A DNA stretch of 60,468 nt. It comes from Bacteroidales bacterium. Its GTDB lineage: Bacteria; Bacteroidota; Bacteroidia; Bacteroidales; Muribaculaceae. Numbering within the stretch: position 1 is the first letter of the stretch; the number at the start of each line of letters is the position of its first letter. Of the stretch, positions 1 through 60,468 are shown piece after piece. Location: assembly GCA_014800795.1 (NCBI GenBank), contig JAAVFL010000015.1, positions 1 to 60,468 of the forward strand, written 5' to 3'. The translations under genes and the position numbers were made by a program. The notes below the pieces were generated by a model. The model was not told the origin of the DNA, did not search any database, and saw only the letters and a list, made by a program, of their open reading frames with translations.

Positions 1-232
1 CAATATTTTATCTAAATTTTACCTTTCGTAAATTTGTTTAAACAACTTCTATATTAATAAGACCTTTTTGAAGACAAAAGTTTATTTTCAATGGCGAATG
101 ACGTTTGTTTGATGGCAAATCGAATATAGGGTAAAATGACTTAGGCTGACGCATCTTAAAACCACACCACATCGACCGGCTATCCGCTGACATGGTATAC
201 TCATCACAGATCATGTCTAAGGCAAATACATT

Positions 233-629
233 ACGCTTCCAAATCTAATGTTTTTACACTACATTTGGAAGCGTGATGGCGGTTGATAGGGGTAATCGTG
301 ACTATCCATCTCTTTATAGACTATATATTATGAGGTGCGCGAGAGTGCCAAATCATGTATTTTATATCCACATTTGGCACCGTCGTGGATATTGATAGCC
401 AGTTTGGTTTGGTTCGGGCTATATATATGCCCGATAAACTAAACTTATCTATATATGGGCTGATGAAAAGAAAAAACATAATCTTGGGGGTTGACTTGGG
501 GGCAACCCCTAAGTCAACCCCCATGTCGGGGCATAAGCCAGAGCAGAAGATAATAAGCTTAGAATGAATACGAAACAATTTGACATGATGCCTAACTTGT
601 AGCATAGGCATCAAGTCAGGCATCATGTC
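233..629. repeat. Cluster of seven inverted repeats in a gene-free region
   Basis: Seen directly: arms 233-244/263-274 (12 bp, perfect), 285-289/302-306, 345-353/372-380 (9 bp, perfect), 394-399/417-422, 434-438/445-449 with outer arms 429-432/457-460, 486-501/506-522 (16 bp with one bulge) and 582-599/612-629 (18 bp, one mismatch). The first and third share CCAAATC and ACATTTGG with an 18-base loop in each, and both are followed by TTGATAG about ten bases later, so a two-hairpin module has probably been duplicated with a period near 109 bp. Positions 1-232 show nothing I can name. The small ORFs reading through the stems look like by-products of the repeats. Function is unknown: structured RNA, a mobile-element end, or a recombination substrate are all possible. 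Confidence 0.7.
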
Positions 630-677
630 CAATAGACAACTTATTAATATCTTGCAGAAAATATGTAACTTTGACAA

Positions 678-1088
678 ATGGAAATACGGACAAAAGCCTT
701 TCTTATATTTCAAATTGCTGTGGCAATTGTCACGACAATGCTGGCATCTTTACATTTTATAATGTTGAATTATGTAACCAATGACAGATTTTACTTTGAT
801 TCCTGCATAATTGTATGCTTGATTTACACAATCTCTTATGCTTTATTCTTATTTCCAGCGTGGAGGTTATGGAATGGCAAGAATTGGTATTCACTTTCTC
901 TATTGTTATTTTCACTAATAACCGGATTTGCCGTTATATGTTTTATTATTGGTATGATAGATACAGGCGATTGGGGATTTTGTTTAGTTTGGGGAGCCAT
1001 TTTATTATATATTGTTTATCTACCATTTATTATTATAAGCTCTTGCTTTATCGGTTTGATTGGTAAGTATATTTCAAAAAAAATATAA
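678..1088 (+). CDS. Small four-helix membrane protein of unknown function
   Basis: The 136-residue product has four strongly hydrophobic stretches (about residues 8-28, 42-62, 70-92 and 102-130), short polar loops and a lysine-rich end, so it should be an inner-membrane protein. I do not recognise a family. Base composition is much more AT-rich than the housekeeping genes further right, as is the acetyltransferase that follows, which suggests acquired DNA. A TAACTTTG box at 666-673 ends only four bases before the ATG, so either the mRNA is nearly leaderless or the box is fortuitous. The gene follows directly on the hairpin cluster. Confidence 0.55.
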   Translation: MEIRTKAFLIFQIAVAIVTTMLASLHFIMLNYVTNDRFYFDSCIIVCLIYTISYALFLFPAWRLWNGKNWYSLSLLLFSLITGFAVICFIIGMIDTGDWGFCLVWGAILLYIVYLPFIIISSCFIGLIGKYISKKI

Positions 1089-1259
1089 TCGAGAGGTTTC
1101 ATAAATTCCATCTGACCCCTACTAAGCTGGATATCTCAATATTTGAATATAATTTATGGTTTGCATATCGCATTATTTACATAAAAAATCTAAGGAATTA
1201 TTTTGCCTCTTATTTGTACTTTTTCTTCATAATGTATGCATTTTCAGGGCTTAATTTTT

Positions 1260-1289
1260 TTTGTATTCCAACTTTTTTGTGTAATTTTG
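1260..1289 (+). promoter_or_regulatory. Bacteroidota-type promoter for the acetyltransferase
   Basis: TTTG at 1260-1263 and TAATTTTG at 1282-1289 are separated by 18 bases, close to the usual -33/-7 arrangement of Bacteroidota. The gene starts about 60 bases downstream. Confidence 0.55.
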
Positions 1290-1351
1290 TATTGTTGTCA
1301 AATTAAAAATCTGAGGCATTTCTCATATATTTACGACTTATTTTATTACCT

Positions 1352-1903
1352 ATGACTATGGAAGAACTGGAATATGAAAGGAATATCAACTACTTGATTT
1401 CGACAGGTAAATTGCACGATATGTTGAAGTCTGATGAACTGATTAGAGAATTGAATAATCTACCACTTGTAAAACAGCAAGAACAGATTGAGATTATAAA
1501 GAAACTATTCGGGTTTGTCGGAAAAAATCCTTCTATAGCTCACGGGTTCCACTGTGATTTTGGATGCAACATCAAAATCGGAGATAACTTCTATGCCGGA
1601 TACAATTGTACCATGCTTGACTATGCGGAGATAACTATAGGGAATAATTGTCTTATTGGCCCGAACGTTGGATTATATACCACCTACCACAATCTTAATG
1701 CAGTAGATAGGTTTAAGACCGGAAAAGCTAAACCCATTAAGATTGGAAACAATGTATGGATTGGCGGACATAGTTGTGTATTAGCAGGTGTAACCATTGG
1801 AGATGGTGCTGTGATTGGAGCAGGAAGTGTCGTTAAATATGATGTAAAGCCACATACATTGGTTGCCGGTAATCCTGCCAAGTTTATAAAAACTTTGGAT
1901 TAA
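1352..1903 (+). CDS. Sugar O-acetyltransferase, Maa/LacA/NodL family (left-handed beta-helix)
   Basis: The 183-residue product would transfer acetyl from acetyl-CoA to a sugar hydroxyl in the cytoplasm. Residues 1-55 form the helical N-terminal cap typical of maltose/galactoside acetyltransferases. From about residue 60 hexapeptide repeats follow (IKIGDN, ITIGNN, IKIGNN, VTIGDG, AVIGAG), ending with the family signature IGNNVWIGG then GAGSVV and GNPAK. The histidine in YTTYHN, near residue 112, sits where the catalytic His of the family lies. Length is normal. Acceptor sugar cannot be told. It is a single-gene unit in AT-rich DNA, with its own promoter and a hairpin after it. Confidence 0.9.
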   Translation: MTMEELEYERNINYLISTGKLHDMLKSDELIRELNNLPLVKQQEQIEIIKKLFGFVGKNPSIAHGFHCDFGCNIKIGDNFYAGYNCTMLDYAEITIGNNCLIGPNVGLYTTYHNLNAVDRFKTGKAKPIKIGNNVWIGGHSCVLAGVTIGDGAVIGAGSVVKYDVKPHTLVAGNPAKFIKTLD

Positions 1904-1937
1904 GGTTAAATTAGATTGCTTCTGCAAGATGTGTTTT

Positions 1938-1968
1938 TGTCCGACAAACGCAACGCGATTGTCGGACA
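1938..1968 (+). terminator. Hairpin after the acetyltransferase
   Basis: Perfect 10-bp arms TGTCCGACAA (1938-1947) and TTGTCGGACA (1959-1968) with an 11-base loop, 35 bases after the stop codon. It lacks a strong T-run. A second, shorter hairpin lies at 2020-2037. The rest of 1904-2223 shows no gene. Confidence 0.5.
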
Positions 1969-2223
1969 TTATACAGCCTTGCAAGGAGAAACCCCTCGAC
2001 CCGATTTATGAAGTTGGCAAGAGCCTAAATTGGCTCTACAGCCTATTCAGCACCCAAAAATCACCCTATTTCGCTACGTTAAATATTGTAAATATAAATA
2101 GAATAAAGTTAACTCATAAGTGGATATTAAGCAGAAATACCTAATTTAGCTAATACACTCCTAACTACCTGAAAACACAAAACTTACATAAGGGAATACT
2201 TTTTTGCCTTATCCTACCAAAAT

Positions 2224-2565
2224 CTATACCTTCCCTGTATTCTTTTCTATAAATCTATGCTGGTAATCAGCATAGTAAGGGATTTCATATGAATAGTAAA
2301 CCGGCGAGCGGATGATGATGGCATCCGTCTCCGGCGCTTTCTTGAGAATCGAAGTCAATTCATCGCGCACGGCACATAGACCGTTGGTTTTACCTCCTTT
2401 CCGCTTGCAGGAGAAACAGCTTACACAGCCCTTGAAAGTCTGCGGATACAGGTCGGTTTTCTCAGTCTCGGCGCCTGCCGATGCTGCCCCTTCGAGCGCC
2501 TTCCCTACCAATGTGGCGGTATTCCATTGCCTGCGGGGACTTCCATTAATTCCTAATACTTTAAT
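2224..2565 (-). pseudogene. Decayed flavodoxin-like NADPH-dependent FMN reductase
   Basis: On the minus strand a continuous frame reads the FMN-binding N-terminus (VLGINGSPRR), then the cysteine-rich CVSCFSCKRKGGK motif and a SPVYY motif, all typical of the multimeric flavodoxin / NADPH-dependent FMN reductase family. Three defects mark it as broken: the expected start codon is ATT (2563-2565) rather than ATG, the part after SPVYY jumps to a short unrelated tail (YADYQHRFIEKN) and stops, and total length is about 114 codons where the family has about 180-200. It is divergent from an equally damaged HxlR regulator, the normal partner for such reductases. Confidence 0.75.
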
Positions 2566-2633
2566 GTCGTGAGAATTTAAATTTGTTCTGCTTTCTTAAC
2601 AAAGTGTTCTTCGTCGCAGTTTATTAAAAATGA

Positions 2634-2653
2634 CTTTCCATCTGGAAAGTCCG
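2634..2653. promoter_or_regulatory. Palindromic operator between the decayed reductase and HxlR gene
   Basis: GACTTTCCA (2634-2642), two bases, TGGAAAGTC (2645-2653): a perfect 9-bp dyad. It lies in the divergent intergenic region about 30 bases upstream of a TAACTTTG box (2682-2689) for the regulator gene, where an HxlR-family operator would be expected. It has survived although both genes are damaged. Confidence 0.6.
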
Positions 2654-2703
2654 ATATACTCTAACTCGTTTTTTTTCATTAACTTTGTACTATAAATCAG
2701 ATA

Positions 2704-3011
2704 ATGGAAGAATGCTTACAGGAAATAGGCGAAAATCTCCGCAATAAGGAATGTCCTGATCTTTATCGGTATATGCTTCGGATTCAGGACGCCCTCGATG
2801 TGCTTTCTGGAAAATGGAAAATTCCGATTCTGTTTGCCATACTTAAAGGCCACGGCAGGTTTTCAGATATTATTCATTTCTGTCCGGGGCTTAAAGATAA
2901 GATACTCGACAACCGCTTGAAAAACCTTAGCGATAACAAAATAATACAGAAGCAGGGTAATGAACACGTTCTCTGACTGACCACGGCATATCACTCTACC
3001 GTGTCATGTAG
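2704..3011 (+). pseudogene. Frameshifted HxlR-family transcriptional regulator
   Basis: The frame from 2704 gives a winged-helix HxlR domain: LDVLSGKWKIPILFAILKG near residue 33, FSDI, then LDNRLKNLSDNKII. It stops at 2974-2976 just where the second wing should end. Moving one base restores a typical continuation, LTDHGISLYRVM, up to TAG at 3009-3011, matching the family's Y-x-LT-x-hG-x-sL pattern. A single-base loss near 2967-2974 explains this, and even the repaired protein is short at its C-terminus. A sequencing error is the alternative, but the divergent reductase partner is also broken, so genuine decay is more likely. Confidence 0.7.
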
Positions 3012-3079
3012 GAACTATGGCGTTTCGGATGCATGCACCGGGATATAATGCAGACAAAATAGAATTTGAACCGACGATA

Positions 3080-3829
3080 ATGGCAGATAAAAAAGAAAAG
3101 ATAATAGGATTTTTCTGGCAACATCTACTGTTGCTGCTCTCCATGTTTTTCATGACTTTCGGCGTAGCGCTGTGCGTCCGCTCAAATCTCGGCAGTGGTG
3201 TGATCTCTTCTATCCCCATGGCATTCAGCCTGGCAGGGGAAGCCGGGTTAGCACCTGAATGGACAATTGGCGGATATACCAATATAATGAATGTCCTTCT
3301 GGTAGTTGCTCAGATTCTTGTTCTCCGACGCCGGTTTGAACCGATACAGCTTTTCCAGCTTCTGATTGGATTCGTATTCGGATGTCTCCTTGATATCAAT
3401 ATGTGGCTTACATCTTTCTTCTCGACATATGCGTCACTTCCGTCACAGATAATAGCTCAATTCATGGGAGCCACAATTCTTGGATGCGCGGTAGCCATTG
3501 AGATACGGTGCGGTTCGGTAACAATGCCGGGGGAGGGCATACAGGTTGCCATCGCCTGTGTATCCCGACGCCCGTTTCCGAATGTGAAGATTATGGTTGA
3601 TACTACCCTTGTTGCGTTGGCTGTTATTACGGGATTCTGCTTCTTCGGCGTATGGCCTTGGACGGTGGTAGGACCCGGCACGCTCTTTGCGATGTTCTAT
3701 GTCGGTTTCGTCGTAAAGCTGCTCAATCCGCATCTCGGATGGTTTGACCGCCTCTTGGATTATCGCCCAGGATTCCGACGCTACATCTATGGACTTGCCC
3801 GTTTCATATATCCGAAAAAGGAATGGTAG
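3080..3829 (+). CDS. YczE/YitT-like integral membrane protein (DUF6198 type)
   Basis: About 249 residues from the ATG at 3080; a longer frame opens at 3017 but its first 21 codons (through HAPGYN) look non-coding. Five to six hydrophobic segments are visible (about residues 13-35, 55-75, 85-105, 115-140, 165-195). FGVALCVRSNLGSGVISSIP near residue 23 and the later PGEGIQVA are signatures of the YczE/YyaS/YitT family of membrane proteins, whose transported substrate is not settled. It is the only intact gene between the decayed HxlR gene and the remnants at 3855-4203. Confidence 0.75.
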   Translation: MADKKEKIIGFFWQHLLLLLSMFFMTFGVALCVRSNLGSGVISSIPMAFSLAGEAGLAPEWTIGGYTNIMNVLLVVAQILVLRRRFEPIQLFQLLIGFVFGCLLDINMWLTSFFSTYASLPSQIIAQFMGATILGCAVAIEIRCGSVTMPGEGIQVAIACVSRRPFPNVKIMVDTTLVALAVITGFCFFGVWPWTVVGPGTLFAMFYVGFVVKLLNPHLGWFDRLLDYRPGFRRYIYGLARFIYPKKEW

Positions 3830-3854
3830 AATAACAAATCGGATTGGGAAACGG

Positions 3855-4064
3855 TCACATTCCCATTCCGCCCATTAACGGCAATGGAATGTCGGAGCTG
3901 ACAGCATCCATATATCTCTTCTGAAACATTTCAGGTACCTCATTACCATTGGCCGCTACCTGAGGCTGGAAACAGTCAGATATAGGCGCATGGTAGCCCG
4001 GCAACAGACACCTGGCGGCAGACCCGGCAACGGATAATCGCTTGTCCTCAGCCTTCAGTTTCAG
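3855..4064 (-). pseudogene. C-terminal gene remnant, family unrecognised
   Basis: A minus-strand frame open for 70 codons with protein-like composition ends ...FQKRYMDAVSSDIPLP then a Gly/Met-rich tail and TGA (3855-3857). It has no start and runs into a stop at 4065-4067. I do not recognise the family. It overlaps by 17 bases a different frame coding the YjbR/MmcQ tail, so two unrelated broken ends are probably joined here, or one protein with a frameshift. Confidence 0.4.
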
Positions 4065-4203
4065 TTATTTCAGTATGAGTGACCTTTACCATCCGTGGCA
4101 ATTTCCTGACTATTTCCGCATAGCTGTGCCTGATCAACGACTTGATAAAATCATCACTGAGAGATCCGTGCAGGCTCATTTCATTCCAGTATTTTTTATT
4201 CCA
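4048..4203 (-). pseudogene. C-terminal remnant of a YjbR/MmcQ-family DNA-binding protein
   Basis: The minus strand reads YWNEMSLHGSLSDDF then IKSLIRHSYAEIVRKLPR before a stop at 4048-4050. The pattern 'hWisv.Ldgslpdd..k.LidhSYelVv.kLpk' is the characteristic end of YjbR/MmcQ (double-wing) proteins. Everything before it is missing, with the receptor gene ending ten bases away at 4213, so only about 50 codons remain. Together with the reductase and HxlR remnants this makes 2.2-4.2 kb a zone of gene loss. Confidence 0.55.
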
Positions 4204-4212
4204 ATATTAACG

Positions 4213-6069
4213 TTATATGCTTAATTTGAAGCCTCCCATAACTGTAAACCCCGGCATCTCATACCCCCGGTTTATTGTATAGCGGGCATCAGTTATGTTA
4301 TCAAGATTTACAAACAATTGCAACTGCTTGATAATCATATATGACAGCCTCAGGTTTACGGTTGCGTAATTCTGATTCTGAATATCGTCCGCCACATATA
4401 GGTCGCCTATCCCTTTGAGTTCGGCATCTGCATGAAAATTTCTGAAAGCGTCCCAGCCTATACCCAGATAATATTGATTTTTAGGAGCGCCTGTAAGGTT
4501 TTTTAGAGATGTATGCAGATAGCTGTAGGTGGCCCATAGTTGCAGGCAATTCAACGGATTACTTCGGGCCGAAACCTCGACCCCTTTGTTGATGAACCTG
4601 CCCGTATTCACATTTTTCATATCCACTGTCTGAATCATATCACTCCCTTTGCTGTAATAAGCCGTCATATCTATATTAAGCCACCGGTTCACACTCTTTC
4701 CGAGGGTTAGCTCATAATTCATCATATTTTCAGGATGCAATGCCTGATTTGCCATGCGGTACAGATATAGTTCGCGGAACGATGGATTGCGATACCCCTT
4801 TGCTACAGAACCCTTTACTGTCCAGCCGTCTATCGGATGCACTACAAATCCACCCTGCGGAATCCATTGAGTGTCAAACTTATTACTGTTTGCCATTCTC
4901 ACTCCGGCATTTAAAATAATGCGGTTGCTCCACAGATTTTGAGACAAAGTGACATATGGAGAGTATTCTGTGATACTCTTTCGGTCAATCGTGGATATGG
5001 ATCCTTCGGTATGCGCATTCCCACCCGATACCGGTATTTTTCCCGTGTATCGGTCAAAATCAAAGCCTATCGTGGCATTGGCGTCTATCCATGGCTTTAT
5101 ATTTTGATATAGAGTTACACCCAGCCTGTCGTCAAGACTATGAAAATGTCGGGGATCATCTATAAAGTGATTGCCATAACTGTAATACACTCTGACGGCC
5201 CCGCTTGTATTCCCGTAAAAGTTTGTAGCTGTAAGCGAGCTTTCCCCCCTGATAATATTCTGGTGGTAAATATCGGTAGATTCCGGATCAGACAATGTCG
5301 GATAGATCGGATCATTCCCTATAAACTGCATCAATGTATAGTCGGCTTTCAGACTCCAGTTATCACTGAAATCATAACCGATTTTTGCATATAAGTTGCT
5401 CTGTTTGAAATCAAAATTCTTTTTCAATCCATCTGTGCGGTCATATCCTGATGAGATCAGCGATGAAAAATTTCCGTAACGGGTCGTATTTGTCAGCGAT
5501 GTAAGCCAAGTGTTGTAAGACCCGTACTGAGATGTCAGAGTGGTGCGGCTCCCATTGCGTAAGGCATTTTTGGTGATTACGTTTATCACCCCTGCCATCG
5601 CGTTTGAACCATACAGAACCGATGCCGGACCCCTCAGTATCTCGACTTTGTCTACATACTCGGTCTGGTAAAAATCCGCAATCTGATGAGAATATATACC
5701 GGCGAACTGAGGCTGGCCGTCTACCATCATCAGCACCGCACTCGCTCTGTCACCACCCACACCGCGCAATTTTATATGTCCGGAGCCTCCGTTGCTTACC
5801 CCGAACCCGAATATATTCCGTTCGGAAACGAACAGACTCGGAACAATACCTGATATGGCACCGAGCAACTGTGTGTTACCAGTCGCTTCAAGCTGTTTAC
5901 CGCTTATGGTTGAAACCGTATATGGAAGTAAATTCCTTCCGGTTGCGGTATTGCTTCCGGTGACTACAATCTCACCCAGATGATGTGTCCGGGTAGAATC
6001 TGCTGCATTCTGTGAGAATGTGGGTAAGGAAGTGAATATAAGGGACAATAAAATTGCAGAATGCTTCAT
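4213..6069 (-). CDS. TonB-dependent outer-membrane receptor
   Basis: About 618 residues starting at the ATG at 6069 (a TTG two codons earlier is unlikely). A Sec signal peptide (KHSAILLSLIFTSLPTFSQ) is followed by the TonB box region, a plug domain (about residues 40-150, with LRGVGGDRASAVLMMVDGQP and VEILRGPASVLYGSNAMAGVINVIT) and a 22-strand-type barrel ending in the hydrophobic FKLSI, with terminal aromatic-alternating strands. The size and lack of a carboxypeptidase-like N-terminal domain fit a BtuB/FepA-like importer of metal chelates or cobamides rather than SusC. It starts two bases after the stop of the DUF362 gene, so both are one operon; substrate is not determined. Confidence 0.9.
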   Translation of the reverse strand: MKHSAILLSLIFTSLPTFSQNAADSTRTHHLGEIVVTGSNTATGRNLLPYTVSTISGKQLEATGNTQLLGAISGIVPSLFVSERNIFGFGVSNGGSGHIKLRGVGGDRASAVLMMVDGQPQFAGIYSHQIADFYQTEYVDKVEILRGPASVLYGSNAMAGVINVITKNALRNGSRTTLTSQYGSYNTWLTSLTNTTRYGNFSSLISSGYDRTDGLKKNFDFKQSNLYAKIGYDFSDNWSLKADYTLMQFIGNDPIYPTLSDPESTDIYHQNIIRGESSLTATNFYGNTSGAVRVYYSYGNHFIDDPRHFHSLDDRLGVTLYQNIKPWIDANATIGFDFDRYTGKIPVSGGNAHTEGSISTIDRKSITEYSPYVTLSQNLWSNRIILNAGVRMANSNKFDTQWIPQGGFVVHPIDGWTVKGSVAKGYRNPSFRELYLYRMANQALHPENMMNYELTLGKSVNRWLNIDMTAYYSKGSDMIQTVDMKNVNTGRFINKGVEVSARSNPLNCLQLWATYSYLHTSLKNLTGAPKNQYYLGIGWDAFRNFHADAELKGIGDLYVADDIQNQNYATVNLRLSYMIIKQLQLFVNLDNITDARYTINRGYEMPGFTVMGGFKLSI

Positions 6070-6071
6070 CC

Positions 6072-7052
6072 TCAATTGAGATTTATAAGTTTATAGGTCT
6101 GGGTCCCGAGACCGATCTCCTCGCCATAATCAAGCGTATGCATTCCGTGACGCGAATCGATACGCTCGATCAAATGAATTTTTCCGTGGTCTTCGGAGTT
6201 GCGTACAAGATCAGTGCATGCTTTGTCAAGAGCGACCGGATCAAGAGACGCAAGAATACCTAAGTCGTGCATTTCCGGATCGGCCGGATGGGAATCGCAA
6301 TCACAGTCAACCGAAAGGTTGTTTGCCACACTGATATATATGATATTGTCGCCACAGTGGTTTGCAACGGCTTTTGCTGCTTCCGCCATCGATTCAAGAA
6401 AGTTGTCCTGTTCGGCCAGATTGCTCCATAAGCCCGATGTACTTTCCATATTTCCGCCCGAGTGTATGTAACTCTTCCCGTTCGACGATGCTATACCGAT
6501 TGACATATTCTTTATCGCACCACCGAAACCGCCCATAGCGTGTCCCTTGAAATGTGACAATATTACGGTAAAATCATAGTCTGGATAGTGTGAACCCACA
6601 ATATCATATTTGAGATGCCGCCCTCCATCAAGCGGTAATTTCACCTCCCCTTCGGCATCCATAATGTCAACAGGCGCTATTGCCGTGAAACCATGCTCTT
6701 CAGCAGCACGGAGATGATCTTTCGTTGAAAACCGTTTCCCCTCGTAGGCAGTGTTGCATTCTACGATAGTTCCTCCAGTAAGTTCTACAAAGTCCGCGAT
6801 GAGCGACGGCTGGAGGAAATTGTGCCCCCCGGGCTCTCCGGTCGATATCTTCACCGCAACTTTACCGGTTGCTTCTCTGCCGAGTGCCTTGTATAACTTG
6901 ATTATCGCCTCGGGCGAGATCTCTTTAGTCATGTAGACTGTTGCTGTATCCGGTTTCTGATTTCTATCATTCATCGTTGTTTCGGTACTGTTTTGTGCAA
7001 CCCCTGTAATGGAACATACTCCCGCTATAAATGAAACTATTGTCTTGTTCAT
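6072..7052 (-). CDS. DUF362 family protein with signal peptide
   Basis: 326 residues. The N-terminus (MNKTIVSFIAGVCSITGVAQ) looks like a Sec signal peptide. The body carries the DUF362 pattern: VAVKISTGEPGGHNFLQPSLIADFVE, VECNTAYEGKR, HFKGHAMGGFGGAIKNMSIG and LDPVALDKACTDL. Many DUF362 proteins end in a 4Fe-4S ferredoxin domain; here no CxxCxxCxxxC is present, only CDCDSH, so a metal site would have to be built from other residues. The gene is first in an operon with the TonB receptor, suggesting a periplasmic role in handling whatever that receptor imports (inference). No clear -7 box is seen; a MITE-like repeat sits 18 bases upstream. Confidence 0.8.
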   Translation of the reverse strand: MNKTIVSFIAGVCSITGVAQNSTETTMNDRNQKPDTATVYMTKEISPEAIIKLYKALGREATGKVAVKISTGEPGGHNFLQPSLIADFVELTGGTIVECNTAYEGKRFSTKDHLRAAEEHGFTAIAPVDIMDAEGEVKLPLDGGRHLKYDIVGSHYPDYDFTVILSHFKGHAMGGFGGAIKNMSIGIASSNGKSYIHSGGNMESTSGLWSNLAEQDNFLESMAEAAKAVANHCGDNIIYISVANNLSVDCDCDSHPADPEMHDLGILASLDPVALDKACTDLVRNSEDHGKIHLIERIDSRHGMHTLDYGEEIGLGTQTYKLINLN

Positions 7053-7070
7053 AGATGTGATGTTTTATTT

Positions 7071-7224
7071 TAAGTAAGTCGTGGAAATTATTTTATATTA
7101 TTCGTTAGCATACTTTCAGTCGGATTTTGCTTGAAGATGAAGGTAACATCCGGCGAAAGGATGCTGTGGATGATATAAAGTCCTGTCAAGTATATTATAC
7201 GTAATAATTGTCATGACTTACTTA
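7071..7224. repeat. MITE-like element, short degenerate copy
   Basis: 154 bp bounded by terminal inverted repeats of about 22 bp: TAAGTAAGTC at 7071-7080 and its complement GACTTACTTA at 7215-7224, with three mismatches over 22. It shares both ends and an internal GAAGATGAAGG with the 218-bp copy at 20510-20727. No ORF inside. It lies directly upstream of the DUF362/TonB operon, so it may carry or displace that promoter. Confidence 0.75.
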
Positions 7225-7313
7225 CCAAAATTAATGGAACTTATACCGCATTTATTGGAAATGCAGCCTCGGTTGCTGGCAACCGGATTGTATGCCGATT
7301 CTATAAAGATGAA

Positions 7314-7345
7314 GTGGTTGTGTCGTTCAAATGCGACACAACCAC
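7314..7345. terminator. Strong hairpin downstream of the M23 peptidase gene
   Basis: Perfect 12-bp arms GTGGTTGTGTCG (7314-7325) and its complement (7334-7345), loop of eight bases. It lies 124 bases after the stop of the minus-strand peptidase gene and may end that transcript, although no T-run follows on either strand. A smaller stem GGTTGC/GCAACC sits at 7271-7284. Confidence 0.45.
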
Positions 7346-7468
7346 TGACATATATAAGTTCATATTGTGGAGAGTGCGCTGTCGGGGCAGGTATCTGCCA
7401 GCCACTACTGTCTTGCTCTCTCAGCGGTGAATTTCCTCTATGTTTGGAAAGAATTTCTTCCGTTGTTA

Positions 7469-8452
7469 TCAGCGCAGACGCAACTTCTTGCCCGGACTGA
7501 GGGTCGATTTGGTGGTAAGACCGTTCAACTTGCAAAGCTGACGGACTGTAACACCATTGCGCGATGCTATGCGGCCGAGGGTATCTCCCTTACGTATCGT
7601 ATAGGTTGAGGATCCCTTGCTCGAAGATTTTCCTGACGACGAAGCCGCAGGGCGTGTCGGATGGGTTGCCTGATACTGGCGCGCATATTCGCTGTTGGCT
7701 GCCGGATCGTAATTGCGGGCTTTCTTGTAGTTGTTTTTATCGAAAGTATATGTATCCGTATGTACGGTCTGGTTTGCGAAGTCGAAAATTGCAGCTGGAT
7801 TGATGGGGATACCCATATAGCGGGTTTCGAAATGAAGGTGAGAGCCGAAAGAGCGTCCGGTGTTTCCACCGAGGGCGATCGGGTCGCCGGCCTTCACATC
7901 CTGATCCTCATCTACGAGAAACTTCGACAGGTGGCCATATACGGTCTCTAGACCGTTCGTGTGGCGCATGATCACATAATAGCCATAACCCTTCTTCTCA
8001 AAGTTTGTCAGACGGATACGGCCATCGAAAGCGGCATATACCGTGTCGCCTGTCTGAAGCTTCAGATCAACACCCTTGTGTTCGCGACGGAAACGTGGAC
8101 GATAACCATAGGGCGATGTCACATAGCCCGGACACGGCATCGCGAAATTACTTACATTTATTTCTTTCATATCGGGAACTTCCATGCCTGCGTATGCGTT
8201 TACACTACGGGAGTTCCATCCTTCAAGATAGATATCTAATTCCGGTTCTTCCTCTTCTTTGAACAGATTGTCGAGGAAGTCCTGGGTATCCTGCACCGAA
8301 ATCTGGTTGCCGATATTCTCCTGCTTGGCGATTAGGTCGCTGTGTTCGGCCTGATGGGCGCTGGGGAGGCGGTAAGTCTGCGCGTCACATGTGAAAGTTG
8401 TGAACAGTGCGGCTGCAAGAATAGATATGGTTTTAAGCGTTGTCTTAAGCAT
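7469..8452 (-). CDS. Secreted M23 peptidoglycan endopeptidase with C-terminal LysM
   Basis: 327 residues. A signal peptide (MLKTTLKTISILAAALFTTFTCDA) leads to a linker, then a lysostaphin/M23 domain (about residues 105-225) with the zinc ligands HKGVDL and HLHFE and the intervening GNTGRSFGSH. After a Ser/Pro-rich linker a LysM repeat ends the protein (TYTIRKGDTLGRIASRNGVTVRQL). All metal ligands are present, so it should be an active peptidoglycan peptide hydrolase acting in the periplasm. It is a single-gene unit; ndk lies 155 bases upstream in the same direction. Confidence 0.93.
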   Translation of the reverse strand: MLKTTLKTISILAAALFTTFTCDAQTYRLPSAHQAEHSDLIAKQENIGNQISVQDTQDFLDNLFKEEEEPELDIYLEGWNSRSVNAYAGMEVPDMKEINVSNFAMPCPGYVTSPYGYRPRFRREHKGVDLKLQTGDTVYAAFDGRIRLTNFEKKGYGYYVIMRHTNGLETVYGHLSKFLVDEDQDVKAGDPIALGGNTGRSFGSHLHFETRYMGIPINPAAIFDFANQTVHTDTYTFDKNNYKKARNYDPAANSEYARQYQATHPTRPAASSSGKSSSKGSSTYTIRKGDTLGRIASRNGVTVRQLCKLNGLTTKSTLSPGKKLRLR

Positions 8453-8607
8453 CGTTTGTTTAGTGTCTTGGAGAGATTTTTCTTTTATTTTTTATTGGCT
8501 TTCCGCTACTGTGCCATCGGGGTTACGCTGCCCCGGAGCCATGGAATACGGAAAACTGTTAATTTGCGCTGTGCCTTGTCTTTGCCTGCTTTTGTAAGGA
8601 AGATTTT

Positions 8608-9075
8608 TTACATCTTGAGTTCGTCGGGCTCGTAGAGGGCGGGGGTCACAAGCGGCATATAGTCGAAAATCTCTTCCGGACGGAAGAAACGGGCCAGCTC
8701 TATGACTGCATTCTCTGGAGAATCGGACGCATGGACGATGTTTTCCTGACCGCTCATGCCGTAATCACCGCGGATAGTACCGGGTACCGCTTTACGGGAA
8801 TTGGTCGCACCTGTCATACCTCTTACTACTTCTACAGCGTTTACACCCTTAACGGCCATTACCACTACCGGAGTTGCCATCATTGATTTGAGCAGAAAAT
8901 GAAAGAACGGACGATCTACAAGGTGCGCGTAGTGTTCGCGGAGAATCTCTTCGGTCAGCTGCATCATTTTCATGCCTGCTATCACAAGACCTTTCTTCTC
9001 AAAGCGGTTTACTATCAGACCTATCAGTTCGCGCTGAACGGCCGACGGTTTGATGATTACGAGAGTGGTTTCCAT
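8608..9075 (-). CDS. ndk: Nucleoside diphosphate kinase
   Basis: 155 residues, transfers the gamma-phosphate between nucleoside triphosphates and diphosphates in the cytoplasm. TTLVIIKPSAVQR at the N-terminus, GMTGATNSRKAVPGTIRGD and the phospho-acceptor histidine in NIVHASDSPENA are all present and in family order. Length is slightly above the bacterial norm owing to a longer C-terminus (FDYMPLVTPALYEPDELKM). It has its own promoter region. Confidence 0.96.
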   Translation of the reverse strand: METTLVIIKPSAVQRELIGLIVNRFEKKGLVIAGMKMMQLTEEILREHYAHLVDRPFFHFLLKSMMATPVVVMAVKGVNAVEVVRGMTGATNSRKAVPGTIRGDYGMSGQENIVHASDSPENAVIELARFFRPEEIFDYMPLVTPALYEPDELKM

Positions 9076-9210
9076 TTGGCAAAATAGTTATTGTAAACAA
9101 GTCGCCCGTGGTCAGATCCAATCTGACCTCGGAACTTCGGAGAGCGAAATATGGTTTTCAGGGAGAGACGTCTAATCTGAATTGCCTGATTAAAAACCTT
9201 TTCCGCACCT

Positions 9211-9218
9211 CAAAGTTA
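9211..9218 (-). promoter_or_regulatory. Promoter -7 box for ndk
   Basis: Minus strand TAACTTTG, with a TTTC-like -33 about 19 bases further upstream. It implies a 5' leader near 130 bases. The remainder of the gene-free 9076-9422 stretch is AT-rich with no other feature that I can name. Confidence 0.5.
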
Positions 9219-9422
9219 TAAAAAATAACGCCTACGAAAAAATTTCTCCGTATTAAAATATACTAATTATATCACCGGTATATTAAATTTACGCTATAAC
9301 GCATTGAATGTCAGCGTAAAGATAAAAATATGTTATACAACATGTTTTACATTTTTTATATTTCTCTCATGGCCGGGACACCCTCTATTCAGAGAATGAT
9401 CGCATTGAAATACCGGTACGGC

Positions 9423-11540
9423 TCATGATATACGGGACAGATCGAACTGACGGGAATACAATTGTTTCAACTCCGGAAGAAGCATCTCATGGCCCGGGGC
9501 GGTGAGGGGCGGATCTGCATCGAGAATATCACACGCACATTCTCGGGCCAGCTCCACCAGCTGTCCGTCGGTAGCTATGTTCGCTATATGCAGGTCGAAA
9601 GGTATGCCACTTTGAAGTGTACCTTCAATATCACCGGGCCCGCGCATCTTCATATCTGCTTCCGCTATCAGGAATCCGTCGGTAGTCGAGGTCATCAGTT
9701 CAAGTCTCTTGCGGGTATCGCCGGCGATACGGTTTTTTGTCATCAGCACACAGTAGCTCTGTTCAGCTCCGCGTCCAACTCTTCCACGCAATTGGTGAAG
9801 CTGCGACAATCCGAATCTCTCGGCATTCTCGATCACCATCGTCGAGGCGTTGGGAACATTCACCCCTACTTCTATAACTGTTGTGGCTACCATGATATCG
9901 GCCTTATGTTCGGCGAACAGTTTCATCTGAAAATCCTTCTCCGAAGGTTTCATCTTTCCGTGAACATATACGACACGATACGAAGGAAACGAATCCTTTA
10001 TTATCTCATATCCCTCCTCTAGACTGCGCAGATCGAGCTTCTCGTTCTCCTGAATCAGAGGATATACAATGTATACCTGTCGCCCTTTGGACAGCTCACG
10101 CCCTATTGCGCGGTAAACATCCGTGCGTTGATTGTCATAACGCAGAAGGGTGGTGATAGGTTTGCGTCCCGGGGGCAGTTCGTCGATAACCGATACATCC
10201 AGGTCGCCGTATACAGTCATTGCAAGTGTGCGCGGTATCGGTGTCGCTGTCATTACCAGCACATGGGGTACCTGTGTATTCTTCTGCCATAGGCGTGCCC
10301 GCTGCATAACCCCGAAGCGGTGTTGCTCGTCGATAACCACGAAACCAAGCCGGCGGAATCTTACATTATCCTCTATCAGGGCATGTGTGCCTACAAGTAT
10401 ATGCAGCGATCCGTCTTCAAGTTCACGGTGTATGATATCGCGATCTTTCTTGCGGGTTGATCCGGTCAGCAATCTCACGTTCACACCCAGAGGCGCCACA
10501 AGCGCACGCAGCGTTTCATAATGCTGCGTGGCAAGTATCTCTGTCGGAGCCATAAGGCACGCCTGTGTGCCGTTGTCGAGCGCCATCAGCATTGCCATCA
10601 GTGCCACTATTGTTTTTCCTGAACCTACGTCTCCCTGCACAAGGCGGTTCATCTGTTTACCCGACCCCACATCCTTACGGATCTCCCTCAGCACCCGCTT
10701 CTGTGCATCGGTCAGAGGAAAGGGGAGTACTTCGCTGTAGAAACCGTTGAAAAATCGCCCGATACGCGGAAATGGTATTCCCTGAACAGACGATGCACGA
10801 TGGTGGCTGAAGCGCTGTATGTTGAGCTGAAGATAGAAAAGCTCCTCGAATTTCAGCCGTTCGCGCGCACGTTGCAGCGATCCGTTGTCCTGCGGGTTGT
10901 GAACCTCCCTCATGGCCCGGTCACGTCCCGTCAGCCGGTAGCGTTCTATGACCTCCGGCGGCAATGTCTCAGGAATATCCTTTATGGCCGACAGAGCGTT
11001 CTGTATCCACATAAATATATTGCGCGACGATATGCCGCGGTTCCTGAGTTTTTCAGTAAGTGGATATATACCGCGCAATCCCCCCGTGGCGGCAGCCGAT
11101 TCCGGAGGATCAACCTCCGGATGCACCATGCTCCATCGTCCGTTGAATTCCTGCGGTTTCCCGAATACTATATATTCACGCCCGGTCTGATACAAGTCTT
11201 TCAGTGCCTTTATACGCTTGAACCATACTACCTCCATCGTGGCGGTTCCGTCGCTGAACAAGCCTACGAGGCGCATCTTGGCTCCCTCTCCCTGGGTGGT
11301 GAATGTGACGAACCTCCCTTTTATCTGTACCGAAGGCATCTCGCCGCTGAAATTCCTGATCAGATAGATCTGGGTCCGGTCCACATAGTGCGATGGGAAA
11401 TGATTCAGCAGGTCGTGGCACGTGCGTATCTTCAGCTCCTCTTCAAGAAGCTTCGCACGTGCCGGCCCTATCCCTTTCACGAATTTTACTTCTATGTCGC
11501 GCGGTGTTTTCAATCGTATGCCTGTGATTATGTCACTCAA
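9423..11540 (-). CDS. recG: ATP-dependent DNA helicase RecG
   Basis: 705 residues; remodels stalled replication forks and Holliday junctions. An N-terminal wedge/OB domain (VKGIGPARAKLLEEEL, then about residues 50-160) is followed by the helicase core: Walker A GDVGSGKT, DEQHRFGV as motif II, MTATPIPRTLAM as motif III, and C-terminal motifs with TTVIEVGVNVPNA and QLRGRVGRG. Length is normal. No ATG is available at the front; the first start is TTG at 11540, which overlaps the end of ispD by eight bases (TTG AGT GA), so translation is probably coupled to ispD. This unusual start is the main uncertainty. Confidence 0.95.
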   Translation of the reverse strand: MSDIITGIRLKTPRDIEVKFVKGIGPARAKLLEEELKIRTCHDLLNHFPSHYVDRTQIYLIRNFSGEMPSVQIKGRFVTFTTQGEGAKMRLVGLFSDGTATMEVVWFKRIKALKDLYQTGREYIVFGKPQEFNGRWSMVHPEVDPPESAAATGGLRGIYPLTEKLRNRGISSRNIFMWIQNALSAIKDIPETLPPEVIERYRLTGRDRAMREVHNPQDNGSLQRARERLKFEELFYLQLNIQRFSHHRASSVQGIPFPRIGRFFNGFYSEVLPFPLTDAQKRVLREIRKDVGSGKQMNRLVQGDVGSGKTIVALMAMLMALDNGTQACLMAPTEILATQHYETLRALVAPLGVNVRLLTGSTRKKDRDIIHRELEDGSLHILVGTHALIEDNVRFRRLGFVVIDEQHRFGVMQRARLWQKNTQVPHVLVMTATPIPRTLAMTVYGDLDVSVIDELPPGRKPITTLLRYDNQRTDVYRAIGRELSKGRQVYIVYPLIQENEKLDLRSLEEGYEIIKDSFPSYRVVYVHGKMKPSEKDFQMKLFAEHKADIMVATTVIEVGVNVPNASTMVIENAERFGLSQLHQLRGRVGRGAEQSYCVLMTKNRIAGDTRKRLELMTSTTDGFLIAEADMKMRGPGDIEGTLQSGIPFDLHIANIATDGQLVELARECACDILDADPPLTAPGHEMLLPELKQLYSRQFDLSRIS

Positions 11541-12255
11541 TTCGGGAGTTCGTATTCCCGCAACGCTTTTGTGCGTTCCTTTCTTCCAGAATAATCTCCG
11601 CGATTTTCAGATCAATCGGGGTCGTGATTTTTATATTCTCACGCGATCCTTCCACAAGCACTATATTACCGAAACCGGCCGCAGCCATTACTGAAGCATC
11701 ATCCGTGAAGTCGCTCTGATAGGGGAGGGCGTAAGCCTCGCGCAGGCGCCACAGACTGAAAGCCTGGGGGGTCTGCACACTCCGGTAGTCCGATCTGTCG
11801 ACCGGCTCCGATCCTACTCCGTCTGCATCCATCTTTCGCAGGGAATCCGTGATATCAACTACCGGAAGAGCCCCGTCCGTATTACGGGCATAGGCCGCTG
11901 TCTTACGGATTACATCACAGGAAACGAGCGGTCGGGCACCATCGTGAATCAGCACAATGCTTCCGGCAGGAGTATCACTTAGTGAGCATACCGCGTTTTT
12001 TACAGACTCCCATCTTGTGGTTCCCCCTTCCGCTATGCGTGGAGATTCAAATCCATATTCCCGACATAATTCTTCCCAAAAACCGCGCATCGCATCCGAC
12101 AGCACAACCACAATCTCGCTCCCGGGCAAAGCCGACCGGAAAGCATCGATAGTATGCATCAATACTGGTTTGCCGCAGAGTGGCAGAAATTGTTTCGGCA
12201 TATTACCGCCGAAACGCGATCCTGTTCCGCCTGCCACTATGATTACTGTCTCCAT
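11533..12255 (-). CDS. ispD: 2-C-methyl-D-erythritol 4-phosphate cytidylyltransferase
   Basis: 240 residues; couples CTP to MEP in the non-mevalonate isoprenoid pathway. The glycine-rich CTP loop GGTGSRFGGNMPKQFLPL at the N-terminus, HDGARPLVS in the middle and TDDASVM near the C-terminus are diagnostic. dxr, the preceding pathway step, is also in the window (27.9 kb) but unlinked. The gene leads an ispD-recG operon. Confidence 0.95.
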   Translation of the reverse strand: METVIIVAGGTGSRFGGNMPKQFLPLCGKPVLMHTIDAFRSALPGSEIVVVLSDAMRGFWEELCREYGFESPRIAEGGTTRWESVKNAVCSLSDTPAGSIVLIHDGARPLVSCDVIRKTAAYARNTDGALPVVDITDSLRKMDADGVGSEPVDRSDYRSVQTPQAFSLWRLREAYALPYQSDFTDDASVMAAAGFGNIVLVEGSRENIKITTPIDLKIAEIILEERNAQKRCGNTNSRIE

Positions 12256-12370
12256 TTATCTGATTATAAGTAGGTAAGTGATGAGGTCGCATGCTTGCCA
12301 ATACATAGCGGATTCAATTTTCCTGCCGATCCGGACATACCCTCTCCATACACTCAAACTCTGTTCGCAA

Positions 12371-12378
12371 CAAAATTA
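12371..12378 (-). promoter_or_regulatory. Probable -7 box for ispD-recG
   Basis: Minus strand TAATTTTG, giving a leader of about 110 bases before ispD. No well-spaced TTTG -33 is seen. Confidence 0.4.
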
Positions 12379-12454
12379 GCAAATATTCGCCGAAATACAG
12401 CTCACCTAAGCTAAAAACCGACTTACTGATACACATGTTCCCGTAAAAATTTTC

Positions 12455-12462
12455 TAAATTTG
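12455..12462 (+). promoter_or_regulatory. -7 box deciding the glycosyltransferase start
   Basis: TAAATTTG. Transcription would begin near 12469, which rules out the GTG at 12468 as start and favours the ATG at 12480 with a leader of about ten bases. Confidence 0.55.
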
Positions 12463-12479
12463 CAGAAGTGTTACATCCC

Positions 12480-13652
12480 ATGGAACAGATTTATTTTTCA
12501 TTCGATAATATAGAGGCGGTTGGATGGATTGCGGTGGCCGTTGCCATTTGTGCCGCCGTGTGGTTATTGCGTTTTTATCGCGCTCGTGTGCTTTCAGTAG
12601 CCGAGGCTGCCGATGCCTCCGAACCTGAAGGTCCGCTACCCCCGGTCTCGGTAATAATAACCTCATCAGGAAATGTAGCCGCGCTTGAGAAAGTTCTCGA
12701 AGATGCCGCGGCTCAGAAATATCCCGCTAAAGTTGAACTTGTCGTTGTCAACGACGGTAAATCAGGCGACATAGCCGATGTAGTGACCCGTTTCGGCCTG
12801 CGCTATCCCGACAGGGAGATATACTATACCCATGTCCCCGATGAAGCCCGCAACCTTAGCCGTAGAAAGCTTTGCATCTCACTCGGCATCAAGGCTTGCC
12901 GCTACGATTATGTCGTGCTTACATCTTCCGAATGTACACCGGTGTCAGATCGTTGGCTCTCCCTTATGATATCACCCATCGCCGCCGGAAAAGAGGTGTC
13001 GCTCGGATTCGGATATATTGCCGGCCTTCGCGGAGCCATGAACCGGTTCGACGAGGTGGCTACTGCAACCACATGGCTCTCGGAGGCCATAAAAGGGAAC
13101 CCCTATCGGGGATGCAGCTTTAACCTCGCCTATCGCAAACAGCTGTTTTTCGATGCCAAAGGCTTCGCGCGCACCCTCGTGCTGCATTATGGCGACGATG
13201 ATCTGTTCATCAATCAGATCACTGACAGATACAATACGGCGGTTGTCCTGTCCCACGACGCTCTTGTTAGCGCCAATTTCGATAAGCCCTCCGCTCAGTT
13301 CCGGGAACTGCGTCTGCGTCATTGTTTTACAGCGCGGATGCTCCATGGCGATGCCGCTGCCCGATGGTTCTTCCGTTTTTCAAACATCATGTTGTGGATA
13401 TGGCTCGCCGCAACTGTCGCAGGCGCTATCCTCACACTTCCCAATGCCCTCCCGTCCTGCATCCTGCTGTTGATTGTCCCGGCGCTCTGGATTCCCGTTG
13501 TTATGGCATGGCGACGCACCGGAGCAGCACTGGGCGTGCGTCTTGGGGCGGCGTTTCTCCCGTTTATGATAATGTTCCGGTGGATCCGCACAGTGCTGTG
13601 GTCTGTTATATGCGGCATGTCCTCGCGAAAGAATCATACATGGCGCAACTGA
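12480..13652 (+). CDS. Membrane-anchored family 2 glycosyltransferase
   Basis: About 390 residues from ATG 12480. One N-terminal membrane segment (residues about 10-28) is followed by a GT-A domain: PPVSVIITSSGN, VELVVVNDGKSGD, then LGFGYIAG and YGDDDLFINQ, where the acidic cluster is plausibly the metal/sugar-nucleotide site. The usual DxD is replaced by SSECTPV, which is less acidic than in most relatives. Two to three membrane helices form the C-terminus (about 300-380). It probably polymerises or transfers sugars on the inner-membrane surface. It leads a forward cluster with an amidase, a second glycosyltransferase and DUF4922, pointing to envelope glycan metabolism; donor and acceptor are unknown. 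Confidence 0.82.
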   Translation: MEQIYFSFDNIEAVGWIAVAVAICAAVWLLRFYRARVLSVAEAADASEPEGPLPPVSVIITSSGNVAALEKVLEDAAAQKYPAKVELVVVNDGKSGDIADVVTRFGLRYPDREIYYTHVPDEARNLSRRKLCISLGIKACRYDYVVLTSSECTPVSDRWLSLMISPIAAGKEVSLGFGYIAGLRGAMNRFDEVATATTWLSEAIKGNPYRGCSFNLAYRKQLFFDAKGFARTLVLHYGDDDLFINQITDRYNTAVVLSHDALVSANFDKPSAQFRELRLRHCFTARMLHGDAAARWFFRFSNIMLWIWLAATVAGAILTLPNALPSCILLLIVPALWIPVVMAWRRTGAALGVRLGAAFLPFMIMFRWIRTVLWSVICGMSSRKNHTWRN

Positions 13653-13705
13653 TTTCCCATCCTTAATTCTATTCCTGTTTCTCACTGCAATAAAAATTTT
13701 TTTCG

Positions 13706-16471
13706 ATGCCTCCCTTTTTTCGCAGACTCGTCGCTTTTGCAATTATTATATCCCTATGCCTCTCATCTGTTGAAGGAGCGACACGCAAAAAACGTACAAC
13801 AAAAAAACGCACACGGACAACGCGTGTGATAAATAAGAAACCGACCTTCACCGGCCCCATGAGCGATGCCGAACCCTTTGTCGTACGTCAGTCCGGTCAT
13901 CCCGCTCCGCGTGGTCTTGATGGACGCATTATAGCGCTCTGGCAGAGCCACGGGCTATATTTCGATCAGGGTACAGGTCGGTGGCAGTGGCAACGTCCCC
14001 GCCTGTTCGGAACTGTCGAGGATCTTTTCTCACAGGGATACGTTATGCCATATCTCATGCCTATGCTTGAGAATGCCGGCGCATACGTAATGTCGCCGCG
14101 TGAACGCGATCTCTCCACAACAGAAATAATCATTGATACCGACGGCTCGCTGTCCGGCGATTTCTATCTCACCGAAGGTAAACATAAATGGACCGAGGGT
14201 GTCGCCGGATCAGGCTTCGCTCTTCCGCGCCGCGAACTGTTCAATGGCGACAATCCCTTCACTATGGGTACTTCCGAGAAAGTTGCGGTAGTAGGCGAAA
14301 ACGATGCGGCTGCACAAAGTACCGCCGTGTGGACTGCTGATTTCCCCGAGCGTGGCAATTATGCAGTGTATGTATCATACGCCTCTTACCCCAACAGTGC
14401 CACAGATGCACGCTATACGGTCAACCACCTTGGCGGTAGTTCGGAGATAACGGTTAATCAGAAGATGGGCGGCGGCACATGGATATATCTCGGACATTTC
14501 CCTTTTGCAAAAGGGACGCCTGCAAAACCGGCGGTTGTACTCACAAACTGTTCCGCTGACAAAGATGCCGTAGTATCGGCAGACGCCGTGAAGATCGGAG
14601 GCGGAATGGGAAATGTCGCCAGAGCCGCAAAAGGTGATTCCCGTTTTGACGCATACACATCCGGAGCCCCGCGTTTCACGGAAGGAGCCAGATATTGGCT
14701 TCAGTGGGCCGGTATGCCCGAAAGCGTCTACACCGAATCGGAAGGTACCAACGACTATACCGACGATTATAAGAGCCGTGCCCTATGGGTCAACTATCTT
14801 GCCGGCGGATCCGAGATGCTTCCCGGTAAAAATGGGCTTGGAATACCGATTGATCTCGCCCTCGCCTTCCATACCGATGCCGGAACTACACTCGACGGTT
14901 CGGTCGTGGGAACACTCGGAATATATTCCACCGACGACGGAAACCTGCTCGGAAACGGACGCACACGTCTTGAGAACAAAGACCTCACAGACTATGTCAT
15001 TGGATCTGTCGTGAGCGATATCCGTGCCCTGCATCGTCCTGATTGGACCAACCGCTCCATACGCGACAAGAAATACTACGAAATTCGTGAGACGAAAGTA
15101 CCGGCGATGATCATCGAGCTGCTGTCACATCAGAACTTCGAGGATATGAAATTCGGACTTGACCCCCGCTTCCGGTTCGATGTTTCAAGGGCTGTTTACA
15201 AAGGTATTCTCCGTTTCCTCGCCCGCCGCTACGATGTCCCCTACATAGTTCAGCCCCTTCCGGTCGGATCATTTGCGATCACAGCCGACGGATCACGACG
15301 CTACCGCCTTTCATGGTTGCCTGTCGACGATCCTCTCGAACGAACCGCCACCCCCGACTATTATATAGTGGAGGAACGTGTCGACAACGGAGCATTCCGT
15401 GAGATAGCTACAGTTAAATCACCACATTACGATGTGAATATCACCGATAACGCCATCCACTCCTACCGCATCATCGCCGGAAACGATGGCGGACGGGCAT
15501 TCCCCTCCGAGGTTCTATCGCTTTACGACAACGGAACCGGACGACCCGATGTGAACATCGTCAATGGATTTACACGCATTTCGGCCCCTGACTGCTTTGA
15601 GGCAGGAGAATATATGGGCTTCAACTGCCTCTCCGACGGAGGTGTACCCGATGTCATGGATATAATATCTACCGGCGAGCAGTATGAGTTCCGCGAGTGG
15701 ACTGAATTTGTCAACAACGAACGTCCCGGTTTCGGAGCCTCACGCAGCGACATGGAGAAGGAGATCACCATGGGCAACACCCACGATTTCGTCTACATAC
15801 ACGGACGGGCCGTCAGAGCGGCCGGAAAAGGATTCATATCGGAAAGCATGGATGCCTATCTGTCCTCCGGGGCTTCAGACCACACTCCTCTTATACTTGA
15901 TATCATTTTCGGTAAACAGAAGGAGATAGCGCCCGGCAACGGGGCTATGGGTACCAGATATAAGACATTCACACCCGAACTTCAGAAACTCATCACCGCA
16001 CACTGCCAGGCGGGCGGAAGTCTGCTCGTAAGCGGCGCGTATATCGGCGACGACCTCCTCGGCAATTCCTACTCCGATGCCGCCCGCAGAGAGAGCGACA
16101 AAGCCTTTGCAAACGATATACTCGGATACGACTGGCAGGTGGGTAAAGCATGTGTCGACGGTAAAGTATCAGTAATTCCATCGCCATTCACAGCGATAAC
16201 TCCCGCAACGTTTACATTCCGGACGGTTTCTACGGCAGACAGCTACGGCGTTGAATCGCCTGATGCAATACATCCCGCCGGTTCCGATGTGTTTGCTGTG
16301 ATGCGGTATGATACCACAGGGCTTACGGCTGCAACCGCTCTGTGCCGCATCGCTTCAACAGGCAAACCATATCGGGTTGTGGCAATCGGATTCCCATTTG
16401 AAACCATTGTCGGCGAGACCTCGCGATCCAATCTGATGACCGACATTCTGCGCTACCTTTCACCCCGCTGA
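13706..16471 (+). CDS. N-acetylmuramoyl-L-alanine amidase split by a golvesin/Xly-CBD-like insert ('xanthan lyase' type)
   Basis: 921 residues with a Sec signal peptide (about 1-25). The first half of an Amidase_3 domain follows (IIALWQSHGLYFDQ, TVEDLFSQGYVMPYLMPMLENAGAYV, PRERD; about residues 70-150). A golvesin/Xly carbohydrate-binding-like module (about 165-300, AVWTADFPERGNYAVYVSY and VSADAVKIGGG) is inserted before the second amidase half (GIPIDLALAFHTDAG and the catalytic-glutamate motif MIIELLSHQN; about 340-500). A fibronectin-III-like stretch (about 515-600) and a Rossmann-like C-terminal domain of unknown role complete it. Zinc-type His/Glu positions are intact, so peptidoglycan amidase activity is likely; the common label 'xanthan lyase' reflects only the inserted module. 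Confidence 0.82.
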   Translation: MPPFFRRLVAFAIIISLCLSSVEGATRKKRTTKKRTRTTRVINKKPTFTGPMSDAEPFVVRQSGHPAPRGLDGRIIALWQSHGLYFDQGTGRWQWQRPRLFGTVEDLFSQGYVMPYLMPMLENAGAYVMSPRERDLSTTEIIIDTDGSLSGDFYLTEGKHKWTEGVAGSGFALPRRELFNGDNPFTMGTSEKVAVVGENDAAAQSTAVWTADFPERGNYAVYVSYASYPNSATDARYTVNHLGGSSEITVNQKMGGGTWIYLGHFPFAKGTPAKPAVVLTNCSADKDAVVSADAVKIGGGMGNVARAAKGDSRFDAYTSGAPRFTEGARYWLQWAGMPESVYTESEGTNDYTDDYKSRALWVNYLAGGSEMLPGKNGLGIPIDLALAFHTDAGTTLDGSVVGTLGIYSTDDGNLLGNGRTRLENKDLTDYVIGSVVSDIRALHRPDWTNRSIRDKKYYEIRETKVPAMIIELLSHQNFEDMKFGLDPRFRFDVSRAVYKGILRFLARRYDVPYIVQPLPVGSFAITADGSRRYRLSWLPVDDPLERTATPDYYIVEERVDNGAFREIATVKSPHYDVNITDNAIHSYRIIAGNDGGRAFPSEVLSLYDNGTGRPDVNIVNGFTRISAPDCFEAGEYMGFNCLSDGGVPDVMDIISTGEQYEFREWTEFVNNERPGFGASRSDMEKEITMGNTHDFVYIHGRAVRAAGKGFISESMDAYLSSGASDHTPLILDIIFGKQKEIAPGNGAMGTRYKTFTPELQKLITAHCQAGGSLLVSGAYIGDDLLGNSYSDAARRESDKAFANDILGYDWQVGKACVDGKVSVIPSPFTAITPATFTFRTVSTADSYGVESPDAIHPAGSDVFAVMRYDTTGLTAATALCRIASTGKPYRVVAIGFPFETIVGETSRSNLMTDILRYLSPR

Positions 16472-16557
16472 TTCGAAATACCAGCTGATCATCACTGTAT
16501 TCTGTAGCATACGCCGATTTTATTTACATACTTGATATGGATTTTGGAAGTATTTGT

Positions 16558-16565
16558 TATCTTTG
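16558..16565 (+). promoter_or_regulatory. -7 box upstream of the second glycosyltransferase
   Basis: TATCTTTG, about 55 bases before the ATG at 16621, indicating that the last two genes of the cluster can be transcribed separately. Confidence 0.5.
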
Positions 16566-16620
16566 CGGTTGGATTGCTATGCGATCTTATGCTCGACAAA
16601 TTTAATCAGAATACTTGCTT

Positions 16621-18018
16621 ATGAAGTGTCGCAAGAAAAGTGTTGTACCAGCCGACGCCGGTGTGTGTATCAATGTCGTACCGATCGAGATTCCTCAGGT
16701 GGTGTCTACCGGGACATTGAAAAAAATATTCGGGGCATATTCTACCGCCGATGAAGGACTGATTGTAGCGCGCCTCGGAATAGGAGAGGTTTTGCTCGAC
16801 ACCAACTGCCTCCAACGCATGGCGCAAGTGATGGATGATACCCTGGCCCCGATGGTTTATTCCGACTACCGCATCCTGAAAGCCGATGGAACAGTGGAGC
16901 CTCATCCCGTTATCGACTACAGAGAGGGATCCGTCAGAGATGACTTCGATTTCGGAGCCTTTGCTATGGCACGCGCAGGAAAAGTCGCCGAAGCCGTCGC
17001 GCAGTTGCCTGACTACGATTATGCAGCATGTTATGCCCTAAGGCTCGCACTATCGCGTGAGGCTCTCCCCGTGCATATTCCGGAACCTCTTTACACAGTT
17101 ATTGAGACAGATACACGCACAAGCGGGGAAAAACAGTTCGACTATGTCGATCCGCGCAATCGCGATGTACAGATTGAGATGGAAATGGCCTTTACGCGCC
17201 ATCTTGCCGCTATTGGAGCCTGGATTCCGCGTCCCGACAGACTTGTCGGGTTTGACAATGATGAATTCGAACTCGAGGCGTCAGTCATCATACCGGTGCG
17301 TAATCGCGAGCGCACTATAGCCGATGCCGTTCAGTCAGCTCTTTCCCAGCAGACCGATTTCCCCTTCAATGTAATTGTTGTCGACAATCACAGTACCGAC
17401 CGTACTGCCGAAATACTCGCCGGGATAGCCGCCGACGACAAACGGCTTGTTTGTCTTGTGCCCGCCTCACAAAATCTTGGAATCGGAGGATGTTGGAATA
17501 TGGCTGTATCAAGCCGCTATTGCGGACGTTTCGCCATACAACTCGACAGCGACGATATATACAAGGATCCGCATACCGTTGCCCGGATTGTACGCAAATT
17601 CCGCGATGAACATTGCGCTATGGTAATCGGGTCCTACGAACTTGTCGGTTTCGAAGGCAATCCGATCCCCCCCGGGCTTATCGACCACAAGGAATGGAGC
17701 GACGACAATGGACCCAACAATGCTCTGCGTATCAACGGCCTCGGCGCTCCCAGAGCGTTCTATACTCCGGTGTTCAGGTCAATCCTGCTCCCGAATGTGT
17801 CCTATGGCGAAGATTACGCAATGGGCTTGCGTATATCGCGCGATTATCGCATCGGGCGTATCTACGACTCTATCTACCTATGCCGACGTTGGGAAGGTAA
17901 TTCCGACGCAGCTTTATCGGTTGACCGCCTCAACGCCAACAATTCCTACAAAGATTTCCTCAGAACCATAGAGATAGAGGCCCGACGTAAACGCAATCGG
18001 ATCAATGACGCTCAATGA
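16621..18018 (+). CDS. Family 2 glycosyltransferase with an N-terminal degenerate half
   Basis: About 465 residues from ATG 16621 (an in-frame TTG at 16615 is less likely). The C-terminal part, from about residue 225, is a clear GT-A domain: [50 protein letters not shown] and the metal-binding LDSDDIY, then [11 protein letters not shown]. The first 220 residues look like the remains of another GT-A-like domain (MVYSDYRIL resembles a DxD region). No membrane segments, so cytoplasmic. Its last codons overlap the DUF4922 gene by 14 bases, so the two are translationally linked and probably act in one pathway. Confidence 0.85.
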
Positions 18019-18931
18019 CTTTTACCGTCGGCAGCTCGCATCATGGCAGCTCGCGGCCGATAATTATAAGGCTCTCTTCAATGTGCGCACACGCACCCTC
18101 CATCCGGCCGATAACGCCGGAGAGATGCCCTTTACCCTCCAGTTTAATCCTGCGCGCGTACGATCCACGGCAGCCGTTGTTGACCGTAAAGCCATCACTG
18201 CGCGCCCATGTTTCCTCTGTGCCCACAATCGTCCCGAAAATCAATTGATTCTCGAACCGGCCCGGATATCTCCGGATTTATCATCCCGATGCCTGTCGGA
18301 GGAATACGAAATACTCCTGAATCCATATCCGATTTTCCCCTGCCACTTCACGATTCCTGTAAAAAATCACTCACCGCAGGTAATCTGTGCCGACGGTTGC
18401 CGTCGATTCGGCGATATGCTTATTCTTGCGAAAGCTATGGAAGGGATGGCGCTTTTCTATAACGGAGCCCGATGCGGAGCCTCTGCGCCCGACCACTTTC
18501 ATTTTCAGGCTATACCGCTCGGAGCTGCAACACTGCTCACAACAGAAAAATCCATACCATTCCTGACCTTCGGCTATGAGACCGCAGACAAGGATGAGAT
18601 GATCGGATGGTTCACGCGCGCTGTAGTGCAGGCGCGGAATCTACCTTTGCCATCAGATCATGATGAAAATGAAATGGAACCGCGCATGAACATATGGTGT
18701 GCATATTCCGGCGATACATGGAAAACCGTCGTTATACCTCGCCGGGCCCATCGACCCGATTTTTACGGCAGTGGAGAGGGGAGATTCATGGTTTCGCCGG
18801 CATCTGTCGATCTTGGCGGAACAGTTGTTTTGCCCTCCCCGCACGATTTCGAAAATTTTACCTCCGGATTTCTGGCCGACATGCTGTCGCAGACAACCTA
18901 TCCCATCCATCAGGGGCGCGGCGGCGTCTGA
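18005..18931 (+). CDS. DUF4922 protein, HIT/GalT-like nucleotidylyltransferase or phosphorylase
   Basis: 308 residues. The central motif [17 protein letters not shown] contains HxHxQ, the catalytic signature of the HIT/GalT superfamily (for example GDP-L-galactose phosphorylase and galactose-1-phosphate uridylyltransferase). [10 protein letters not shown] near residue 65 offers a cysteine pair of the kind that binds zinc in GalT-like proteins, and [13 protein letters not shown] precedes it as in that superfamily. The substrate is not established. Overlap with the preceding glycosyltransferase suggests that it makes or degrades the sugar nucleotide used there, perhaps from recycled wall sugars released by the adjacent amidase (inference). 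Confidence 0.75.
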
Positions 18932-18950
18932 TAAGGAAACCATGGTCTGC

Positions 18951-19652
18951 TTAGTTTGATGAAGAGGGGGAATTTCTTAGAACGGCGCGGGTAATATATA
19001 CGGTGAATACCGGAATCAGCATCATCCCCTCTGCCGCCAGAAAAACCTCAAGAATGTTACCGGTGGTTGAAATCGGGGTGATATAGCATCCGGCGGTAGT
19101 CATCGACATGCATGCCCACCATAGCGAGATCCAGAAACTGTCTACATCCGGATTTATATAATGTTCCCCTTCATAGAACATCAGCGCCGCAAAGAAAAGC
19201 GAGGCGCATACCCATATCAGATATACATAAAATGTGCTTAACGCGCGGCTCGCTGTAAGTGCGCCGGTAATTATGGCGAATACGAACGCGGCCCGCACCA
19301 TAGGAACGAAACTTAGGGCGTATAGCGCTTCTTGAGAAATGTGTACTCCGGTCACATCCAGAATGTTCATGTATGGAATACTCACAAGAATGAACAGAAT
19401 GTTCCTCCCGAGATATCTCATTTTGTTCTTCGCTATTATGAATTCCACAACGATATCGAGCTGAAACAGAACGCACACTCCAAGCTGGAACTTGCGGTAG
19501 TCGGGACTGTCGAGAAACTGAACACCACGCAGGGTATCGCGTGTGATCCATGCTATTAGTCCGCCCGCGGCGATAAGTACCAGCCAATGCATAAGCGTCA
19601 GCAACCGCTGTTCTCCTGATGTGATCTCCTTTTTACCTTTCTCGGGGTTCAT
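18951..19652 (-). CDS. Voltage-gated-type ion channel protein with non-canonical selectivity filter
   Basis: About 233 residues from the ATG at 19652 (an upstream in-frame ATG at 19748 adds 32 residues that look non-coding). Five to six hydrophobic segments with a pore loop WWACMSMTTAGCYITPIS near residue 185 and a final helix FLAAEGMMLIPVFTVYIT give the layout of a bacterial K+ channel. The filter reads TTAGCYI where K+ channels have TVGYG or TVGFG, so ion selectivity is doubtful. The last residues (NSPSSSN) are polar. The gene is convergent with the DUF4922 gene, with only 19 bases between their stops. Confidence 0.8.
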   Translation of the reverse strand: MNPEKGKKEITSGEQRLLTLMHWLVLIAAGGLIAWITRDTLRGVQFLDSPDYRKFQLGVCVLFQLDIVVEFIIAKNKMRYLGRNILFILVSIPYMNILDVTGVHISQEALYALSFVPMVRAAFVFAIITGALTASRALSTFYVYLIWVCASLFFAALMFYEGEHYINPDVDSFWISLWWACMSMTTAGCYITPISTTGNILEVFLAAEGMMLIPVFTVYITRAVLRNSPSSSN

Positions 19653-19853
19653 AATGTGAATATAGAATAAATGACATCCATAATTGAAACACTCTATGCC
19701 ACCATATGGTTTCGCGCTGTCAGCATCTTTATATTGCTCCTGATCCACTTCTCCACATCCCCATATTTTCCTGAGCGAAATCCGTAATGGACTATTTTTA
19801 TGCGCTTGCCCTGATGCCGATAACTCCTCGCCATGAAAATACGGAAATTTTGT

Positions 19854-19861
19854 TATCTTTG
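19854..19861 (+). promoter_or_regulatory. -7 box for the GNAT gene
   Basis: TATCTTTG, implying a leader of about 90 bases. Confidence 0.5.
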
Positions 19862-19957
19862 CGTGTCGCTCTTTTACCCCTGTGCCGCGACTTAACCACC
19901 CGAACCCACTCTATGGAATTTCTTGTCAATTGAATATCAATTATCTGAATGTGATCT

Positions 19958-20512
19958 ATGATAGAAACCGAACGTTTGATACTTCGCCACTGGCTTGAAA
20001 GCGATGCAGATGCTCTCTACAGCTATGCTTCCGATCCGGAGATCGGACCCGTTGCAGGATGGCCGCCACATACATCCGTGGAAAACAGTCTTGAAATAAT
20101 ACGGACCGTATTCGCTGCACCTGAGGTCTATGCCGTGGTTTTGAAATCAACCGGCCAACCTGTGGGTAGTTGCGGACTAATGTTCCCGGATAGTATTAAT
20201 GTCGGCGCAATGCCTGCCGCGGAAGCCGAGATCGGATATTGGATCGGGAAGCCATATTGGGGAAAAGGGCTGATACCCGAGGCTGTGAATGCATTGCTTA
20301 CCCACGGTTTTGAAGATATGCATCTCGATGCCATATGGTGTGGACATTACGATGGCAATCATAAATCGAAGAGGGTTTGTGAGAAATGCGGATTTATATA
20401 CCATCACGTCAATCGTGATGTTACTTCTCCGTTGGGAGATATACGCACCGAACATTTCTATCGGATGACCGCTTCCGACTATCGGTCGCTGCACCCCCTG
20501 AAGCATTATTAA
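19958..20512 (+). CDS. GNAT N-acetyltransferase, RimJ/RimL type
   Basis: 184 residues. IETERLILRHWLESDADALY at the start, then AEIGYWIGKPYWGKGLIPEAVNALLTHGFE (acetyl-CoA pyrophosphate loop) and NHKSKRVCEKCGFIY are standard for the RimJ/RimL branch, which acetylates protein N-termini or small molecules. The substrate cannot be told. The stop codon TAA at 20510-20512 is the first three bases of a MITE-like element, so the original C-terminus may have been altered by insertion; the visible end (SLHPLKHY) extends a little past the usual domain. Confidence 0.9.
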   Translation: MIETERLILRHWLESDADALYSYASDPEIGPVAGWPPHTSVENSLEIIRTVFAAPEVYAVVLKSTGQPVGSCGLMFPDSINVGAMPAAEAEIGYWIGKPYWGKGLIPEAVNALLTHGFEDMHLDAIWCGHYDGNHKSKRVCEKCGFIYHHVNRDVTSPLGDIRTEHFYRMTASDYRSLHPLKHY

Positions 20513-20727
20513 GTAAGTCGTGAAAATTATTTTACACTTTCAGGGAGTGTATTTTTGAGCGACTTTCGCTCGAAGATGAAGGAGTGTAGATGTCTACACG
20601 TTATCGCCTGCGCTTTTGAGCTTGTCGAAAAAGACTGTAGATGAGAGTGAAAAGCGCCAAAAAGATGCCGCTGAAAGTGTAAAATATCTATTTTGAAATA
20701 TATGTAATAATTTTCATGACTTACTTA
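20510..20727. repeat. MITE-like element, long copy
   Basis: 218 bp with 22-bp terminal inverted repeats having one mismatch (starts TAAGTAAGTC at 20510, ends GACTTACTTA at 20727). Just inside, TTTTACACTTTCAG and its complement CTGAAAGTGTAAAA extend the pairing, so the whole element can fold into one long hairpin. No coding capacity. It shares both ends with the copy at 7071-7224. It supplies the stop codon of the GNAT gene on its left and ends two bases before the GrpB start codon on its right. Target duplication is unclear; a possible ATT lies on each side. Confidence 0.8.
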
Positions 20728-20729
20728 TT

Positions 20730-21305
20730 ATGGGAAGGAGACTTGAGCAGATGTCGTTGCAGGAGCTATGGGAACTGTTTCCCATAGAGATTGTCGCCTA
20801 CAGGCCCGAATGGCCGGAATGGGCGCATCAGGAAATGAGCTTTCTGTCAGAGCTGCTTGCTGATTGCTCACCCGTAATCCACCACATCGGAAGCACAGCC
20901 GTACCTGGATTGGCAGCCAAACCGATTGTGGACATTCTTGTCGGCCTACCCGGATTTGCGGATCGGGAATGGGTCAGGAAAACGATGGAAGATGCAGGAT
21001 ATATCTGTATGGCGCTCTCGCCACGCACAATGAGTTTCAACAAAGGATATACACCGGATGGTTATGCCCGAAAAGTATTTCATATCCATTTCCGTCTGCT
21101 CGGTGACAACGATGAACTGTATTTCCGCGATTATCTGAGAGCGCACCCCGATATTGCCCGTGAATACGCGATACTGAAGCTAAGTCTGCTGCCTCGCTTC
21201 AGACATGACAGGGATGGTTACACTTCCGCTAAATCCGGTTTCATCAACCGTATTACACGCATTGCCGTCTCAGAAGCAAACCGACAGGATCATCTTCCGG
21301 AGTAG
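20730..21305 (+). CDS. GrpB family protein (UPF0157, nucleotidyltransferase fold)
   Basis: 191 residues. IEIVAYRPEWPEWAHQEMSFL and HHIGSTAVPGLAAKPIVDILVG are the GrpB hallmark, followed by FHIHFR and FRDYLRAHPDIAREYAILK. GrpB proteins have a nucleotidyltransferase fold, and their reaction is mostly unknown. The ATG lies two bases beyond the MITE-like element, so transcription and translation signals must come from inside that element, or start further in. The 3' end overlaps the convergent DUF5103 gene by 16 bases. Confidence 0.9.
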   Translation: MGRRLEQMSLQELWELFPIEIVAYRPEWPEWAHQEMSFLSELLADCSPVIHHIGSTAVPGLAAKPIVDILVGLPGFADREWVRKTMEDAGYICMALSPRTMSFNKGYTPDGYARKVFHIHFRLLGDNDELYFRDYLRAHPDIAREYAILKLSLLPRFRHDRDGYTSAKSGFINRITRIAVSEANRQDHLPE

Positions 21306-22564
21306 ATCAGCGTTACACCAAGCAGGCGGTCGTAGCGCTCGCCGGGGGCGCGGTAATATACCTTTACTTCATATTCGTTCACCGTCTGGTGGAAATCTCC
21401 TTCCACATCGGCCGTACGCGCGGTACCGTCGCCGCTTCGGGGAACGGTCAGATACTGATAGTTATATGCACCCTGTTTCAGGAGCAACGCTTTGTGGTAT
21501 ACTCCCGCCTCATCGTCATATTTCATCTGCGATGAATCGTCGAAATGGCGGTATGTCAGATCGCCGTCGATATATACGTCACCATCCATGACTGGCAGCA
21601 TCTTCAGGGTGAAATGAACCACACAATAATCAGCCTCGGTATCGGAATTCGATGAATTGTATTCCCTGACGAAATATCGGCCATGTTGCGTCTGATCGAA
21701 GTAGTACGGTTTAGAATGGCGTGGTTCGGCCATTTTCAGAATATGGTGGTAATATGGATCGTGGAACGCTATCTCTTCAACCCCCATACCCGGATAGGTC
21801 TGTTGAACCGTTTCCATACGGCGGTATTCATTACCACCCGGAAATATAAGTTCTTTCAGATGTTCATATATCGCGGAGTTGCCGCTGACACGTGCCGGAT
21901 GTCTCACGGTTACCTCATTGTCGTGGCGTCCGTTCTGGGTCACTACAAGTGTAAGGTCATTGAACGGATCCCTGACTGGATATTTGTTCAGATCCACGTC
22001 GAGCGTCAGCTGTTGGTGACGCTCGTTATAATCCGTATCTGTACGCGAACTTGCCTCCCCCCTTATGGCTACGCTCCCTTCCGTAACCATGAACCGCACT
22101 TGAAGCAGTATATCATCCGGATCATTTTCCGGATATACCCTGAGGATATAGTTACCCGACAGTCGGAAACTGAATTCTTCGTTGGGAAGCGTGACAGAGT
22201 AATGAATATAATGTACGGCGGTTGCCCGGGAGAATGCATAGTCGGTTATATCCGCATAGTTGAAACCGTCGAATACCTCGGTGTCTGCAACATCCGACAG
22301 GCTCCAGTCGGCGTCGCAGTGATATATCGAATATCGGAGATAGTCGCGTTCCTCTCTAAGGGCATCGAAACCTATGGTAAGTGTCTCGTTGCTGTTTATG
22401 CCGATTACCGGCGGAGACATCCTGTCACCGTTTACTTCAGTTACGATCGTGCGGAAATCCTCATTGAAGATTCCGGTCATGGTATTCTCCTTGCCATTCA
22501 CTTCAATGGGAAGCAGGACACATATGATTATGGCCCATATTGCCTTCAAAGTCTCTCTCACCAT
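21290..22564 (-). CDS. DUF5103 protein, type IX secretion plug protein
   Basis: 424 residues with a signal peptide (about 1-24). The DUF5103 architecture is seen: an N-terminal Ig-like sandwich (LTIGFDALREERDYLRYSIYHCDADW), the middle LTLDVDLNKYPVRDPFNDLTLVVTQNGR, and a C-terminal YVDGDLTYRH-like region (here DVYIDGDLTYRHF) ending in VTLIYSGR. Proteins of this family bind the SprA translocon of the type IX secretion system and close its periplasmic side. It is relevant to the putative sorting tail on the 40-kb phosphoesterase. The start codon overlaps the end of ung by seven bases, so ung-DUF5103 share a transcript. Confidence 0.85.
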   Translation of the reverse strand: MVRETLKAIWAIIICVLLPIEVNGKENTMTGIFNEDFRTIVTEVNGDRMSPPVIGINSNETLTIGFDALREERDYLRYSIYHCDADWSLSDVADTEVFDGFNYADITDYAFSRATAVHYIHYSVTLPNEEFSFRLSGNYILRVYPENDPDDILLQVRFMVTEGSVAIRGEASSRTDTDYNERHQQLTLDVDLNKYPVRDPFNDLTLVVTQNGRHDNEVTVRHPARVSGNSAIYEHLKELIFPGGNEYRRMETVQQTYPGMGVEEIAFHDPYYHHILKMAEPRHSKPYYFDQTQHGRYFVREYNSSNSDTEADYCVVHFTLKMLPVMDGDVYIDGDLTYRHFDDSSQMKYDDEAGVYHKALLLKQGAYNYQYLTVPRSGDGTARTADVEGDFHQTVNEYEVKVYYRAPGERYDRLLGVTLIYSGR

Positions 22565-23223
22565 ACTATTGGGCTTTCTCCATGGCGTTTCAGATAATCG
22601 TTGGCAAGCGAGAAATGGTGATTCCCGAAAAAGCCGCGGTATGCCGACAGGGGAGAGGGGTGGGCCGAGGTCAGAACAAGATGGCGGCTACGGTCTATCA
22701 TAGCGCTCTTGCTGCGGGCATAGCTACCCCACAGAATGAATACGACATGATCCTTCCCTTTGGATATGGCTGAGATCACATGATCCGTAAAAGTTTCCCA
22801 TCCATGTCCCTGATGAGAACCGGCCTGATGTTCGTCAACCGTTAGGGTGGCGTTAAGAAGCAGCACTCCCTGCCGGGCCCAGCGTTCGAGATTGCCGTCG
22901 GTTGGCATCGGGGCGCCGGTATCGGCACTCACCTCCCTGAAGATATTTATCAGGGAGGGGGGCATCGCTATACCGCTATTGACCGAGAAACACAACCCGT
23001 TCGCCTGCCCCGGACCATGATAGGGGTCCTGACCGAGGATGACTACTTTCACATTGTCGTAAGGACATGCGTCGAAAGCCGCGAATATACGGCTTCCGGG
23101 AGGATATACACGCCCGCTCCGGTAGCGCTCACCTACAAATGCGGTGAGCGCTGCGAAGTAAGGCTGCGTCCATTCCTCCGACAGGGCTTTTTTCCACCCG
23201 GCCTCGATTTTTACTTCACCCAC
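22558..23223 (-). CDS. ung: Uracil-DNA glycosylase, family 1
   Basis: 221 residues; removes uracil from DNA. The catalytic GQDPYHGPGQANGLCFSV (Asp activates water) and the DNA-intercalating HPSPLSAYRGFFG motif are intact, and length is normal. The first usable start is GTG at 23223. It lies between the dipeptidyl peptidase III gene (12 bases upstream) and DUF5103 in one minus-strand run. Confidence 0.96.
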   Translation of the reverse strand: MGEVKIEAGWKKALSEEWTQPYFAALTAFVGERYRSGRVYPPGSRIFAAFDACPYDNVKVVILGQDPYHGPGQANGLCFSVNSGIAMPPSLINIFREVSADTGAPMPTDGNLERWARQGVLLLNATLTVDEHQAGSHQGHGWETFTDHVISAISKGKDHVVFILWGSYARSKSAMIDRSRHLVLTSAHPSPLSAYRGFFGNHHFSLANDYLKRHGESPIVW

Positions 23224-23235
23224 TGTCTGGAACTG

Positions 23236-25269
23236 TTAACGGGTAAGCGGAGAGTAGTTGTCGGAATAGCGGAACATCTGGGGAAGGTATTCCTCCTCGT
23301 ATGTGACTTTGATGTCCGTTATGTTACCGTTGTTATCGGTCACAGGAGTATAAACCGGATTGACAAACCCCTTGTACGGGGCGATCGAAAGGGTTGAATA
23401 GCGATCCAGAACCTCTTTGTGAAGACGCGGATCCACCTTCACGGCATACTGTTCTACAAGTCTGGCACCCGCTTCGTAGTCTCCTTCGCTCTTTATACGC
23501 TGGATCTCGGCAAGAAGCTCACCGAATAGCTCGCGCAGTTGTTTGTAGTCGTTGATTTTTACATACGTCTTGCCGTTTTTATTCACGAGTTCAACCACAT
23601 TGTCTTTCTTTCCGTGTTCGAGTACCCATTCGGCTATGAGTTTGCGGTTGCGCATGTGGGCTTCCTCCACATCTTTGCCCGGTTCGATACGCATCAGCTG
23701 GGTCATCAGGCCATTGAGCATATACTTGTAGTATTCTGCGTTATATGCATCTGGATTATCGAGCAGACCGAGTTCCACCATATGTGGATCTGCCAGATAA
23801 TAGAGCGCGAACAGGTCGGCACGGGTCTCTTCAAGAGTTGAGCCATGGGCTTTAAGTGCATCGGGATCCACACCCGGAAGCAGACGTCCTGAGCCGTGGC
23901 CGAGACACTCATGAAGGTCGGTATGGAGGTTGTCGGTGATGAAAAGATATTTGTCGAGCAGCTCGCGGGTAGGTTTGTCAATCACGAACTCCTCGTTGAA
24001 CCCGTTGCCATGCGACGCATCGTCGTATGCCTGGGTGATATTCTCTATGGTTACGGATTTGGAACCGTGGGCTGCACGGATCCAGTTCGCATTCGGAAGG
24101 TTGATTCCGATTGGGGTGGATGGGTAGGAATCACCAGCCAGAATGGCGGCGTTGATAACCTTGGCGCTGACACCTTTTACCTCCGGTTTGCGGAATCGGG
24201 GATCGACAGGCGACCGGTCTTCGAACCACTGAGCCTCGTTCGAGATGATTTCTGTACGTCGCGATGCCTTCTCGTTTTTGAAATTAACTATCGACTCCCA
24301 CGAACCTGTCATCCCGAGAGGATCGCCGTAACTTTCTATAAAGCCATTGATAAAGTCTACGGTCGGGGTTGTATCCTCTGTCCACATTATCGAATAATTG
24401 TCGAACGTACGCAGGTCTCCTGTCCGGTAAAACTTTATAAGCTCTACAATGCTTTTGTGCTGAAGTTCGGTCTCGGAGTAAGGCAATGCTTTCTCAAGAT
24501 TCTCTACTATTCTTTCGATAGCCGGAGAGTAAAGGCCCCCTACCTTATAGGGCAGCTCGGTTACCTTGCCGTTTTGCTTTATCACTTTGGTGTTCAGGCC
24601 GTATGATACAGGTGTCTCATCTTTCGGATTCTTGATTCGCGCGAAGTAATCCTCTACCTCTTTTTGGCTTACTCCTTCATAGAGATTATTGGCGGATGTG
24701 AGAATCAGATCTTCCCCTTCTGCCTGATTTACACGTTTTGCCATGAACGAGGGATCAAACAGCAGGCGTTCGGTCATACGGATAGCCTCGGGATTCAGGC
24801 GGTCGGCAAGAGCCTTATCCTTGTTCAGAAGTTGCCGGAGTTCATTCTCGAACCACTGTTGGGTGAATTCGGGAGTGAATTTGTCGGTACTGTAATGATG
24901 ATATGCTCCGTTGCCGAACTCGATCTGCTTCAGATAGGTCTCGAAAGCCTTGAAATTCTTATCATTGCGGTCGCCGGTATAATTGCGGTAAATTCCCTCC
25001 GCTATCTGGCGCAGTGTCAGGTTGTACTTGCCGTTCTGATCCCACAGTATGTCGCGGCCGGCGAGGGCGGCTTCGGTCAGATAGTAGATGAACAGTTTTT
25101 TGTTCAGTGGCAGTTCCTCGAACCCGGGAACTGTGTAGCGGAGTACTTCTATGTCGGCGAAGCGGTCTACGATATCGCCCGACGGGTTATTCGGATCCAT
25201 TGTGTTGGCCATTGCTGCTGAGGTTATGCAGGCTGCGCAAATCGCTCCTGCGATTATTCGTTTTCCCAT
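23236..25269 (-). CDS. Dipeptidyl peptidase III-like zinc peptidase, family M49
   Basis: 677 residues. The zinc motif of family M49, HExxGH, is present as HECLGHGSGRLLPG (near residue 448), with the third ligand in EETRADLFALYYL. Such enzymes cut dipeptides from peptide N-termini. The N-terminus (MGKRIIAGAICAACITSAAMA) is a signal peptide, so this one should act in the periplasm, unlike the cytosolic eukaryotic enzymes. Length fits the bacterial members. It is followed closely by ung, to which it is not functionally related. Confidence 0.92.
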   Translation of the reverse strand: MGKRIIAGAICAACITSAAMANTMDPNNPSGDIVDRFADIEVLRYTVPGFEELPLNKKLFIYYLTEAALAGRDILWDQNGKYNLTLRQIAEGIYRNYTGDRNDKNFKAFETYLKQIEFGNGAYHHYSTDKFTPEFTQQWFENELRQLLNKDKALADRLNPEAIRMTERLLFDPSFMAKRVNQAEGEDLILTSANNLYEGVSQKEVEDYFARIKNPKDETPVSYGLNTKVIKQNGKVTELPYKVGGLYSPAIERIVENLEKALPYSETELQHKSIVELIKFYRTGDLRTFDNYSIMWTEDTTPTVDFINGFIESYGDPLGMTGSWESIVNFKNEKASRRTEIISNEAQWFEDRSPVDPRFRKPEVKGVSAKVINAAILAGDSYPSTPIGINLPNANWIRAAHGSKSVTIENITQAYDDASHGNGFNEEFVIDKPTRELLDKYLFITDNLHTDLHECLGHGSGRLLPGVDPDALKAHGSTLEETRADLFALYYLADPHMVELGLLDNPDAYNAEYYKYMLNGLMTQLMRIEPGKDVEEAHMRNRKLIAEWVLEHGKKDNVVELVNKNGKTYVKINDYKQLRELFGELLAEIQRIKSEGDYEAGARLVEQYAVKVDPRLHKEVLDRYSTLSIAPYKGFVNPVYTPVTDNNGNITDIKVTYEEEYLPQMFRYSDNYSPLTR

Positions 25270-25364
25270 ATGTGTATGATATGTCGTTATCAGTTAAGTC
25301 TGCGATGAAAAAATTGCAGATTGCTTATTAGTGTTTCTTTGAGAGGCCTGAGCCGGAGAAGGGA

Positions 25365-26552
25365 TTACTCCACATAGAGAACCAGCCCTTTCAGATACTC
25401 TCCTTCCGGATGGTAGATGTTTACCGGGTGATCTGCCGGTTGGGTCAGCTGATGGAGTATGCGTATCCGGCGGCGGCTCTGAGCGGCGGCTGAGAAAACC
25501 GCCAGTCTGAACTGTTCGCGGCTTACAGCCTGCGAGCAGGAGAATGTGAATACTATTCCTCCGGGCGCAATTTTCTCGAAAGCACGGGCATTGATACGCT
25601 GATAGCCGCGGAGCGCATTGCGCAGCGCGCTGCGGTGTTTGGCGAATGCCGGAGGGTCAAGTATTATCAGATCGTATGCATTCTTTTCCATATTGTCGAG
25701 GAACTTGAACGCATCCACTGCATAGGAGCGGTGGACGCTTTGCCCAGGGAAGTTAAGCTCAATATTGGCATCCGTGAGGGTGATAGCCTTCTCTGAGCTG
25801 TCTACGGAATCGACCTGTATGGCGCCACCTTTCATGGCATACACAGAAAAACCGCCGGTATAGCAGAACATGTTCAGCACCCGTCGTCCGCGGCTGTACG
25901 ATCCCAGCAATTCGCGGTTGTCGCGTTGGTCGAGGAAAAAGCCGGTCTTCTGACCGCGAAGCCAGTCGATATTGAATTGCAGACCGTTCTCTGTCGCTAC
26001 GGAAGTTTCGAAATCTCCGATCAGATAAGTGTTCTGAGGATCGAGATGAGCCTTATAGGGGAGGGTGGTCTCGGATTTATAATATACGTTGCGGACACCG
26101 AGATCTGCAAGACGTACCAGAGATTCCGCAACCTTCATACGCGCGAAATGCATGCCGGGAGAGTGGGCCTGAATCACGGCTGTGCAACCGTAGATATCCA
26201 CTACCAGACCCGGGAGAAAATCACCTTCACCGTGTACAAGACGGTAAGCGTTGTTGTCGGGCCGTGCAAGTCCGAGGGCTTTGCGCAGACGCAGGGCATC
26301 GGACAGGCGCTTTTCGAAGAAATCGTCTCCGGGAGCGGCTGAACCGAACTCAAGAATCCTCACGGCGATGCTTCCTATCTGGAAGTGGCCTGTGCCGATC
26401 AGACGCCCGTCGTGGGCATAAACCGTGACTGTCTCCCCCTCTTCAAGGTCGGTGGGAAGCGGTTCCGATATTGCTCCGGAGAATACCCACGGATGGAAAC
26501 GGTCGAGTGATTCCTCCTTACCCCTTTTCAAGCGAATCTCTTTCAGTGACAT
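25365..26552 (-). CDS. Class I SAM-dependent 23S rRNA cytosine methyltransferase, RlmI-like
   Basis: 395 residues. An N-terminal PUA domain (IRLKRGKEESLDRFHPWVFSGAI) is followed by a Rossmann methyltransferase: TGFFLDQRDNRELL, VLNMFCYTGGFSVYA (SAM loop), VDSSEKAI and LDPPAFAKHRSAL, with FSCSQAVS carrying the expected cysteine. This is the architecture of RlmI (m5C1962 of 23S rRNA). It is last in a dxr-rseP-rlmI-like run, ten bases after rseP. Confidence 0.9.
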   Translation of the reverse strand: MSLKEIRLKRGKEESLDRFHPWVFSGAISEPLPTDLEEGETVTVYAHDGRLIGTGHFQIGSIAVRILEFGSAAPGDDFFEKRLSDALRLRKALGLARPDNNAYRLVHGEGDFLPGLVVDIYGCTAVIQAHSPGMHFARMKVAESLVRLADLGVRNVYYKSETTLPYKAHLDPQNTYLIGDFETSVATENGLQFNIDWLRGQKTGFFLDQRDNRELLGSYSRGRRVLNMFCYTGGFSVYAMKGGAIQVDSVDSSEKAITLTDANIELNFPGQSVHRSYAVDAFKFLDNMEKNAYDLIILDPPAFAKHRSALRNALRGYQRINARAFEKIAPGGIVFTFSCSQAVSREQFRLAVFSAAAQSRRRIRILHQLTQPADHPVNIYHPEGEYLKGLVLYVE

Positions 26553-26562
26553 TTAGCGAGAG

Positions 26563-27885
26563 TTATTTGATTAAAAATCTGTAGATATCGTTGGAGTTGG
26601 CGTAGACGAGAAGAGCCAGCAGCAGAAACATGCCGGCTGTCTGGGCATACTCCAGAAATTTTTCAGATGGTTTACGGCGTGTAACCACTTCCCATAAAAG
26701 GAACATCACGTGACCGCCGTCAAGAGCCGGGATCGGAATTATGTTCATGAAGCCGAGGATAATGCTAAGGAATGCTGTCATCTCCCAGAATGTACGCCAG
26801 TCCCATTTCGGTGGAAACAGCGAACCGATGGCGCCGAATCCGCCAATCTGCTCCGCACCCTCTTTACTGAAAAGATGTTTGAGCGAACCGACATAGCTTA
26901 CAAGCATATTGGTACCTGTTCCGACACCTTTGGGTACGGCTTCTATCAGATTGTAGTCAACGGTATACCATTCGAAGATCTCGTCGGGCGATTTCAGACC
27001 GAAGCCGAGTTTCCCACCCTCGCTTGGAGTGACGGCCAGGCGCAGAGTGTCACCGTGGCGTATCACGTCGATTGTGGTTTCCTTACCGCCGTAGGCGCGT
27101 AAAGCTGGAGCAAGCTCTGTATAGGAAGGGGTGATGCTGTCGCCTACGGCGATAATTCTGTCATCTACCTCCACACCGGCTTTGGCAGCTGCTTCGCCGG
27201 GCATGAGCTGTTTTACAAACACCGGGATGCGGATCGCCATAAACTGTTCGTCCTGAGGAAGCGACATCACTGCGTTCTTTGGCATGGCGAAGGTTACGGT
27301 GTCGCGATGATTGCGCAGAACCGTCACTTCATCTGCCTCAAGCATGTCGAGCATGGCGGTGCGGTTGCGCGAATCTATCGGTTTGCCGTCAGCCTCAAGC
27401 AATATGTCGCCGTTGCGGAAACCGAGTGCCTGAGCCGCTGGAGTGAAATCCATCCCTTCATAAGCGTTCTGGAAAGGAATGCTTTTTTCACCCCAGTACC
27501 ATGCGATACCGGTATAGATTATAAAAGCCAGAATGAAGTTGTTCAGCACACCGCCGGTCATTACCAGCAGGCGTTGCCATGCGGGTTTACTGCGGAATTC
27601 CCAAGGTTTCGGCTCTTGAGCCATCTGCTCCTTGTCCATCGATTCGTCGATCATACCCGCGATTTTTACATACCCTCCCAGCGGAAGCCAGCCTATGCCG
27701 TAAGTCGTTTCGCTGTTTTTGGGTTTCCATTTTGCCAGTGAGAACCACGGATTGAAGAAAAGATAGAACTTTTCGACCCTGATTTTGAAGATACGTGCCC
27801 AAAGAAAGTGACCGAACTCATGGATGATTACCAGAAGCGACAGTGCCACAATAAGTTGGGCGGCTTTTATGAGAAATGATTCCAT
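26563..27885 (-). CDS. rseP: Site-2 intramembrane metalloprotease RseP
   Basis: 440 residues. The zinc motif HEFGH lies in the first membrane helix (residues about 22-26), one PDZ domain is clear in the middle (PGEAAAKAGVEVDDRIIAVGD) with a weaker one before it (LGFRNGDILLEADGKPID), and the conserved NIIPIPALDGGH is in the C-terminal membrane part. It cuts membrane-bound anti-sigma factors or signal-peptide remnants. The position between dxr and rlmI-like is a common Bacteroidota order. Confidence 0.95.
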   Translation of the reverse strand: MESFLIKAAQLIVALSLLVIIHEFGHFLWARIFKIRVEKFYLFFNPWFSLAKWKPKNSETTYGIGWLPLGGYVKIAGMIDESMDKEQMAQEPKPWEFRSKPAWQRLLVMTGGVLNNFILAFIIYTGIAWYWGEKSIPFQNAYEGMDFTPAAQALGFRNGDILLEADGKPIDSRNRTAMLDMLEADEVTVLRNHRDTVTFAMPKNAVMSLPQDEQFMAIRIPVFVKQLMPGEAAAKAGVEVDDRIIAVGDSITPSYTELAPALRAYGGKETTIDVIRHGDTLRLAVTPSEGGKLGFGLKSPDEIFEWYTVDYNLIEAVPKGVGTGTNMLVSYVGSLKHLFSKEGAEQIGGFGAIGSLFPPKWDWRTFWEMTAFLSIILGFMNIIPIPALDGGHVMFLLWEVVTRRKPSEKFLEYAQTAGMFLLLALLVYANSNDIYRFLIK

Positions 27886-27943
27886 TGATTCCTGTTTTCA
27901 GTTTTTATCATGTTCAATCAACGACTCCTTTCATGTCCCGGAG

Positions 27944-29152
27944 TCATGAATTGCGGTTTATAATTTGTTCGGCATGGCGGCGTGCCGATGCGTTGCAAGC
28001 CACATAGTCGTCGAGCGATGGGTTGGCGATATAGGGAATGGCATCGAGTGTATCCATTATGAGCGGGTATATATCGGTGAAGCATATCTGCTCGCGCAGA
28101 AATGCTGCTACGGCTACCTCGTTTGCGGCGTTGATCACACATGCCGTGTTGCCCTTCCGCTCAAGAGCGTAATGTCCGAGCCCAAGCCCGGGGAAGCGGC
28201 TGATGTCCGGCTCCTCGAATGTAAGATGGCTCATGCGTTCGATCGTGAGCGGACTGTCGGCAGTGGCCAGACGCGATGTCTCGCCAAGGGCATATCTGAT
28301 CGGAAGTCGCATGTCGGGTACACCCAGCTGAGCTTTCACAGACCCGTCGACAAATTCTACCATCGAGTGTACGATCGACTGCGGATGAACTACGGCGCGG
28401 ATCTTTTCGCCGGGTACGCCGAAAAGCCACCGGGCTTCGATTATTTCAAAGGCCTTGTTGACCATCGTCGCAGAGTCGATGGTGATTTTGGCACCCATCG
28501 CCCAGTTGGGATGGCGCAATGCATCTTTTACTGTGACCCGCTTGAGTTCTTCCTCCCCGAAGCACCTGAAAGGCCCTCCCGAAGCGGTTATAAGTAGCCG
28601 CCGGACACTCTCCGGAGCCTCCCCGGAGAGGCATTGGTATATGGCCGAATGTTCCGAATCTACGGGAAGCATACGCGATTTTGACCGCGATAAGGCCTCC
28701 GTAACAAGCTCTCCTGCAACAACAAGGGTCTCTTTATTGGCAAGGGCGATATCTTTATCTGCGGAAATCGCACGCAAAGTCGGTGCCAGACCACTGTAAC
28801 CTACTGTGGCTGTGACAACTGTGTCGAAACAATCCGATTCCATCGCATCGTTGATGGCGCTCTGACCGGCAGCCGTCTGTATTCCATACGGTTCGAGAGC
28901 ATCCTTCAGTTTCCAATATAGGCTTTCGTTGGCTATCACCGCCAGTTTCGGACGCCATTTAAGTGATTGAAGGATAAGTGTATCCACTTTTGAACCGGCT
29001 ATAAGCACCGTTGGTTCGAACCGGTCGGGGTACTCCTCGGCCACATCGAGCGTCTGGGTGCCTATTGATCCCGTGCTGCCAAGCACGGCAATGCGTTTTC
29101 GCCCGTGCTGTTCAGCGTTATTATGGTGTAAATCAGTCGTATGTCTGTTCAC
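27944..29152 (-). CDS. dxr: 1-deoxy-D-xylulose 5-phosphate reductoisomerase
   Basis: Reduces and rearranges DXP to MEP with NADPH. KRIAVLGSTGSIGTQTLDV (NADPH loop), ANKETLVVAG, the active-site LPVDSEHSAIYQCL and ASGGPFR are all present. The frame is open from 29206 but that first codon is TTG inside a strong -7 box (29204-29211), so it cannot begin there. I chose the GTG at 29152 (about 402 residues), which still leaves some 18 extra residues before the Rossmann strand; there is no ATG nearby. The gene heads the dxr-rseP-rlmI-like run. Confidence 0.93.
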   Translation of the reverse strand: MNRHTTDLHHNNAEQHGRKRIAVLGSTGSIGTQTLDVAEEYPDRFEPTVLIAGSKVDTLILQSLKWRPKLAVIANESLYWKLKDALEPYGIQTAAGQSAINDAMESDCFDTVVTATVGYSGLAPTLRAISADKDIALANKETLVVAGELVTEALSRSKSRMLPVDSEHSAIYQCLSGEAPESVRRLLITASGGPFRCFGEEELKRVTVKDALRHPNWAMGAKITIDSATMVNKAFEIIEARWLFGVPGEKIRAVVHPQSIVHSMVEFVDGSVKAQLGVPDMRLPIRYALGETSRLATADSPLTIERMSHLTFEEPDISRFPGLGLGHYALERKGNTACVINAANEVAVAAFLREQICFTDIYPLIMDTLDAIPYIANPSLDDYVACNASARRHAEQIINRNS

Positions 29153-29203
29153 TGCATTTTCATTTTTAACAGAGTTTGCCCGCAGGCTTACATCTCCAAA
29201 TTG

Positions 29204-29211
29204 CAAAGATA
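29204..29211 (-). promoter_or_regulatory. -7 box of the dxr operon
   Basis: Minus strand TATCTTTG. The transcript should begin near 29197, where an ATG is followed at once by TAA (29193-29188), a one-codon start-stop in the short leader. Confidence 0.55.
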
Positions 29212-29247
29212 GCTAAAATCGGCGATATTTAGGCCGGTTCATTAAAA

Positions 29248-29294
29248 ATTGAGAAGTTAAGAAACCTTTCCTATAGGTCTCCTAACTTCTCAAT
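29248..29294 (-). terminator. Rho-independent terminator of the cytochrome bd operon
   Basis: 20-bp stem with two mismatches (29248-29267 against 29275-29294), seven-base loop, and a run of T on the minus strand directly after it. It sits 67 bases past the cydB stop and so also shields the dxr promoter. Confidence 0.85.
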
Positions 29295-29360
29295 CAATAC
29301 ATTACCGCAATCCTTCCCCTCAACCGCCAATTGGCGATCTAAATCGCAAATTACTGATTG

Positions 29361-30500
29361 TCAATAAATGTGGTCTTCCTTGCGCAGTTCGGATGATGAA
29401 ATTTTGGGAGAAGTCATCTTATGCCATACATAGGCGATATATCCGATTACAAGTGGCAGAAGTACTGTTACCCAGGCCATTACCCTCAATGTGAATTCGC
29501 TCGATGATGCGTTGTCAATGAAGAGTGAACTCTGGCGATGTGTCACCGACGGCAGGAAGGAGGTGTTGTTGTAGCCGCTGATGCAGAGCAGGCTGGTGAC
29601 TGTGAGTACAACACCGATGGCTGCCCACCAGAATCCCCGGCGGAATTTCTTATCGAAGTATGAGCGGATTATTCCGTAGAGAACCATAAGGACACCGATC
29701 AGGAATGTCGCGCCGATCCACCAGAGGTCGATCAGATTGAAGAAATATTTGTACGGCACCTTGACTACGAGGCCGTTATCCATCCTTGAATAGCCGTCGG
29801 ACATGAACAATGCGAAAAGGAACGCCAGGAAGAGGAGAACGAACACTGTTCCGTTCACAAGTATGTGGTAGCGTATTTTCTGAATCCCTTTTGCGTCTGT
29901 ACCCATATTCACGTTGTTGAGGAAGAAAAGGGCGCCCAGCGTACGTGCCAGGAAAAAAACTGCGAATCCGAGCAGAAGGTTGGAAAGATCGAACATTACG
30001 TCGAGCCCGTGGGTGGAATCCCATTTTGAAATAACAGGCGACGATCCGTTGAGTATGTCCGCGCGGCATACCTCGAAGTTAGCGCCGAAGAACTGCATTC
30101 CTACTGCCACTCCGAGAAGAACGCAGCCTACGCATCCGTTGATCCACAGGAAGGTATCGTATGTAAGAGTGCCGAAAATATTGCCGGGTTTCGAGCGGAA
30201 CTCATAGCTTACAGCCTGAAGGATAAAGCTTACGAGTATTGCCATCCAGAGCCAGTATGCTCCTCCGAAGCTTGTGGAATAGTAGAGCGGAAAGGATGCG
30301 AAATATGCTCCTCCGAATACAACGAGAGTGGTGAACGTGAGTTCCCATTTGCGACCGAGAGCGTTTACGAGTAGCGATTTCCGTTCCGGCTTACGCTCGC
30401 TCCAGATGAGGCTCTGCCCACCCTGTACGAAAAGCAGCGCTACGAGCAGACCTCCCAGCAGCGATATTACGAACCACCAATATATCTGTAATGTTTCCAT
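29361..30500 (-). CDS. cydB: Cytochrome bd ubiquinol/menaquinol oxidase subunit II
   Basis: 379 residues with eight or nine membrane helices. The start METLQIYWWFVISLLGGLLVALLFVQGGQSL and the stretch LGRTLGALFFLNN match CydB. Together with CydA it reduces oxygen to water at very low oxygen and pumps charge across the inner membrane; in an anaerobe it scavenges oxygen. Separated from cydA by 66 bases. Confidence 0.95.
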   Translation of the reverse strand: METLQIYWWFVISLLGGLLVALLFVQGGQSLIWSERKPERKSLLVNALGRKWELTFTTLVVFGGAYFASFPLYYSTSFGGAYWLWMAILVSFILQAVSYEFRSKPGNIFGTLTYDTFLWINGCVGCVLLGVAVGMQFFGANFEVCRADILNGSSPVISKWDSTHGLDVMFDLSNLLLGFAVFFLARTLGALFFLNNVNMGTDAKGIQKIRYHILVNGTVFVLLFLAFLFALFMSDGYSRMDNGLVVKVPYKYFFNLIDLWWIGATFLIGVLMVLYGIIRSYFDKKFRRGFWWAAIGVVLTVTSLLCISGYNNTSFLPSVTHRQSSLFIDNASSSEFTLRVMAWVTVLLPLVIGYIAYVWHKMTSPKISSSELRKEDHIY

Positions 30501-30566
30501 TATGTTTTTGTTTTAGTATCGTTTGGGGAATACATGTTTGTTAACGGCAACTGACAATATCGGAAA

Positions 30567-32141
30567 TCAGTGTTTGTCAGGGCCGTTCAGGATATCGCGG
30601 CGGGTTGCCTTGCCGATTTCGCGGAGCATGATGCTTATCTCCGCTATCAGTAGACCGGCGAATACGACAACGAACATCCAGAATGTCAGTTGAACCGATT
30701 CGGGTTGAATGTCGCTTATGGCAGCCCGGCAAGGGAGCAGATCCTGAATTGTCCAAGGCTGGCGTCCTACTTCGGCCGTTATCCATCCGGCTTCGCTTAC
30801 GAGCCATACAATAGGAATGCTGATAAGTCCGAATATATTGAGCAGCTTGTTTTCAAGAATCTTAGGTTTGCGATAGTTTACGAACAGCATCACTATGAAG
30901 AGCAACATGAGATATCCTCCACCCATCACCATTATGCGGAACATATAGAATGTGAGCGCCACGGGAGGAACCGCATCTTCCACGCTGTCGAGATATCCGT
31001 ATCCGAAATATTTGAAATTCGCCATGAAGCGTTCTTTGGCTTCTGCCATTGCTTCCGCATTGTTTGTGGCCCGGGCGTGGTCATAATCGCGCAGCGCTTC
31101 CTGAGCCAGACGTCCCTGAGCAATGCGCTCTTCGTAGCTGACGGTATTAATTGTGTCGCCGTCGGCATTTATCGATATACCTTCAATCAGGTCGTTGATA
31201 CCTGGCACGAAACTGTCCGGGTCGTGGTTCGCGAGAATCGACAGACCTTTCGGAATACTGATTTCGCAAAGGATGGCGTCTTGTCCGTCGGTTCGTTCCT
31301 TATAGGGATTGATGATGCCGAATCCTACGAGACTCTGACCGCACGATCCGTTGTAGAGGCCCTCCATGGCAGCGAGTTTCATCGGTTGAACCCGAGCCAC
31401 CTGAACGGCTGAACCGTCGCCTGTCCACATTGTAAGCACTATGCCGGCCAGACCTACCCATGAAGCTATCTTCATCGAATCTTTTGCAAATTCAACGTTG
31501 CTTTTCTTAAGCAGGAACCAGCAGCTGACACCTATTACGAATGTCGCACCGAGAACCCAGCCCGACAATACGGTATGGAAGAATTTGTTTACTGCTACCG
31601 GAGAGAACGCCACACTCATGAAATCGGCCATTACGTTGCGCATCTGATCTGGGTCGAATTCCATGCCGACCGGATATTGCATCCATGCGTTTGCAACGAG
31701 AATCCAGTAAGCTGAAAGGCATATGCCTGCTGCTGTGAGCCATGTGGAAGCAAGGTGGAATCCGCGGCTCACTCGGTTCCAGCCGAAGAACATCACGGCT
31801 ATGAAGGTGGATTCGAGGAAGAAAGCGGCTATACCCTCTATGGCCAGAGGAGCGCCGAATATATCTCCGACGAACCAGGAGTAATTGCTCCAGTTCGTAC
31901 CGAATTCGAATTCAAGAATGATGCCGGTAGCAACTCCGCAAGCGAAATTGATGCCGAACAGAAGCATCCAGAATTTCGCCATACGTTTCCAGCGTTCGTT
32001 GCCGGTTTTGAAGAAAATACTCTCCATGATACCCACTATCAGCGACAGGCCGATGCTCAGCGGAACAAACAGCCAGTGAATCATCGCTGTAAGGGCGAAT
32101 TGGCCTCTAGACCAATCGACGGTGCTAAATAATTCGTCCAT
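30567..32141 (-). CDS. cydA: Cytochrome bd oxidase subunit I
   Basis: 524 residues. DWSRGQFALTAMIHWLFVPLSIGL carries the N-terminal haem ligand histidine; GEGS-type residues are replaced by the Bacteroidota-type TGDGSAVQVARVQPMKLAAMEG; GWITAEVGRQPW is the conserved C-terminal motif. The quinol-binding loop (about residues 250-380) is of intermediate length and unusually acidic. It is followed by cydB and preceded by the small DUF4492 gene. Confidence 0.96.
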   Translation of the reverse strand: MDELFSTVDWSRGQFALTAMIHWLFVPLSIGLSLIVGIMESIFFKTGNERWKRMAKFWMLLFGINFACGVATGIILEFEFGTNWSNYSWFVGDIFGAPLAIEGIAAFFLESTFIAVMFFGWNRVSRGFHLASTWLTAAGICLSAYWILVANAWMQYPVGMEFDPDQMRNVMADFMSVAFSPVAVNKFFHTVLSGWVLGATFVIGVSCWFLLKKSNVEFAKDSMKIASWVGLAGIVLTMWTGDGSAVQVARVQPMKLAAMEGLYNGSCGQSLVGFGIINPYKERTDGQDAILCEISIPKGLSILANHDPDSFVPGINDLIEGISINADGDTINTVSYEERIAQGRLAQEALRDYDHARATNNAEAMAEAKERFMANFKYFGYGYLDSVEDAVPPVALTFYMFRIMVMGGGYLMLLFIVMLFVNYRKPKILENKLLNIFGLISIPIVWLVSEAGWITAEVGRQPWTIQDLLPCRAAISDIQPESVQLTFWMFVVVFAGLLIAEISIMLREIGKATRRDILNGPDKH

Positions 32142-32170
32142 GATATAAAGATTTATAACTTATTTTGCTT

Positions 32171-32410
32171 TCAGGGCTTGGTATCGGTGGCGGGAATGAG
32201 GGCTGTCCGTACGGCCTGTGCCCTGTCTTCGTCGGTGTCGTAATTCTCCTGAAGTATATTCGGGAAGAAAAACAACCTGAAAACGAGGAACATTATAGCG
32301 AGCTTTATGATAATGATAGCCCATAATCGCCGACCTACGGTCATTGACCTGAAGCCGTCGATATACATGCTCGCCGCTTTTGAAAAGAATCCCTCTGATT
32401 TCATAGTCAT
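32171..32410 (-). CDS. DUF4492 small membrane protein of the cytochrome bd operon
   Basis: 79 residues from the ATG at 32410; a frame open further upstream is ignored because a -7 box lies inside it. A short amphipathic start and MYIDGFRSMTVGRRLWAIIIIKL lead to a single hydrophobic helix ending FRLFFFPNIL, followed by a charged tail. DUF4492 genes almost always precede cydA in Bacteroidota, so it is probably an accessory subunit or assembly factor in the manner of CydX, although it is unrelated in sequence (inference). Confidence 0.85.
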   Translation of the reverse strand: MTMKSEGFFSKAASMYIDGFRSMTVGRRLWAIIIIKLAIMFLVFRLFFFPNILQENYDTDEDRAQAVRTALIPATDTKP

Positions 32411-32450
32411 ATGGCTGTCCGAAGCCGGAGCTGGTTGATTTTTTTTGTTG

Positions 32451-32478
32451 CAAAGTTGGCGGTTTCTGACTAACTTTG
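32451..32478. promoter_or_regulatory. Divergent promoter pair
   Basis: Minus-strand CAACTTTG (32451-32458) serves the cyd operon and plus-strand TAACTTTG (32471-32478) serves DUF4494-yggS. The boxes are only 12 bases apart, so transcription in one direction could affect the other. Confidence 0.5.
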
Positions 32479-32592
32479 CCCTCGGTTTTGCTCCGGTGAC
32501 CGATACTCGCCGAGACAAAATTAATCAAACTTAGTGATAATACAAAACTTAATATCATCGGTTCTTAATTTTGAACTGAAACAGGAATAATT

Positions 32593-33051
32593 ATGGCAAA
32601 CTGGTTCGAATGTAAAATCCGTTACGACAAGACACAGGAAAATGGTTCGATAAAGAAAGTAACGGAACCATACCTTGTTGATGCACTTAGCTTTACCGAG
32701 GCCGAGGCCCGTATTATAGAAGAGATGACCCCGTTCATCAGCGGTGAAGTGGATGTCAATGCGGTTAAACGTACGAAGATTTCAGAAATATTCTGGGATG
32801 ATTCATCCGACAGGTGGTTTCTTGTAAAAGTCGCCTTTATTACGATTGACGAGAAAACTGCTGTCGAAAAGAAATCTACCTCGCTGATTCTGGTTGCGGC
32901 AAACGATTTCAAGGGCGCTTACGATGCATTTATGGAGGGAATGAAAGGAACTATGGCGGACTTCGAGATTACCTCTATCGCCGAAACTCCTATAATGGAT
33001 GTATATCGTCTGAAAAGTGCTGAAAAAGCATCAGAGAAACCTGCTGAATAG
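32593..33051 (+). CDS. DUF4494 protein
   Basis: 152 residues, soluble, no signal peptide. MANWFECKIRYDKTQENG and the later YLVDALSFTEAEARIIEEM are the constant features of DUF4494, a Bacteroidota family of unknown function. It is followed 10 bases later by yggS, a pairing that I take as operonic. The acidic/lysine-rich tail is poorly conserved. Confidence 0.8.
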   Translation: MANWFECKIRYDKTQENGSIKKVTEPYLVDALSFTEAEARIIEEMTPFISGEVDVNAVKRTKISEIFWDDSSDRWFLVKVAFITIDEKTAVEKKSTSLILVAANDFKGAYDAFMEGMKGTMADFEITSIAETPIMDVYRLKSAEKASEKPAE

Positions 33052-33061
33052 AAAAATCAAG

Positions 33062-33733
33062 ATGTCGGCGATTGCTGAGAATATAAACCGCATCCTCTCC
33101 ACCCTTCCCGCAGGGGTGGAGTTGGTTGCGGTTTCTAAGTTTCATCCGGTAGAGACACTTCGCGAGGCTTACGATGCAGGGCAGCGTAAGTTCGGTGAGA
33201 GCCGGGTTCAGGAACTGGCTGTCAAGGCACCGGTATTGCCGGGCGATGTGAAATGGCACTTCATCGGTCATCTGCAGACCAATAAGGTGCGGCAGTTGTT
33301 GCGGTTGCGTCCGGCAATGATCGAAAGTATCGATTCAGAGCGGCTTCTGGCTGCCGTAGATACCGCTGCCGCGGATCTCGGAATAGTGCAGCCGGTTCTG
33401 ATGCAGGTTCATGTAGCTGCAGAGGAAAGCAAGTTCGGGTTTTCTCCGTCGGAGCTTGAAGCTTATTTTACCGACAGACGTTTTGAGACTCTCCGTGGGG
33501 TGCATATATGCGGAATTATGGGCATGGCTACCAATACCGACGATGTCGGGCGCATACGGGCTGATTTTGAATCTATCGCTGCACTTGCCGTTAAAATACG
33601 TGGTATTGCGCCCGATCTCCGTGGGTTCGACACCGTAAGCATGGGCATGAGCGACGATTATCCGCTGGCGGTTGCCTGCGGAAGCAATCTCGTCAGGGTC
33701 GGAACTGCTATTTTCGGAAGCCGTGAGTACTGA
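33062..33733 (+). CDS. yggS: PLP homeostasis protein, YggS/PLPBP family
   Basis: 223 residues from ATG 33062; the frame opens at 33017 but that part overlaps DUF4494. A TIM-barrel PLP-binding protein: LVAVSKFHPVE carries the PLP lysine, with FGESRVQEL, WHFIGHLQTNK, ESKFGF and LSMGMS-like (here VSMGMSDDY) as further signatures. It has no catalytic activity but balances pyridoxal phosphate pools. Confidence 0.95.
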   Translation: MSAIAENINRILSTLPAGVELVAVSKFHPVETLREAYDAGQRKFGESRVQELAVKAPVLPGDVKWHFIGHLQTNKVRQLLRLRPAMIESIDSERLLAAVDTAAADLGIVQPVLMQVHVAAEESKFGFSPSELEAYFTDRRFETLRGVHICGIMGMATNTDDVGRIRADFESIAALAVKIRGIAPDLRGFDTVSMGMSDDYPLAVACGSNLVRVGTAIFGSREY

Positions 33734-33782
33734 TTTCCGGTTCCCCGGACAATTTCATTTTTTTCAATTGCATGAAAATATT

Positions 33783-33813
33783 TTTGCTGCAAGTGAAAAA
33801 ATGTTTAATTTTG
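33783..33813 (+). promoter_or_regulatory. Consensus Bacteroidota promoter for the sugar transporter
   Basis: TTTG (33783-33786), 19 bases, TAATTTTG (33806-33813): the best promoter in the window by consensus and spacing. It leaves a leader of about 120 bases. Confidence 0.75.
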
Positions 33814-33941
33814 CAAACCGCAGCATGTGGCCTGATGGTTCATGGTTCGGTAACTGACACCGATGCCGCTTCGGGCGGCTGAAGTATATACCCTATAATT
33901 AACAACTTATTTACCTTAAAATCAGTAAAAGAAAAATTGCT

Positions 33942-35333
33942 ATGAATCAAGTGAAAACCAATCAGAAGGGTAATTTGATAGCAATTATCGCAATGTTCTT
34001 CCTTTTTGCGATGATTTCTTTCGTTACCAATCTGGCAGCTCCAATCGGAACTATCTGGGGCTACAAGTTTGCAGGCAACTCTGTGCTCGGTATGATGGGC
34101 AACATGATGAACTTCCTCGCCTATCTCTTCATGGGTATACCGGCAGGTAACCTTCTGGTAAAGATCGGTTATAAGAAAACTGCTCTTTGGGCAATGGCGA
34201 TCGGTTTCGTCGGTCTGTTCGTACAGTGGCTTTCAAGCTTCGTAGGTGCCGACGTGAACGTATTCGAGATGACCTCTACAGTTAAGGAGGGTGGAATGGA
34301 AGTCGTGAAAAACTACCAGGTTCCCCTCAACTTCATTATCTATCTGCTTGGCGCATTCATCTGCGGTTTCTGCGTGTGCATGCTCAACACTGTAGTAAAC
34401 CCGATGCTCAACCTTCTTGGCGGCGGCGGCAACCGCGGCAATCAGCTTATCCAGACCGGTGGCTCGCTAAACTCGCTTTCTGCGACCCTTACTCCGTTCT
34501 TCGTAGGTGCCCTCATCGGCTCCCTTACCCCAGAGACAAGCATCAGCAATGTTGCTCCGCTTCTGTGGATTGCGATGGGTGTGTTCGTAGCAGCATTCTT
34601 CATCGTATCGTTCGTGGCTATACCCGAACCGAACATGAACAAATCTGGCAAGCAGGTGAAATATTCACATTCGCCTTGGAACTTCCGTCATCTGGTTCTC
34701 GGTGTGATCGGTATATTCTTCTATGTAGGTATCGAGATAGGTATCCCCGGAACCCTCAACTTCTATCTTGCCGACCAGAGCGCCAACGGTGCCGGTGTGG
34801 AGGGCGCAGCTTCTACCATTGCAGGTGCAATCGTTGCAATCTACTGGCTGCTTATGCTCATCGGCCGTTTCTGCTCTTCGATTATCTCCGGTGCAGTCTC
34901 GACCCGCGCACAGATTCTAACCGTTACCTCGGTTGCGATCGCACTCGTAGTCGTGGCAATCTTCCTTCCCAAGACTGTTACTCTCCCCGTACCCGAATTT
35001 ATCTATGAAGGTGGTGCTACGGTTCCTGTGAGCGCGTTCCTTCTGGTTCTCTGCGGTCTTTGCACTTCGGTAATGTGGGGCGGTATCTTCAACCTCGCTG
35101 TGGAAGGTCTCGGCAAATATACCGCTCAGGCTTCCGGCATCTTCATGATGATGGTTGTCGGCGGTGGTATCATGCCTCTCGTACAGAGCTGGATCGCCAG
35201 TGTGGCAGGCTATATGTCTTCTTACTGGCTGGTAGTCGCAATGCTCGTATATCTTCTGTTCTATGGAGTTGCAGGATGCAAGAACGTGAACACAGATATC
35301 CCGGTTGACGACAGCGTGGAGAACGCTCTCTAA
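33942..35333 (+). CDS. MFS sugar transporter, FHS (L-fucose:H+ symporter-like) family
   Basis: 463 residues with twelve predicted membrane helices. The conserved early motif LFAMISFVTNLAAPIGTIWGYKFAG and the mid-protein NPMLNLLGGGGNRGNQLIQTGGSLNSLSATLTP (long Gly-rich segment typical of FucP/GluP-type carriers) are clear. An extracytoplasmic loop near residues 105-130 is longer than in FucP. The sugar is not known; the neighbouring transketolase suggests a pentose or hexose that feeds the pentose phosphate pathway. Translated from its own consensus promoter. Confidence 0.85.
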   Translation: MNQVKTNQKGNLIAIIAMFFLFAMISFVTNLAAPIGTIWGYKFAGNSVLGMMGNMMNFLAYLFMGIPAGNLLVKIGYKKTALWAMAIGFVGLFVQWLSSFVGADVNVFEMTSTVKEGGMEVVKNYQVPLNFIIYLLGAFICGFCVCMLNTVVNPMLNLLGGGGNRGNQLIQTGGSLNSLSATLTPFFVGALIGSLTPETSISNVAPLLWIAMGVFVAAFFIVSFVAIPEPNMNKSGKQVKYSHSPWNFRHLVLGVIGIFFYVGIEIGIPGTLNFYLADQSANGAGVEGAASTIAGAIVAIYWLLMLIGRFCSSIISGAVSTRAQILTVTSVAIALVVVAIFLPKTVTLPVPEFIYEGGATVPVSAFLLVLCGLCTSVMWGGIFNLAVEGLGKYTAQASGIFMMMVVGGGIMPLVQSWIASVAGYMSSYWLVVAMLVYLLFYGVAGCKNVNTDIPVDDSVENAL

Positions 35334-35419
35334 TTAAAAATAGAGTGATGTCCGCGTGCGGTCGGTTTTCCGGCAGCTTCCGGGCATATAATCCTCCTTC
35401 CGTTTCAAAAGTATAAGAC

Positions 35420-35454
35420 ACCTGCCTCCGGAAGAACCTTTTCCGGGGGCAGGT
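35420..35454. terminator. Hairpin between the sugar transporter and transketolase
   Basis: 14-bp arms with one mismatch (35420-35433, 35441-35454), seven-base loop. No T-run follows. Further stems GGTAGC/GCTACC and CCCGTG/CACGGG lie at 35466-35507 just before tkt, so this spacer could also be a structured tkt leader. Confidence 0.5.
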
Positions 35455-35545
35455 TAAAACAAACTGGTAGCTCCGGCTACCCGTGTTTTTTCTGAAAGCA
35501 CGGGTGTCAAAGTCAGAAAACAAGTAAATAATTCATTACAACCCA

Positions 35546-37579
35546 ATGAACACCGACGTTATCAACAAGGCGGCCGATACCATACGAGTGCTTTCGGCTT
35601 CAATGGTAGAAAAAGCAAAATCCGGACATCCCGGAGGCGCCATGGGAGGTGCCGACTTCGTTAATGTGCTGTACTCACAGTTCCTTGTCACCGACCCCGA
35701 CGACCCCACATGGATCGCCCGCGACCGATTCTTTCTCGATCCGGGTCATATGTCGCCCATGCTTTACAGTGTACTTGCCCTCACCGGCAAATATACTATA
35801 GAGGAGCTTAAGGAATTCCGTCAGTGGGGGAGCGCATGCCCCGGTCATCCGGAACTTCATGTGGAACGTGGAGTAGAAAACACTTCCGGACCACTCGGTC
35901 AGGGACACACCATGGCTGTAGGATGTGCCATAGGCGAACGTTTCCTTCAGGCCCGTTTCGGCGACGTCGTTGCTCATAAGACATATGCGTTTATTTCCGA
36001 CGGTGGCATTCAGGAGGAGATCTCGCAGGGTGCAGGCCGTATCGCCGGTTATCTCGGGCTTGCCAACCTTATTATGTTCTATGACAGCAATAAGGTTCAG
36101 CTTTCTACCGATGTAGATGCTGTCGACAACGAAGATGTGGCGATGAAATATCGTGCGTGGGGCTGGAATGTACTTGATATCGATGGCAACGATCCCGTAG
36201 CGATAGCCGACGCTCTAGAGAAAGCCAATGCTGAGACGCAGAAACCAACCCTGATTATCGGTCATACTGTTATGGGGCGTGGTGTAGTGACCGCATCGGG
36301 CGAAAATTTCGAGGGGAAATGTTCGACCCACGGCCAGCCTCTGAGCAAATCAGGAGCCGATTTTGCTAAAACGATAGAGAATCTCGGTGCCGATCCTTCC
36401 AATCCGTGGCTTATCCCGGCTGAGGTCGAGAAGCTGTATGCCGAGCGCAATGAGCAACTCAAGGAAATATGTGCGCGCCGCCACGCTGCCGAAGCCGAGT
36501 GGGCTAAGGCTAACCCCGAGCTTGCACGCGAACTCGATGATTTTATCAACGGCAAACTTCCTGAGATCGATTATTCTTCGATAGTTCAGAAGGAGATGAG
36601 CGCTACGCGTGTCGGATCGGCTGCAGTGCTTGATCTGCTTGCGCAGAAAGTGAAAAATATGATAGTGAGCAGTGCCGACCTTGCAAATTCCGACAAAACG
36701 GATGCTTTCCTGAAGAGGACCGGTGCTTTTGTCAACGGTGACTTCTCGGGTGCTTTCCTTCATGCAGGAGTAAGTGAACTCACGATGGCTGCGATCATGA
36801 ACGGTATCGTGCTTCATGGCGGACTGCTTGCCGCATGCGGAACATTCTTTGTATTCTCCGATTATATGAAGCCGGCTGTCCGCATGGCAGCCCTTATGGA
36901 ACTCCCTGTAAAATATGTGTGGTCGCACGATGCCTTCCGTGTAGGTGAGGATGGTCCGACTCATGAACCTGTAGAACAGGAAGCTCAGATCCGCCTGCTC
37001 GAACAACTGAACAATCTGTCGGGCGAGCCGTCTATGTTGGTTCTCCGTCCGGCAGATTCGGTCGAGACTACGGTAGCATGGCAGATGGCGATGGATAATG
37101 TGAATACCCCAACTGCTCTTATCCTGAGCCGACAGGATGTGAAACAGCTTCCGGCTGCCACCGGCAACCGTTATCAGGAGGCACAGGGTGCGAGAATGGG
37201 AGGTTATACAGTGATGGACACTCCTCATCCGAAAGTAATACTTGTAGCCAACGGTTCGGAAGTATCTCTGCTCTGTGAGGTCGCTGTATTGCTTGAGGCC
37301 GCTGAGATACCCTGCCGCGTAGTATCAATACCCTCAGTCGGGTTATTCGAACACCAGGACAAAGAGTATCGTGAAAGTGTTATACCCACCGCCGGTGTGC
37401 CTGTATTCGGACTTACAGCCGGTTTACCGTCAACATTACGTTCGGTAGTGGGTCCTCATGGAATGGTTTACGGTCTCGATCGCTTCGGAGCGTCTGCTCC
37501 TTATCCTGTTCTTGATGAAAAATTCGGATTCACAGCTCAGAATATTGTGGAGCAGGTCCTGAAATTTATTGGGAAATAA
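35546..37579 (+). CDS. tkt: Transketolase
   Basis: 677 residues, normal for a full-length enzyme; moves two-carbon units between sugar phosphates with thiamine pyrophosphate. SGHPGGAMGGADF and DPGHMSPMLY near the start, ISDGGIQEEISQGA and FYDSNKV (TPP diphosphate/metal motif), and GEDGPTHEPVEQEAQIR in the pyrimidine domain are all complete. Cytoplasmic. It follows the sugar carrier in the same direction, 212 bases after it. Confidence 0.96.
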   Translation: MNTDVINKAADTIRVLSASMVEKAKSGHPGGAMGGADFVNVLYSQFLVTDPDDPTWIARDRFFLDPGHMSPMLYSVLALTGKYTIEELKEFRQWGSACPGHPELHVERGVENTSGPLGQGHTMAVGCAIGERFLQARFGDVVAHKTYAFISDGGIQEEISQGAGRIAGYLGLANLIMFYDSNKVQLSTDVDAVDNEDVAMKYRAWGWNVLDIDGNDPVAIADALEKANAETQKPTLIIGHTVMGRGVVTASGENFEGKCSTHGQPLSKSGADFAKTIENLGADPSNPWLIPAEVEKLYAERNEQLKEICARRHAAEAEWAKANPELARELDDFINGKLPEIDYSSIVQKEMSATRVGSAAVLDLLAQKVKNMIVSSADLANSDKTDAFLKRTGAFVNGDFSGAFLHAGVSELTMAAIMNGIVLHGGLLAACGTFFVFSDYMKPAVRMAALMELPVKYVWSHDAFRVGEDGPTHEPVEQEAQIRLLEQLNNLSGEPSMLVLRPADSVETTVAWQMAMDNVNTPTALILSRQDVKQLPAATGNRYQEAQGARMGGYTVMDTPHPKVILVANGSEVSLLCEVAVLLEAAEIPCRVVSIPSVGLFEHQDKEYRESVIPTAGVPVFGLTAGLPSTLRSVVGPHGMVYGLDRFGASAPYPVLDEKFGFTAQNIVEQVLKFIGK

Positions 37580-37981
37580 GCGATTTGTAATAAGATAGTT
37601 ACAGGGTGTTGCTGTTTGGACTTCGCGGCCGGAAATGTTAAAATCATATTCATGTGAATCGGATCGTGAACCCAAACAGTCCAAAAAGAGTTATAGAATT
37701 ATAACGCGTGTAAAAACAGATGACGGGGCATAGTCCGTCGGATATATTTTCCACAAGTTAAGTAAATTTTTACCTCAAAATGTAAATTTATTAAAAAAAA
37801 ATCTATAACTTTACACCCGAAATTGCCGCTCAAGGCTGTTTTGAAGTGATAATTAACAAGAGTTCAGGAAGTTAGCGAAAATACGCAGCCACAAACGGTT
37901 TCCAGTAGAGCGTTCTACAACCTGGATTAGAGATAATAAATAAAATTTCATAAATATCAACAAAACGTTTTTACTTTATCT
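37580..37981 (+). promoter_or_regulatory. Long leader region of the OmpA porin gene
   Basis: 402 gene-free bases. CTGTTTGG near 37612 pairs with CCAAACAG near 37672 and may end the tkt transcript. A -7-like box TAACTTTA at 37806-37813 (last base off consensus) would give an untranslated leader of about 165 bases, often seen for abundant porin mRNAs. No ORF of note. Confidence 0.45.
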
Positions 37982-39187
37982 ATGAAAAAGAGTTCAGTTT
38001 TAGCATTTGGTCTGGCGCTCCTCGCTGGCAGCGCGTATGCCCAGAATGTGCAGGAAGTTGCCTTCGTAGAGGATCCCTCTCAGGGCTATCTGTTCAACAA
38101 TTTCTCCAGCAACTGGTTTATCCAGGCTGAAGGTGGTGTAGCCATGGGCTTTTCATCAGCAGATTCTCACCGTAAGATCGGTGACCGTTTCGCACCCGCA
38201 GCTTCACTGTATGTAGGCAAATGGTTCTCTCCCATCCTCGGTGCCCGTATCGGTGGCGACTTCATGTCGGTAAAGGGTCTTGCTAAGGATCCCGGTGCTG
38301 CCTACAACACTATGGGTCTCCAGCCCTGGAGCACCAAGGTAGACGGTTTCTACAAGAGCAAAGTAAACTATGCAGGTCCTAGCTTTGACGTTATGCTGAG
38401 CCTTACCAACTGGTGGTGTGGCTACAAGCCTCACCGCGTTTACAACGCATATCTTTATGCCGGTGGTGCTTTATACTGGTCGTTCGAAAAGTCTATGGAT
38501 GCAAAGACTAAGGAACTTTCTTGGGGCAATGCTCATGACCGTGTCCTCGCAGTTCGTGCAGGTCTTACTCAGGACTTCAACATCAGCGATCACTTCGCAC
38601 TTGGCCTTGACCTCCGCGCTACCGCTCTTGACAACCACACCGATGGTAACAGCGCTACAAAGATCGTAGGTGAAGCTCTTCTTACAGCAACCTTCAAACT
38701 CGGTAACACCAACTGGTCTGCTCCCGTTGTTCCCATCTGCCCCCCTGCAGAGAACTGCGACGAATACCGCGCACGTCTTCAGGCTGCTGATGCACGCATC
38801 GCCGACCTCGAAGCTCAGCTCAAGGCTTGCCTCGCTCGCCCCGTTGAGAAGCAGGTTGTTACCAAGGCTCCCCTTGCTACCATCTACTATCCCGTTAACG
38901 TTTACCGTCTGACCTCTGTTGACCGCAAGGTTCTTGAGAGCGTAGCTAACGTAATGAAGGCTGATGGCAAGAAGTACACTCTTACCGGCTGGGCTGATAA
39001 TTACACCGGTACCGATGCAATCAACAAGCGTCTCCGTGAGAACCGCGTAAACACTGTTAAGAACCAGCTCGTTCGTTACGGTGTTAACGAAAACCAGCTC
39101 AACGCTACCATCAACAATGGTAACCGTGTTGACCTCGGTGACAAGTGCCTCACTCTTGACCGTTGCGTTACCATCGAAGCTGAATAA
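37982..39187 (+). CDS. OmpA-family outer-membrane porin
   Basis: 401 residues. Signal peptide MKKSSVLAFGLALLAGSAYAQ, an N-terminal beta-barrel (about 35-240, GGVAMGFSSAD, YVGKWFSPILGARIGGD), a cysteine-containing linker (CPPAENCDEYRARLQAADARIADLEAQLKAC, a short coiled coil) and a C-terminal OmpA peptidoglycan-binding domain (IYYPVNVYRLTSVDRKVLESVA, NKRLRENRVNTVKNQLV). It is one of the major porin/anchor proteins in Bacteroidales. Codon use is restricted to favoured codons (many GCT, CGT, AAC), fitting very high expression. Confidence 0.92.
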   Translation: MKKSSVLAFGLALLAGSAYAQNVQEVAFVEDPSQGYLFNNFSSNWFIQAEGGVAMGFSSADSHRKIGDRFAPAASLYVGKWFSPILGARIGGDFMSVKGLAKDPGAAYNTMGLQPWSTKVDGFYKSKVNYAGPSFDVMLSLTNWWCGYKPHRVYNAYLYAGGALYWSFEKSMDAKTKELSWGNAHDRVLAVRAGLTQDFNISDHFALGLDLRATALDNHTDGNSATKIVGEALLTATFKLGNTNWSAPVVPICPPAENCDEYRARLQAADARIADLEAQLKACLARPVEKQVVTKAPLATIYYPVNVYRLTSVDRKVLESVANVMKADGKKYTLTGWADNYTGTDAINKRLRENRVNTVKNQLVRYGVNENQLNATINNGNRVDLGDKCLTLDRCVTIEAE

Positions 39188-39230
39188 TTTTAGCTGACGA
39201 AAAAGATTACCGGTAATACCGGACACAATC

Positions 39231-39257
39231 AGGGCTACATCCATCGGATGTAGCCCT
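39231..39257 (+). terminator. Rho-independent terminator of the OmpA gene
   Basis: Perfect 12-bp stem AGGGCTACATCC / GGATGTAGCCCT with a three-base loop and TTCTGATTTAT after it, 44 bases past the stop codon. Confidence 0.9.
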
Positions 39258-39942
39258 TTCTGATTTATTATATTATTGGCTATAGTGGTACCCGATCAGG
39301 AGACATTGCCGATAATATGTTTTTTTGTCACATGGAGAGACTTGCTTAGCAGCAAAGCCCGGTTGATGTGTTATAAAGGTCAGGTGCAAAGGTCGGTTAA
39401 ATTTTTAGTGTGCAGTCCGATTAAAAGAATATCTAAAGAAATCCTACAGGTGAAACATCTATTATCGAAATGCATACCCATTAAAAATACAACATCTCCG
39501 GAACTCTCAAAGGTGGAAACACCTTGCATTTTTTATGGTTTATAATTTTATATATTTGCCTCCCCCAAAAATGGCGAAGTACGGGCATTGTTGTGCTTCG
39601 CCATACTAAATAGAAGTTTCTTGGTGGAATTCCTATCGTCTCTTTTATGCTATTTGATTACGTTCTCAAGAGATTGAAATATGCCATCAAGTTGATGTCG
39701 TTAATTCCACGGGATTTTCAGAGGCGTTTGAGCAAATATGTATAGTTGTAATATCCTTATATGGATATATGCTGTAAGGTTAAGGATAATTTGTCAATTT
39801 ACAAAAATAGGAGTTGTACTTAAGTTGATGTTTTGAGAGATATTCTGGTCTTATGATTTAGAGACGTATGTTGTTTTAATATATATTTATGCCTTGAACC
39901 ATGATATACTATATGCCTCATACATTATATGATATAAAATTT
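39258..39942. other. Gene-free AT-rich region with one promoter-like box and hairpin
   Basis: No convincing gene; the 89-codon frame at 39276-39545 has no family resemblance. A TATATTTG box (39551-39558) is followed 12 bases later by a hairpin with perfect 9-bp arms ATGGCGAAG (39571-39579) and CTTCGCCAT (39596-39604). This could be the 5' end of a small RNA or a leftover of a lost gene. The 15 bases 39566-39580 recur exactly at 60070-60084. Confidence 0.35.
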
Positions 39943-39975
39943 CACCCCTACCGACAGATAGCTGTAGCAGGGGTG
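39943..39975 (-). terminator. Terminator of the phosphoesterase gene
   Basis: 7-bp outer stem CACCCCT/AGGGGTG with further inner pairing, followed on the minus strand by AAATTTTATATC. It lies 67 bases beyond the stop codon of the 40-kb gene. Confidence 0.6.
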
Positions 39976-40042
39976 CTATTGGTAATAAGAGAATTATGGT
40001 ATATTCTAGTTAATGATGAGAAAAGGCGATTGAAGGCAGGGG

Positions 40043-43000
40043 TTACTTGACTACGAGCTTACAGGCAGTTCCGGCGGCACGGACGAGATATATCCCTGGC
40101 GCTGTTACTGTGAGCCCGTCAGTTGCGGCAGCATACAGCTTGCCGTCAAGTGTATAGGCTTCTATTCTGCCGTCAGCGCTGATTGTATTTCCGATAACTC
40201 TGATAGAGGAGTGGGCTGCAGAAACATTTTCTAAGCCGTCAGTCTTCTTCATACGGGGGGTGTAGAGGAAGTTGTTGTTTATTATGGTGTCGATAAGTCT
40301 GCGTCCTTCTACATCGTAGGAACCGGATTTATCAACGCCTGCGAAGTCCATCATCATGAGGCCTGTTGGACCAGCGTTCGCTTCGTCTGACAGGTAATCA
40401 GCTGCCGCTTTGTTGGTATATGATGCGTTCAGACGGTATGCGTCGGCTGTGGCGACAAATGATATCTGAGAGTATCCTGAGGTGTGGTTGATTACCCAGA
40501 TATGGCTGGTGGATTCATAGAGTGTCACCGAGTAATCGAGAAGATTACGGATAGCCTGAAGTTTGGTATCCATCGCGTCTTTTGTCTCATAGAAATCCTG
40601 CACGTAGAGCTTGGCTCTGACGCGTGAGTTAGAGCCGGTAATGAACGCTTTGCCCTGATCGGCGAACGACGAACTGCTGGTCCATCCGTTGATATATCCG
40701 CCCACAGGTGTTTTCGCATAGTTGTCGCGGCTGAGAACGAGAATTTTGCCGCGGACATCCTCCACAGTCAGTTGGGGGTCGAATTCAACCATGTATGGTG
40801 CATATTTCCCGTCGTTGAGTGTCTGCTCCATCAATCCTCCCCACTGTGCCTTGGCTGCATCGTTCTCGTGGTCGTCTTCGTGGCGCATAACCACGACAAC
40901 GAATTCCGTCGGGTGTTCCTTGAGTTTGTCGCAGAGCTGGTCAAGAGCCTCTTCAAATGAAATGTTGGTGGCTATAACGCCATGATAGATCTTGAGTGTG
41001 TTGCCGTCGACGGAGGGACGGAGGTCGAAGGCGCGGATACCGGCTTCGAATTGGTCGGCTATGCTGAGATCCTGGGTGCGGGCAAATGTATCTAACGTAG
41101 TCCCGTTGCCTGTGGCGGCATCGTGAGTGCCGGGGATCGAGATCTGATGAACATATGCCTGATCAGCGAGTTTTTCCATCCAGTTGGCGTTATTGGCAAT
41201 CTCGTTGGCGACCTCTATTGTAACGCGGGGTGAAATCTCGCTGTTTTCAAGTGTGGTTACACAGACCTCGTATGTGCCGGGCTCAAGCACGCCTAAAGAT
41301 GCCGAACCACCGCTGGCTCCTTCCATCGGATATTCCCCGACAAGCTCGGTCCCGTTGTATACCGCTATACGGTCTGTTTCCCAACCGGGAGCGTTGTCAT
41401 AGGTTATCAGCACCTCTTCCGTGGGGGTATATTTCGCTTTAACAGCTTCGAGGAGTACCGGTTTGCCGACAACGAGCAGGCTGCGCTCAGCCGGTTCGAA
41501 GTAGTTGTCGTTAATGCAATATGTTACGTAATATATGCCATCGCCTACGGGAGAAGAATAGTTATAGTTCCCTGGAACGTTGAGTTTGACCTCTCCCTGA
41601 GGATCATCGCCTATATAAGCGTAGGAGTGTGATTTCCCGTCTTTAACTACAGAAACCGACCGGTCGTACAAGCCTACCCAGTCTTTGGTGATACAGGGCG
41701 CGTTCTGAAGCTTTACAATTACAGGATCGCCTGTATCATAGACAAGTTTGTCGGTAGAGAGTGAGGGGAGGGTCTCTGAGTCACAGTTGTCGCTGACTAC
41801 GAAATAAACGCGTTCCGTACATGTATCGTAGCCGCCGTTTCTGAAGAGTACCACGTAATACGCTCCCGGAGTGTTAACGGTGATATCCCAAGAATTGTCG
41901 GCACCGGATGTATAGACATATTCCTGTGATGGATCGGGGCCGGGATTGTGGAATTCTTTATATAATCCGATCCAGGCATCGGTACCAACCGGTGCGCCAG
42001 TGTATTCGATGTGTACATTGTTTCCCGTGCGGTAGAAGCGTTCGGAAAGGGTGAGCGATGGGGCTGCTTTTTCGTTAGCGACAGTGAACGGTACAGGCTC
42101 GGACCATTCAGACCAGTCGAGATTCATCGAGCGGTTGCGCACACGTATGTAGTGTGTGCCGGCGGGTAGTGTTCCTGTTGGAATAGATAAGGATTTCAAG
42201 TTTCTGCCGGCGTTGAGATCCTTAGGGGTGAAGTCGTCGTTGGCTCCGTAAAAGTCTTCGAAGGTCACGATATTGCCGTTCAAAGTTTTCTTGAAGGAAG
42301 TGTCGGCAGAGACTTCATATTGTACTGTGTGTATCGGATCGAGGGTTGTGGAAATGTTGAAGGAAGTACCATCACCTTCGGCTACACTTAGCGATGGTAC
42401 GGATGGCGCGGAAACGGGGGTGAGAGTGCGGGAGAATGTATCTACAAGTTCGTTGTCAAGCGCCAGCCGTGAATTACCGATTGAATAGCATTCGGCGGTC
42501 ATTGTGGCCGTCTCGGGGTCGAATTCGAGAATCTGGTATGTCCAGTGGTCTATTGTTTTTTGAACTTCCGGACGATTGAAGTTGTCGGGTGTGGTTCCCC
42601 AGAGCTGTTCATAGCCTTCAACCGTGGTGCCTACGCCACCTCCGGTGATGATGTGGTAAACGGGTGTATCTGTCATCAGACCGCGTGCGTAAAGGTGGTG
42701 GTGTCCGGCGATATTGAGTATATGTTTTGGAGTGGAGGATAGGATAGGCATGATTTCGTTCATCATCCATGACGATACGTCGTAGGTCCACTGTTCTGCG
42801 TAAAGCGGACGGTGCTGTACGCTTACTACGAACTGCACGCTGTCGTCGGCATCGGCGGCGGCAATCACTTTGCGTACCCAGAATTTTTGTTCGGCCGGAT
42901 TGGGGTCGTCGGAGTTAAGTGCAATGAAAAGTACAGCACCGTTCTGGTATGCGTAGTAACCAGCGTTTCCGCTGGCGATACCGTTGTATTCTATCGATCC

Positions 43001-43819
43001 ATATCCGTTGTAGTGACCGTTGTAGAGAGCCAGATTGCTGTCTTCTTTATATTCGTGGTTGCCGACTACCGTCATATTGGGGAGGTAGGGTGAGATGAAG
43101 CGCGATTTGTAGAGGTGTACCTTTTCGTAAAGGTCTATTCGGCCGGCATCTACTTGATCGCCATCGTTTAGCAGGAATGCGATGTTGTCTTCGAAAGGTG
43201 CGTCGCCATATTTTTCCTGTACTTTCTGACGGGCTGCGCTTATGAGCCATTCATAATCGGAGTGTTCGTTGCGTTGGTGGTCGCCGATAACGAGTACGCG
43301 GAGCTTCGATTTGTCACCAGCCATCCGAGGGGTGCGGAAACGATATACTTCGCTTTCTGTTCCGTTGCTGATCACCTGATAATAGTAAGGTGTATCAGGT
43401 GTAAGATCGGTAAGGGTAGCGGTGTTCCAGTAATATGTTCGTGTGATCTGACGGTCTGAGGCTGCGCAAGTTTTGTCTAGTTTCCCGGGTGTAAGGCCAT
43501 ATTTCACTACCGAGCCTTCAGCCTTGGTTTTGGTTTTCCAGTTTATGCAGATAGATGTAGGAGCGGAGATGTTGAGGTATGGAACTGTGATGTCGGCAGC
43601 AGTTTCTTTGGGAGAAATTGTAAGGCGTACGGCCTCATAGGTGCCATCTTCCTTTTGGAGATAATAGATATCGGGGTCGGAATATTTTTCTCCTCCGATT
43701 GTAGCTTCATGGCCCGATGTTATTGTCACTTCCCTGAAACTGGAGATTTGTCTTTGTGCAAATGAAGGCACCAGACCGACAACGCCGATCAGCGATGCGA
43801 CAAGTACGCTCTTTTTCAT
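40043..43819 (-). CDS. Secreted fusion of a purple-acid-phosphatase-like metallophosphoesterase and a PI-PLC X domain
   Basis: 1258 residues. Signal peptide about 1-21. An N-terminal fibronectin-like domain (about 85-165) precedes a calcineurin-type metallophosphoesterase (about 170-465) with all motif residues: GD 179-180 plus H181, GDQVDAG 220-226, GNHE 253-256, QHR 335-337, GHHH 372-375. Three related Ig-like repeats follow (about 583-676, 683-784, 787-870), sharing DAWIGLY / KDWVGLY / TDRIAVY. A PI-PLC X domain (about 878-1185) has the catalytic set IPGTHD (H899, D900), FDLR (D932, R934) and YHG (H946). The end (1205-1258) resembles a type IX sorting domain: YTLDGKLY, APGIYLVRAAG, CKLVVK. 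It should first release inositol phosphate from phosphatidylinositol or GPI and then dephosphorylate it, outside the cell (inference). It stands alone with its own promoter. Confidence 0.88.
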   Translation of the reverse strand: MKKSVLVASLIGVVGLVPSFAQRQISSFREVTITSGHEATIGGEKYSDPDIYYLQKEDGTYEAVRLTISPKETAADITVPYLNISAPTSICINWKTKTKAEGSVVKYGLTPGKLDKTCAASDRQITRTYYWNTATLTDLTPDTPYYYQVISNGTESEVYRFRTPRMAGDKSKLRVLVIGDHQRNEHSDYEWLISAARQKVQEKYGDAPFEDNIAFLLNDGDQVDAGRIDLYEKVHLYKSRFISPYLPNMTVVGNHEYKEDSNLALYNGHYNGYGSIEYNGIASGNAGYYAYQNGAVLFIALNSDDPNPAEQKFWVRKVIAAADADDSVQFVVSVQHRPLYAEQWTYDVSSWMMNEIMPILSSTPKHILNIAGHHHLYARGLMTDTPVYHIITGGGVGTTVEGYEQLWGTTPDNFNRPEVQKTIDHWTYQILEFDPETATMTAECYSIGNSRLALDNELVDTFSRTLTPVSAPSVPSLSVAEGDGTSFNISTTLDPIHTVQYEVSADTSFKKTLNGNIVTFEDFYGANDDFTPKDLNAGRNLKSLSIPTGTLPAGTHYIRVRNRSMNLDWSEWSEPVPFTVANEKAAPSLTLSERFYRTGNNVHIEYTGAPVGTDAWIGLYKEFHNPGPDPSQEYVYTSGADNSWDITVNTPGAYYVVLFRNGGYDTCTERVYFVVSDNCDSETLPSLSTDKLVYDTGDPVIVKLQNAPCITKDWVGLYDRSVSVVKDGKSHSYAYIGDDPQGEVKLNVPGNYNYSSPVGDGIYYVTYCINDNYFEPAERSLLVVGKPVLLEAVKAKYTPTEEVLITYDNAPGWETDRIAVYNGTELVGEYPMEGASGGSASLGVLEPGTYEVCVTTLENSEISPRVTIEVANEIANNANWMEKLADQAYVHQISIPGTHDAATGNGTTLDTFARTQDLSIADQFEAGIRAFDLRPSVDGNTLKIYHGVIATNISFEEALDQLCDKLKEHPTEFVVVVMRHEDDHENDAAKAQWGGLMEQTLNDGKYAPYMVEFDPQLTVEDVRGKILVLSRDNYAKTPVGGYINGWTSSSSFADQGKAFITGSNSRVRAKLYVQDFYETKDAMDTKLQAIRNLLDYSVTLYESTSHIWVINHTSGYSQISFVATADAYRLNASYTNKAAADYLSDEANAGPTGLMMMDFAGVDKSGSYDVEGRRLIDTIINNNFLYTPRMKKTDGLENVSAAHSSIRVIGNTISADGRIEAYTLDGKLYAAATDGLTVTAPGIYLVRAAGTACKLVVK

Positions 43820-43895
43820 TTTTATAGGATAAATTTTTGGTTATATATATCGGGTTATGGTTGTAAAACGCTGAAAATATGCGTGTGATTCTGTG

Positions 43896-43903
43896 CAAAG
43901 ATA
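43896..43903 (-). promoter_or_regulatory. -7 box of the phosphoesterase gene
   Basis: Minus strand TATCTTTG preceded by TTTTTTG directly upstream; leader of about 70 bases. Confidence 0.55.
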
Positions 43904-43954
43904 CAAAAAACAGCTGGTATCGGGTACAATTGCCGAATGTTATAAAACATAAAA

Positions 43955-43994
43955 ACCGACAGGGATTTCCGGTTTGCCGGAATTCTCTGTCGGT
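43955..43994 (-). terminator. Terminator of the rml operon
   Basis: Stem ACCGACAG/CTGTCGGT extended by an inner TTCCGG/CCGGAA pair, with TTTTTATGTTTT after it on the minus strand, 26 bases past the rmlB stop. It separates rml from the phosphoesterase gene. Confidence 0.85.
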
Positions 43995-44019
43995 AATATA
44001 TAATTTTGACGGGCGGTTT

Positions 44020-45153
44020 TCAGCGCCTTGCGTACATGGTTTCGTAATATTTCTCGTAATCTCCGGAGGTGATGTTGTCCATCCATTCCTGATTGTCGAG
44101 GTACCAGCGTACGGTTTTCTCAATACCCTCCTCAAACTGTAGCGACGGTTCCCATCCGAGTTCGCTCTGAAGTTTGCGTGAGTCGATTGCGTAGCGCATG
44201 TCGTGACCGGGACGGTCGGTTACATATGTTATGAGTCCGAGTGAGTGTCCTTCCGGATTTCCGAGCAGCCGGTCAACAGTCTTTATAATAACTTTGATTA
44301 AATCGATATTTTTCCATTCGTTGAAGCCACCGATGTTGTATGTATCGGCAATTTTTCCATTATGAAAAATCAGATCGATGGCGCGTGCGTGATCCTCTAC
44401 AAAGAGCCAGTCGCGTACGTTCTCTCCGCGTCCGTATACGGGTAGCGGTTTCCCGTGACGTATATTGTTTATGAATAGTGGAATCAGTTTTTCGGGGAAC
44501 TGGTATGGCCCGTAGTTGTTTGAGCAATTGGTCACGATAGTGGGTAGTCCGTATGTATCGTGGTATGCGCGCACGAAGTGATCCGATGATGCTTTTGAGG
44601 CGGAATATGGCGAATGGGGATTGTATTTTGTAGTTTCAAGGAAAAATTCTGTTCCGTATGCCTCATGATCGCCGGCCGATGCACGGGTAGTGAAAGGGGC
44701 TGCGACACCTTCGGGATGTGTAAGCTGCAACGCTCCGTAAACTTCGTCTGTCGAAATGTGGTAGAAGAGTTTTCCCTCGTATTTTTCAGGGAGAGTATCC
44801 CAATATTCTTTGGCGGCCTGCAGCAGGGCGAGGGTGCCCATAACATTTGTACGTGCGAAAGTAAAGGGATCGCGTATGGAGCGGTCCACATGGCTTTCGG
44901 CTGCGAGGTGTATAATCCCATCTACCTGGTATCCGGAAATTATACGCCGCATCTCTTCAAGGTCGGCAATGTCGGCGCGCACAAATGTATAGTTAGGCTT
45001 ATTCTCGATGTCCGTGAGGTTTGCGAGGTTGCCGGCATATGTGAGTTTGTCGAGATTGATTATGCGATAGTCGGGATATTTGTTGACAAACAATCTTACA
45101 ACGTGGCTTCCGATAAATCCGGCGCCTCCGGTAATCAGTATGTTGCGTCTCAT
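44020..45153 (-). CDS. rmlB: dTDP-glucose 4,6-dehydratase
   Basis: 377 residues; second step of dTDP-L-rhamnose (and related deoxysugar) synthesis. NILITGGAGFIGSHVVRLF binds NAD, STDEVYG holds the catalytic Asp/Glu pair and YSASKASSDHF the YxxxK. The enzyme is slightly longer than average. It is third in the rmlA-rmlC-rmlB operon; no rmlD lies in the window. Confidence 0.95.
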   Translation of the reverse strand: MRRNILITGGAGFIGSHVVRLFVNKYPDYRIINLDKLTYAGNLANLTDIENKPNYTFVRADIADLEEMRRIISGYQVDGIIHLAAESHVDRSIRDPFTFARTNVMGTLALLQAAKEYWDTLPEKYEGKLFYHISTDEVYGALQLTHPEGVAAPFTTRASAGDHEAYGTEFFLETTKYNPHSPYSASKASSDHFVRAYHDTYGLPTIVTNCSNNYGPYQFPEKLIPLFINNIRHGKPLPVYGRGENVRDWLFVEDHARAIDLIFHNGKIADTYNIGGFNEWKNIDLIKVIIKTVDRLLGNPEGHSLGLITYVTDRPGHDMRYAIDSRKLQSELGWEPSLQFEEGIEKTVRWYLDNQEWMDNITSGDYEKYYETMYARR

Positions 45154-45214
45154 TATATATTGGGATTTTTATACAAAAGATACAATAGCTGTTTTTTTTG
45201 ATATGCGATGGGTG

Positions 45215-45790
45215 TCAGTCGGCGTACAGGTCTGTGTTGAAGTCGAACGGTGAATCGAAATCGGCGAGAACCGGGTGACGCAGATCCTTTTCCGAGAGTA
45301 TGGCCTTACCTTGGTCGATATGCCAATCTATGCCTAATGTGTTGTCGAGAATGGATATACCTCCGTCGGCCTCGGGGTGGTAGTAGTTGTCGCATTTGTA
45401 CTGGAATACGGCCGTATCGGATAGTACGGCGAAACCGTGGGCGAATCCGCGGGGAACGAAGAATTGCAGATGGTTGTCTTCGGTGAGTTCTACCGCTACG
45501 TGGCGCCCGTAGGTCGGGGATCCTTTGCGTATGTCGACTGCCACATCAAGAACGGCGCCCTTAACGCAGCGCACAAGTTTCGACTGTGTGAATGGAGGGC
45601 GCTGGAAGTGAAGCCCCCGCATCACTCCTTTTGTGGAGCAGGATTCATTGTCTTGTAAAAAGGTGACCGGACGTACGAGTTCATCGAAAATTTTTTTTGA
45701 ATAGCTTTCGAAGAAGTAGCCTCTGGAGTCTGCAAAAACACGTGGTTTAAGAATTACAACTCCGTCAATGTCAGTCTTGATTATTTCCAT
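45215..45790 (-). CDS. rmlC: dTDP-4-dehydrorhamnose 3,5-epimerase
   Basis: 191 residues, cupin fold. FLQDNESCSTKGVMRGLHFQRPP contains the catalytic histidine, KLVRCVKGAVLDVAVDIRKGSPTYG and FVPRGFAHGFAVLSDTAVFQYKCDNYY the remaining active-site residues. Normal length. It lies 14 bases after rmlA and 61 before rmlB. Confidence 0.95.
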   Translation of the reverse strand: MEIIKTDIDGVVILKPRVFADSRGYFFESYSKKIFDELVRPVTFLQDNESCSTKGVMRGLHFQRPPFTQSKLVRCVKGAVLDVAVDIRKGSPTYGRHVAVELTEDNHLQFFVPRGFAHGFAVLSDTAVFQYKCDNYYHPEADGGISILDNTLGIDWHIDQGKAILSEKDLRHPVLADFDSPFDFNTDLYAD

Positions 45791-45804
45791 ACTTTATGGT
45801 GATG

Positions 45805-46710
45805 TCAGTCAATGTTGGGAGTGTCCGTGCGGTCAAGTTCGTCGATAACTTTCATAAGGTATTGGCCATATTGGTTTTTGAGCATCGGGCGTGCAATCTC
45901 TATCATTTTTTCGCGCGAGATCCATCCGCGACGGTAGGCTATACCTTCCAGACATGCGATTTTGAGTCCCTGACGTTTCTCAAGTACCTCCACATATATC
46001 GACGCTTCTGCAAGCGAATCGTGTGTACCGGTATCAAGCCATGCGAATCCGCGTGGGAGAGTCTGTACTTTAAGTTCGCCTGATTGCAGAAACGACTGGT
46101 TAACCGTTGTTATCTCAAGCTCTCCGCGCGGTGAAGGCTTGATAGTGGATGCTATATCCACAACCTTGTTGGGGTAGAAATATAGTCCGACTACGGCATA
46201 GTTGCTTTTAGGTTGCAGAGGTTTCTCCTCAATCGAGAGGCAGTTGCCGTCTTTATCGAATTCGGCCACTCCGTAGCGCTCCGGGTCGTTGACCCAATAT
46301 CCGAATACGGTGGCCTTCTTCTCTTTTTCAGCTGCAAGAACCGACTGCTGGAGTACATCGGAAAATCCGGGTCCGTGGAATATGTTGTCGCCCAACACGA
46401 GGCATACGGCATCGTCACCGATAAAATCTTTTCCGATAATGAAAGCCTGTGCAAGCCCGTCGGGTGAGGGTTGTTCGGCGTATTCGAAGTTTACGCCGTA
46501 GTCTGACCCGTCGCCGAGCAGCCGCCGGAACCCCGGAAGGTCGGAAGGCGTTGATATAATGAGTATGTCGCGTATTCCGGCCTGCATGAGGGTCGATATC
46601 GGATAGTAGACCATCGGTTTGTCGTAGACCGGTAGCAACTGCTTTGAAACTCCCTTTGTGATAGGGTAAAGTCGGGTGCCGGATCCTCCGGCGAGTACTA
46701 TGCCTTTCAT
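45805..46710 (-). CDS. rmlA: Glucose-1-phosphate thymidylyltransferase
   Basis: 301 residues; makes dTDP-glucose, committing glucose to deoxysugar synthesis. [32 protein letters not shown] is the nucleotide loop; [10 protein letters not shown] and [14 protein letters not shown] are conserved. First gene of the operon. The -7 box ends nine bases before the ATG, so the mRNA leader is only two or three bases long. Confidence 0.96.
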
Positions 46711-46718
46711 AACGGATG

Positions 46719-46726
46719 CAAATTTA
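46719..46726 (-). promoter_or_regulatory. -7 box of rmlACB, near-leaderless
   Basis: Minus strand TAAATTTG. Its usual distance to the start point puts transcription at about 46712-46713, right at the rmlA ATG (46710). Confidence 0.55.
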
Positions 46727-46780
46727 CTGTTTTTCCGTCATATAACCAAACACAGTCGTGTGCCCTGGTATGACGGACCG

Positions 46781-47998
46781 TCAGTCTTTATCAAGGAAAA
46801 AGCGAGGTATGTTGGCGATGAAAGTTCCCGGTGAGGAAAGGAGGTCGCGACACGCTATAAGATCCGATAGCAGGATGTCGCCGATTATGTAATTATTATG
46901 TTCCGAGATATATGTCTCGTTAATCCGGACGAACGGCATGCTGTCCGGCAGCATTCTGTCGGTGAATCTAAGATAAACGCGCAACTCCACATCAGTGGTG
47001 TATCCGGGAAGTTCCAGATAATTCATCTTCTTGTATTCATAGCGGTATCCGTGGCGGCGGGCCATGACGTCGCTGAGAATCGAGGAGGCTGTAGGAAGTG
47101 ATCCGGCTCCTTTGCCGAACATAAACTGACGGTCGTAGCATTCGCCCCGTATGACAACGCCGTTGTATTCGTCGTCGACGCTGTAGATATATTTTGACGG
47201 GCTTACGAACTCTGGCATAACGAACATGGTGAACTTTGAGGGTTCGACTTTTACTACTTGAGCTACCAACTTGATCTTCATTCGCTTCTCGCGGGCATAC
47301 TGTATGTCGAAACTGCTCAGGGAGGATATTCCGTAAGTGAATATGCGGTCGGGGGCCACATAAACGCCGAGTGCATGAACCGTTATGATGATAAGTTTGA
47401 ACAGCGAATCAAATCCTTCGATGTCGAACGATGGGTCACTTTCTGCGAATCCGAGTTCCTGCGCCCTGCGGAGGGCGTCGGCGTACTCCTCGTTGTGGTC
47501 GAACACGCGTGATAAAATATAGTTCGATGAGCCGTTGAGGATACCTTTCACTTCCAGCAGCAAGTCGTTGTCGTAATATTCCTCAAGGTTGCGGATTACG
47601 GGGATTGACCCGCATGAGGAGGCATCGTAGAGCAGGGCGGTATCGTAGCGTCGCTGCAGGTCGATCAGTTCAGGCAGATGTCGGGCAATCATTGCCTTGT
47701 TGCCGGAAACAACCGGAATGCCTTTCCGCAATGCAGATGTAACGATACGGTATGACGCCTCGGGACTGTCGACAACCTCTACTATCAGATTGATATCGGG
47801 ATCGTTGAGAATCAGTGATTCGTCGTCGGTAAGGAGTTCCGGCTCGGGAGTGACCTTCCGGGGTTTGTTGATGTCGCGGACACATATGCGGCGTATCACG
47901 GCGTGGGCGTTTGTGGCGCGTTTCATCACCTGATATATTCCCTGGCCAACTGTGCCGAAGCCGAAAAGGCCTATGTTAATTGTCTGTTCTATACTCAT
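46781..47998 (-). CDS. hom: Homoserine dehydrogenase
   Basis: 405 residues, monofunctional; reduces aspartate semialdehyde to homoserine. NIGLFGFGTVGQGIYQVM binds NAD(P); GNKAMIARHLPEL and LEVKGILNGSSNYILSR and ESDPSFDIEGFDSLFKLIIIT are family motifs. A C-terminal ACT-like region (about 325-405) suggests feedback control. It overlaps the end of metX by 23 bases and is third in metY-metX-hom, so homoserine supply is tied to methionine synthesis. Confidence 0.94.
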   Translation of the reverse strand: MSIEQTINIGLFGFGTVGQGIYQVMKRATNAHAVIRRICVRDINKPRKVTPEPELLTDDESLILNDPDINLIVEVVDSPEASYRIVTSALRKGIPVVSGNKAMIARHLPELIDLQRRYDTALLYDASSCGSIPVIRNLEEYYDNDLLLEVKGILNGSSNYILSRVFDHNEEYADALRRAQELGFAESDPSFDIEGFDSLFKLIIITVHALGVYVAPDRIFTYGISSLSSFDIQYAREKRMKIKLVAQVVKVEPSKFTMFVMPEFVSPSKYIYSVDDEYNGVVIRGECYDRQFMFGKGAGSLPTASSILSDVMARRHGYRYEYKKMNYLELPGYTTDVELRVYLRFTDRMLPDSMPFVRINETYISEHNNYIIGDILLSDLIACRDLLSSPGTFIANIPRFFLDKD

Positions 47999-49007
47999 CT
48001 GTGATAAATGGTTTGATAATGTTTTCGAGCTGTTTATGCTCTGTCAGGAAACCGTCGTGTCCCATGCGTGAGGAGATCTCCCTGAAAGTGGCTCGCGGGA
48101 GCATGGCTGCCAGAGAGCGGGTTTCGTCGGGGGTAAATACGATGTCTGTGTCAATGCCTACCACAAGCGACGGCATTGACAGCCGCGAGAGCGCTTTTAC
48201 CATTCCCCCCCTGCCGCGCCCTACGTTGTGGGTGTCGAACGCATCGAGAATGGTGACATATGAGTAGGCGTTGAACCTGCGGCATAGTTTCTCACCCTGA
48301 TATCGCTGATATGTCACCGGGCGGTGGAGATGGTCGGCGGGAGCATCGTCGGGGTCGGTCTGGGTAAGATTATAGGCGTATGGCCCCCGGTAGGACAGCA
48401 ACCCTATGGCTCTGGCAGCTGCCATGCCGGCCATACCGGCTTCCGGCGAAGGATTCCCGTATGTGGGGTCGGCTTTGATAGCCATGCGTTGTGTCTCGTC
48501 GATAGCTATACTCCAGGGGGAGGCCTTTGCAGAGGTTGCGATCAGAACCAGTTTCCCGAATCTCGAGGGTTCGGAAATTGCCCATTCCAATGCCTGGAAT
48601 CCTCCGACTGAAGCTCCGATAAGTGTGTTGATGAATCGTAGTCCGAGGTGATCGGCGAGCAATGCGTGTGCCCGGGCCATATCACGGATGGTAATTGGTG
48701 GGAAGCTGTCGTAATATGGCTTTCCGCTATCAGGGTTGATGGAAAGCGGACCTGTGGTGCCGTAGTGCGAACCGATAATATTGGCACATACCACAAAGTA
48801 TTTTTCGCTGTCGATAAACGAGCCTTTATCTGTTGCGCCTGGCCACCAGTCGGCCACGTCGCTGTTGGCCGTTAGCCCGTGGCATACCCATACGGCGTTG
48901 TCACCCCTTTCGTTTAGTTTTCCGAAGGTGTGGTATGCTATGGTAAGTTCTTCAAGGCTACCCCCTCTTTCAAGCGGAAAGGTGGCAGCGGAGCGGTATA
49001 GTTTCAT
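47976..49007 (-). CDS. metX: Homoserine O-acetyltransferase
   Basis: 343 residues, alpha/beta hydrolase fold. Nucleophile elbow IGASVGGFQALEW, Asp in VVGIDTDIVFTPDE and His in GHDGFLTEH form the triad; LTANSDVADWW near the start is typical. Acetylates homoserine with acetyl-CoA (acetyl is inferred; a few MetX proteins use succinyl-CoA). Its ATG overlaps the metY stop as ATGA. Confidence 0.94.
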   Translation of the reverse strand: MKLYRSAATFPLERGGSLEELTIAYHTFGKLNERGDNAVWVCHGLTANSDVADWWPGATDKGSFIDSEKYFVVCANIIGSHYGTTGPLSINPDSGKPYYDSFPPITIRDMARAHALLADHLGLRFINTLIGASVGGFQALEWAISEPSRFGKLVLIATSAKASPWSIAIDETQRMAIKADPTYGNPSPEAGMAGMAAARAIGLLSYRGPYAYNLTQTDPDDAPADHLHRPVTYQRYQGEKLCRRFNAYSYVTILDAFDTHNVGRGRGGMVKALSRLSMPSLVVGIDTDIVFTPDETRSLAAMLPRATFREISSRMGHDGFLTEHKQLENIIKPFITDEYRTDN

Positions 49008-50296
49008 ATCTGTGCCGAAGCTTCGAATGCCTGTTGGAAGTCGTCGATAATGTCGTCGGTGTCTTCAAGCCCTACGGATATGCGCAGTAGGGTAGGGGTT
49101 ACCCCAGCTACTGCCAGATCGGCATCACTGAGCTGTTTGTGAGTGGTTGAGGCCGGATGTGTCACTACGGTGATCGAATCGCCGATCATGGTCATATGGG
49201 CGGCCAACTGAAGCGATTCCACGAATTTAACGGTGGTGTCGAGGGTTCCGTTTAGTTCTACTGTCAACACAGCCGATCCTCCGTCGCGGAAATATTTCTT
49301 CGCTTTTTCGTGGCTGTTGTGATCGGGAAATCCCACGTAGCTTACGCGCTTCACGAAGGGGGATGAACGCAGCCATTCGGCGAGTTTACGGGTGGATGCG
49401 ATCTGATGGCGTACGCGCAGAGATAGAGTTTCGAGTCCGAGCATCATAAGATAGCTGTCGAATGCCGATGGAGAGGCTCCGAAATCTCGCAGACCGTCGA
49501 CACGACATTTTACCACAAAGGCAGCCGGGCCGAAAGCTTCATACAGGTTCAGACCGTGATAACCCTCCGATGGTCCGGCTATCTGAGGGAATTTTCCGTT
49601 GTTCCAGTCAAATTTTCCGCCGTCAACGATAATGCCTCCCATGGCGTTGCCGTGGCCGTTGATCCATTTGGTGGCGGAATCCACTACGATGTCGGCTCCC
49701 CAGTCGAATGGGTTGCATAAGTAGCCTCCTGCACCGAATGTATTGTCGATTACCAATGGGATACCATGAGAGTGAGCTACTGCAGCAAGACCCTCTATGT
49801 CAGATACCTCACATGTCGGGTTGCCCATACTTTCGGCGAATATCGCGCGGGTATTTCCGTCGATCAGGGGGGCGTATGCCTCAGGTTCGTTTACGTCGGC
49901 AATCCGAATCTCGATGCCGAGTTTGCGCAGGGTATGTCGGAAAAAGTTGTACGTTCCGCCATATAGGAATGGGGATGCGACGATGTTCTGTCCGGCGGCG
50001 GCCAGAGATGTGACAGCAATCAGAATCGCTGACATTCCCGACGATGTTGCAACCGCCCCGACACCGCCGTAGAGTGCGTTGACACGCTCCTCGTAGGAGC
50101 TTGATGTAGGGTTCTGGAGACGTGTGTATATATTGCCACCTTCGCTTAACTCGAATAGGCGGGCGGCGTGGCCGCAGTCTTTAAACCGATATGCGGCTGT
50201 TGGATATATCGCGACACCGCGTGAACCTGTCGGTTCGTCAGGTGTTAGCCCTGCGTGAATCTGTCGTGTTTCGAATCTGAGTTTCTTGAAATCCAT
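49004..50296 (-). CDS. metY: O-acetylhomoserine aminocarboxypropyltransferase (sulfhydrylase)
   Basis: 430 residues from ATG 50296 (an upstream in-frame start at 50329 would lie in the attenuator hairpin). FETRQIHAGLTPDEPTGSRGVAIYPTAAYRF, then VVDSATKWINGHGNAMGG with the PLP lysine, and SLETLSLRVRHQ are diagnostic for the Cys/Met PLP family, and size fits the sulfhydrylase branch. It uses sulfide to make homocysteine directly. First structural gene of the operon, 21 bases after the terminator stem. Confidence 0.94.
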   Translation of the reverse strand: MDFKKLRFETRQIHAGLTPDEPTGSRGVAIYPTAAYRFKDCGHAARLFELSEGGNIYTRLQNPTSSSYEERVNALYGGVGAVATSSGMSAILIAVTSLAAAGQNIVASPFLYGGTYNFFRHTLRKLGIEIRIADVNEPEAYAPLIDGNTRAIFAESMGNPTCEVSDIEGLAAVAHSHGIPLVIDNTFGAGGYLCNPFDWGADIVVDSATKWINGHGNAMGGIIVDGGKFDWNNGKFPQIAGPSEGYHGLNLYEAFGPAAFVVKCRVDGLRDFGASPSAFDSYLMMLGLETLSLRVRHQIASTRKLAEWLRSSPFVKRVSYVGFPDHNSHEKAKKYFRDGGSAVLTVELNGTLDTTVKFVESLQLAAHMTMIGDSITVVTHPASTTHKQLSDADLAVAGVTPTLLRISVGLEDTDDIIDDFQQAFEASAQI

Positions 50297-50316
50297 GTTG
50301 GTGAATATAATAGAAT

Positions 50317-50344
50317 CGCCCGGCTCCAAAACTGAAGCCGGGCG
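50317..50344 (-). terminator. Attenuator terminator hairpin before metY
   Basis: Minus-strand stem CGCCCGGCU / AGCCGGGCG (9 bp, 50336-50344 with 50317-50325), extendable to 11 bp with a G-U pair, then the U-rich AUUCUAUUAUAUU. Its 5' arm is also the 3' half of the antiterminator: CCGGCUUCA (50333-50341) pairs perfectly with UGAAGCCGG (50392-50400), which begins at the first base after the leader-peptide stop codon. The two structures exclude each other. Confidence 0.8.
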
Positions 50345-50400
50345 TATGTTTGTAGATTTAATTATCTCTGAATTTACATGTCAAATCAATGCCGGCTTCA

Positions 50401-50493
50401 TCAGTGGAACCACATTATCATCATCGACATCATCATTAATCTCATTTCCTGTGGAAACGGGACGGAATAACTTGATGATGAAATGTACGCCAT
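50401..50493 (-). CDS. Methionine-rich leader peptide of the metY-metX-hom attenuator
   Basis: A 30-codon ORF read by eye on the minus strand: ATG at 50491-50493, TGA at 50401-50403. It begins MAYISSSSYS and ends MRLMMMSMMIMWFH, with Met at positions 17, 20, 21, 22, 24, 25 and 27. It is the first ORF of the transcript, about 20 bases from the predicted start point. The antiterminator strand begins straight after its stop codon, so a ribosome reaching the stop would cover it and let the terminator form. A ribosome waiting for Met-tRNA at codons 20-25 would leave it free to block the terminator. Mechanism is inferred by analogy with trp/his leaders; the arrangement is seen directly. Confidence 0.85.
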   Translation of the reverse strand: MAYISSSSYSVPFPQEMRLMMMSMMIMWFH

Positions 50494-50521
50494 TATTTGA
50501 AACCTTTGTTTGATTATTGTA

Positions 50522-50552
50522 CAAAATTAGAGATAAAAATTTTCTAATCCAA
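50522..50552 (-). promoter_or_regulatory. Promoter of the methionine operon
   Basis: Minus strand TAATTTTG (50522-50529) with TTTG about 20 bases upstream. The start point near 50515 places the leader ORF at the very front of the mRNA. Confidence 0.65.
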
Positions 50553-50624
50553 ATTTTCAGCAATGTTTTTCCAATCCGCAGATAGTAGAGTAGTGGAGTT
50601 GATTAAATGGGATGGATAAAGAAA

Positions 50625-50656
50625 AGTGGTATCGCCGTGCCTACGGTAATACCACT
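50625..50656 (-). terminator. Terminator of the DUF4890 gene
   Basis: Stem AGTGGTAT/ATACCACT with an inner CCGT/ACGG pair; TTTCTTTATCC follows on the minus strand, 50 bases past the stop. Confidence 0.8.
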
Positions 50657-50705
50657 TGCTCGCAGTGCGTATATATAAATGTTTACCTATTGAGAAATCA
50701 GCCTG

Positions 50706-51248
50706 TTATTTTGCTGCCTCAGGAGCCTTACGGTCGCCGCGGGGTCCACGTGGACCGCGGTCACCTTTGCCCTGACGGTCTTTCTTGCCGAAGGAACCCT
50801 TGCCGTTGCCGGGAGCCTGACGGAAAGCTTTCCCCTTGCCGGGCTCGCTCATGTTGTTTAGAGCCATGTTCTCGAGGAAGGTTACATACTGGTCGGGACC
50901 TACGATAGCCTTCACCTGATCGAGAAATGCTTTCTTCTGTGCGCGGCGCTCCTGCATGAGGGTCTCCTTGTTGCGCTGCTTGTCGGCCTTGCGCTGCTCA
51001 GCCTGCTGCTTGCGGGCTTCCATCTGCTTCTTTCCGAGTTCCTGAAGCTGGGTTTTCTGAGCGTCGGTGAGGTTGAGACCTTCGAAGGGGTTCATTCTGG
51101 CTTTGCGATCTTTCATGCCACCCTTTTTGCCCTTCATCTGTTCGGTTTTCTCTTTGCCTGCGTTGTTGTCGGTGTTATTCTGTGCCATGGAGGTGAAACC
51201 TACGAGCGACATGGCTACTACTGCTATTGCTAAGATTCTTTTCTTCAT
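50706..51248 (-). CDS. DUF4890 periplasmic protein with LTxxQ-like motif
   Basis: 180 residues. Signal peptide MKKRILAIAVVAMSLVGFTSMAQ; then a very basic, helical protein with LNLTDAQKTQLQELGKKQ (LTxxQ-like, as in Spy/CpxP) and long Arg/Lys/Gln stretches, ending in GPRGPRGD-type low-complexity. A periplasmic chaperone or stress sensor of the Spy/CpxP sort is plausible (inference). Monocistronic. Upstream bases 51249-51400 hold a weak TAATTTTA box. Confidence 0.75.
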   Translation of the reverse strand: MKKRILAIAVVAMSLVGFTSMAQNNTDNNAGKEKTEQMKGKKGGMKDRKARMNPFEGLNLTDAQKTQLQELGKKQMEARKQQAEQRKADKQRNKETLMQERRAQKKAFLDQVKAIVGPDQYVTFLENMALNNMSEPGKGKAFRQAPGNGKGSFGKKDRQGKGDRGPRGPRGDRKAPEAAK

Positions 51249-51726
51249 TGGTTGTTGTCTATTTTTAATTCGTTTATATTTTTCGTTTCGTTTATTTCTA
51301 AGATTCCGGAACCGGACACCGGTTAAAATTATCGCCTTATTTTAACAAAAATTTAACAGATTTTCGGTCTAAATGAATATAAATGTGAATTTTCAGGTGC
51401 TTTCTCCCCCTCTTCCCGGCCTCCGATGCTCCGTAAGGGGTGCTACATCCTGGCCAAGCGTATTAGATAATAAATATGAGATTGTCACACCCTATAACGA
51501 GGGGCGCTATCCAAGTCCTCTACAAAAAACACGACAGCGCACTCCTATGGAGCGCTTGCAGTGGACTGTATCCACCCGACGCCTAAAGACGCTTCGATGG
51601 ATGATTCCGGTAGTTTAAGTATGGTTACAGGGGCATCCATTTTATGTTGGGAATGTTGGAGAATGGAGATTTTTTGTAATTTTGCGGGTGGCAGGGGAGG
51701 AGGAGGTAAAGAACAAGGAGACCGAT
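51249..51726. other. Gene-free spacer with a forward promoter
   Basis: Divergent region between DUF4890 and the PNPOx-like gene. A TAATTTTG box at 51677-51684 should drive the latter and rules out earlier starts at 51682. The stretch 51400-51640 contains short frames only and an imperfect AGCGC...GGAGCGCT repeat near 51535-51555; I see nothing else in it. Confidence 0.45.
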
Positions 51727-52209
51727 ATGAGGCAGATGAGAAAGGCGGGAAGGCAGAGGAGCGCGGAATGGGCGTTGGAGGTGTTCGACAGGGCACCGTA
51801 TGTGACGGTGAGCATGGTGCGGGAGGACGGATCGCCCTACGGGTTGCCGCTATCACTGGTGAGAAGCGGCGAACGGACATTTTATTTCCATTGCGCCGCC
51901 GAGGGTGAGAAGATGGATTGTCTGCGGGTGAATCCGATCGTGAGTTTGTCGGCTGTAAACCGTTGCTCACCCCGCTATGAGGAGGAGAAGAACAATTTTA
52001 CGGAGTATTACCGTTCGGCGGTGGCTGTCGGTAGGGCGGAAACTGTAGATAGCCGTGAGGAGAAAACCGAGGCTCTGAGGCTGCTTTGCGAGCGGTTCCT
52101 GCCTAAATATATGGAACATTTCGCGGAGGCTGTGGAGCGGAGCCTCGACCGCACTACAGTGGTAAGAATCACGCTTACTGAGCCGCCTGTCGGGAAGTGT
52201 AAGCCGTGA
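51727..52209 (+). CDS. Pyridoxamine 5'-phosphate oxidase-like flavin protein (NimA-type)
   Basis: About 160 residues from ATG 51727. Split-barrel FMN-binding fold: RAPYVTVSMVREDGSPYGLPLSLVRSGERTFYFHCA, GEKMDCLRVNPIVSLSAV, YYRSAVAVGRAETVDS. This branch includes NimA-like proteins associated with 5-nitroimidazole inactivation, but also many uncharacterised oxidoreductases; the sequence does not decide between them. No neighbour in the same operon. Confidence 0.85.
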   Translation: MRQMRKAGRQRSAEWALEVFDRAPYVTVSMVREDGSPYGLPLSLVRSGERTFYFHCAAEGEKMDCLRVNPIVSLSAVNRCSPRYEEEKNNFTEYYRSAVAVGRAETVDSREEKTEALRLLCERFLPKYMEHFAEAVERSLDRTTVVRITLTEPPVGKCKP

Positions 52210-52288
52210 GGCCGTATAGAATACCCCCACATCTCGCGCCGGGCTTGGAGTGGGGGTACAAAAAGTGTGTGTTCAGTTTTGTGGTGAT

Positions 52289-52450
52289 TCAGTCTACCTT
52301 AGCAAACTGGTCTTTACCAACTCCGCAGAGAGGGCATGTCCAGTCGTCTGGAATATCTTCGAACGCTGTTCCGGGCGCAATGCCGTTTTCAGGGTCACCT
52401 ACTTCGGGATCATATACCCAGTCGCATACTTCACATACATATTTATCCAT
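52289..52450 (-). CDS. Rubredoxin
   Basis: A 53-residue product too short for the usual ORF length limit, read directly: starts [19 protein letters not shown], then [20 protein letters not shown]. The two CxxC pairs (CEVC and CPLC) are the single-iron site and the spacing is canonical. It carries single electrons to oxygen- or peroxide-reducing enzymes in anaerobes. It follows a cupin gene after 48 bases in the same direction, so both belong to one operon that probably serves oxidative-stress defence. Confidence 0.95.
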
Positions 52451-52498
52451 AGTCGTATAGTTTTTTAGTTGTTATTAAATTGTCTGTTTCTCTGAAAA

Positions 52499-52828
52499 TC
52501 AGGCTTTGATCTTTACAAGCATCATCTTGGCATCTGTATTTGCGACAACGCTGTGGGGCACGCCCTCTCCTACGAGCATGAATTCGCCTGCGCGGATGGT
52601 ATGGGGAGTCTCGATCATCGTGAATTCGATTTCACCTTCGAGTACTGTCACCATCAGTTCGGCAGGCGCGAGATGTTTGTCAAGTTTCTGACCGGCCTTG
52701 AATGCTATGAGTGCTACTCCGCCGTTTGCGTTATTGAAAATGGGGCAGACATGCACGCGGTCTTCACCGACTTCGATTTGTGATGCGAGTTCGTGGACTT
52801 CGCCGAATTTATACTTCGTTTCGAGCAT
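52499..52828 (-). CDS. Small cupin-domain protein
   Basis: 109 residues, a single beta-barrel: KLDKHLAPAELMVTVLEGEIEFTMIETPHTIRAGEFMLVGEGVPHSVVANTDAKMMLVKI. The metal-binding cupin histidines are visible (KH, PHSV). No enzymatic function can be assigned. It precedes the rubredoxin gene. Confidence 0.85.
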   Translation of the reverse strand: MLETKYKFGEVHELASQIEVGEDRVHVCPIFNNANGGVALIAFKAGQKLDKHLAPAELMVTVLEGEIEFTMIETPHTIRAGEFMLVGEGVPHSVVANTDAKMMLVKIKA

Positions 52829-52981
52829 TGATTTTTACGTTTTAAATTGTCGGGGGCGGCATTGTGCCGTCGGTATTATGTAAACGTCAGCAGATGTGTG
52901 TTTGTTCATACGGTGGCATGGGACGAAATATCAACAAATGTCATATGGCGGTTGTTCTATAGCTAATAGACACAATACGTT

Positions 52982-53335
52982 ATGGAACAGATAATTCAGC
53001 TTAAACGCGCTTACGATCCGGAATCGCCGGACGACGGCTACAGAGTGTATGTGGACAGACTTTGGCCGCAGGGGCTATCGCATGCGACATTCCACTATGA
53101 TGCGTGGGATAAGGATATAGCACCTTCGACTGATCTACGCGAATGGTTCCATCAGGATCCCGAGGGGAGATGGCCGGAATTTGAGCGTCGTTATCAGGCG
53201 GAGCTTTCCGCGAATGCTGCTTTCGAGGCCTTGAAACATGAGATAGACGGACTGCCGAAAGTGACGTTGCTCTATTCGTCGCGTGACAGGGTGCATAACA
53301 ATGCCGAAGTGGTAGCCGATATGCTCGGGAAATAA
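52982..53335 (+). CDS. DUF488 family protein
   Basis: 117 residues. IQLKRAYDPESPDDGYRVYVDRLWPQGLSHATFHYDAWDKDIAPSTDLREWF and TLLYSSRD are diagnostic for this DUF488 branch. Small soluble proteins often near stress genes; activity unknown. A cysteine sometimes found in place of the final SS is absent. VanW follows after 88 bases with its own promoter. Confidence 0.9.
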   Translation: MEQIIQLKRAYDPESPDDGYRVYVDRLWPQGLSHATFHYDAWDKDIAPSTDLREWFHQDPEGRWPEFERRYQAELSANAAFEALKHEIDGLPKVTLLYSSRDRVHNNAEVVADMLGK

Positions 53336-53368
53336 TTCCCATGATTTTCATAAATCACTTATATTCGC

Positions 53369-53376
53369 TAATTTTG
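53369..53376 (+). promoter_or_regulatory. -7 box of the VanW-family gene
   Basis: TAATTTTG, about 48 bases before the ATG. Confidence 0.5.
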
Positions 53377-53423
53377 CGGAGACCGGTGGCGCATATGCAG
53401 TCGGGATTCACAAAATTGCCTGT

Positions 53424-54266
53424 ATGAAGAAGCGGAGACTGTTTTGCGAGATATCACCTTTGACCTATCGTCTTTCGCGGCGGAAGTGTATTGTCATGCG
53501 GAAGGTAAGTGATTGCCTTGGCCGCGAGCGGTTCGCACGTGATAGGGCCGACACGCCGCTCGGGGTTACGATTTACCGCCATAGTTCGCTTATAAGGCGT
53601 CGGCTCGGTAACACCGATATGGAGCTTCAGGAGAATAAGGCCGTAAATCTCGCTCTGGCGGCTCCGAAGGTCTGCGGAGTGCTTATACGTCCCGGCGAGA
53701 CGTTCTCTTTCTGGCGGCTTGTGGGCGCAGATACCCGGCGCAAGGGTTATCGCGATGGGCTTACTATCTCGAACGGGATGCCATCGCGGGGATGCGGGGG
53801 AGGGCTGTGTCAGTTCACGAATCTTATCCACTGGATGGTTCTCCATTCGGAGCTGACTATCGTGGAGCATCACCATCACGACGGACTCGACCTGTTTCCC
53901 GACTACAAGCGGCAGATTCCGTTCGGTACGGGTACGAGCATCGTCTACAACTATCTCGACTATCGGTTCCGTAACGATACCGACAATACATATCAGCTGA
54001 TCGTATATACCGACGGGGAATATCTGCGGGGGGAGTTGCGCGCGGAGCGGGCACTGAAATCGACGTATCACGTTCATGCCGAGAATGAATTTTTCTCGGA
54101 AGAGGATGGTGTGGTTTACCGCAACGGAACCGTGTACCGCGACACCACGGACAAGCAGACCGGCAACCGCATCGCCCGCGAGGTTATAAGGCGGAATCAC
54201 GCCCGGGTGATGTATGACACCTCCGAGTTGGAAATAATTCAGACCGACAGGATAAAAGCTGTGTGA
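53424..54266 (+). CDS. VanW family protein
   Basis: 280 residues, no signal peptide. PGETFSFWRLVGADTRRKGYRDGLTISNGMPSRGCGGGLCQFTNLIHW is the VanW core, followed by EHHHHDGLD and PFGTGTSIVYNYLDYRFRN. VanW is found in some vancomycin-resistance clusters but is not itself a resistance determinant; its function is unknown. No van genes are present here, so the name implies nothing about resistance. Confidence 0.9.
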   Translation: MKKRRLFCEISPLTYRLSRRKCIVMRKVSDCLGRERFARDRADTPLGVTIYRHSSLIRRRLGNTDMELQENKAVNLALAAPKVCGVLIRPGETFSFWRLVGADTRRKGYRDGLTISNGMPSRGCGGGLCQFTNLIHWMVLHSELTIVEHHHHDGLDLFPDYKRQIPFGTGTSIVYNYLDYRFRNDTDNTYQLIVYTDGEYLRGELRAERALKSTYHVHAENEFFSEEDGVVYRNGTVYRDTTDKQTGNRIAREVIRRNHARVMYDTSELEIIQTDRIKAV

Positions 54267-54318
54267 CAACGGCTTGTATCCTGTCGGTCTGTATGGGTTA
54301 TAGGTCAGATAAGCGACG

Positions 54319-54948
54319 TTATCCTTCGGTATGGAAACTGGTGAAGGATGTCCGTTCCTGAGCGGGAATACCGTTCTCCTCTTTCGCCAACTGTATGCCT
54401 CTGAGGAGGAAAGCTACGTTGCGGGCAAGGTTGCGCATGGTCTGCAATCCCTCGAGGTCGGCCTCCACATCTTCCGCGGTGAATCCGTGAACTTCGTTCC
54501 AGTATGTACTCGAAACCACAGGCATTGATGCGATGGTGAAGTATTTGTTGATCTCGTCGAATGCCGATGTTGATCCGGCACGGCGCGATGACACCATGGC
54601 GGCTCCTACCTTCATCGTTTTGTCGATAGTTGACGATGTGCTGTAGAAAAGTCGGTCGAGAAACGCGAGTGCCTGCCCGTTGGCTCCCGCGTAATAAACG
54701 GGGGTACCGACTATGATGCCATCGGCTTCGGCGAATTTCGGTGCGGTTTCATTTACGAGATCGTTGAAAACGCAACGGCCATGTTCGCGACAGAAATTGC
54801 ATCCGATGCATCCGCGGATATCCTTGTTGCCTATATTGATGCGTTCAGTTTCTACACCGGCGGCGTTAAGAGTTGTCTCTACTTCGCGCAGGGCGCGATC
54901 CGTGCAGCCGCTCAGGTGGGGGCTACCGTTAATTACCAATACTTTCAT
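54319..54948 (-). CDS. Flavodoxin-family NAD(P)H-dependent FMN oxidoreductase
   Basis: 209 residues. VLVINGSPHLSGCTDRALREVE binds FMN phosphate; CIGCNFCREHGRCVFND is the cysteine-rich motif; GTPVYYAGANGQALAFLDRLFY follows. An intact relative of the decayed gene at 2224-2565. Third gene of an operon with two NTF2-like genes, divergent from an HxlR regulator that probably senses electrophiles or oxidants and controls it. Confidence 0.9.
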   Translation of the reverse strand: MKVLVINGSPHLSGCTDRALREVETTLNAAGVETERINIGNKDIRGCIGCNFCREHGRCVFNDLVNETAPKFAEADGIIVGTPVYYAGANGQALAFLDRLFYSTSSTIDKTMKVGAAMVSSRRAGSTSAFDEINKYFTIASMPVVSSTYWNEVHGFTAEDVEADLEGLQTMRNLARNVAFLLRGIQLAKEENGIPAQERTSFTSFHTEG

Positions 54949-55018
54949 GTTTCCGGATTGATGTTTTATTACGCCTTACAAACATCTCGCGGCGCGAATC
55001 GGTTCAGTGGCGTGGAGG

Positions 55019-55504
55019 TTATTTCACCTGAAAGATTTTGCTGACAATCTTCCAGTCGGATCCCTCTTTCACGAGCGTGAACATGTCGGTGAAAGCGGCT
55101 TCGCCGAATACCGATTCTATTCTTACCATGGCCACGTCGCCGGCTACGCTGCATTCAGCGATCTCGTAGGATGCGGGATGTTTTCCGGTGGTGTCGTAAT
55201 AATCGAAAAGTGCCTGGATGGGAAGGCAGATAAGCGCCCCGTCTTCAGCGTGGGAAATGGTGGCGCCGTCGGCGAAAGCCGGGCGTGCGACTTTGCTGTC
55301 GCCTTCAACGGCGCCCTGCACATAAAGATCCAGGGCCTTGCGGATTCCGGCAAGGTCTTCTGATGATACGTTTGAACACATAGCGGTATTTGAGTTATTG
55401 GTTTGATTACAGTTCCGGACAGGGGTGTCGCACTCCGTTTTACCGCAGCAAGCCGATAAAGCGGCAAGCGCACAAACCATAGGAATCAAGATATATTTTT
55501 TCAT
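55019..55504 (-). CDS. NTF2-like lipoprotein (putative lumazine-binding type)
   Basis: 161 residues from ATG 55504 (the longer open frame upstream overlaps the previous gene). A lipobox signal (ALAALSAC) places it in a membrane facing the periplasm. The rest is an NTF2-like cone fold: LAGIRKALDLYVQGAVEGDSKVARPAF, then VAMVRIESVFGEAAFTDMFTLVKEGSDWKIVSKIF. It overlaps the previous gene as ATGA. Confidence 0.85.
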   Translation of the reverse strand: MKKYILIPMVCALAALSACCGKTECDTPVRNCNQTNNSNTAMCSNVSSEDLAGIRKALDLYVQGAVEGDSKVARPAFADGATISHAEDGALICLPIQALFDYYDTTGKHPASYEIAECSVAGDVAMVRIESVFGEAAFTDMFTLVKEGSDWKIVSKIFQVK

Positions 55505-55884
55505 TTTCTTATGGTATCGGAATTCTGATTGTAGGCTTTTGCAACGCATCTCCATTCGCCGCCGAGCTTCAGCAGCAGGAGGTAGTCGGTGAAGTCGATG
55601 CGGCCTCCCCATCCTTCCTCGAGGACGCGTACCACTGCTACGGTCTCCTCAACGGCGAGCACGTCGACGCGCGCTTTGAAGCCGTCGCCGGCTCCTACGG
55701 TGTCGACATTTTGATAAAACTGCTCGATGGATCCATGTTCGAGTGTGCCGTCGAGTATTCCGAACAGAACGGCATCGTCTGTGAACAGTTCTTTGGCATA
55801 CATGCTGTTGCCTTCGGCAACGCTTTTTACAAATTTGCCGGCGGCTTCGGCAACGGCCTCGTATTCTTTGATTTTGTCTCTCAT
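55501..55884 (-). CDS. NTF2-like protein (putative lumazine-binding type)
   Basis: 127 residues, no signal peptide. EAAGKFVKSVAEGNSMYAKELFTDDAVLFGILDG and FTDYLLLLKLGGEWRCVAKAY give the NTF2/SnoaL-like fold. It is a cytoplasmic relative of the lipoprotein encoded next, so the operon has a paired inside/outside set plus an oxidoreductase. Ligand unknown. Confidence 0.85.
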   Translation of the reverse strand: MRDKIKEYEAVAEAAGKFVKSVAEGNSMYAKELFTDDAVLFGILDGTLEHGSIEQFYQNVDTVGAGDGFKARVDVLAVEETVAVVRVLEEGWGGRIDFTDYLLLLKLGGEWRCVAKAYNQNSDTIRK

Positions 55885-55918
55885 ATATTTAAGGTGTTCT
55901 TATTGATTTTTACATGTG

Positions 55919-56020
55919 CAAAGTTAGCTGTATATGGATATTCAGTCAAGTACCGAAAAATTATTCGGATATGGAAAAAATTTTCGGTACTTCGATTATG
56001 CGTGATATTCATTATATTTG
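55919..56020. promoter_or_regulatory. Divergent promoter region with HxlR operator
   Basis: Perfect 12-bp dyad AAGTACCGAAAA (55948-55959) / TTTTCGGTACTT (55981-55992). It can also be read as two abutting 20-21-bp palindromes (55951-55971 and 55970-55990) with CCGAA/TTCGG cores. Minus TAACTTTG (55919-55926) serves the NTF2 operon and plus TATATTTG (56013-56020) serves hxlR; the outer arms cover both -33 positions, so one bound regulator could repress both directions. Confidence 0.75.
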
Positions 56021-56037
56021 CAGAAAAATTACTGCAT

Positions 56038-56388
56038 ATGGCATATGAAAAGAAAATACCGGTAGATCTTGACTGTCCGTTAAGGCTGACTATGAGCCTG
56101 ATAGATTCAAAGTGGAAGTCGTGTCTGCTCGACGAACTGCGCGGCGGCATGGAGATGCGTCCGAGCGAGCTACATAAATGTCTGCCTGAGGCGGCGCCGC
56201 GCGTGCTTGACATACAGCTGAAAGAGATGGTGGAGGACGGGCTGGTTGAGAAAACCATTTTCCCGGAACTCCCGCCAAGATCGGTTTACCGCATTACCCC
56301 TCTCGGTCAAAGTCTGATTCCGATTATAGACTCCATGCTGAAATGGGGAGAGGCTCACATGGATCTGTTTGAGAGGAAGTATGGCTGA
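56038..56388 (+). CDS. HxlR-family transcriptional regulator
   Basis: 116 residues from ATG 56038; the frame opens much earlier but that part is antisense to the NTF2 gene. The winged-helix is complete: LTMSLIDSKWKSCLLDELRGGMEMRPSELHK, LDIQLKEMVEDGLVEKTIFPELPPRSVYRITPLGQSL. A cysteine at residue 13 (LDCPL) corresponds to the redox-active position of YodB/HypR-type regulators, so sensing of electrophiles or disulphide stress is likely. It should control itself and the divergent operon. Confidence 0.92.
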   Translation: MAYEKKIPVDLDCPLRLTMSLIDSKWKSCLLDELRGGMEMRPSELHKCLPEAAPRVLDIQLKEMVEDGLVEKTIFPELPPRSVYRITPLGQSLIPIIDSMLKWGEAHMDLFERKYG

Positions 56389-56464
56389 ATAATCCGGTTT
56401 ACGGACACGGACGTATGCATGAAATCTGTTTGAAAATATTTTAAGACAGTTATATAAAAGAAAT

Positions 56465-57424
56465 ATGAAAGGAGGGACGAGATTGCTGTGGGGATATATC
56501 GATACAAGCGGCAACTATGTTATAGAACCGAAATTTGACGATGCATGTAATTTTAGCGAAGGGCTTGCCGCAGTGAAGACAGAATGGTGGCATGGCTATA
56601 TCGATCGGTCGGGAAATTATGTGATCGAACCCCGGTTTCAGTATGCCGGCAGTTTCGATGGCGGACTGGCGCGTGTGATGGATGACGGTAAGTGGGGGTA
56701 TATCGGCAGGGATGGAGCGTATTTGATCGAACCGCTGTTCGATAAGGCGCAGGATTTCCGCGACGGACTTGCTATGGTGGCAGTAGGGAGTCGTTACGGG
56801 TATATCGATCGTTCGGGAGCATACGTGGCGGAGCCGGAATTCGACTATGTGGGGGAATTTCACGATGGATTGGCGTGGGTAAGTATCAACGGTCACTACG
56901 GCTATATAGACCGGAACGGTCGCTATGCGATAGAGCCGCGGTTTGAGCAGGCTAACGATTTTGAAGATGGGCTGGCTGTGGCTGTAACAGACGGTAAATT
57001 CGGGTATATAGATAAGAAGGGGGAGTTCGTGATCGGTCCCCGATATTTGCGTGCCGGTAATTTCCGTAATGGTGTGGCGCAGGTTAAAACGGAGGATGGT
57101 CGGGTATATATCGATCGTAAGGGGAATGTGGTTCCTGAACCGGAAGAAATACCGGTTCAGCCCGATCTGTTCCGTGATGGTGTGGCTCCATGTCAGGAAA
57201 GTGACCGCTTCGGGTATGTAGATGAAAAGGGAGATTTTGTTATTGCTCCGAAGTTTTATCAGGCTGAACCTTTCTGTGAGGGGTTTGCCCGTGTGCGCAC
57301 GTCAAAGGCTGTCAGGTGGTCTTATATCAACCGAAGCGGTGCGATCGCATTCAAGGGAAAGTTCGCTCAGGCTACAGACTTTGCTGGAGGGATTGCCCGC
57401 GTTCTTGCGGAAACAGATGGATGA
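56465..57424 (+). CDS. WG-repeat protein
   Basis: 319 residues made almost wholly of nine WG (KWG-like) repeats of about 34 residues, consensus (W/Y)GYIDRSGxYVIEPRFxxAxxFxDGLAxV. The seventh is the most divergent (EEIPVQPDLF insertion), and the last is worn. No signal peptide or membrane helix, so probably cytoplasmic. WG repeats are thought to form beta-rich protein-binding scaffolds; partner unknown. It is not obviously co-transcribed with its neighbours. Confidence 0.9.
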   Translation: MKGGTRLLWGYIDTSGNYVIEPKFDDACNFSEGLAAVKTEWWHGYIDRSGNYVIEPRFQYAGSFDGGLARVMDDGKWGYIGRDGAYLIEPLFDKAQDFRDGLAMVAVGSRYGYIDRSGAYVAEPEFDYVGEFHDGLAWVSINGHYGYIDRNGRYAIEPRFEQANDFEDGLAVAVTDGKFGYIDKKGEFVIGPRYLRAGNFRNGVAQVKTEDGRVYIDRKGNVVPEPEEIPVQPDLFRDGVAPCQESDRFGYVDEKGDFVIAPKFYQAEPFCEGFARVRTSKAVRWSYINRSGAIAFKGKFAQATDFAGGIARVLAETDG

Positions 57425-57545
57425 GGCACCGGTTAGCATGATGGAAGGTGTGTGCGGTTGCTTCCCAATAGTGGCTCATTCAGCAATGAATGTGAGTTGT
57501 TTTTAGTTCTGTTTCCGGACAGCATCCGGTTTATGCCGCAGTCGT

Positions 57546-58322
57546 TTAATCGAGTGTCTGAACACCACCTCCGTTTACCATCAGGGTTTGCCCGCTGACC
57601 CATGAGGATATTGGAGCAGCAAAATATAACACGGCGCCCGCAATGTCGGAGACTTCGCCAAGACGGTGTATAGGAGTGTGGGCCAGCATTTTTGCTTCGA
57701 TCTCAGGAGTGAGAACCGTGGCGAGCGCGTGTGTGCGTGTAGCTCCGGGCCCCACGTTGTTGACGCGAATTCCCATCGGACCGTAATCAAATGCGAGGTT
57801 GGATGCCAGATGGTTAAGGGCTGCCTTCGATGAACCGTATATAGCCATGGCGGGACTGTTGTTGATACTGCTCATAGAAGTTATATTGATAATGCTCCCA
57901 TAGCCTGATTTATGCATGTGGGGAGCTACAAGCTTGCATAATTGCCAGGGTGCAAAGACATTGACGGCATATATGCGCTCCACATATGAACGGTCTATAT
58001 CGAAAGGATTTTCGCGTCCTCCTCCACCGATTCCGGCATTGTTTACGAGGATGTTTACTGTTCCGAATTTTTCTACGGTAAAGTCGATCAGGTGGGTGAG
58101 GTCATCGCTTTCAAGTACATTGCAGCCTATCGCCACACTTATACCACCAGCGTTTACAATACCATCAGCTACGTTTTGCGCTTTTCCCAGCGAAATATCA
58201 CTTACTACAACCGAAGCACCTGCAGCTGCAAGGATTTCGCACGATGCCTTACCGATGCCATCGCCTCCTCCCGTCACTACCGCCACCTTACCGGTAAGAT
58301 TGAATAAATAATTTTCATCCAT
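57546..58322 (-). CDS. Short-chain dehydrogenase, 7alpha-hydroxysteroid dehydrogenase-like
   Basis: 258 residues. TGGGDGIGKASCEI (NAD(P) loop), NNAGIGG, the catalytic serine in ITSMSS and YGSSK (YxxxK) are intact. The C-terminal part LTPEIEAKMLAHTPIHRLGEVSDIA followed by SSWVSGQTLMVNGGGVQ closely resembles, as I recall it, the bile-acid 7alpha-hydroxysteroid dehydrogenase of E. coli (HdhA), and VVVSDI at the second beta strand favours NAD. Bile-acid oxidoreduction would fit a gut species, but related SDRs act on sugars, so the substrate is an inference. Confidence 0.7.
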   Translation of the reverse strand: MDENYLFNLTGKVAVVTGGGDGIGKASCEILAAAGASVVVSDISLGKAQNVADGIVNAGGISVAIGCNVLESDDLTHLIDFTVEKFGTVNILVNNAGIGGGGRENPFDIDRSYVERIYAVNVFAPWQLCKLVAPHMHKSGYGSIINITSMSSINNSPAMAIYGSSKAALNHLASNLAFDYGPMGIRVNNVGPGATRTHALATVLTPEIEAKMLAHTPIHRLGEVSDIAGAVLYFAAPISSWVSGQTLMVNGGGVQTLD

Positions 58323-58427
58323 GACATTAAATAACCATTTAACAGTAAGTGCTATTTACGGTTTACTTGTCTGACAAGAGATATGCATGTCACTATATAC
58401 TTCTGAATTTTAAAAGTTTACCGTATT

Positions 58428-59627
58428 TTAATCAGGGATATTCTCAACGATTTTATATGCAGCCAGACTACCATAGTCAGCAGCCTTGCGTGTATATTCT
58501 GCTACCTTCGCAGGATCTGCCTTGATATCTTTGCCGTTACGATATATATCTGCCATACGCTCGTAGACAATAGCCAGGAAAGGGGCTGGCAGAGTGCCGT
58601 CGGCAATGACTGGCAGATAGCACTTGCTCACGAATTCGTCGTTGCGGTTAAGAAACTCGTCGTTGTAGCTCATACTACCGAGATAAAACAGCGATAGAGG
58701 ATCGCCTTTCTCAGCTTGAACAGTGCGAGGCACAATACCCACTTTGTAGCCATCCTTATAGATAGGCTCCTCCTGAAGTTTGTGACCGTAATTTTCATTC
58801 CAGACATCGCTGATGGTCATGGCGTTACGCATGAATGCGGTGTGAGTATCATCGCCGAAACGTTCGCCACGTATTGGCAACATGAGGTTGGAGCGCGCGA
58901 AGTCGTCGCCAAGTTCACCGGCAACATAGGTCCAGAAGAAGGCGTCGGGCATATCCACATCGCCATACCATTGGCGCTTGAGAGCGGAGCCGTATTTATT
59001 GGCGCCGTCGTGATCGCCAAGTAGAGCTGCCCGGCGGAAATATTCACGGGCTGTTGGACGATCTTTTTTTACACCATGTCCTTTGTCATACATCTCTCCA
59101 ATAACTGTGAGAGCATAGGGGATATTGTCGGGGCCGGCAGCTTTGAAGTAAGTCCAGGCCTTGTTGTAGTCTTTATTGCGGTTATAGTAGATACCGAGAT
59201 AGTCGGAGGCCTTTTTGTTTCCTGAATTAGAGGCAGTTTCCAGAAGCGTGACGCCTTCGGCTTCCTTACCGGGGAATAGATAGGCAGTCTTAGAGGAGGT
59301 GTAAAGATAACCGAGCTCCGCTTTAGCACGGTTATTTTTATCTGAAACCAACTGCAGACATCGCGCTGCAAGCTCCGGACTCCAGACATTATGGTATAGA
59401 GCTTTGTCTACGACTTGGTTCGCTGATAATTTCCCCTGAGTGTATGCCTTACGCACTGATTCATAGATGGCATCGGCTTTCTGATTCGCGGCAGGTGAAA
59501 CTGTCACGTGCACTTCTTCAGGTGTGATATATCGCTTGTGTGAAGAATTTTTAATGGCAGCCGTGGCATTAACAGATATCGAAAGAGTAAGAATAGAGAA
59601 AATTAAGGTAGACGATTTCATGACCAT
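58428..59627 (-). CDS. Exported Sel1-repeat protein
   Basis: 399 residues. Signal peptide KSSTLIFSILTLSISVNATAA (the start may be ATG 59627 or 59621). From about residue 85 several Sel1-like TPR motifs follow (AKAELGYLY, ASDYLGIYYNRNKDYNKAWTYFKAAG, YALTVIGEMYDKGHGVKKDRPTAREYFRRAALLGDHDGANKYG) up to the end. Such solenoids bind proteins; a periplasmic scaffold is likely, partner unknown. Confidence 0.85.
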   Translation of the reverse strand: MVMKSSTLIFSILTLSISVNATAAIKNSSHKRYITPEEVHVTVSPAANQKADAIYESVRKAYTQGKLSANQVVDKALYHNVWSPELAARCLQLVSDKNNRAKAELGYLYTSSKTAYLFPGKEAEGVTLLETASNSGNKKASDYLGIYYNRNKDYNKAWTYFKAAGPDNIPYALTVIGEMYDKGHGVKKDRPTAREYFRRAALLGDHDGANKYGSALKRQWYGDVDMPDAFFWTYVAGELGDDFARSNLMLPIRGERFGDDTHTAFMRNAMTISDVWNENYGHKLQEEPIYKDGYKVGIVPRTVQAEKGDPLSLFYLGSMSYNDEFLNRNDEFVSKCYLPVIADGTLPAPFLAIVYERMADIYRNGKDIKADPAKVAEYTRKAADYGSLAAYKIVENIPD

Positions 59628-60137
59628 ATATAATAAATAAAACTTATGTTATGGTAAGATGGTGTGTGGATTGTAGATCTGAGCAGCAATCTTTTTGTAA
59701 GGATTACCCTGTAACTCAGTATGGATGGATTGATCGATTATTTATTCCACGAATCTATCACCAAAAAAGAGTAAGGCTTTATCTGCTAAGTGGTAATCAC
59801 AAACCTCTTACTATATTATATACAATTTAACACAACGGAATGTTTTTTATTTGATGTAAACAGAATACTTTTTCGTGCTATCACGTCATTTTAATGGTCA
59901 GTTTTATCACATAGATATTATAGAGACCGTTGATGTTGCGGCTATAGTCGATTTGTACCGGAACAGTGCAGAAACCATTGTAACGAGATCTCAGACGAAG
60001 ATACTCCTTGACCCGTCAGATGGTGGGTGTGAAGCAATACTGTAATTTGTGCTATTTAATCTCACGCGGCAAAAATGGCGAAGTGAGAAAATTCCCCTCC
60101 GCCATCAATTATGCCATCGAAATCTTTTTTGGCAATA
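59628..60137. other. Gene-free region before the HipA-like remnant
   Basis: AT-rich, no convincing ORF or strong terminator. CAAAAATGGCGAAGT at 60070-60084 repeats 39566-39580 exactly and lies within a CTCAC...GTGAG stem (60061-60087). Confidence 0.4.
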
Positions 60138-60338
60138 TTATTCTTTTATATCATATCGGGACAATTCAGCGCATCCTGAAAGGACTTCCTCAATTAATTC
60201 CCAGCATCTATCCTCTGACAGTCTGATTTTCTTGCCGACAGCAATGAAATCAGACAATCGTGGATGCCCTGTACCGTTGACTGAAGTAGCGTGTTCTCCA
60301 TTATAGCCCTCTTTGCAAAGAGTAAGCCTTGCTGTACT
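60138..60338 (-). pseudogene. HipA-like C-terminal remnant
   Basis: The minus strand reads ARLTLCKEGYNGEHATSVNG then HPRLSDFIAVGKKIRLSEDR and WELIEEVLSG before a stop, resembling the C-terminus of HipA-type serine/threonine kinases (toxin component). Nothing of the kinase core remains: upstream of about 60338 the frame becomes unlike a protein and a mobile-element-like ORF begins on the opposite strand. I take it as a truncated hipA; the family assignment rests on general pattern and is moderate at best. Confidence 0.4.
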
Positions 60339-60400
60339 TGCAAAACTTTGGCCTAATGGACATTTTGGGTGATGAAAACGCTGCAAAGGATTGATTTTTA

Positions 60401-60468
60401 TATCTTTGCAAAGATTATCATTGATATGGTTAAAAAAATGCTTTTTCTGTGGGTCTTCTGAAGTCGTC
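60401..60468 (+). mobile_element. Start of a zinc-ribbon transposase-like ORF, cut by the window edge
   Basis: TATCTTTG (60401-60408) is a good -7 box. The ATG at 60426 reads MVKK and then hits a stop after seven more codons. With one A fewer in the run of seven at 60432-60438 the frame becomes MVKKCFFCGSSEVV, an N-terminal CxxC zinc-ribbon of the sort at the start of IS-element transposases in Bacteroidota. Either the frame is shifted by mutation or sequencing error, or expression uses slippage on the A7 run. The rest is outside the window. Confidence 0.45.

Follow-up and report, generated by a model that had tools for sequence, protein, structure and literature searches.

The locus analysed here raises the question of how a member of the Muribaculaceae (below: the family) may adjust the expression of its methionine operon metY-metX-hom. 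In most accounts, methionine genes are regulated by SAM riboswitches, T-boxes or repressors. For the 60,468-nt stretch of DNA under study (the window), a preliminary description had proposed a methionine attenuator, composed of a Met-rich leader peptide and mutually exclusive hairpins in front of this operon. Our analysis makes it very probable that a ribosome-mediated transcription attenuator, which would sense charged methionyl-tRNA, controls metY-metX-hom. Direct support comes from the parts of this element and how they are spaced, from their conservation in relatives, from base changes that leave three mutually exclusive helices intact, and from the methionine genes that it precedes.

The whole attenuator locus lies on the minus strand, 5' of metY-metX-hom (Table 1). 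The promoter, the 30-codon Met-rich ORF, the 9-bp pairing and the terminator-like hairpin of the preliminary description are all present in the sequence. TTTG and TAnnTTTG, which we take to be Bacteroidota-type promoter boxes, are represented by TTTG and TAATTTTG, separated by a spacer of 20 nt. Seven of the last 14 codons of the leader ORF encode Met, and the Met-rich pattern ATGATGATGNNNATGATG has a single occurrence in the 2.7 Mb genome, namely the window leader. Across 59 genomes of the family this pattern was detected at 23 places, three of which are class A (window-like) leaders (L155, L163 and the window); the remaining 20 places revealed no such arrangement by eye and were rejected as leaders.

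Table 1. Features of the attenuator locus and of the methionine operon, given as positions in the window.
Feature	Position	Strand	Basis
-33-like box TTTG	50550..50553	-	sequence
-7-like box TAATTTTG (TAnnTTTG)	50522..50529	-	sequence; 28 nt 5' of leader AUG
Leader ORF MAYISSSSYSVPFPQEMRLMMMSMMIMWFH, 30 codons	50401..50493	-	sequence; Met-rich ORFs at the same place in relatives
Met run, seven AUG codons (codons 17-27)	50413..50445	-	sequence
Segment 1 AUGUGGUUCCA, 5' side of the 1:2 hairpin	50405..50415	-	folds, -4.6 kcal/mol; equivalent hairpin in relatives
Segment 2 UGAAGCCGGCAU, 3' side of 1:2; first nine bases = 5' side of antiterminator 2:3	50389..50400	-	sequence, folds, relatives
Segment 3 CCGGCUUCA, partner of segment 2 and terminator 5' arm	50333..50341	-	sequence, folds, relatives
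Terminator-like hairpin 3:4, 12 pairs	50317..50344	-	folds, terminator scan; -24.5 kcal/mol
Tail AUUCUAUUAU, weak U-tract	50307..50316	-	terminator scan
metY, O-acetylhomoserine sulfhydrylase	49004..50296	-	TIGR01326 above cut-off
metX, homoserine O-acetyltransferase-like	47976..49007	-	best NCBIfam match TIGR01392, below its cut-off
hom, homoserine dehydrogenase	46781..47998	-	NF004976 above cut-off

The pairing starts right after the leader stop, as had been described: UGAAGCCGG (50400-50392) begins with the base that follows the stop codon UGA and is the perfect complement of CCGGCUUCA (50341-50333). The claim of a terminator that shares an arm with the antiterminator holds with respect to the 12-pair hairpin, but the tail AUUCUAUUAU is a poor U-tract. 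Likewise, the two alternative hairpins of the preliminary description are both kept in relatives, but the picture was incomplete, because a 1:2 hairpin (50415-50389) also competes for the antiterminator strand. The energy of helix 2:3 in the window is -17.2 kcal/mol (1:2 and 3:4: Table 1). Across the leaders the energies range from -1.9 to -9.6 kcal/mol for 1:2, from -10.7 to -27.2 kcal/mol for 2:3 (duplex, without loop cost) and from -9.3 to -31.7 kcal/mol for 3:4.

Folding of the 71 nt around hairpin 3:4 yielded -25.2 kcal/mol compared with -10.8 +/- 2.5 kcal/mol for shuffles (z -5.8), and the fold of the 231-nt window leader differed from its shuffles with z -5.2. Pairing of the ORF-end region with the terminator arm was equalled by one of 300 composition shuffles. 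Folded by itself, the part of the leader that begins with the last Met codon and runs to the terminator 5' arm was only weakly better than shuffles (z -1.5, 16/200), and 0.5 sites like the hairpin would be expected by chance in 601 bases with the simple terminator scan. UGAAGCC of segment 2 (50400-50394) has a further potential partner in the full-length fold, GGUUUCA (50504-50498) just 5' of the leader start codon; this pairing might be a fourth state of the leader. The window copy has all parts, yet it is divergent: the stop codon lies before segment 2, 1:2 is formed from other bases and the U-tract is weak, whereas a clear U-tract follows the stem in most aligned relatives. An early stop akin to that of the window is found in L126, a leader before metX.

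MetY is present in 9 of the 14 genomes of the genus (E<=1e-100), and leader and metY co-occur in these same nine genomes. Loci of relatives were taken from the best 80 of 297 MetY matches in named genomes, 58 of which show at least 67% identity. Leaders were read in 57 loci, i.e. the 58 without L066, in which the N-terminus is missing; the 22 loci at 47-51% identity were left out. The 57 loci comprised 21 class A leaders, ten leaders of a different Met-rich type (class B) and 26 loci with no leader, one of which (L030) has merely 133 nt of upstream sequence. Alignment A1 was made with 25 leaders (21 of class A and four of the genus, the window excluded), in which the terminator ends of L013 and L021 were set by eye. 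Alignment A2 consists of 61 rows, 40 of them distinct, and includes the window. An alignment of relatives had been suggested as a check of the proposed attenuator, and it bore the proposal out: the Met run and both helices are kept with compensating changes, and the first halves of the peptides are unlike one another. Class A peptides end mostly with MMMxMMCM(C/R)(S/N)RxSR(V/G), and the Met codon adjoining segment 1 is invariant (25/25 in A1).

In A1, the terminator helix 3:4 is 89.8% paired, compared with 30-54% when slid by 1-3 columns, and shows changes on both sides at 8 of 11 pairs. Twenty of 500 shuffles reached this number of pairs changed on both sides; none reached the percentage or the covariation score. 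The antiterminator 2:3 is 82.4% paired (28-52% when slid) with changes on both sides at 6 of 10 pairs (1/500 shuffles). RNAalifold proposed, unasked, the third helix 1:2, which reaches from the base after the invariant Met codon into the stop codon. After one pair had been added by hand, 1:2 is 93.1% paired compared with 33-42% when slid, and two of its seven pairs are changed on both sides. At its first pair, 11 leaders have U-A, eight C-G and two U-G, and four of the 25 are unpaired. For this helix the pairs changed on both sides (307/500) and further pair types (320/500) were not above shuffles in A1; the cells changed on both sides and the covariation score were (0/500). The base-change support for 1:2 is weaker than that for 2:3 and 3:4. 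An overlap with the 1:2 hairpin would explain the conserved look of the peptide ends.

Alignment A2 was made by a model without helix 2:3. In its 40 distinct leaders 2:3 is 83.2% paired, compared with 27.6-51.9% when slid; pairs changed on both sides were not above shuffles (200/500), and the remaining measures were. Helices 1:2 (92-96% paired) and 3:4 (86.5%) are those to which A2 was fitted. The mutually exclusive helices predicted here, 1:2, 2:3 and 3:4, are the full attenuator scheme of the trp/his type.

A covariance model (R1) built from A1, from which the window had been excluded, detected the window leader with 45.8 bits (E 8.7e-9 when the window was searched, E 3.9e-7 for the whole genome, where it was the sole match at E<=0.001). 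Among 397 genomes of the family, 50 revealed a match at E<=0.001. At least 39 bits were reached by 39 sites in 38 genomes, every one with a Met-rich ORF and a methionine gene 3' of it; the window score is among the lowest of these accepted sites (36th of 39). Individual reading covered every site that lacked a metY match and all but one of the weaker sites. A methionine-pathway gene lies directly downstream of the leader in the window and at 39/39 accepted sites of the family: metY at 31, metX at seven and a cystathionine-synthase-like gene, 32% identical to the window MetY, at one (G264). The genome with the latter gene carries two leader copies (L121, L122), before the cystathionine-synthase-like gene and before metX. 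In another genome (G308), the metY counted among the 31 is a 105-residue remnant followed by metX; the leader L103 is kept before it, as if selection acts on metX control.

A rival explanation is a chance arrangement, in which an ordinary terminator stands behind an incidental Met-rich ORF; terminators alone do give weak R1 matches (11 genomes of the family, four in the order). In the family, weak matches of 30-36 bits occurred in 12 genomes; the 11 that were read (all but G242) are ordinary terminators. Of the 39 accepted sites, 21 are R1 training sequences (equal scores) and 18, the window included, are not. All 18 lie before methionine genes, eight of them before a gene other than metY. Together with the compensating changes in three helices, this makes chance exceedingly improbable as an explanation of the window, and for the family as a whole the aligned sequences already contradict it.

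A close MetY (at least 67% identity) was found in at least 45 genomes of the family. An R1 leader is present in 30 of these, G299 has a divergent leader and G286 a class B leader by eye; 11 genomes, G036 among them, are without a leader, and G276 and G145 offer too little upstream sequence. The leader is common in the family, not universal. Many genomes of the family contain another MetY-like protein, about 43-46% identical to that of the window. R1 gave six matches in 393 genomes of the order. The window and one member of its genus were accepted, and the other four were judged to be terminators with long inserts and no Met run like that of the family. The filters of R1 are stricter in searches of more than 40 genomes, so that weak relatives may be missed.

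Promoters and peptides were counted in 43 leaders (the 40 distinct A2 rows and L126-L128), 42 of which are long enough for the promoter box. Leader starts were set to the first in-frame ATG, by which L010 and L122 are too long, and L120 is cut by a contig end. Of these 42 leaders, 31 carry TAnnTTTG at a distance of 5-60 nt 5' of the AUG vs 1.26 expected by shuffling. The last 20 codons contain a median of six Met (range 3-8) and at least one Cys in 37/43 leaders, two or more in 21/43.

Class B Met leaders were found before metY at L035, L039, L045, L047, L048, L055, L058, L059, L060, L062 and L252. Their peptides end with MRMCR, mostly MSMRMCR, and in 10 of the 11 loci a GUGCC-GUUA/GGUA/GCUA/GAUA-GGCAC hairpin around the stop codon is accompanied by a further hairpin. 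A clear intrinsic terminator was not found in these ten, and comparison of four class B loci with Rfam revealed no match.

The arrangement of class A leaders suggests how the attenuator could work. With sufficient methionine, the ribosome would reach the leader stop and cover segment 2, whereupon 3:4 would form and transcription would end soon after 50317. A ribosome covers up to 12 nt past the stop codon, according to the accessible text of PMC4833913. If charged Met-tRNA is short, the ribosome would stall within the Met run; one held at the final Met codons would mask segment 1, leaving segment 2 free to form 2:3, and RNA polymerase would read on. In an untranslated leader 1:2 would form and lead to the terminator. 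A stall earlier in the run, at the first Met codons, would not disturb 1:2, and the effect should thus come mainly from the last Met codons. Stalling, termination, the methionine response and the working state of the divergent window copy are the steps that we infer.

The same sensor could also have a translational output, if 3:4 in this species mainly blocked translation of metY rather than ending transcription. Such an output would be in line with the window stem, which ends 20 nt 5' of the metY AUG, and with the U-poor tail behind it. The clear U-tract of most aligned relatives argues against it, and the distance from stem to start codon in class A (16 to 85 nt) is too variable to make masking of the start a likely output. 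We consider mainly translational control by 3:4 unlikely and prefer the transcription attenuator; the window copy may act in part on translation of metY.

A ligand-binding riboswitch or a T-box, with the small ORF being incidental, would be suggested by the SAM-I riboswitches found upstream of these genes in other families of the Bacteroidales. Searches with Rfam 15, however, revealed no match at gathering score in the window and none in six related loci. The Met run is in frame and adjoins segment 1, and the conserved structure consists of three simple alternative hairpins, all of which leaves a riboswitch or T-box a very slight probability beside the Met-tRNA attenuator.

The SAM-I riboswitch binds SAM directly and does not need translation. 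Its family RF00162 was detected in 0/37 genomes of the family, the window's own genome included, and in 9/24 genomes of other Bacteroidales families. Eight RF00162 loci comprised four before metY-type genes, one before a related enzyme (32%) and one before metX as well as, by reading, one before metH and one before aspartokinase. Twenty of 24 metX loci outside the family were read. SAM-I lies upstream on the same strand in 13 of these 20 (ten before metY, three before metX), and a convincing Met leader was found in none of the 20. The only candidate that passed the filter, a Met-rich ORF at L213, lies on the strand opposite to metX at a distance of 3.6 kb and was regarded as a chance occurrence. 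One of the two sensors, SAM-I or the Met leader, seems to have replaced the other on this operon, which offers a testable case of RNA sensor replacement with charged Met-tRNA instead of SAM as the signal. A more far-reaching interpretation, which we put forward tentatively and regard as somewhat doubtful, is that a new attenuator RNA family senses charging with Met as well as with Cys and displaced SAM-I from metY-metX in the family. The pathway would then follow translation of its product, not SAM. Two points speak against sensing of both amino acids: some of the Cys codons fall within segment 1, where base pairing may be the reason for their conservation, and the peptide of the window leader contains no Cys.

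The data describe a complete Met-codon attenuator of predicted function that is supported by compensating changes in leaders from across a large family of gut bacteria. If it works as proposed, transcription and translation in these bacteria would be coupled closely enough for classical attenuation. In the open PMC literature, as far as its texts are accessible, we found no complete Met attenuator; subscription papers may predict one. Leader peptides were known from Proteobacteria and Actinobacteria, and Firmicutes were added, according to the available part of a 2010 survey (PMC2965389). For the methionine operons of Actinobacteria, the accessible sections of PMC1262725 mention no RNA structures upstream. 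A methionine-responsive 5' UTR has been described in Xanthomonas in a text in which the word 'leader' is absent (PMC6230763), and 5' UTRs of B. thetaiotaomicron contain sORFs which are 'reminiscent of leader peptides' in the part of PMC7366714 that is available.

Comparable leaders have been proposed elsewhere. In Streptomyces lividans, metL encodes a proposed leader peptide containing several Met before a methionine-related operon, as here. In contrast to our locus, this operon (metNIQ) encodes a transporter and has a leaderless start, and in the accessible text the authors found no typical Rho-independent terminator and show no competing helices (PMC8079986). Flavobacterium psychrophilum belongs to the same phylum and displays 'strong clues' of leader-peptide attenuation before amino-acid biosynthesis operons (PMC9723704, available part); the amino acids concerned are not named there, and the word 'methionine' is absent from the main text of that study. 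SAM-I (RF00162), in other families of the Bacteroidales, resembles the Met leader in acting on this operon by way of a terminator. The Met leader also resembles the trp, his, leu, ilv, thr and phe leader attenuators, which have an ORF with codons for the end product, the helices 1:2, 2:3 and 3:4 and a terminator before the first gene (PMC1262725, PMC2965389, in their accessible parts). The Met leader differs from these in that methionine would be sensed, in its occurrence in a different phylum and in having no Rfam match. It also differs from the trp/his type in its ORF, which runs through 1:2, the stop codon being the last 1:2 pair in most relatives. The mechanism is an established one, whereas the amino acid, the lineage and the RNA family appear to be new.
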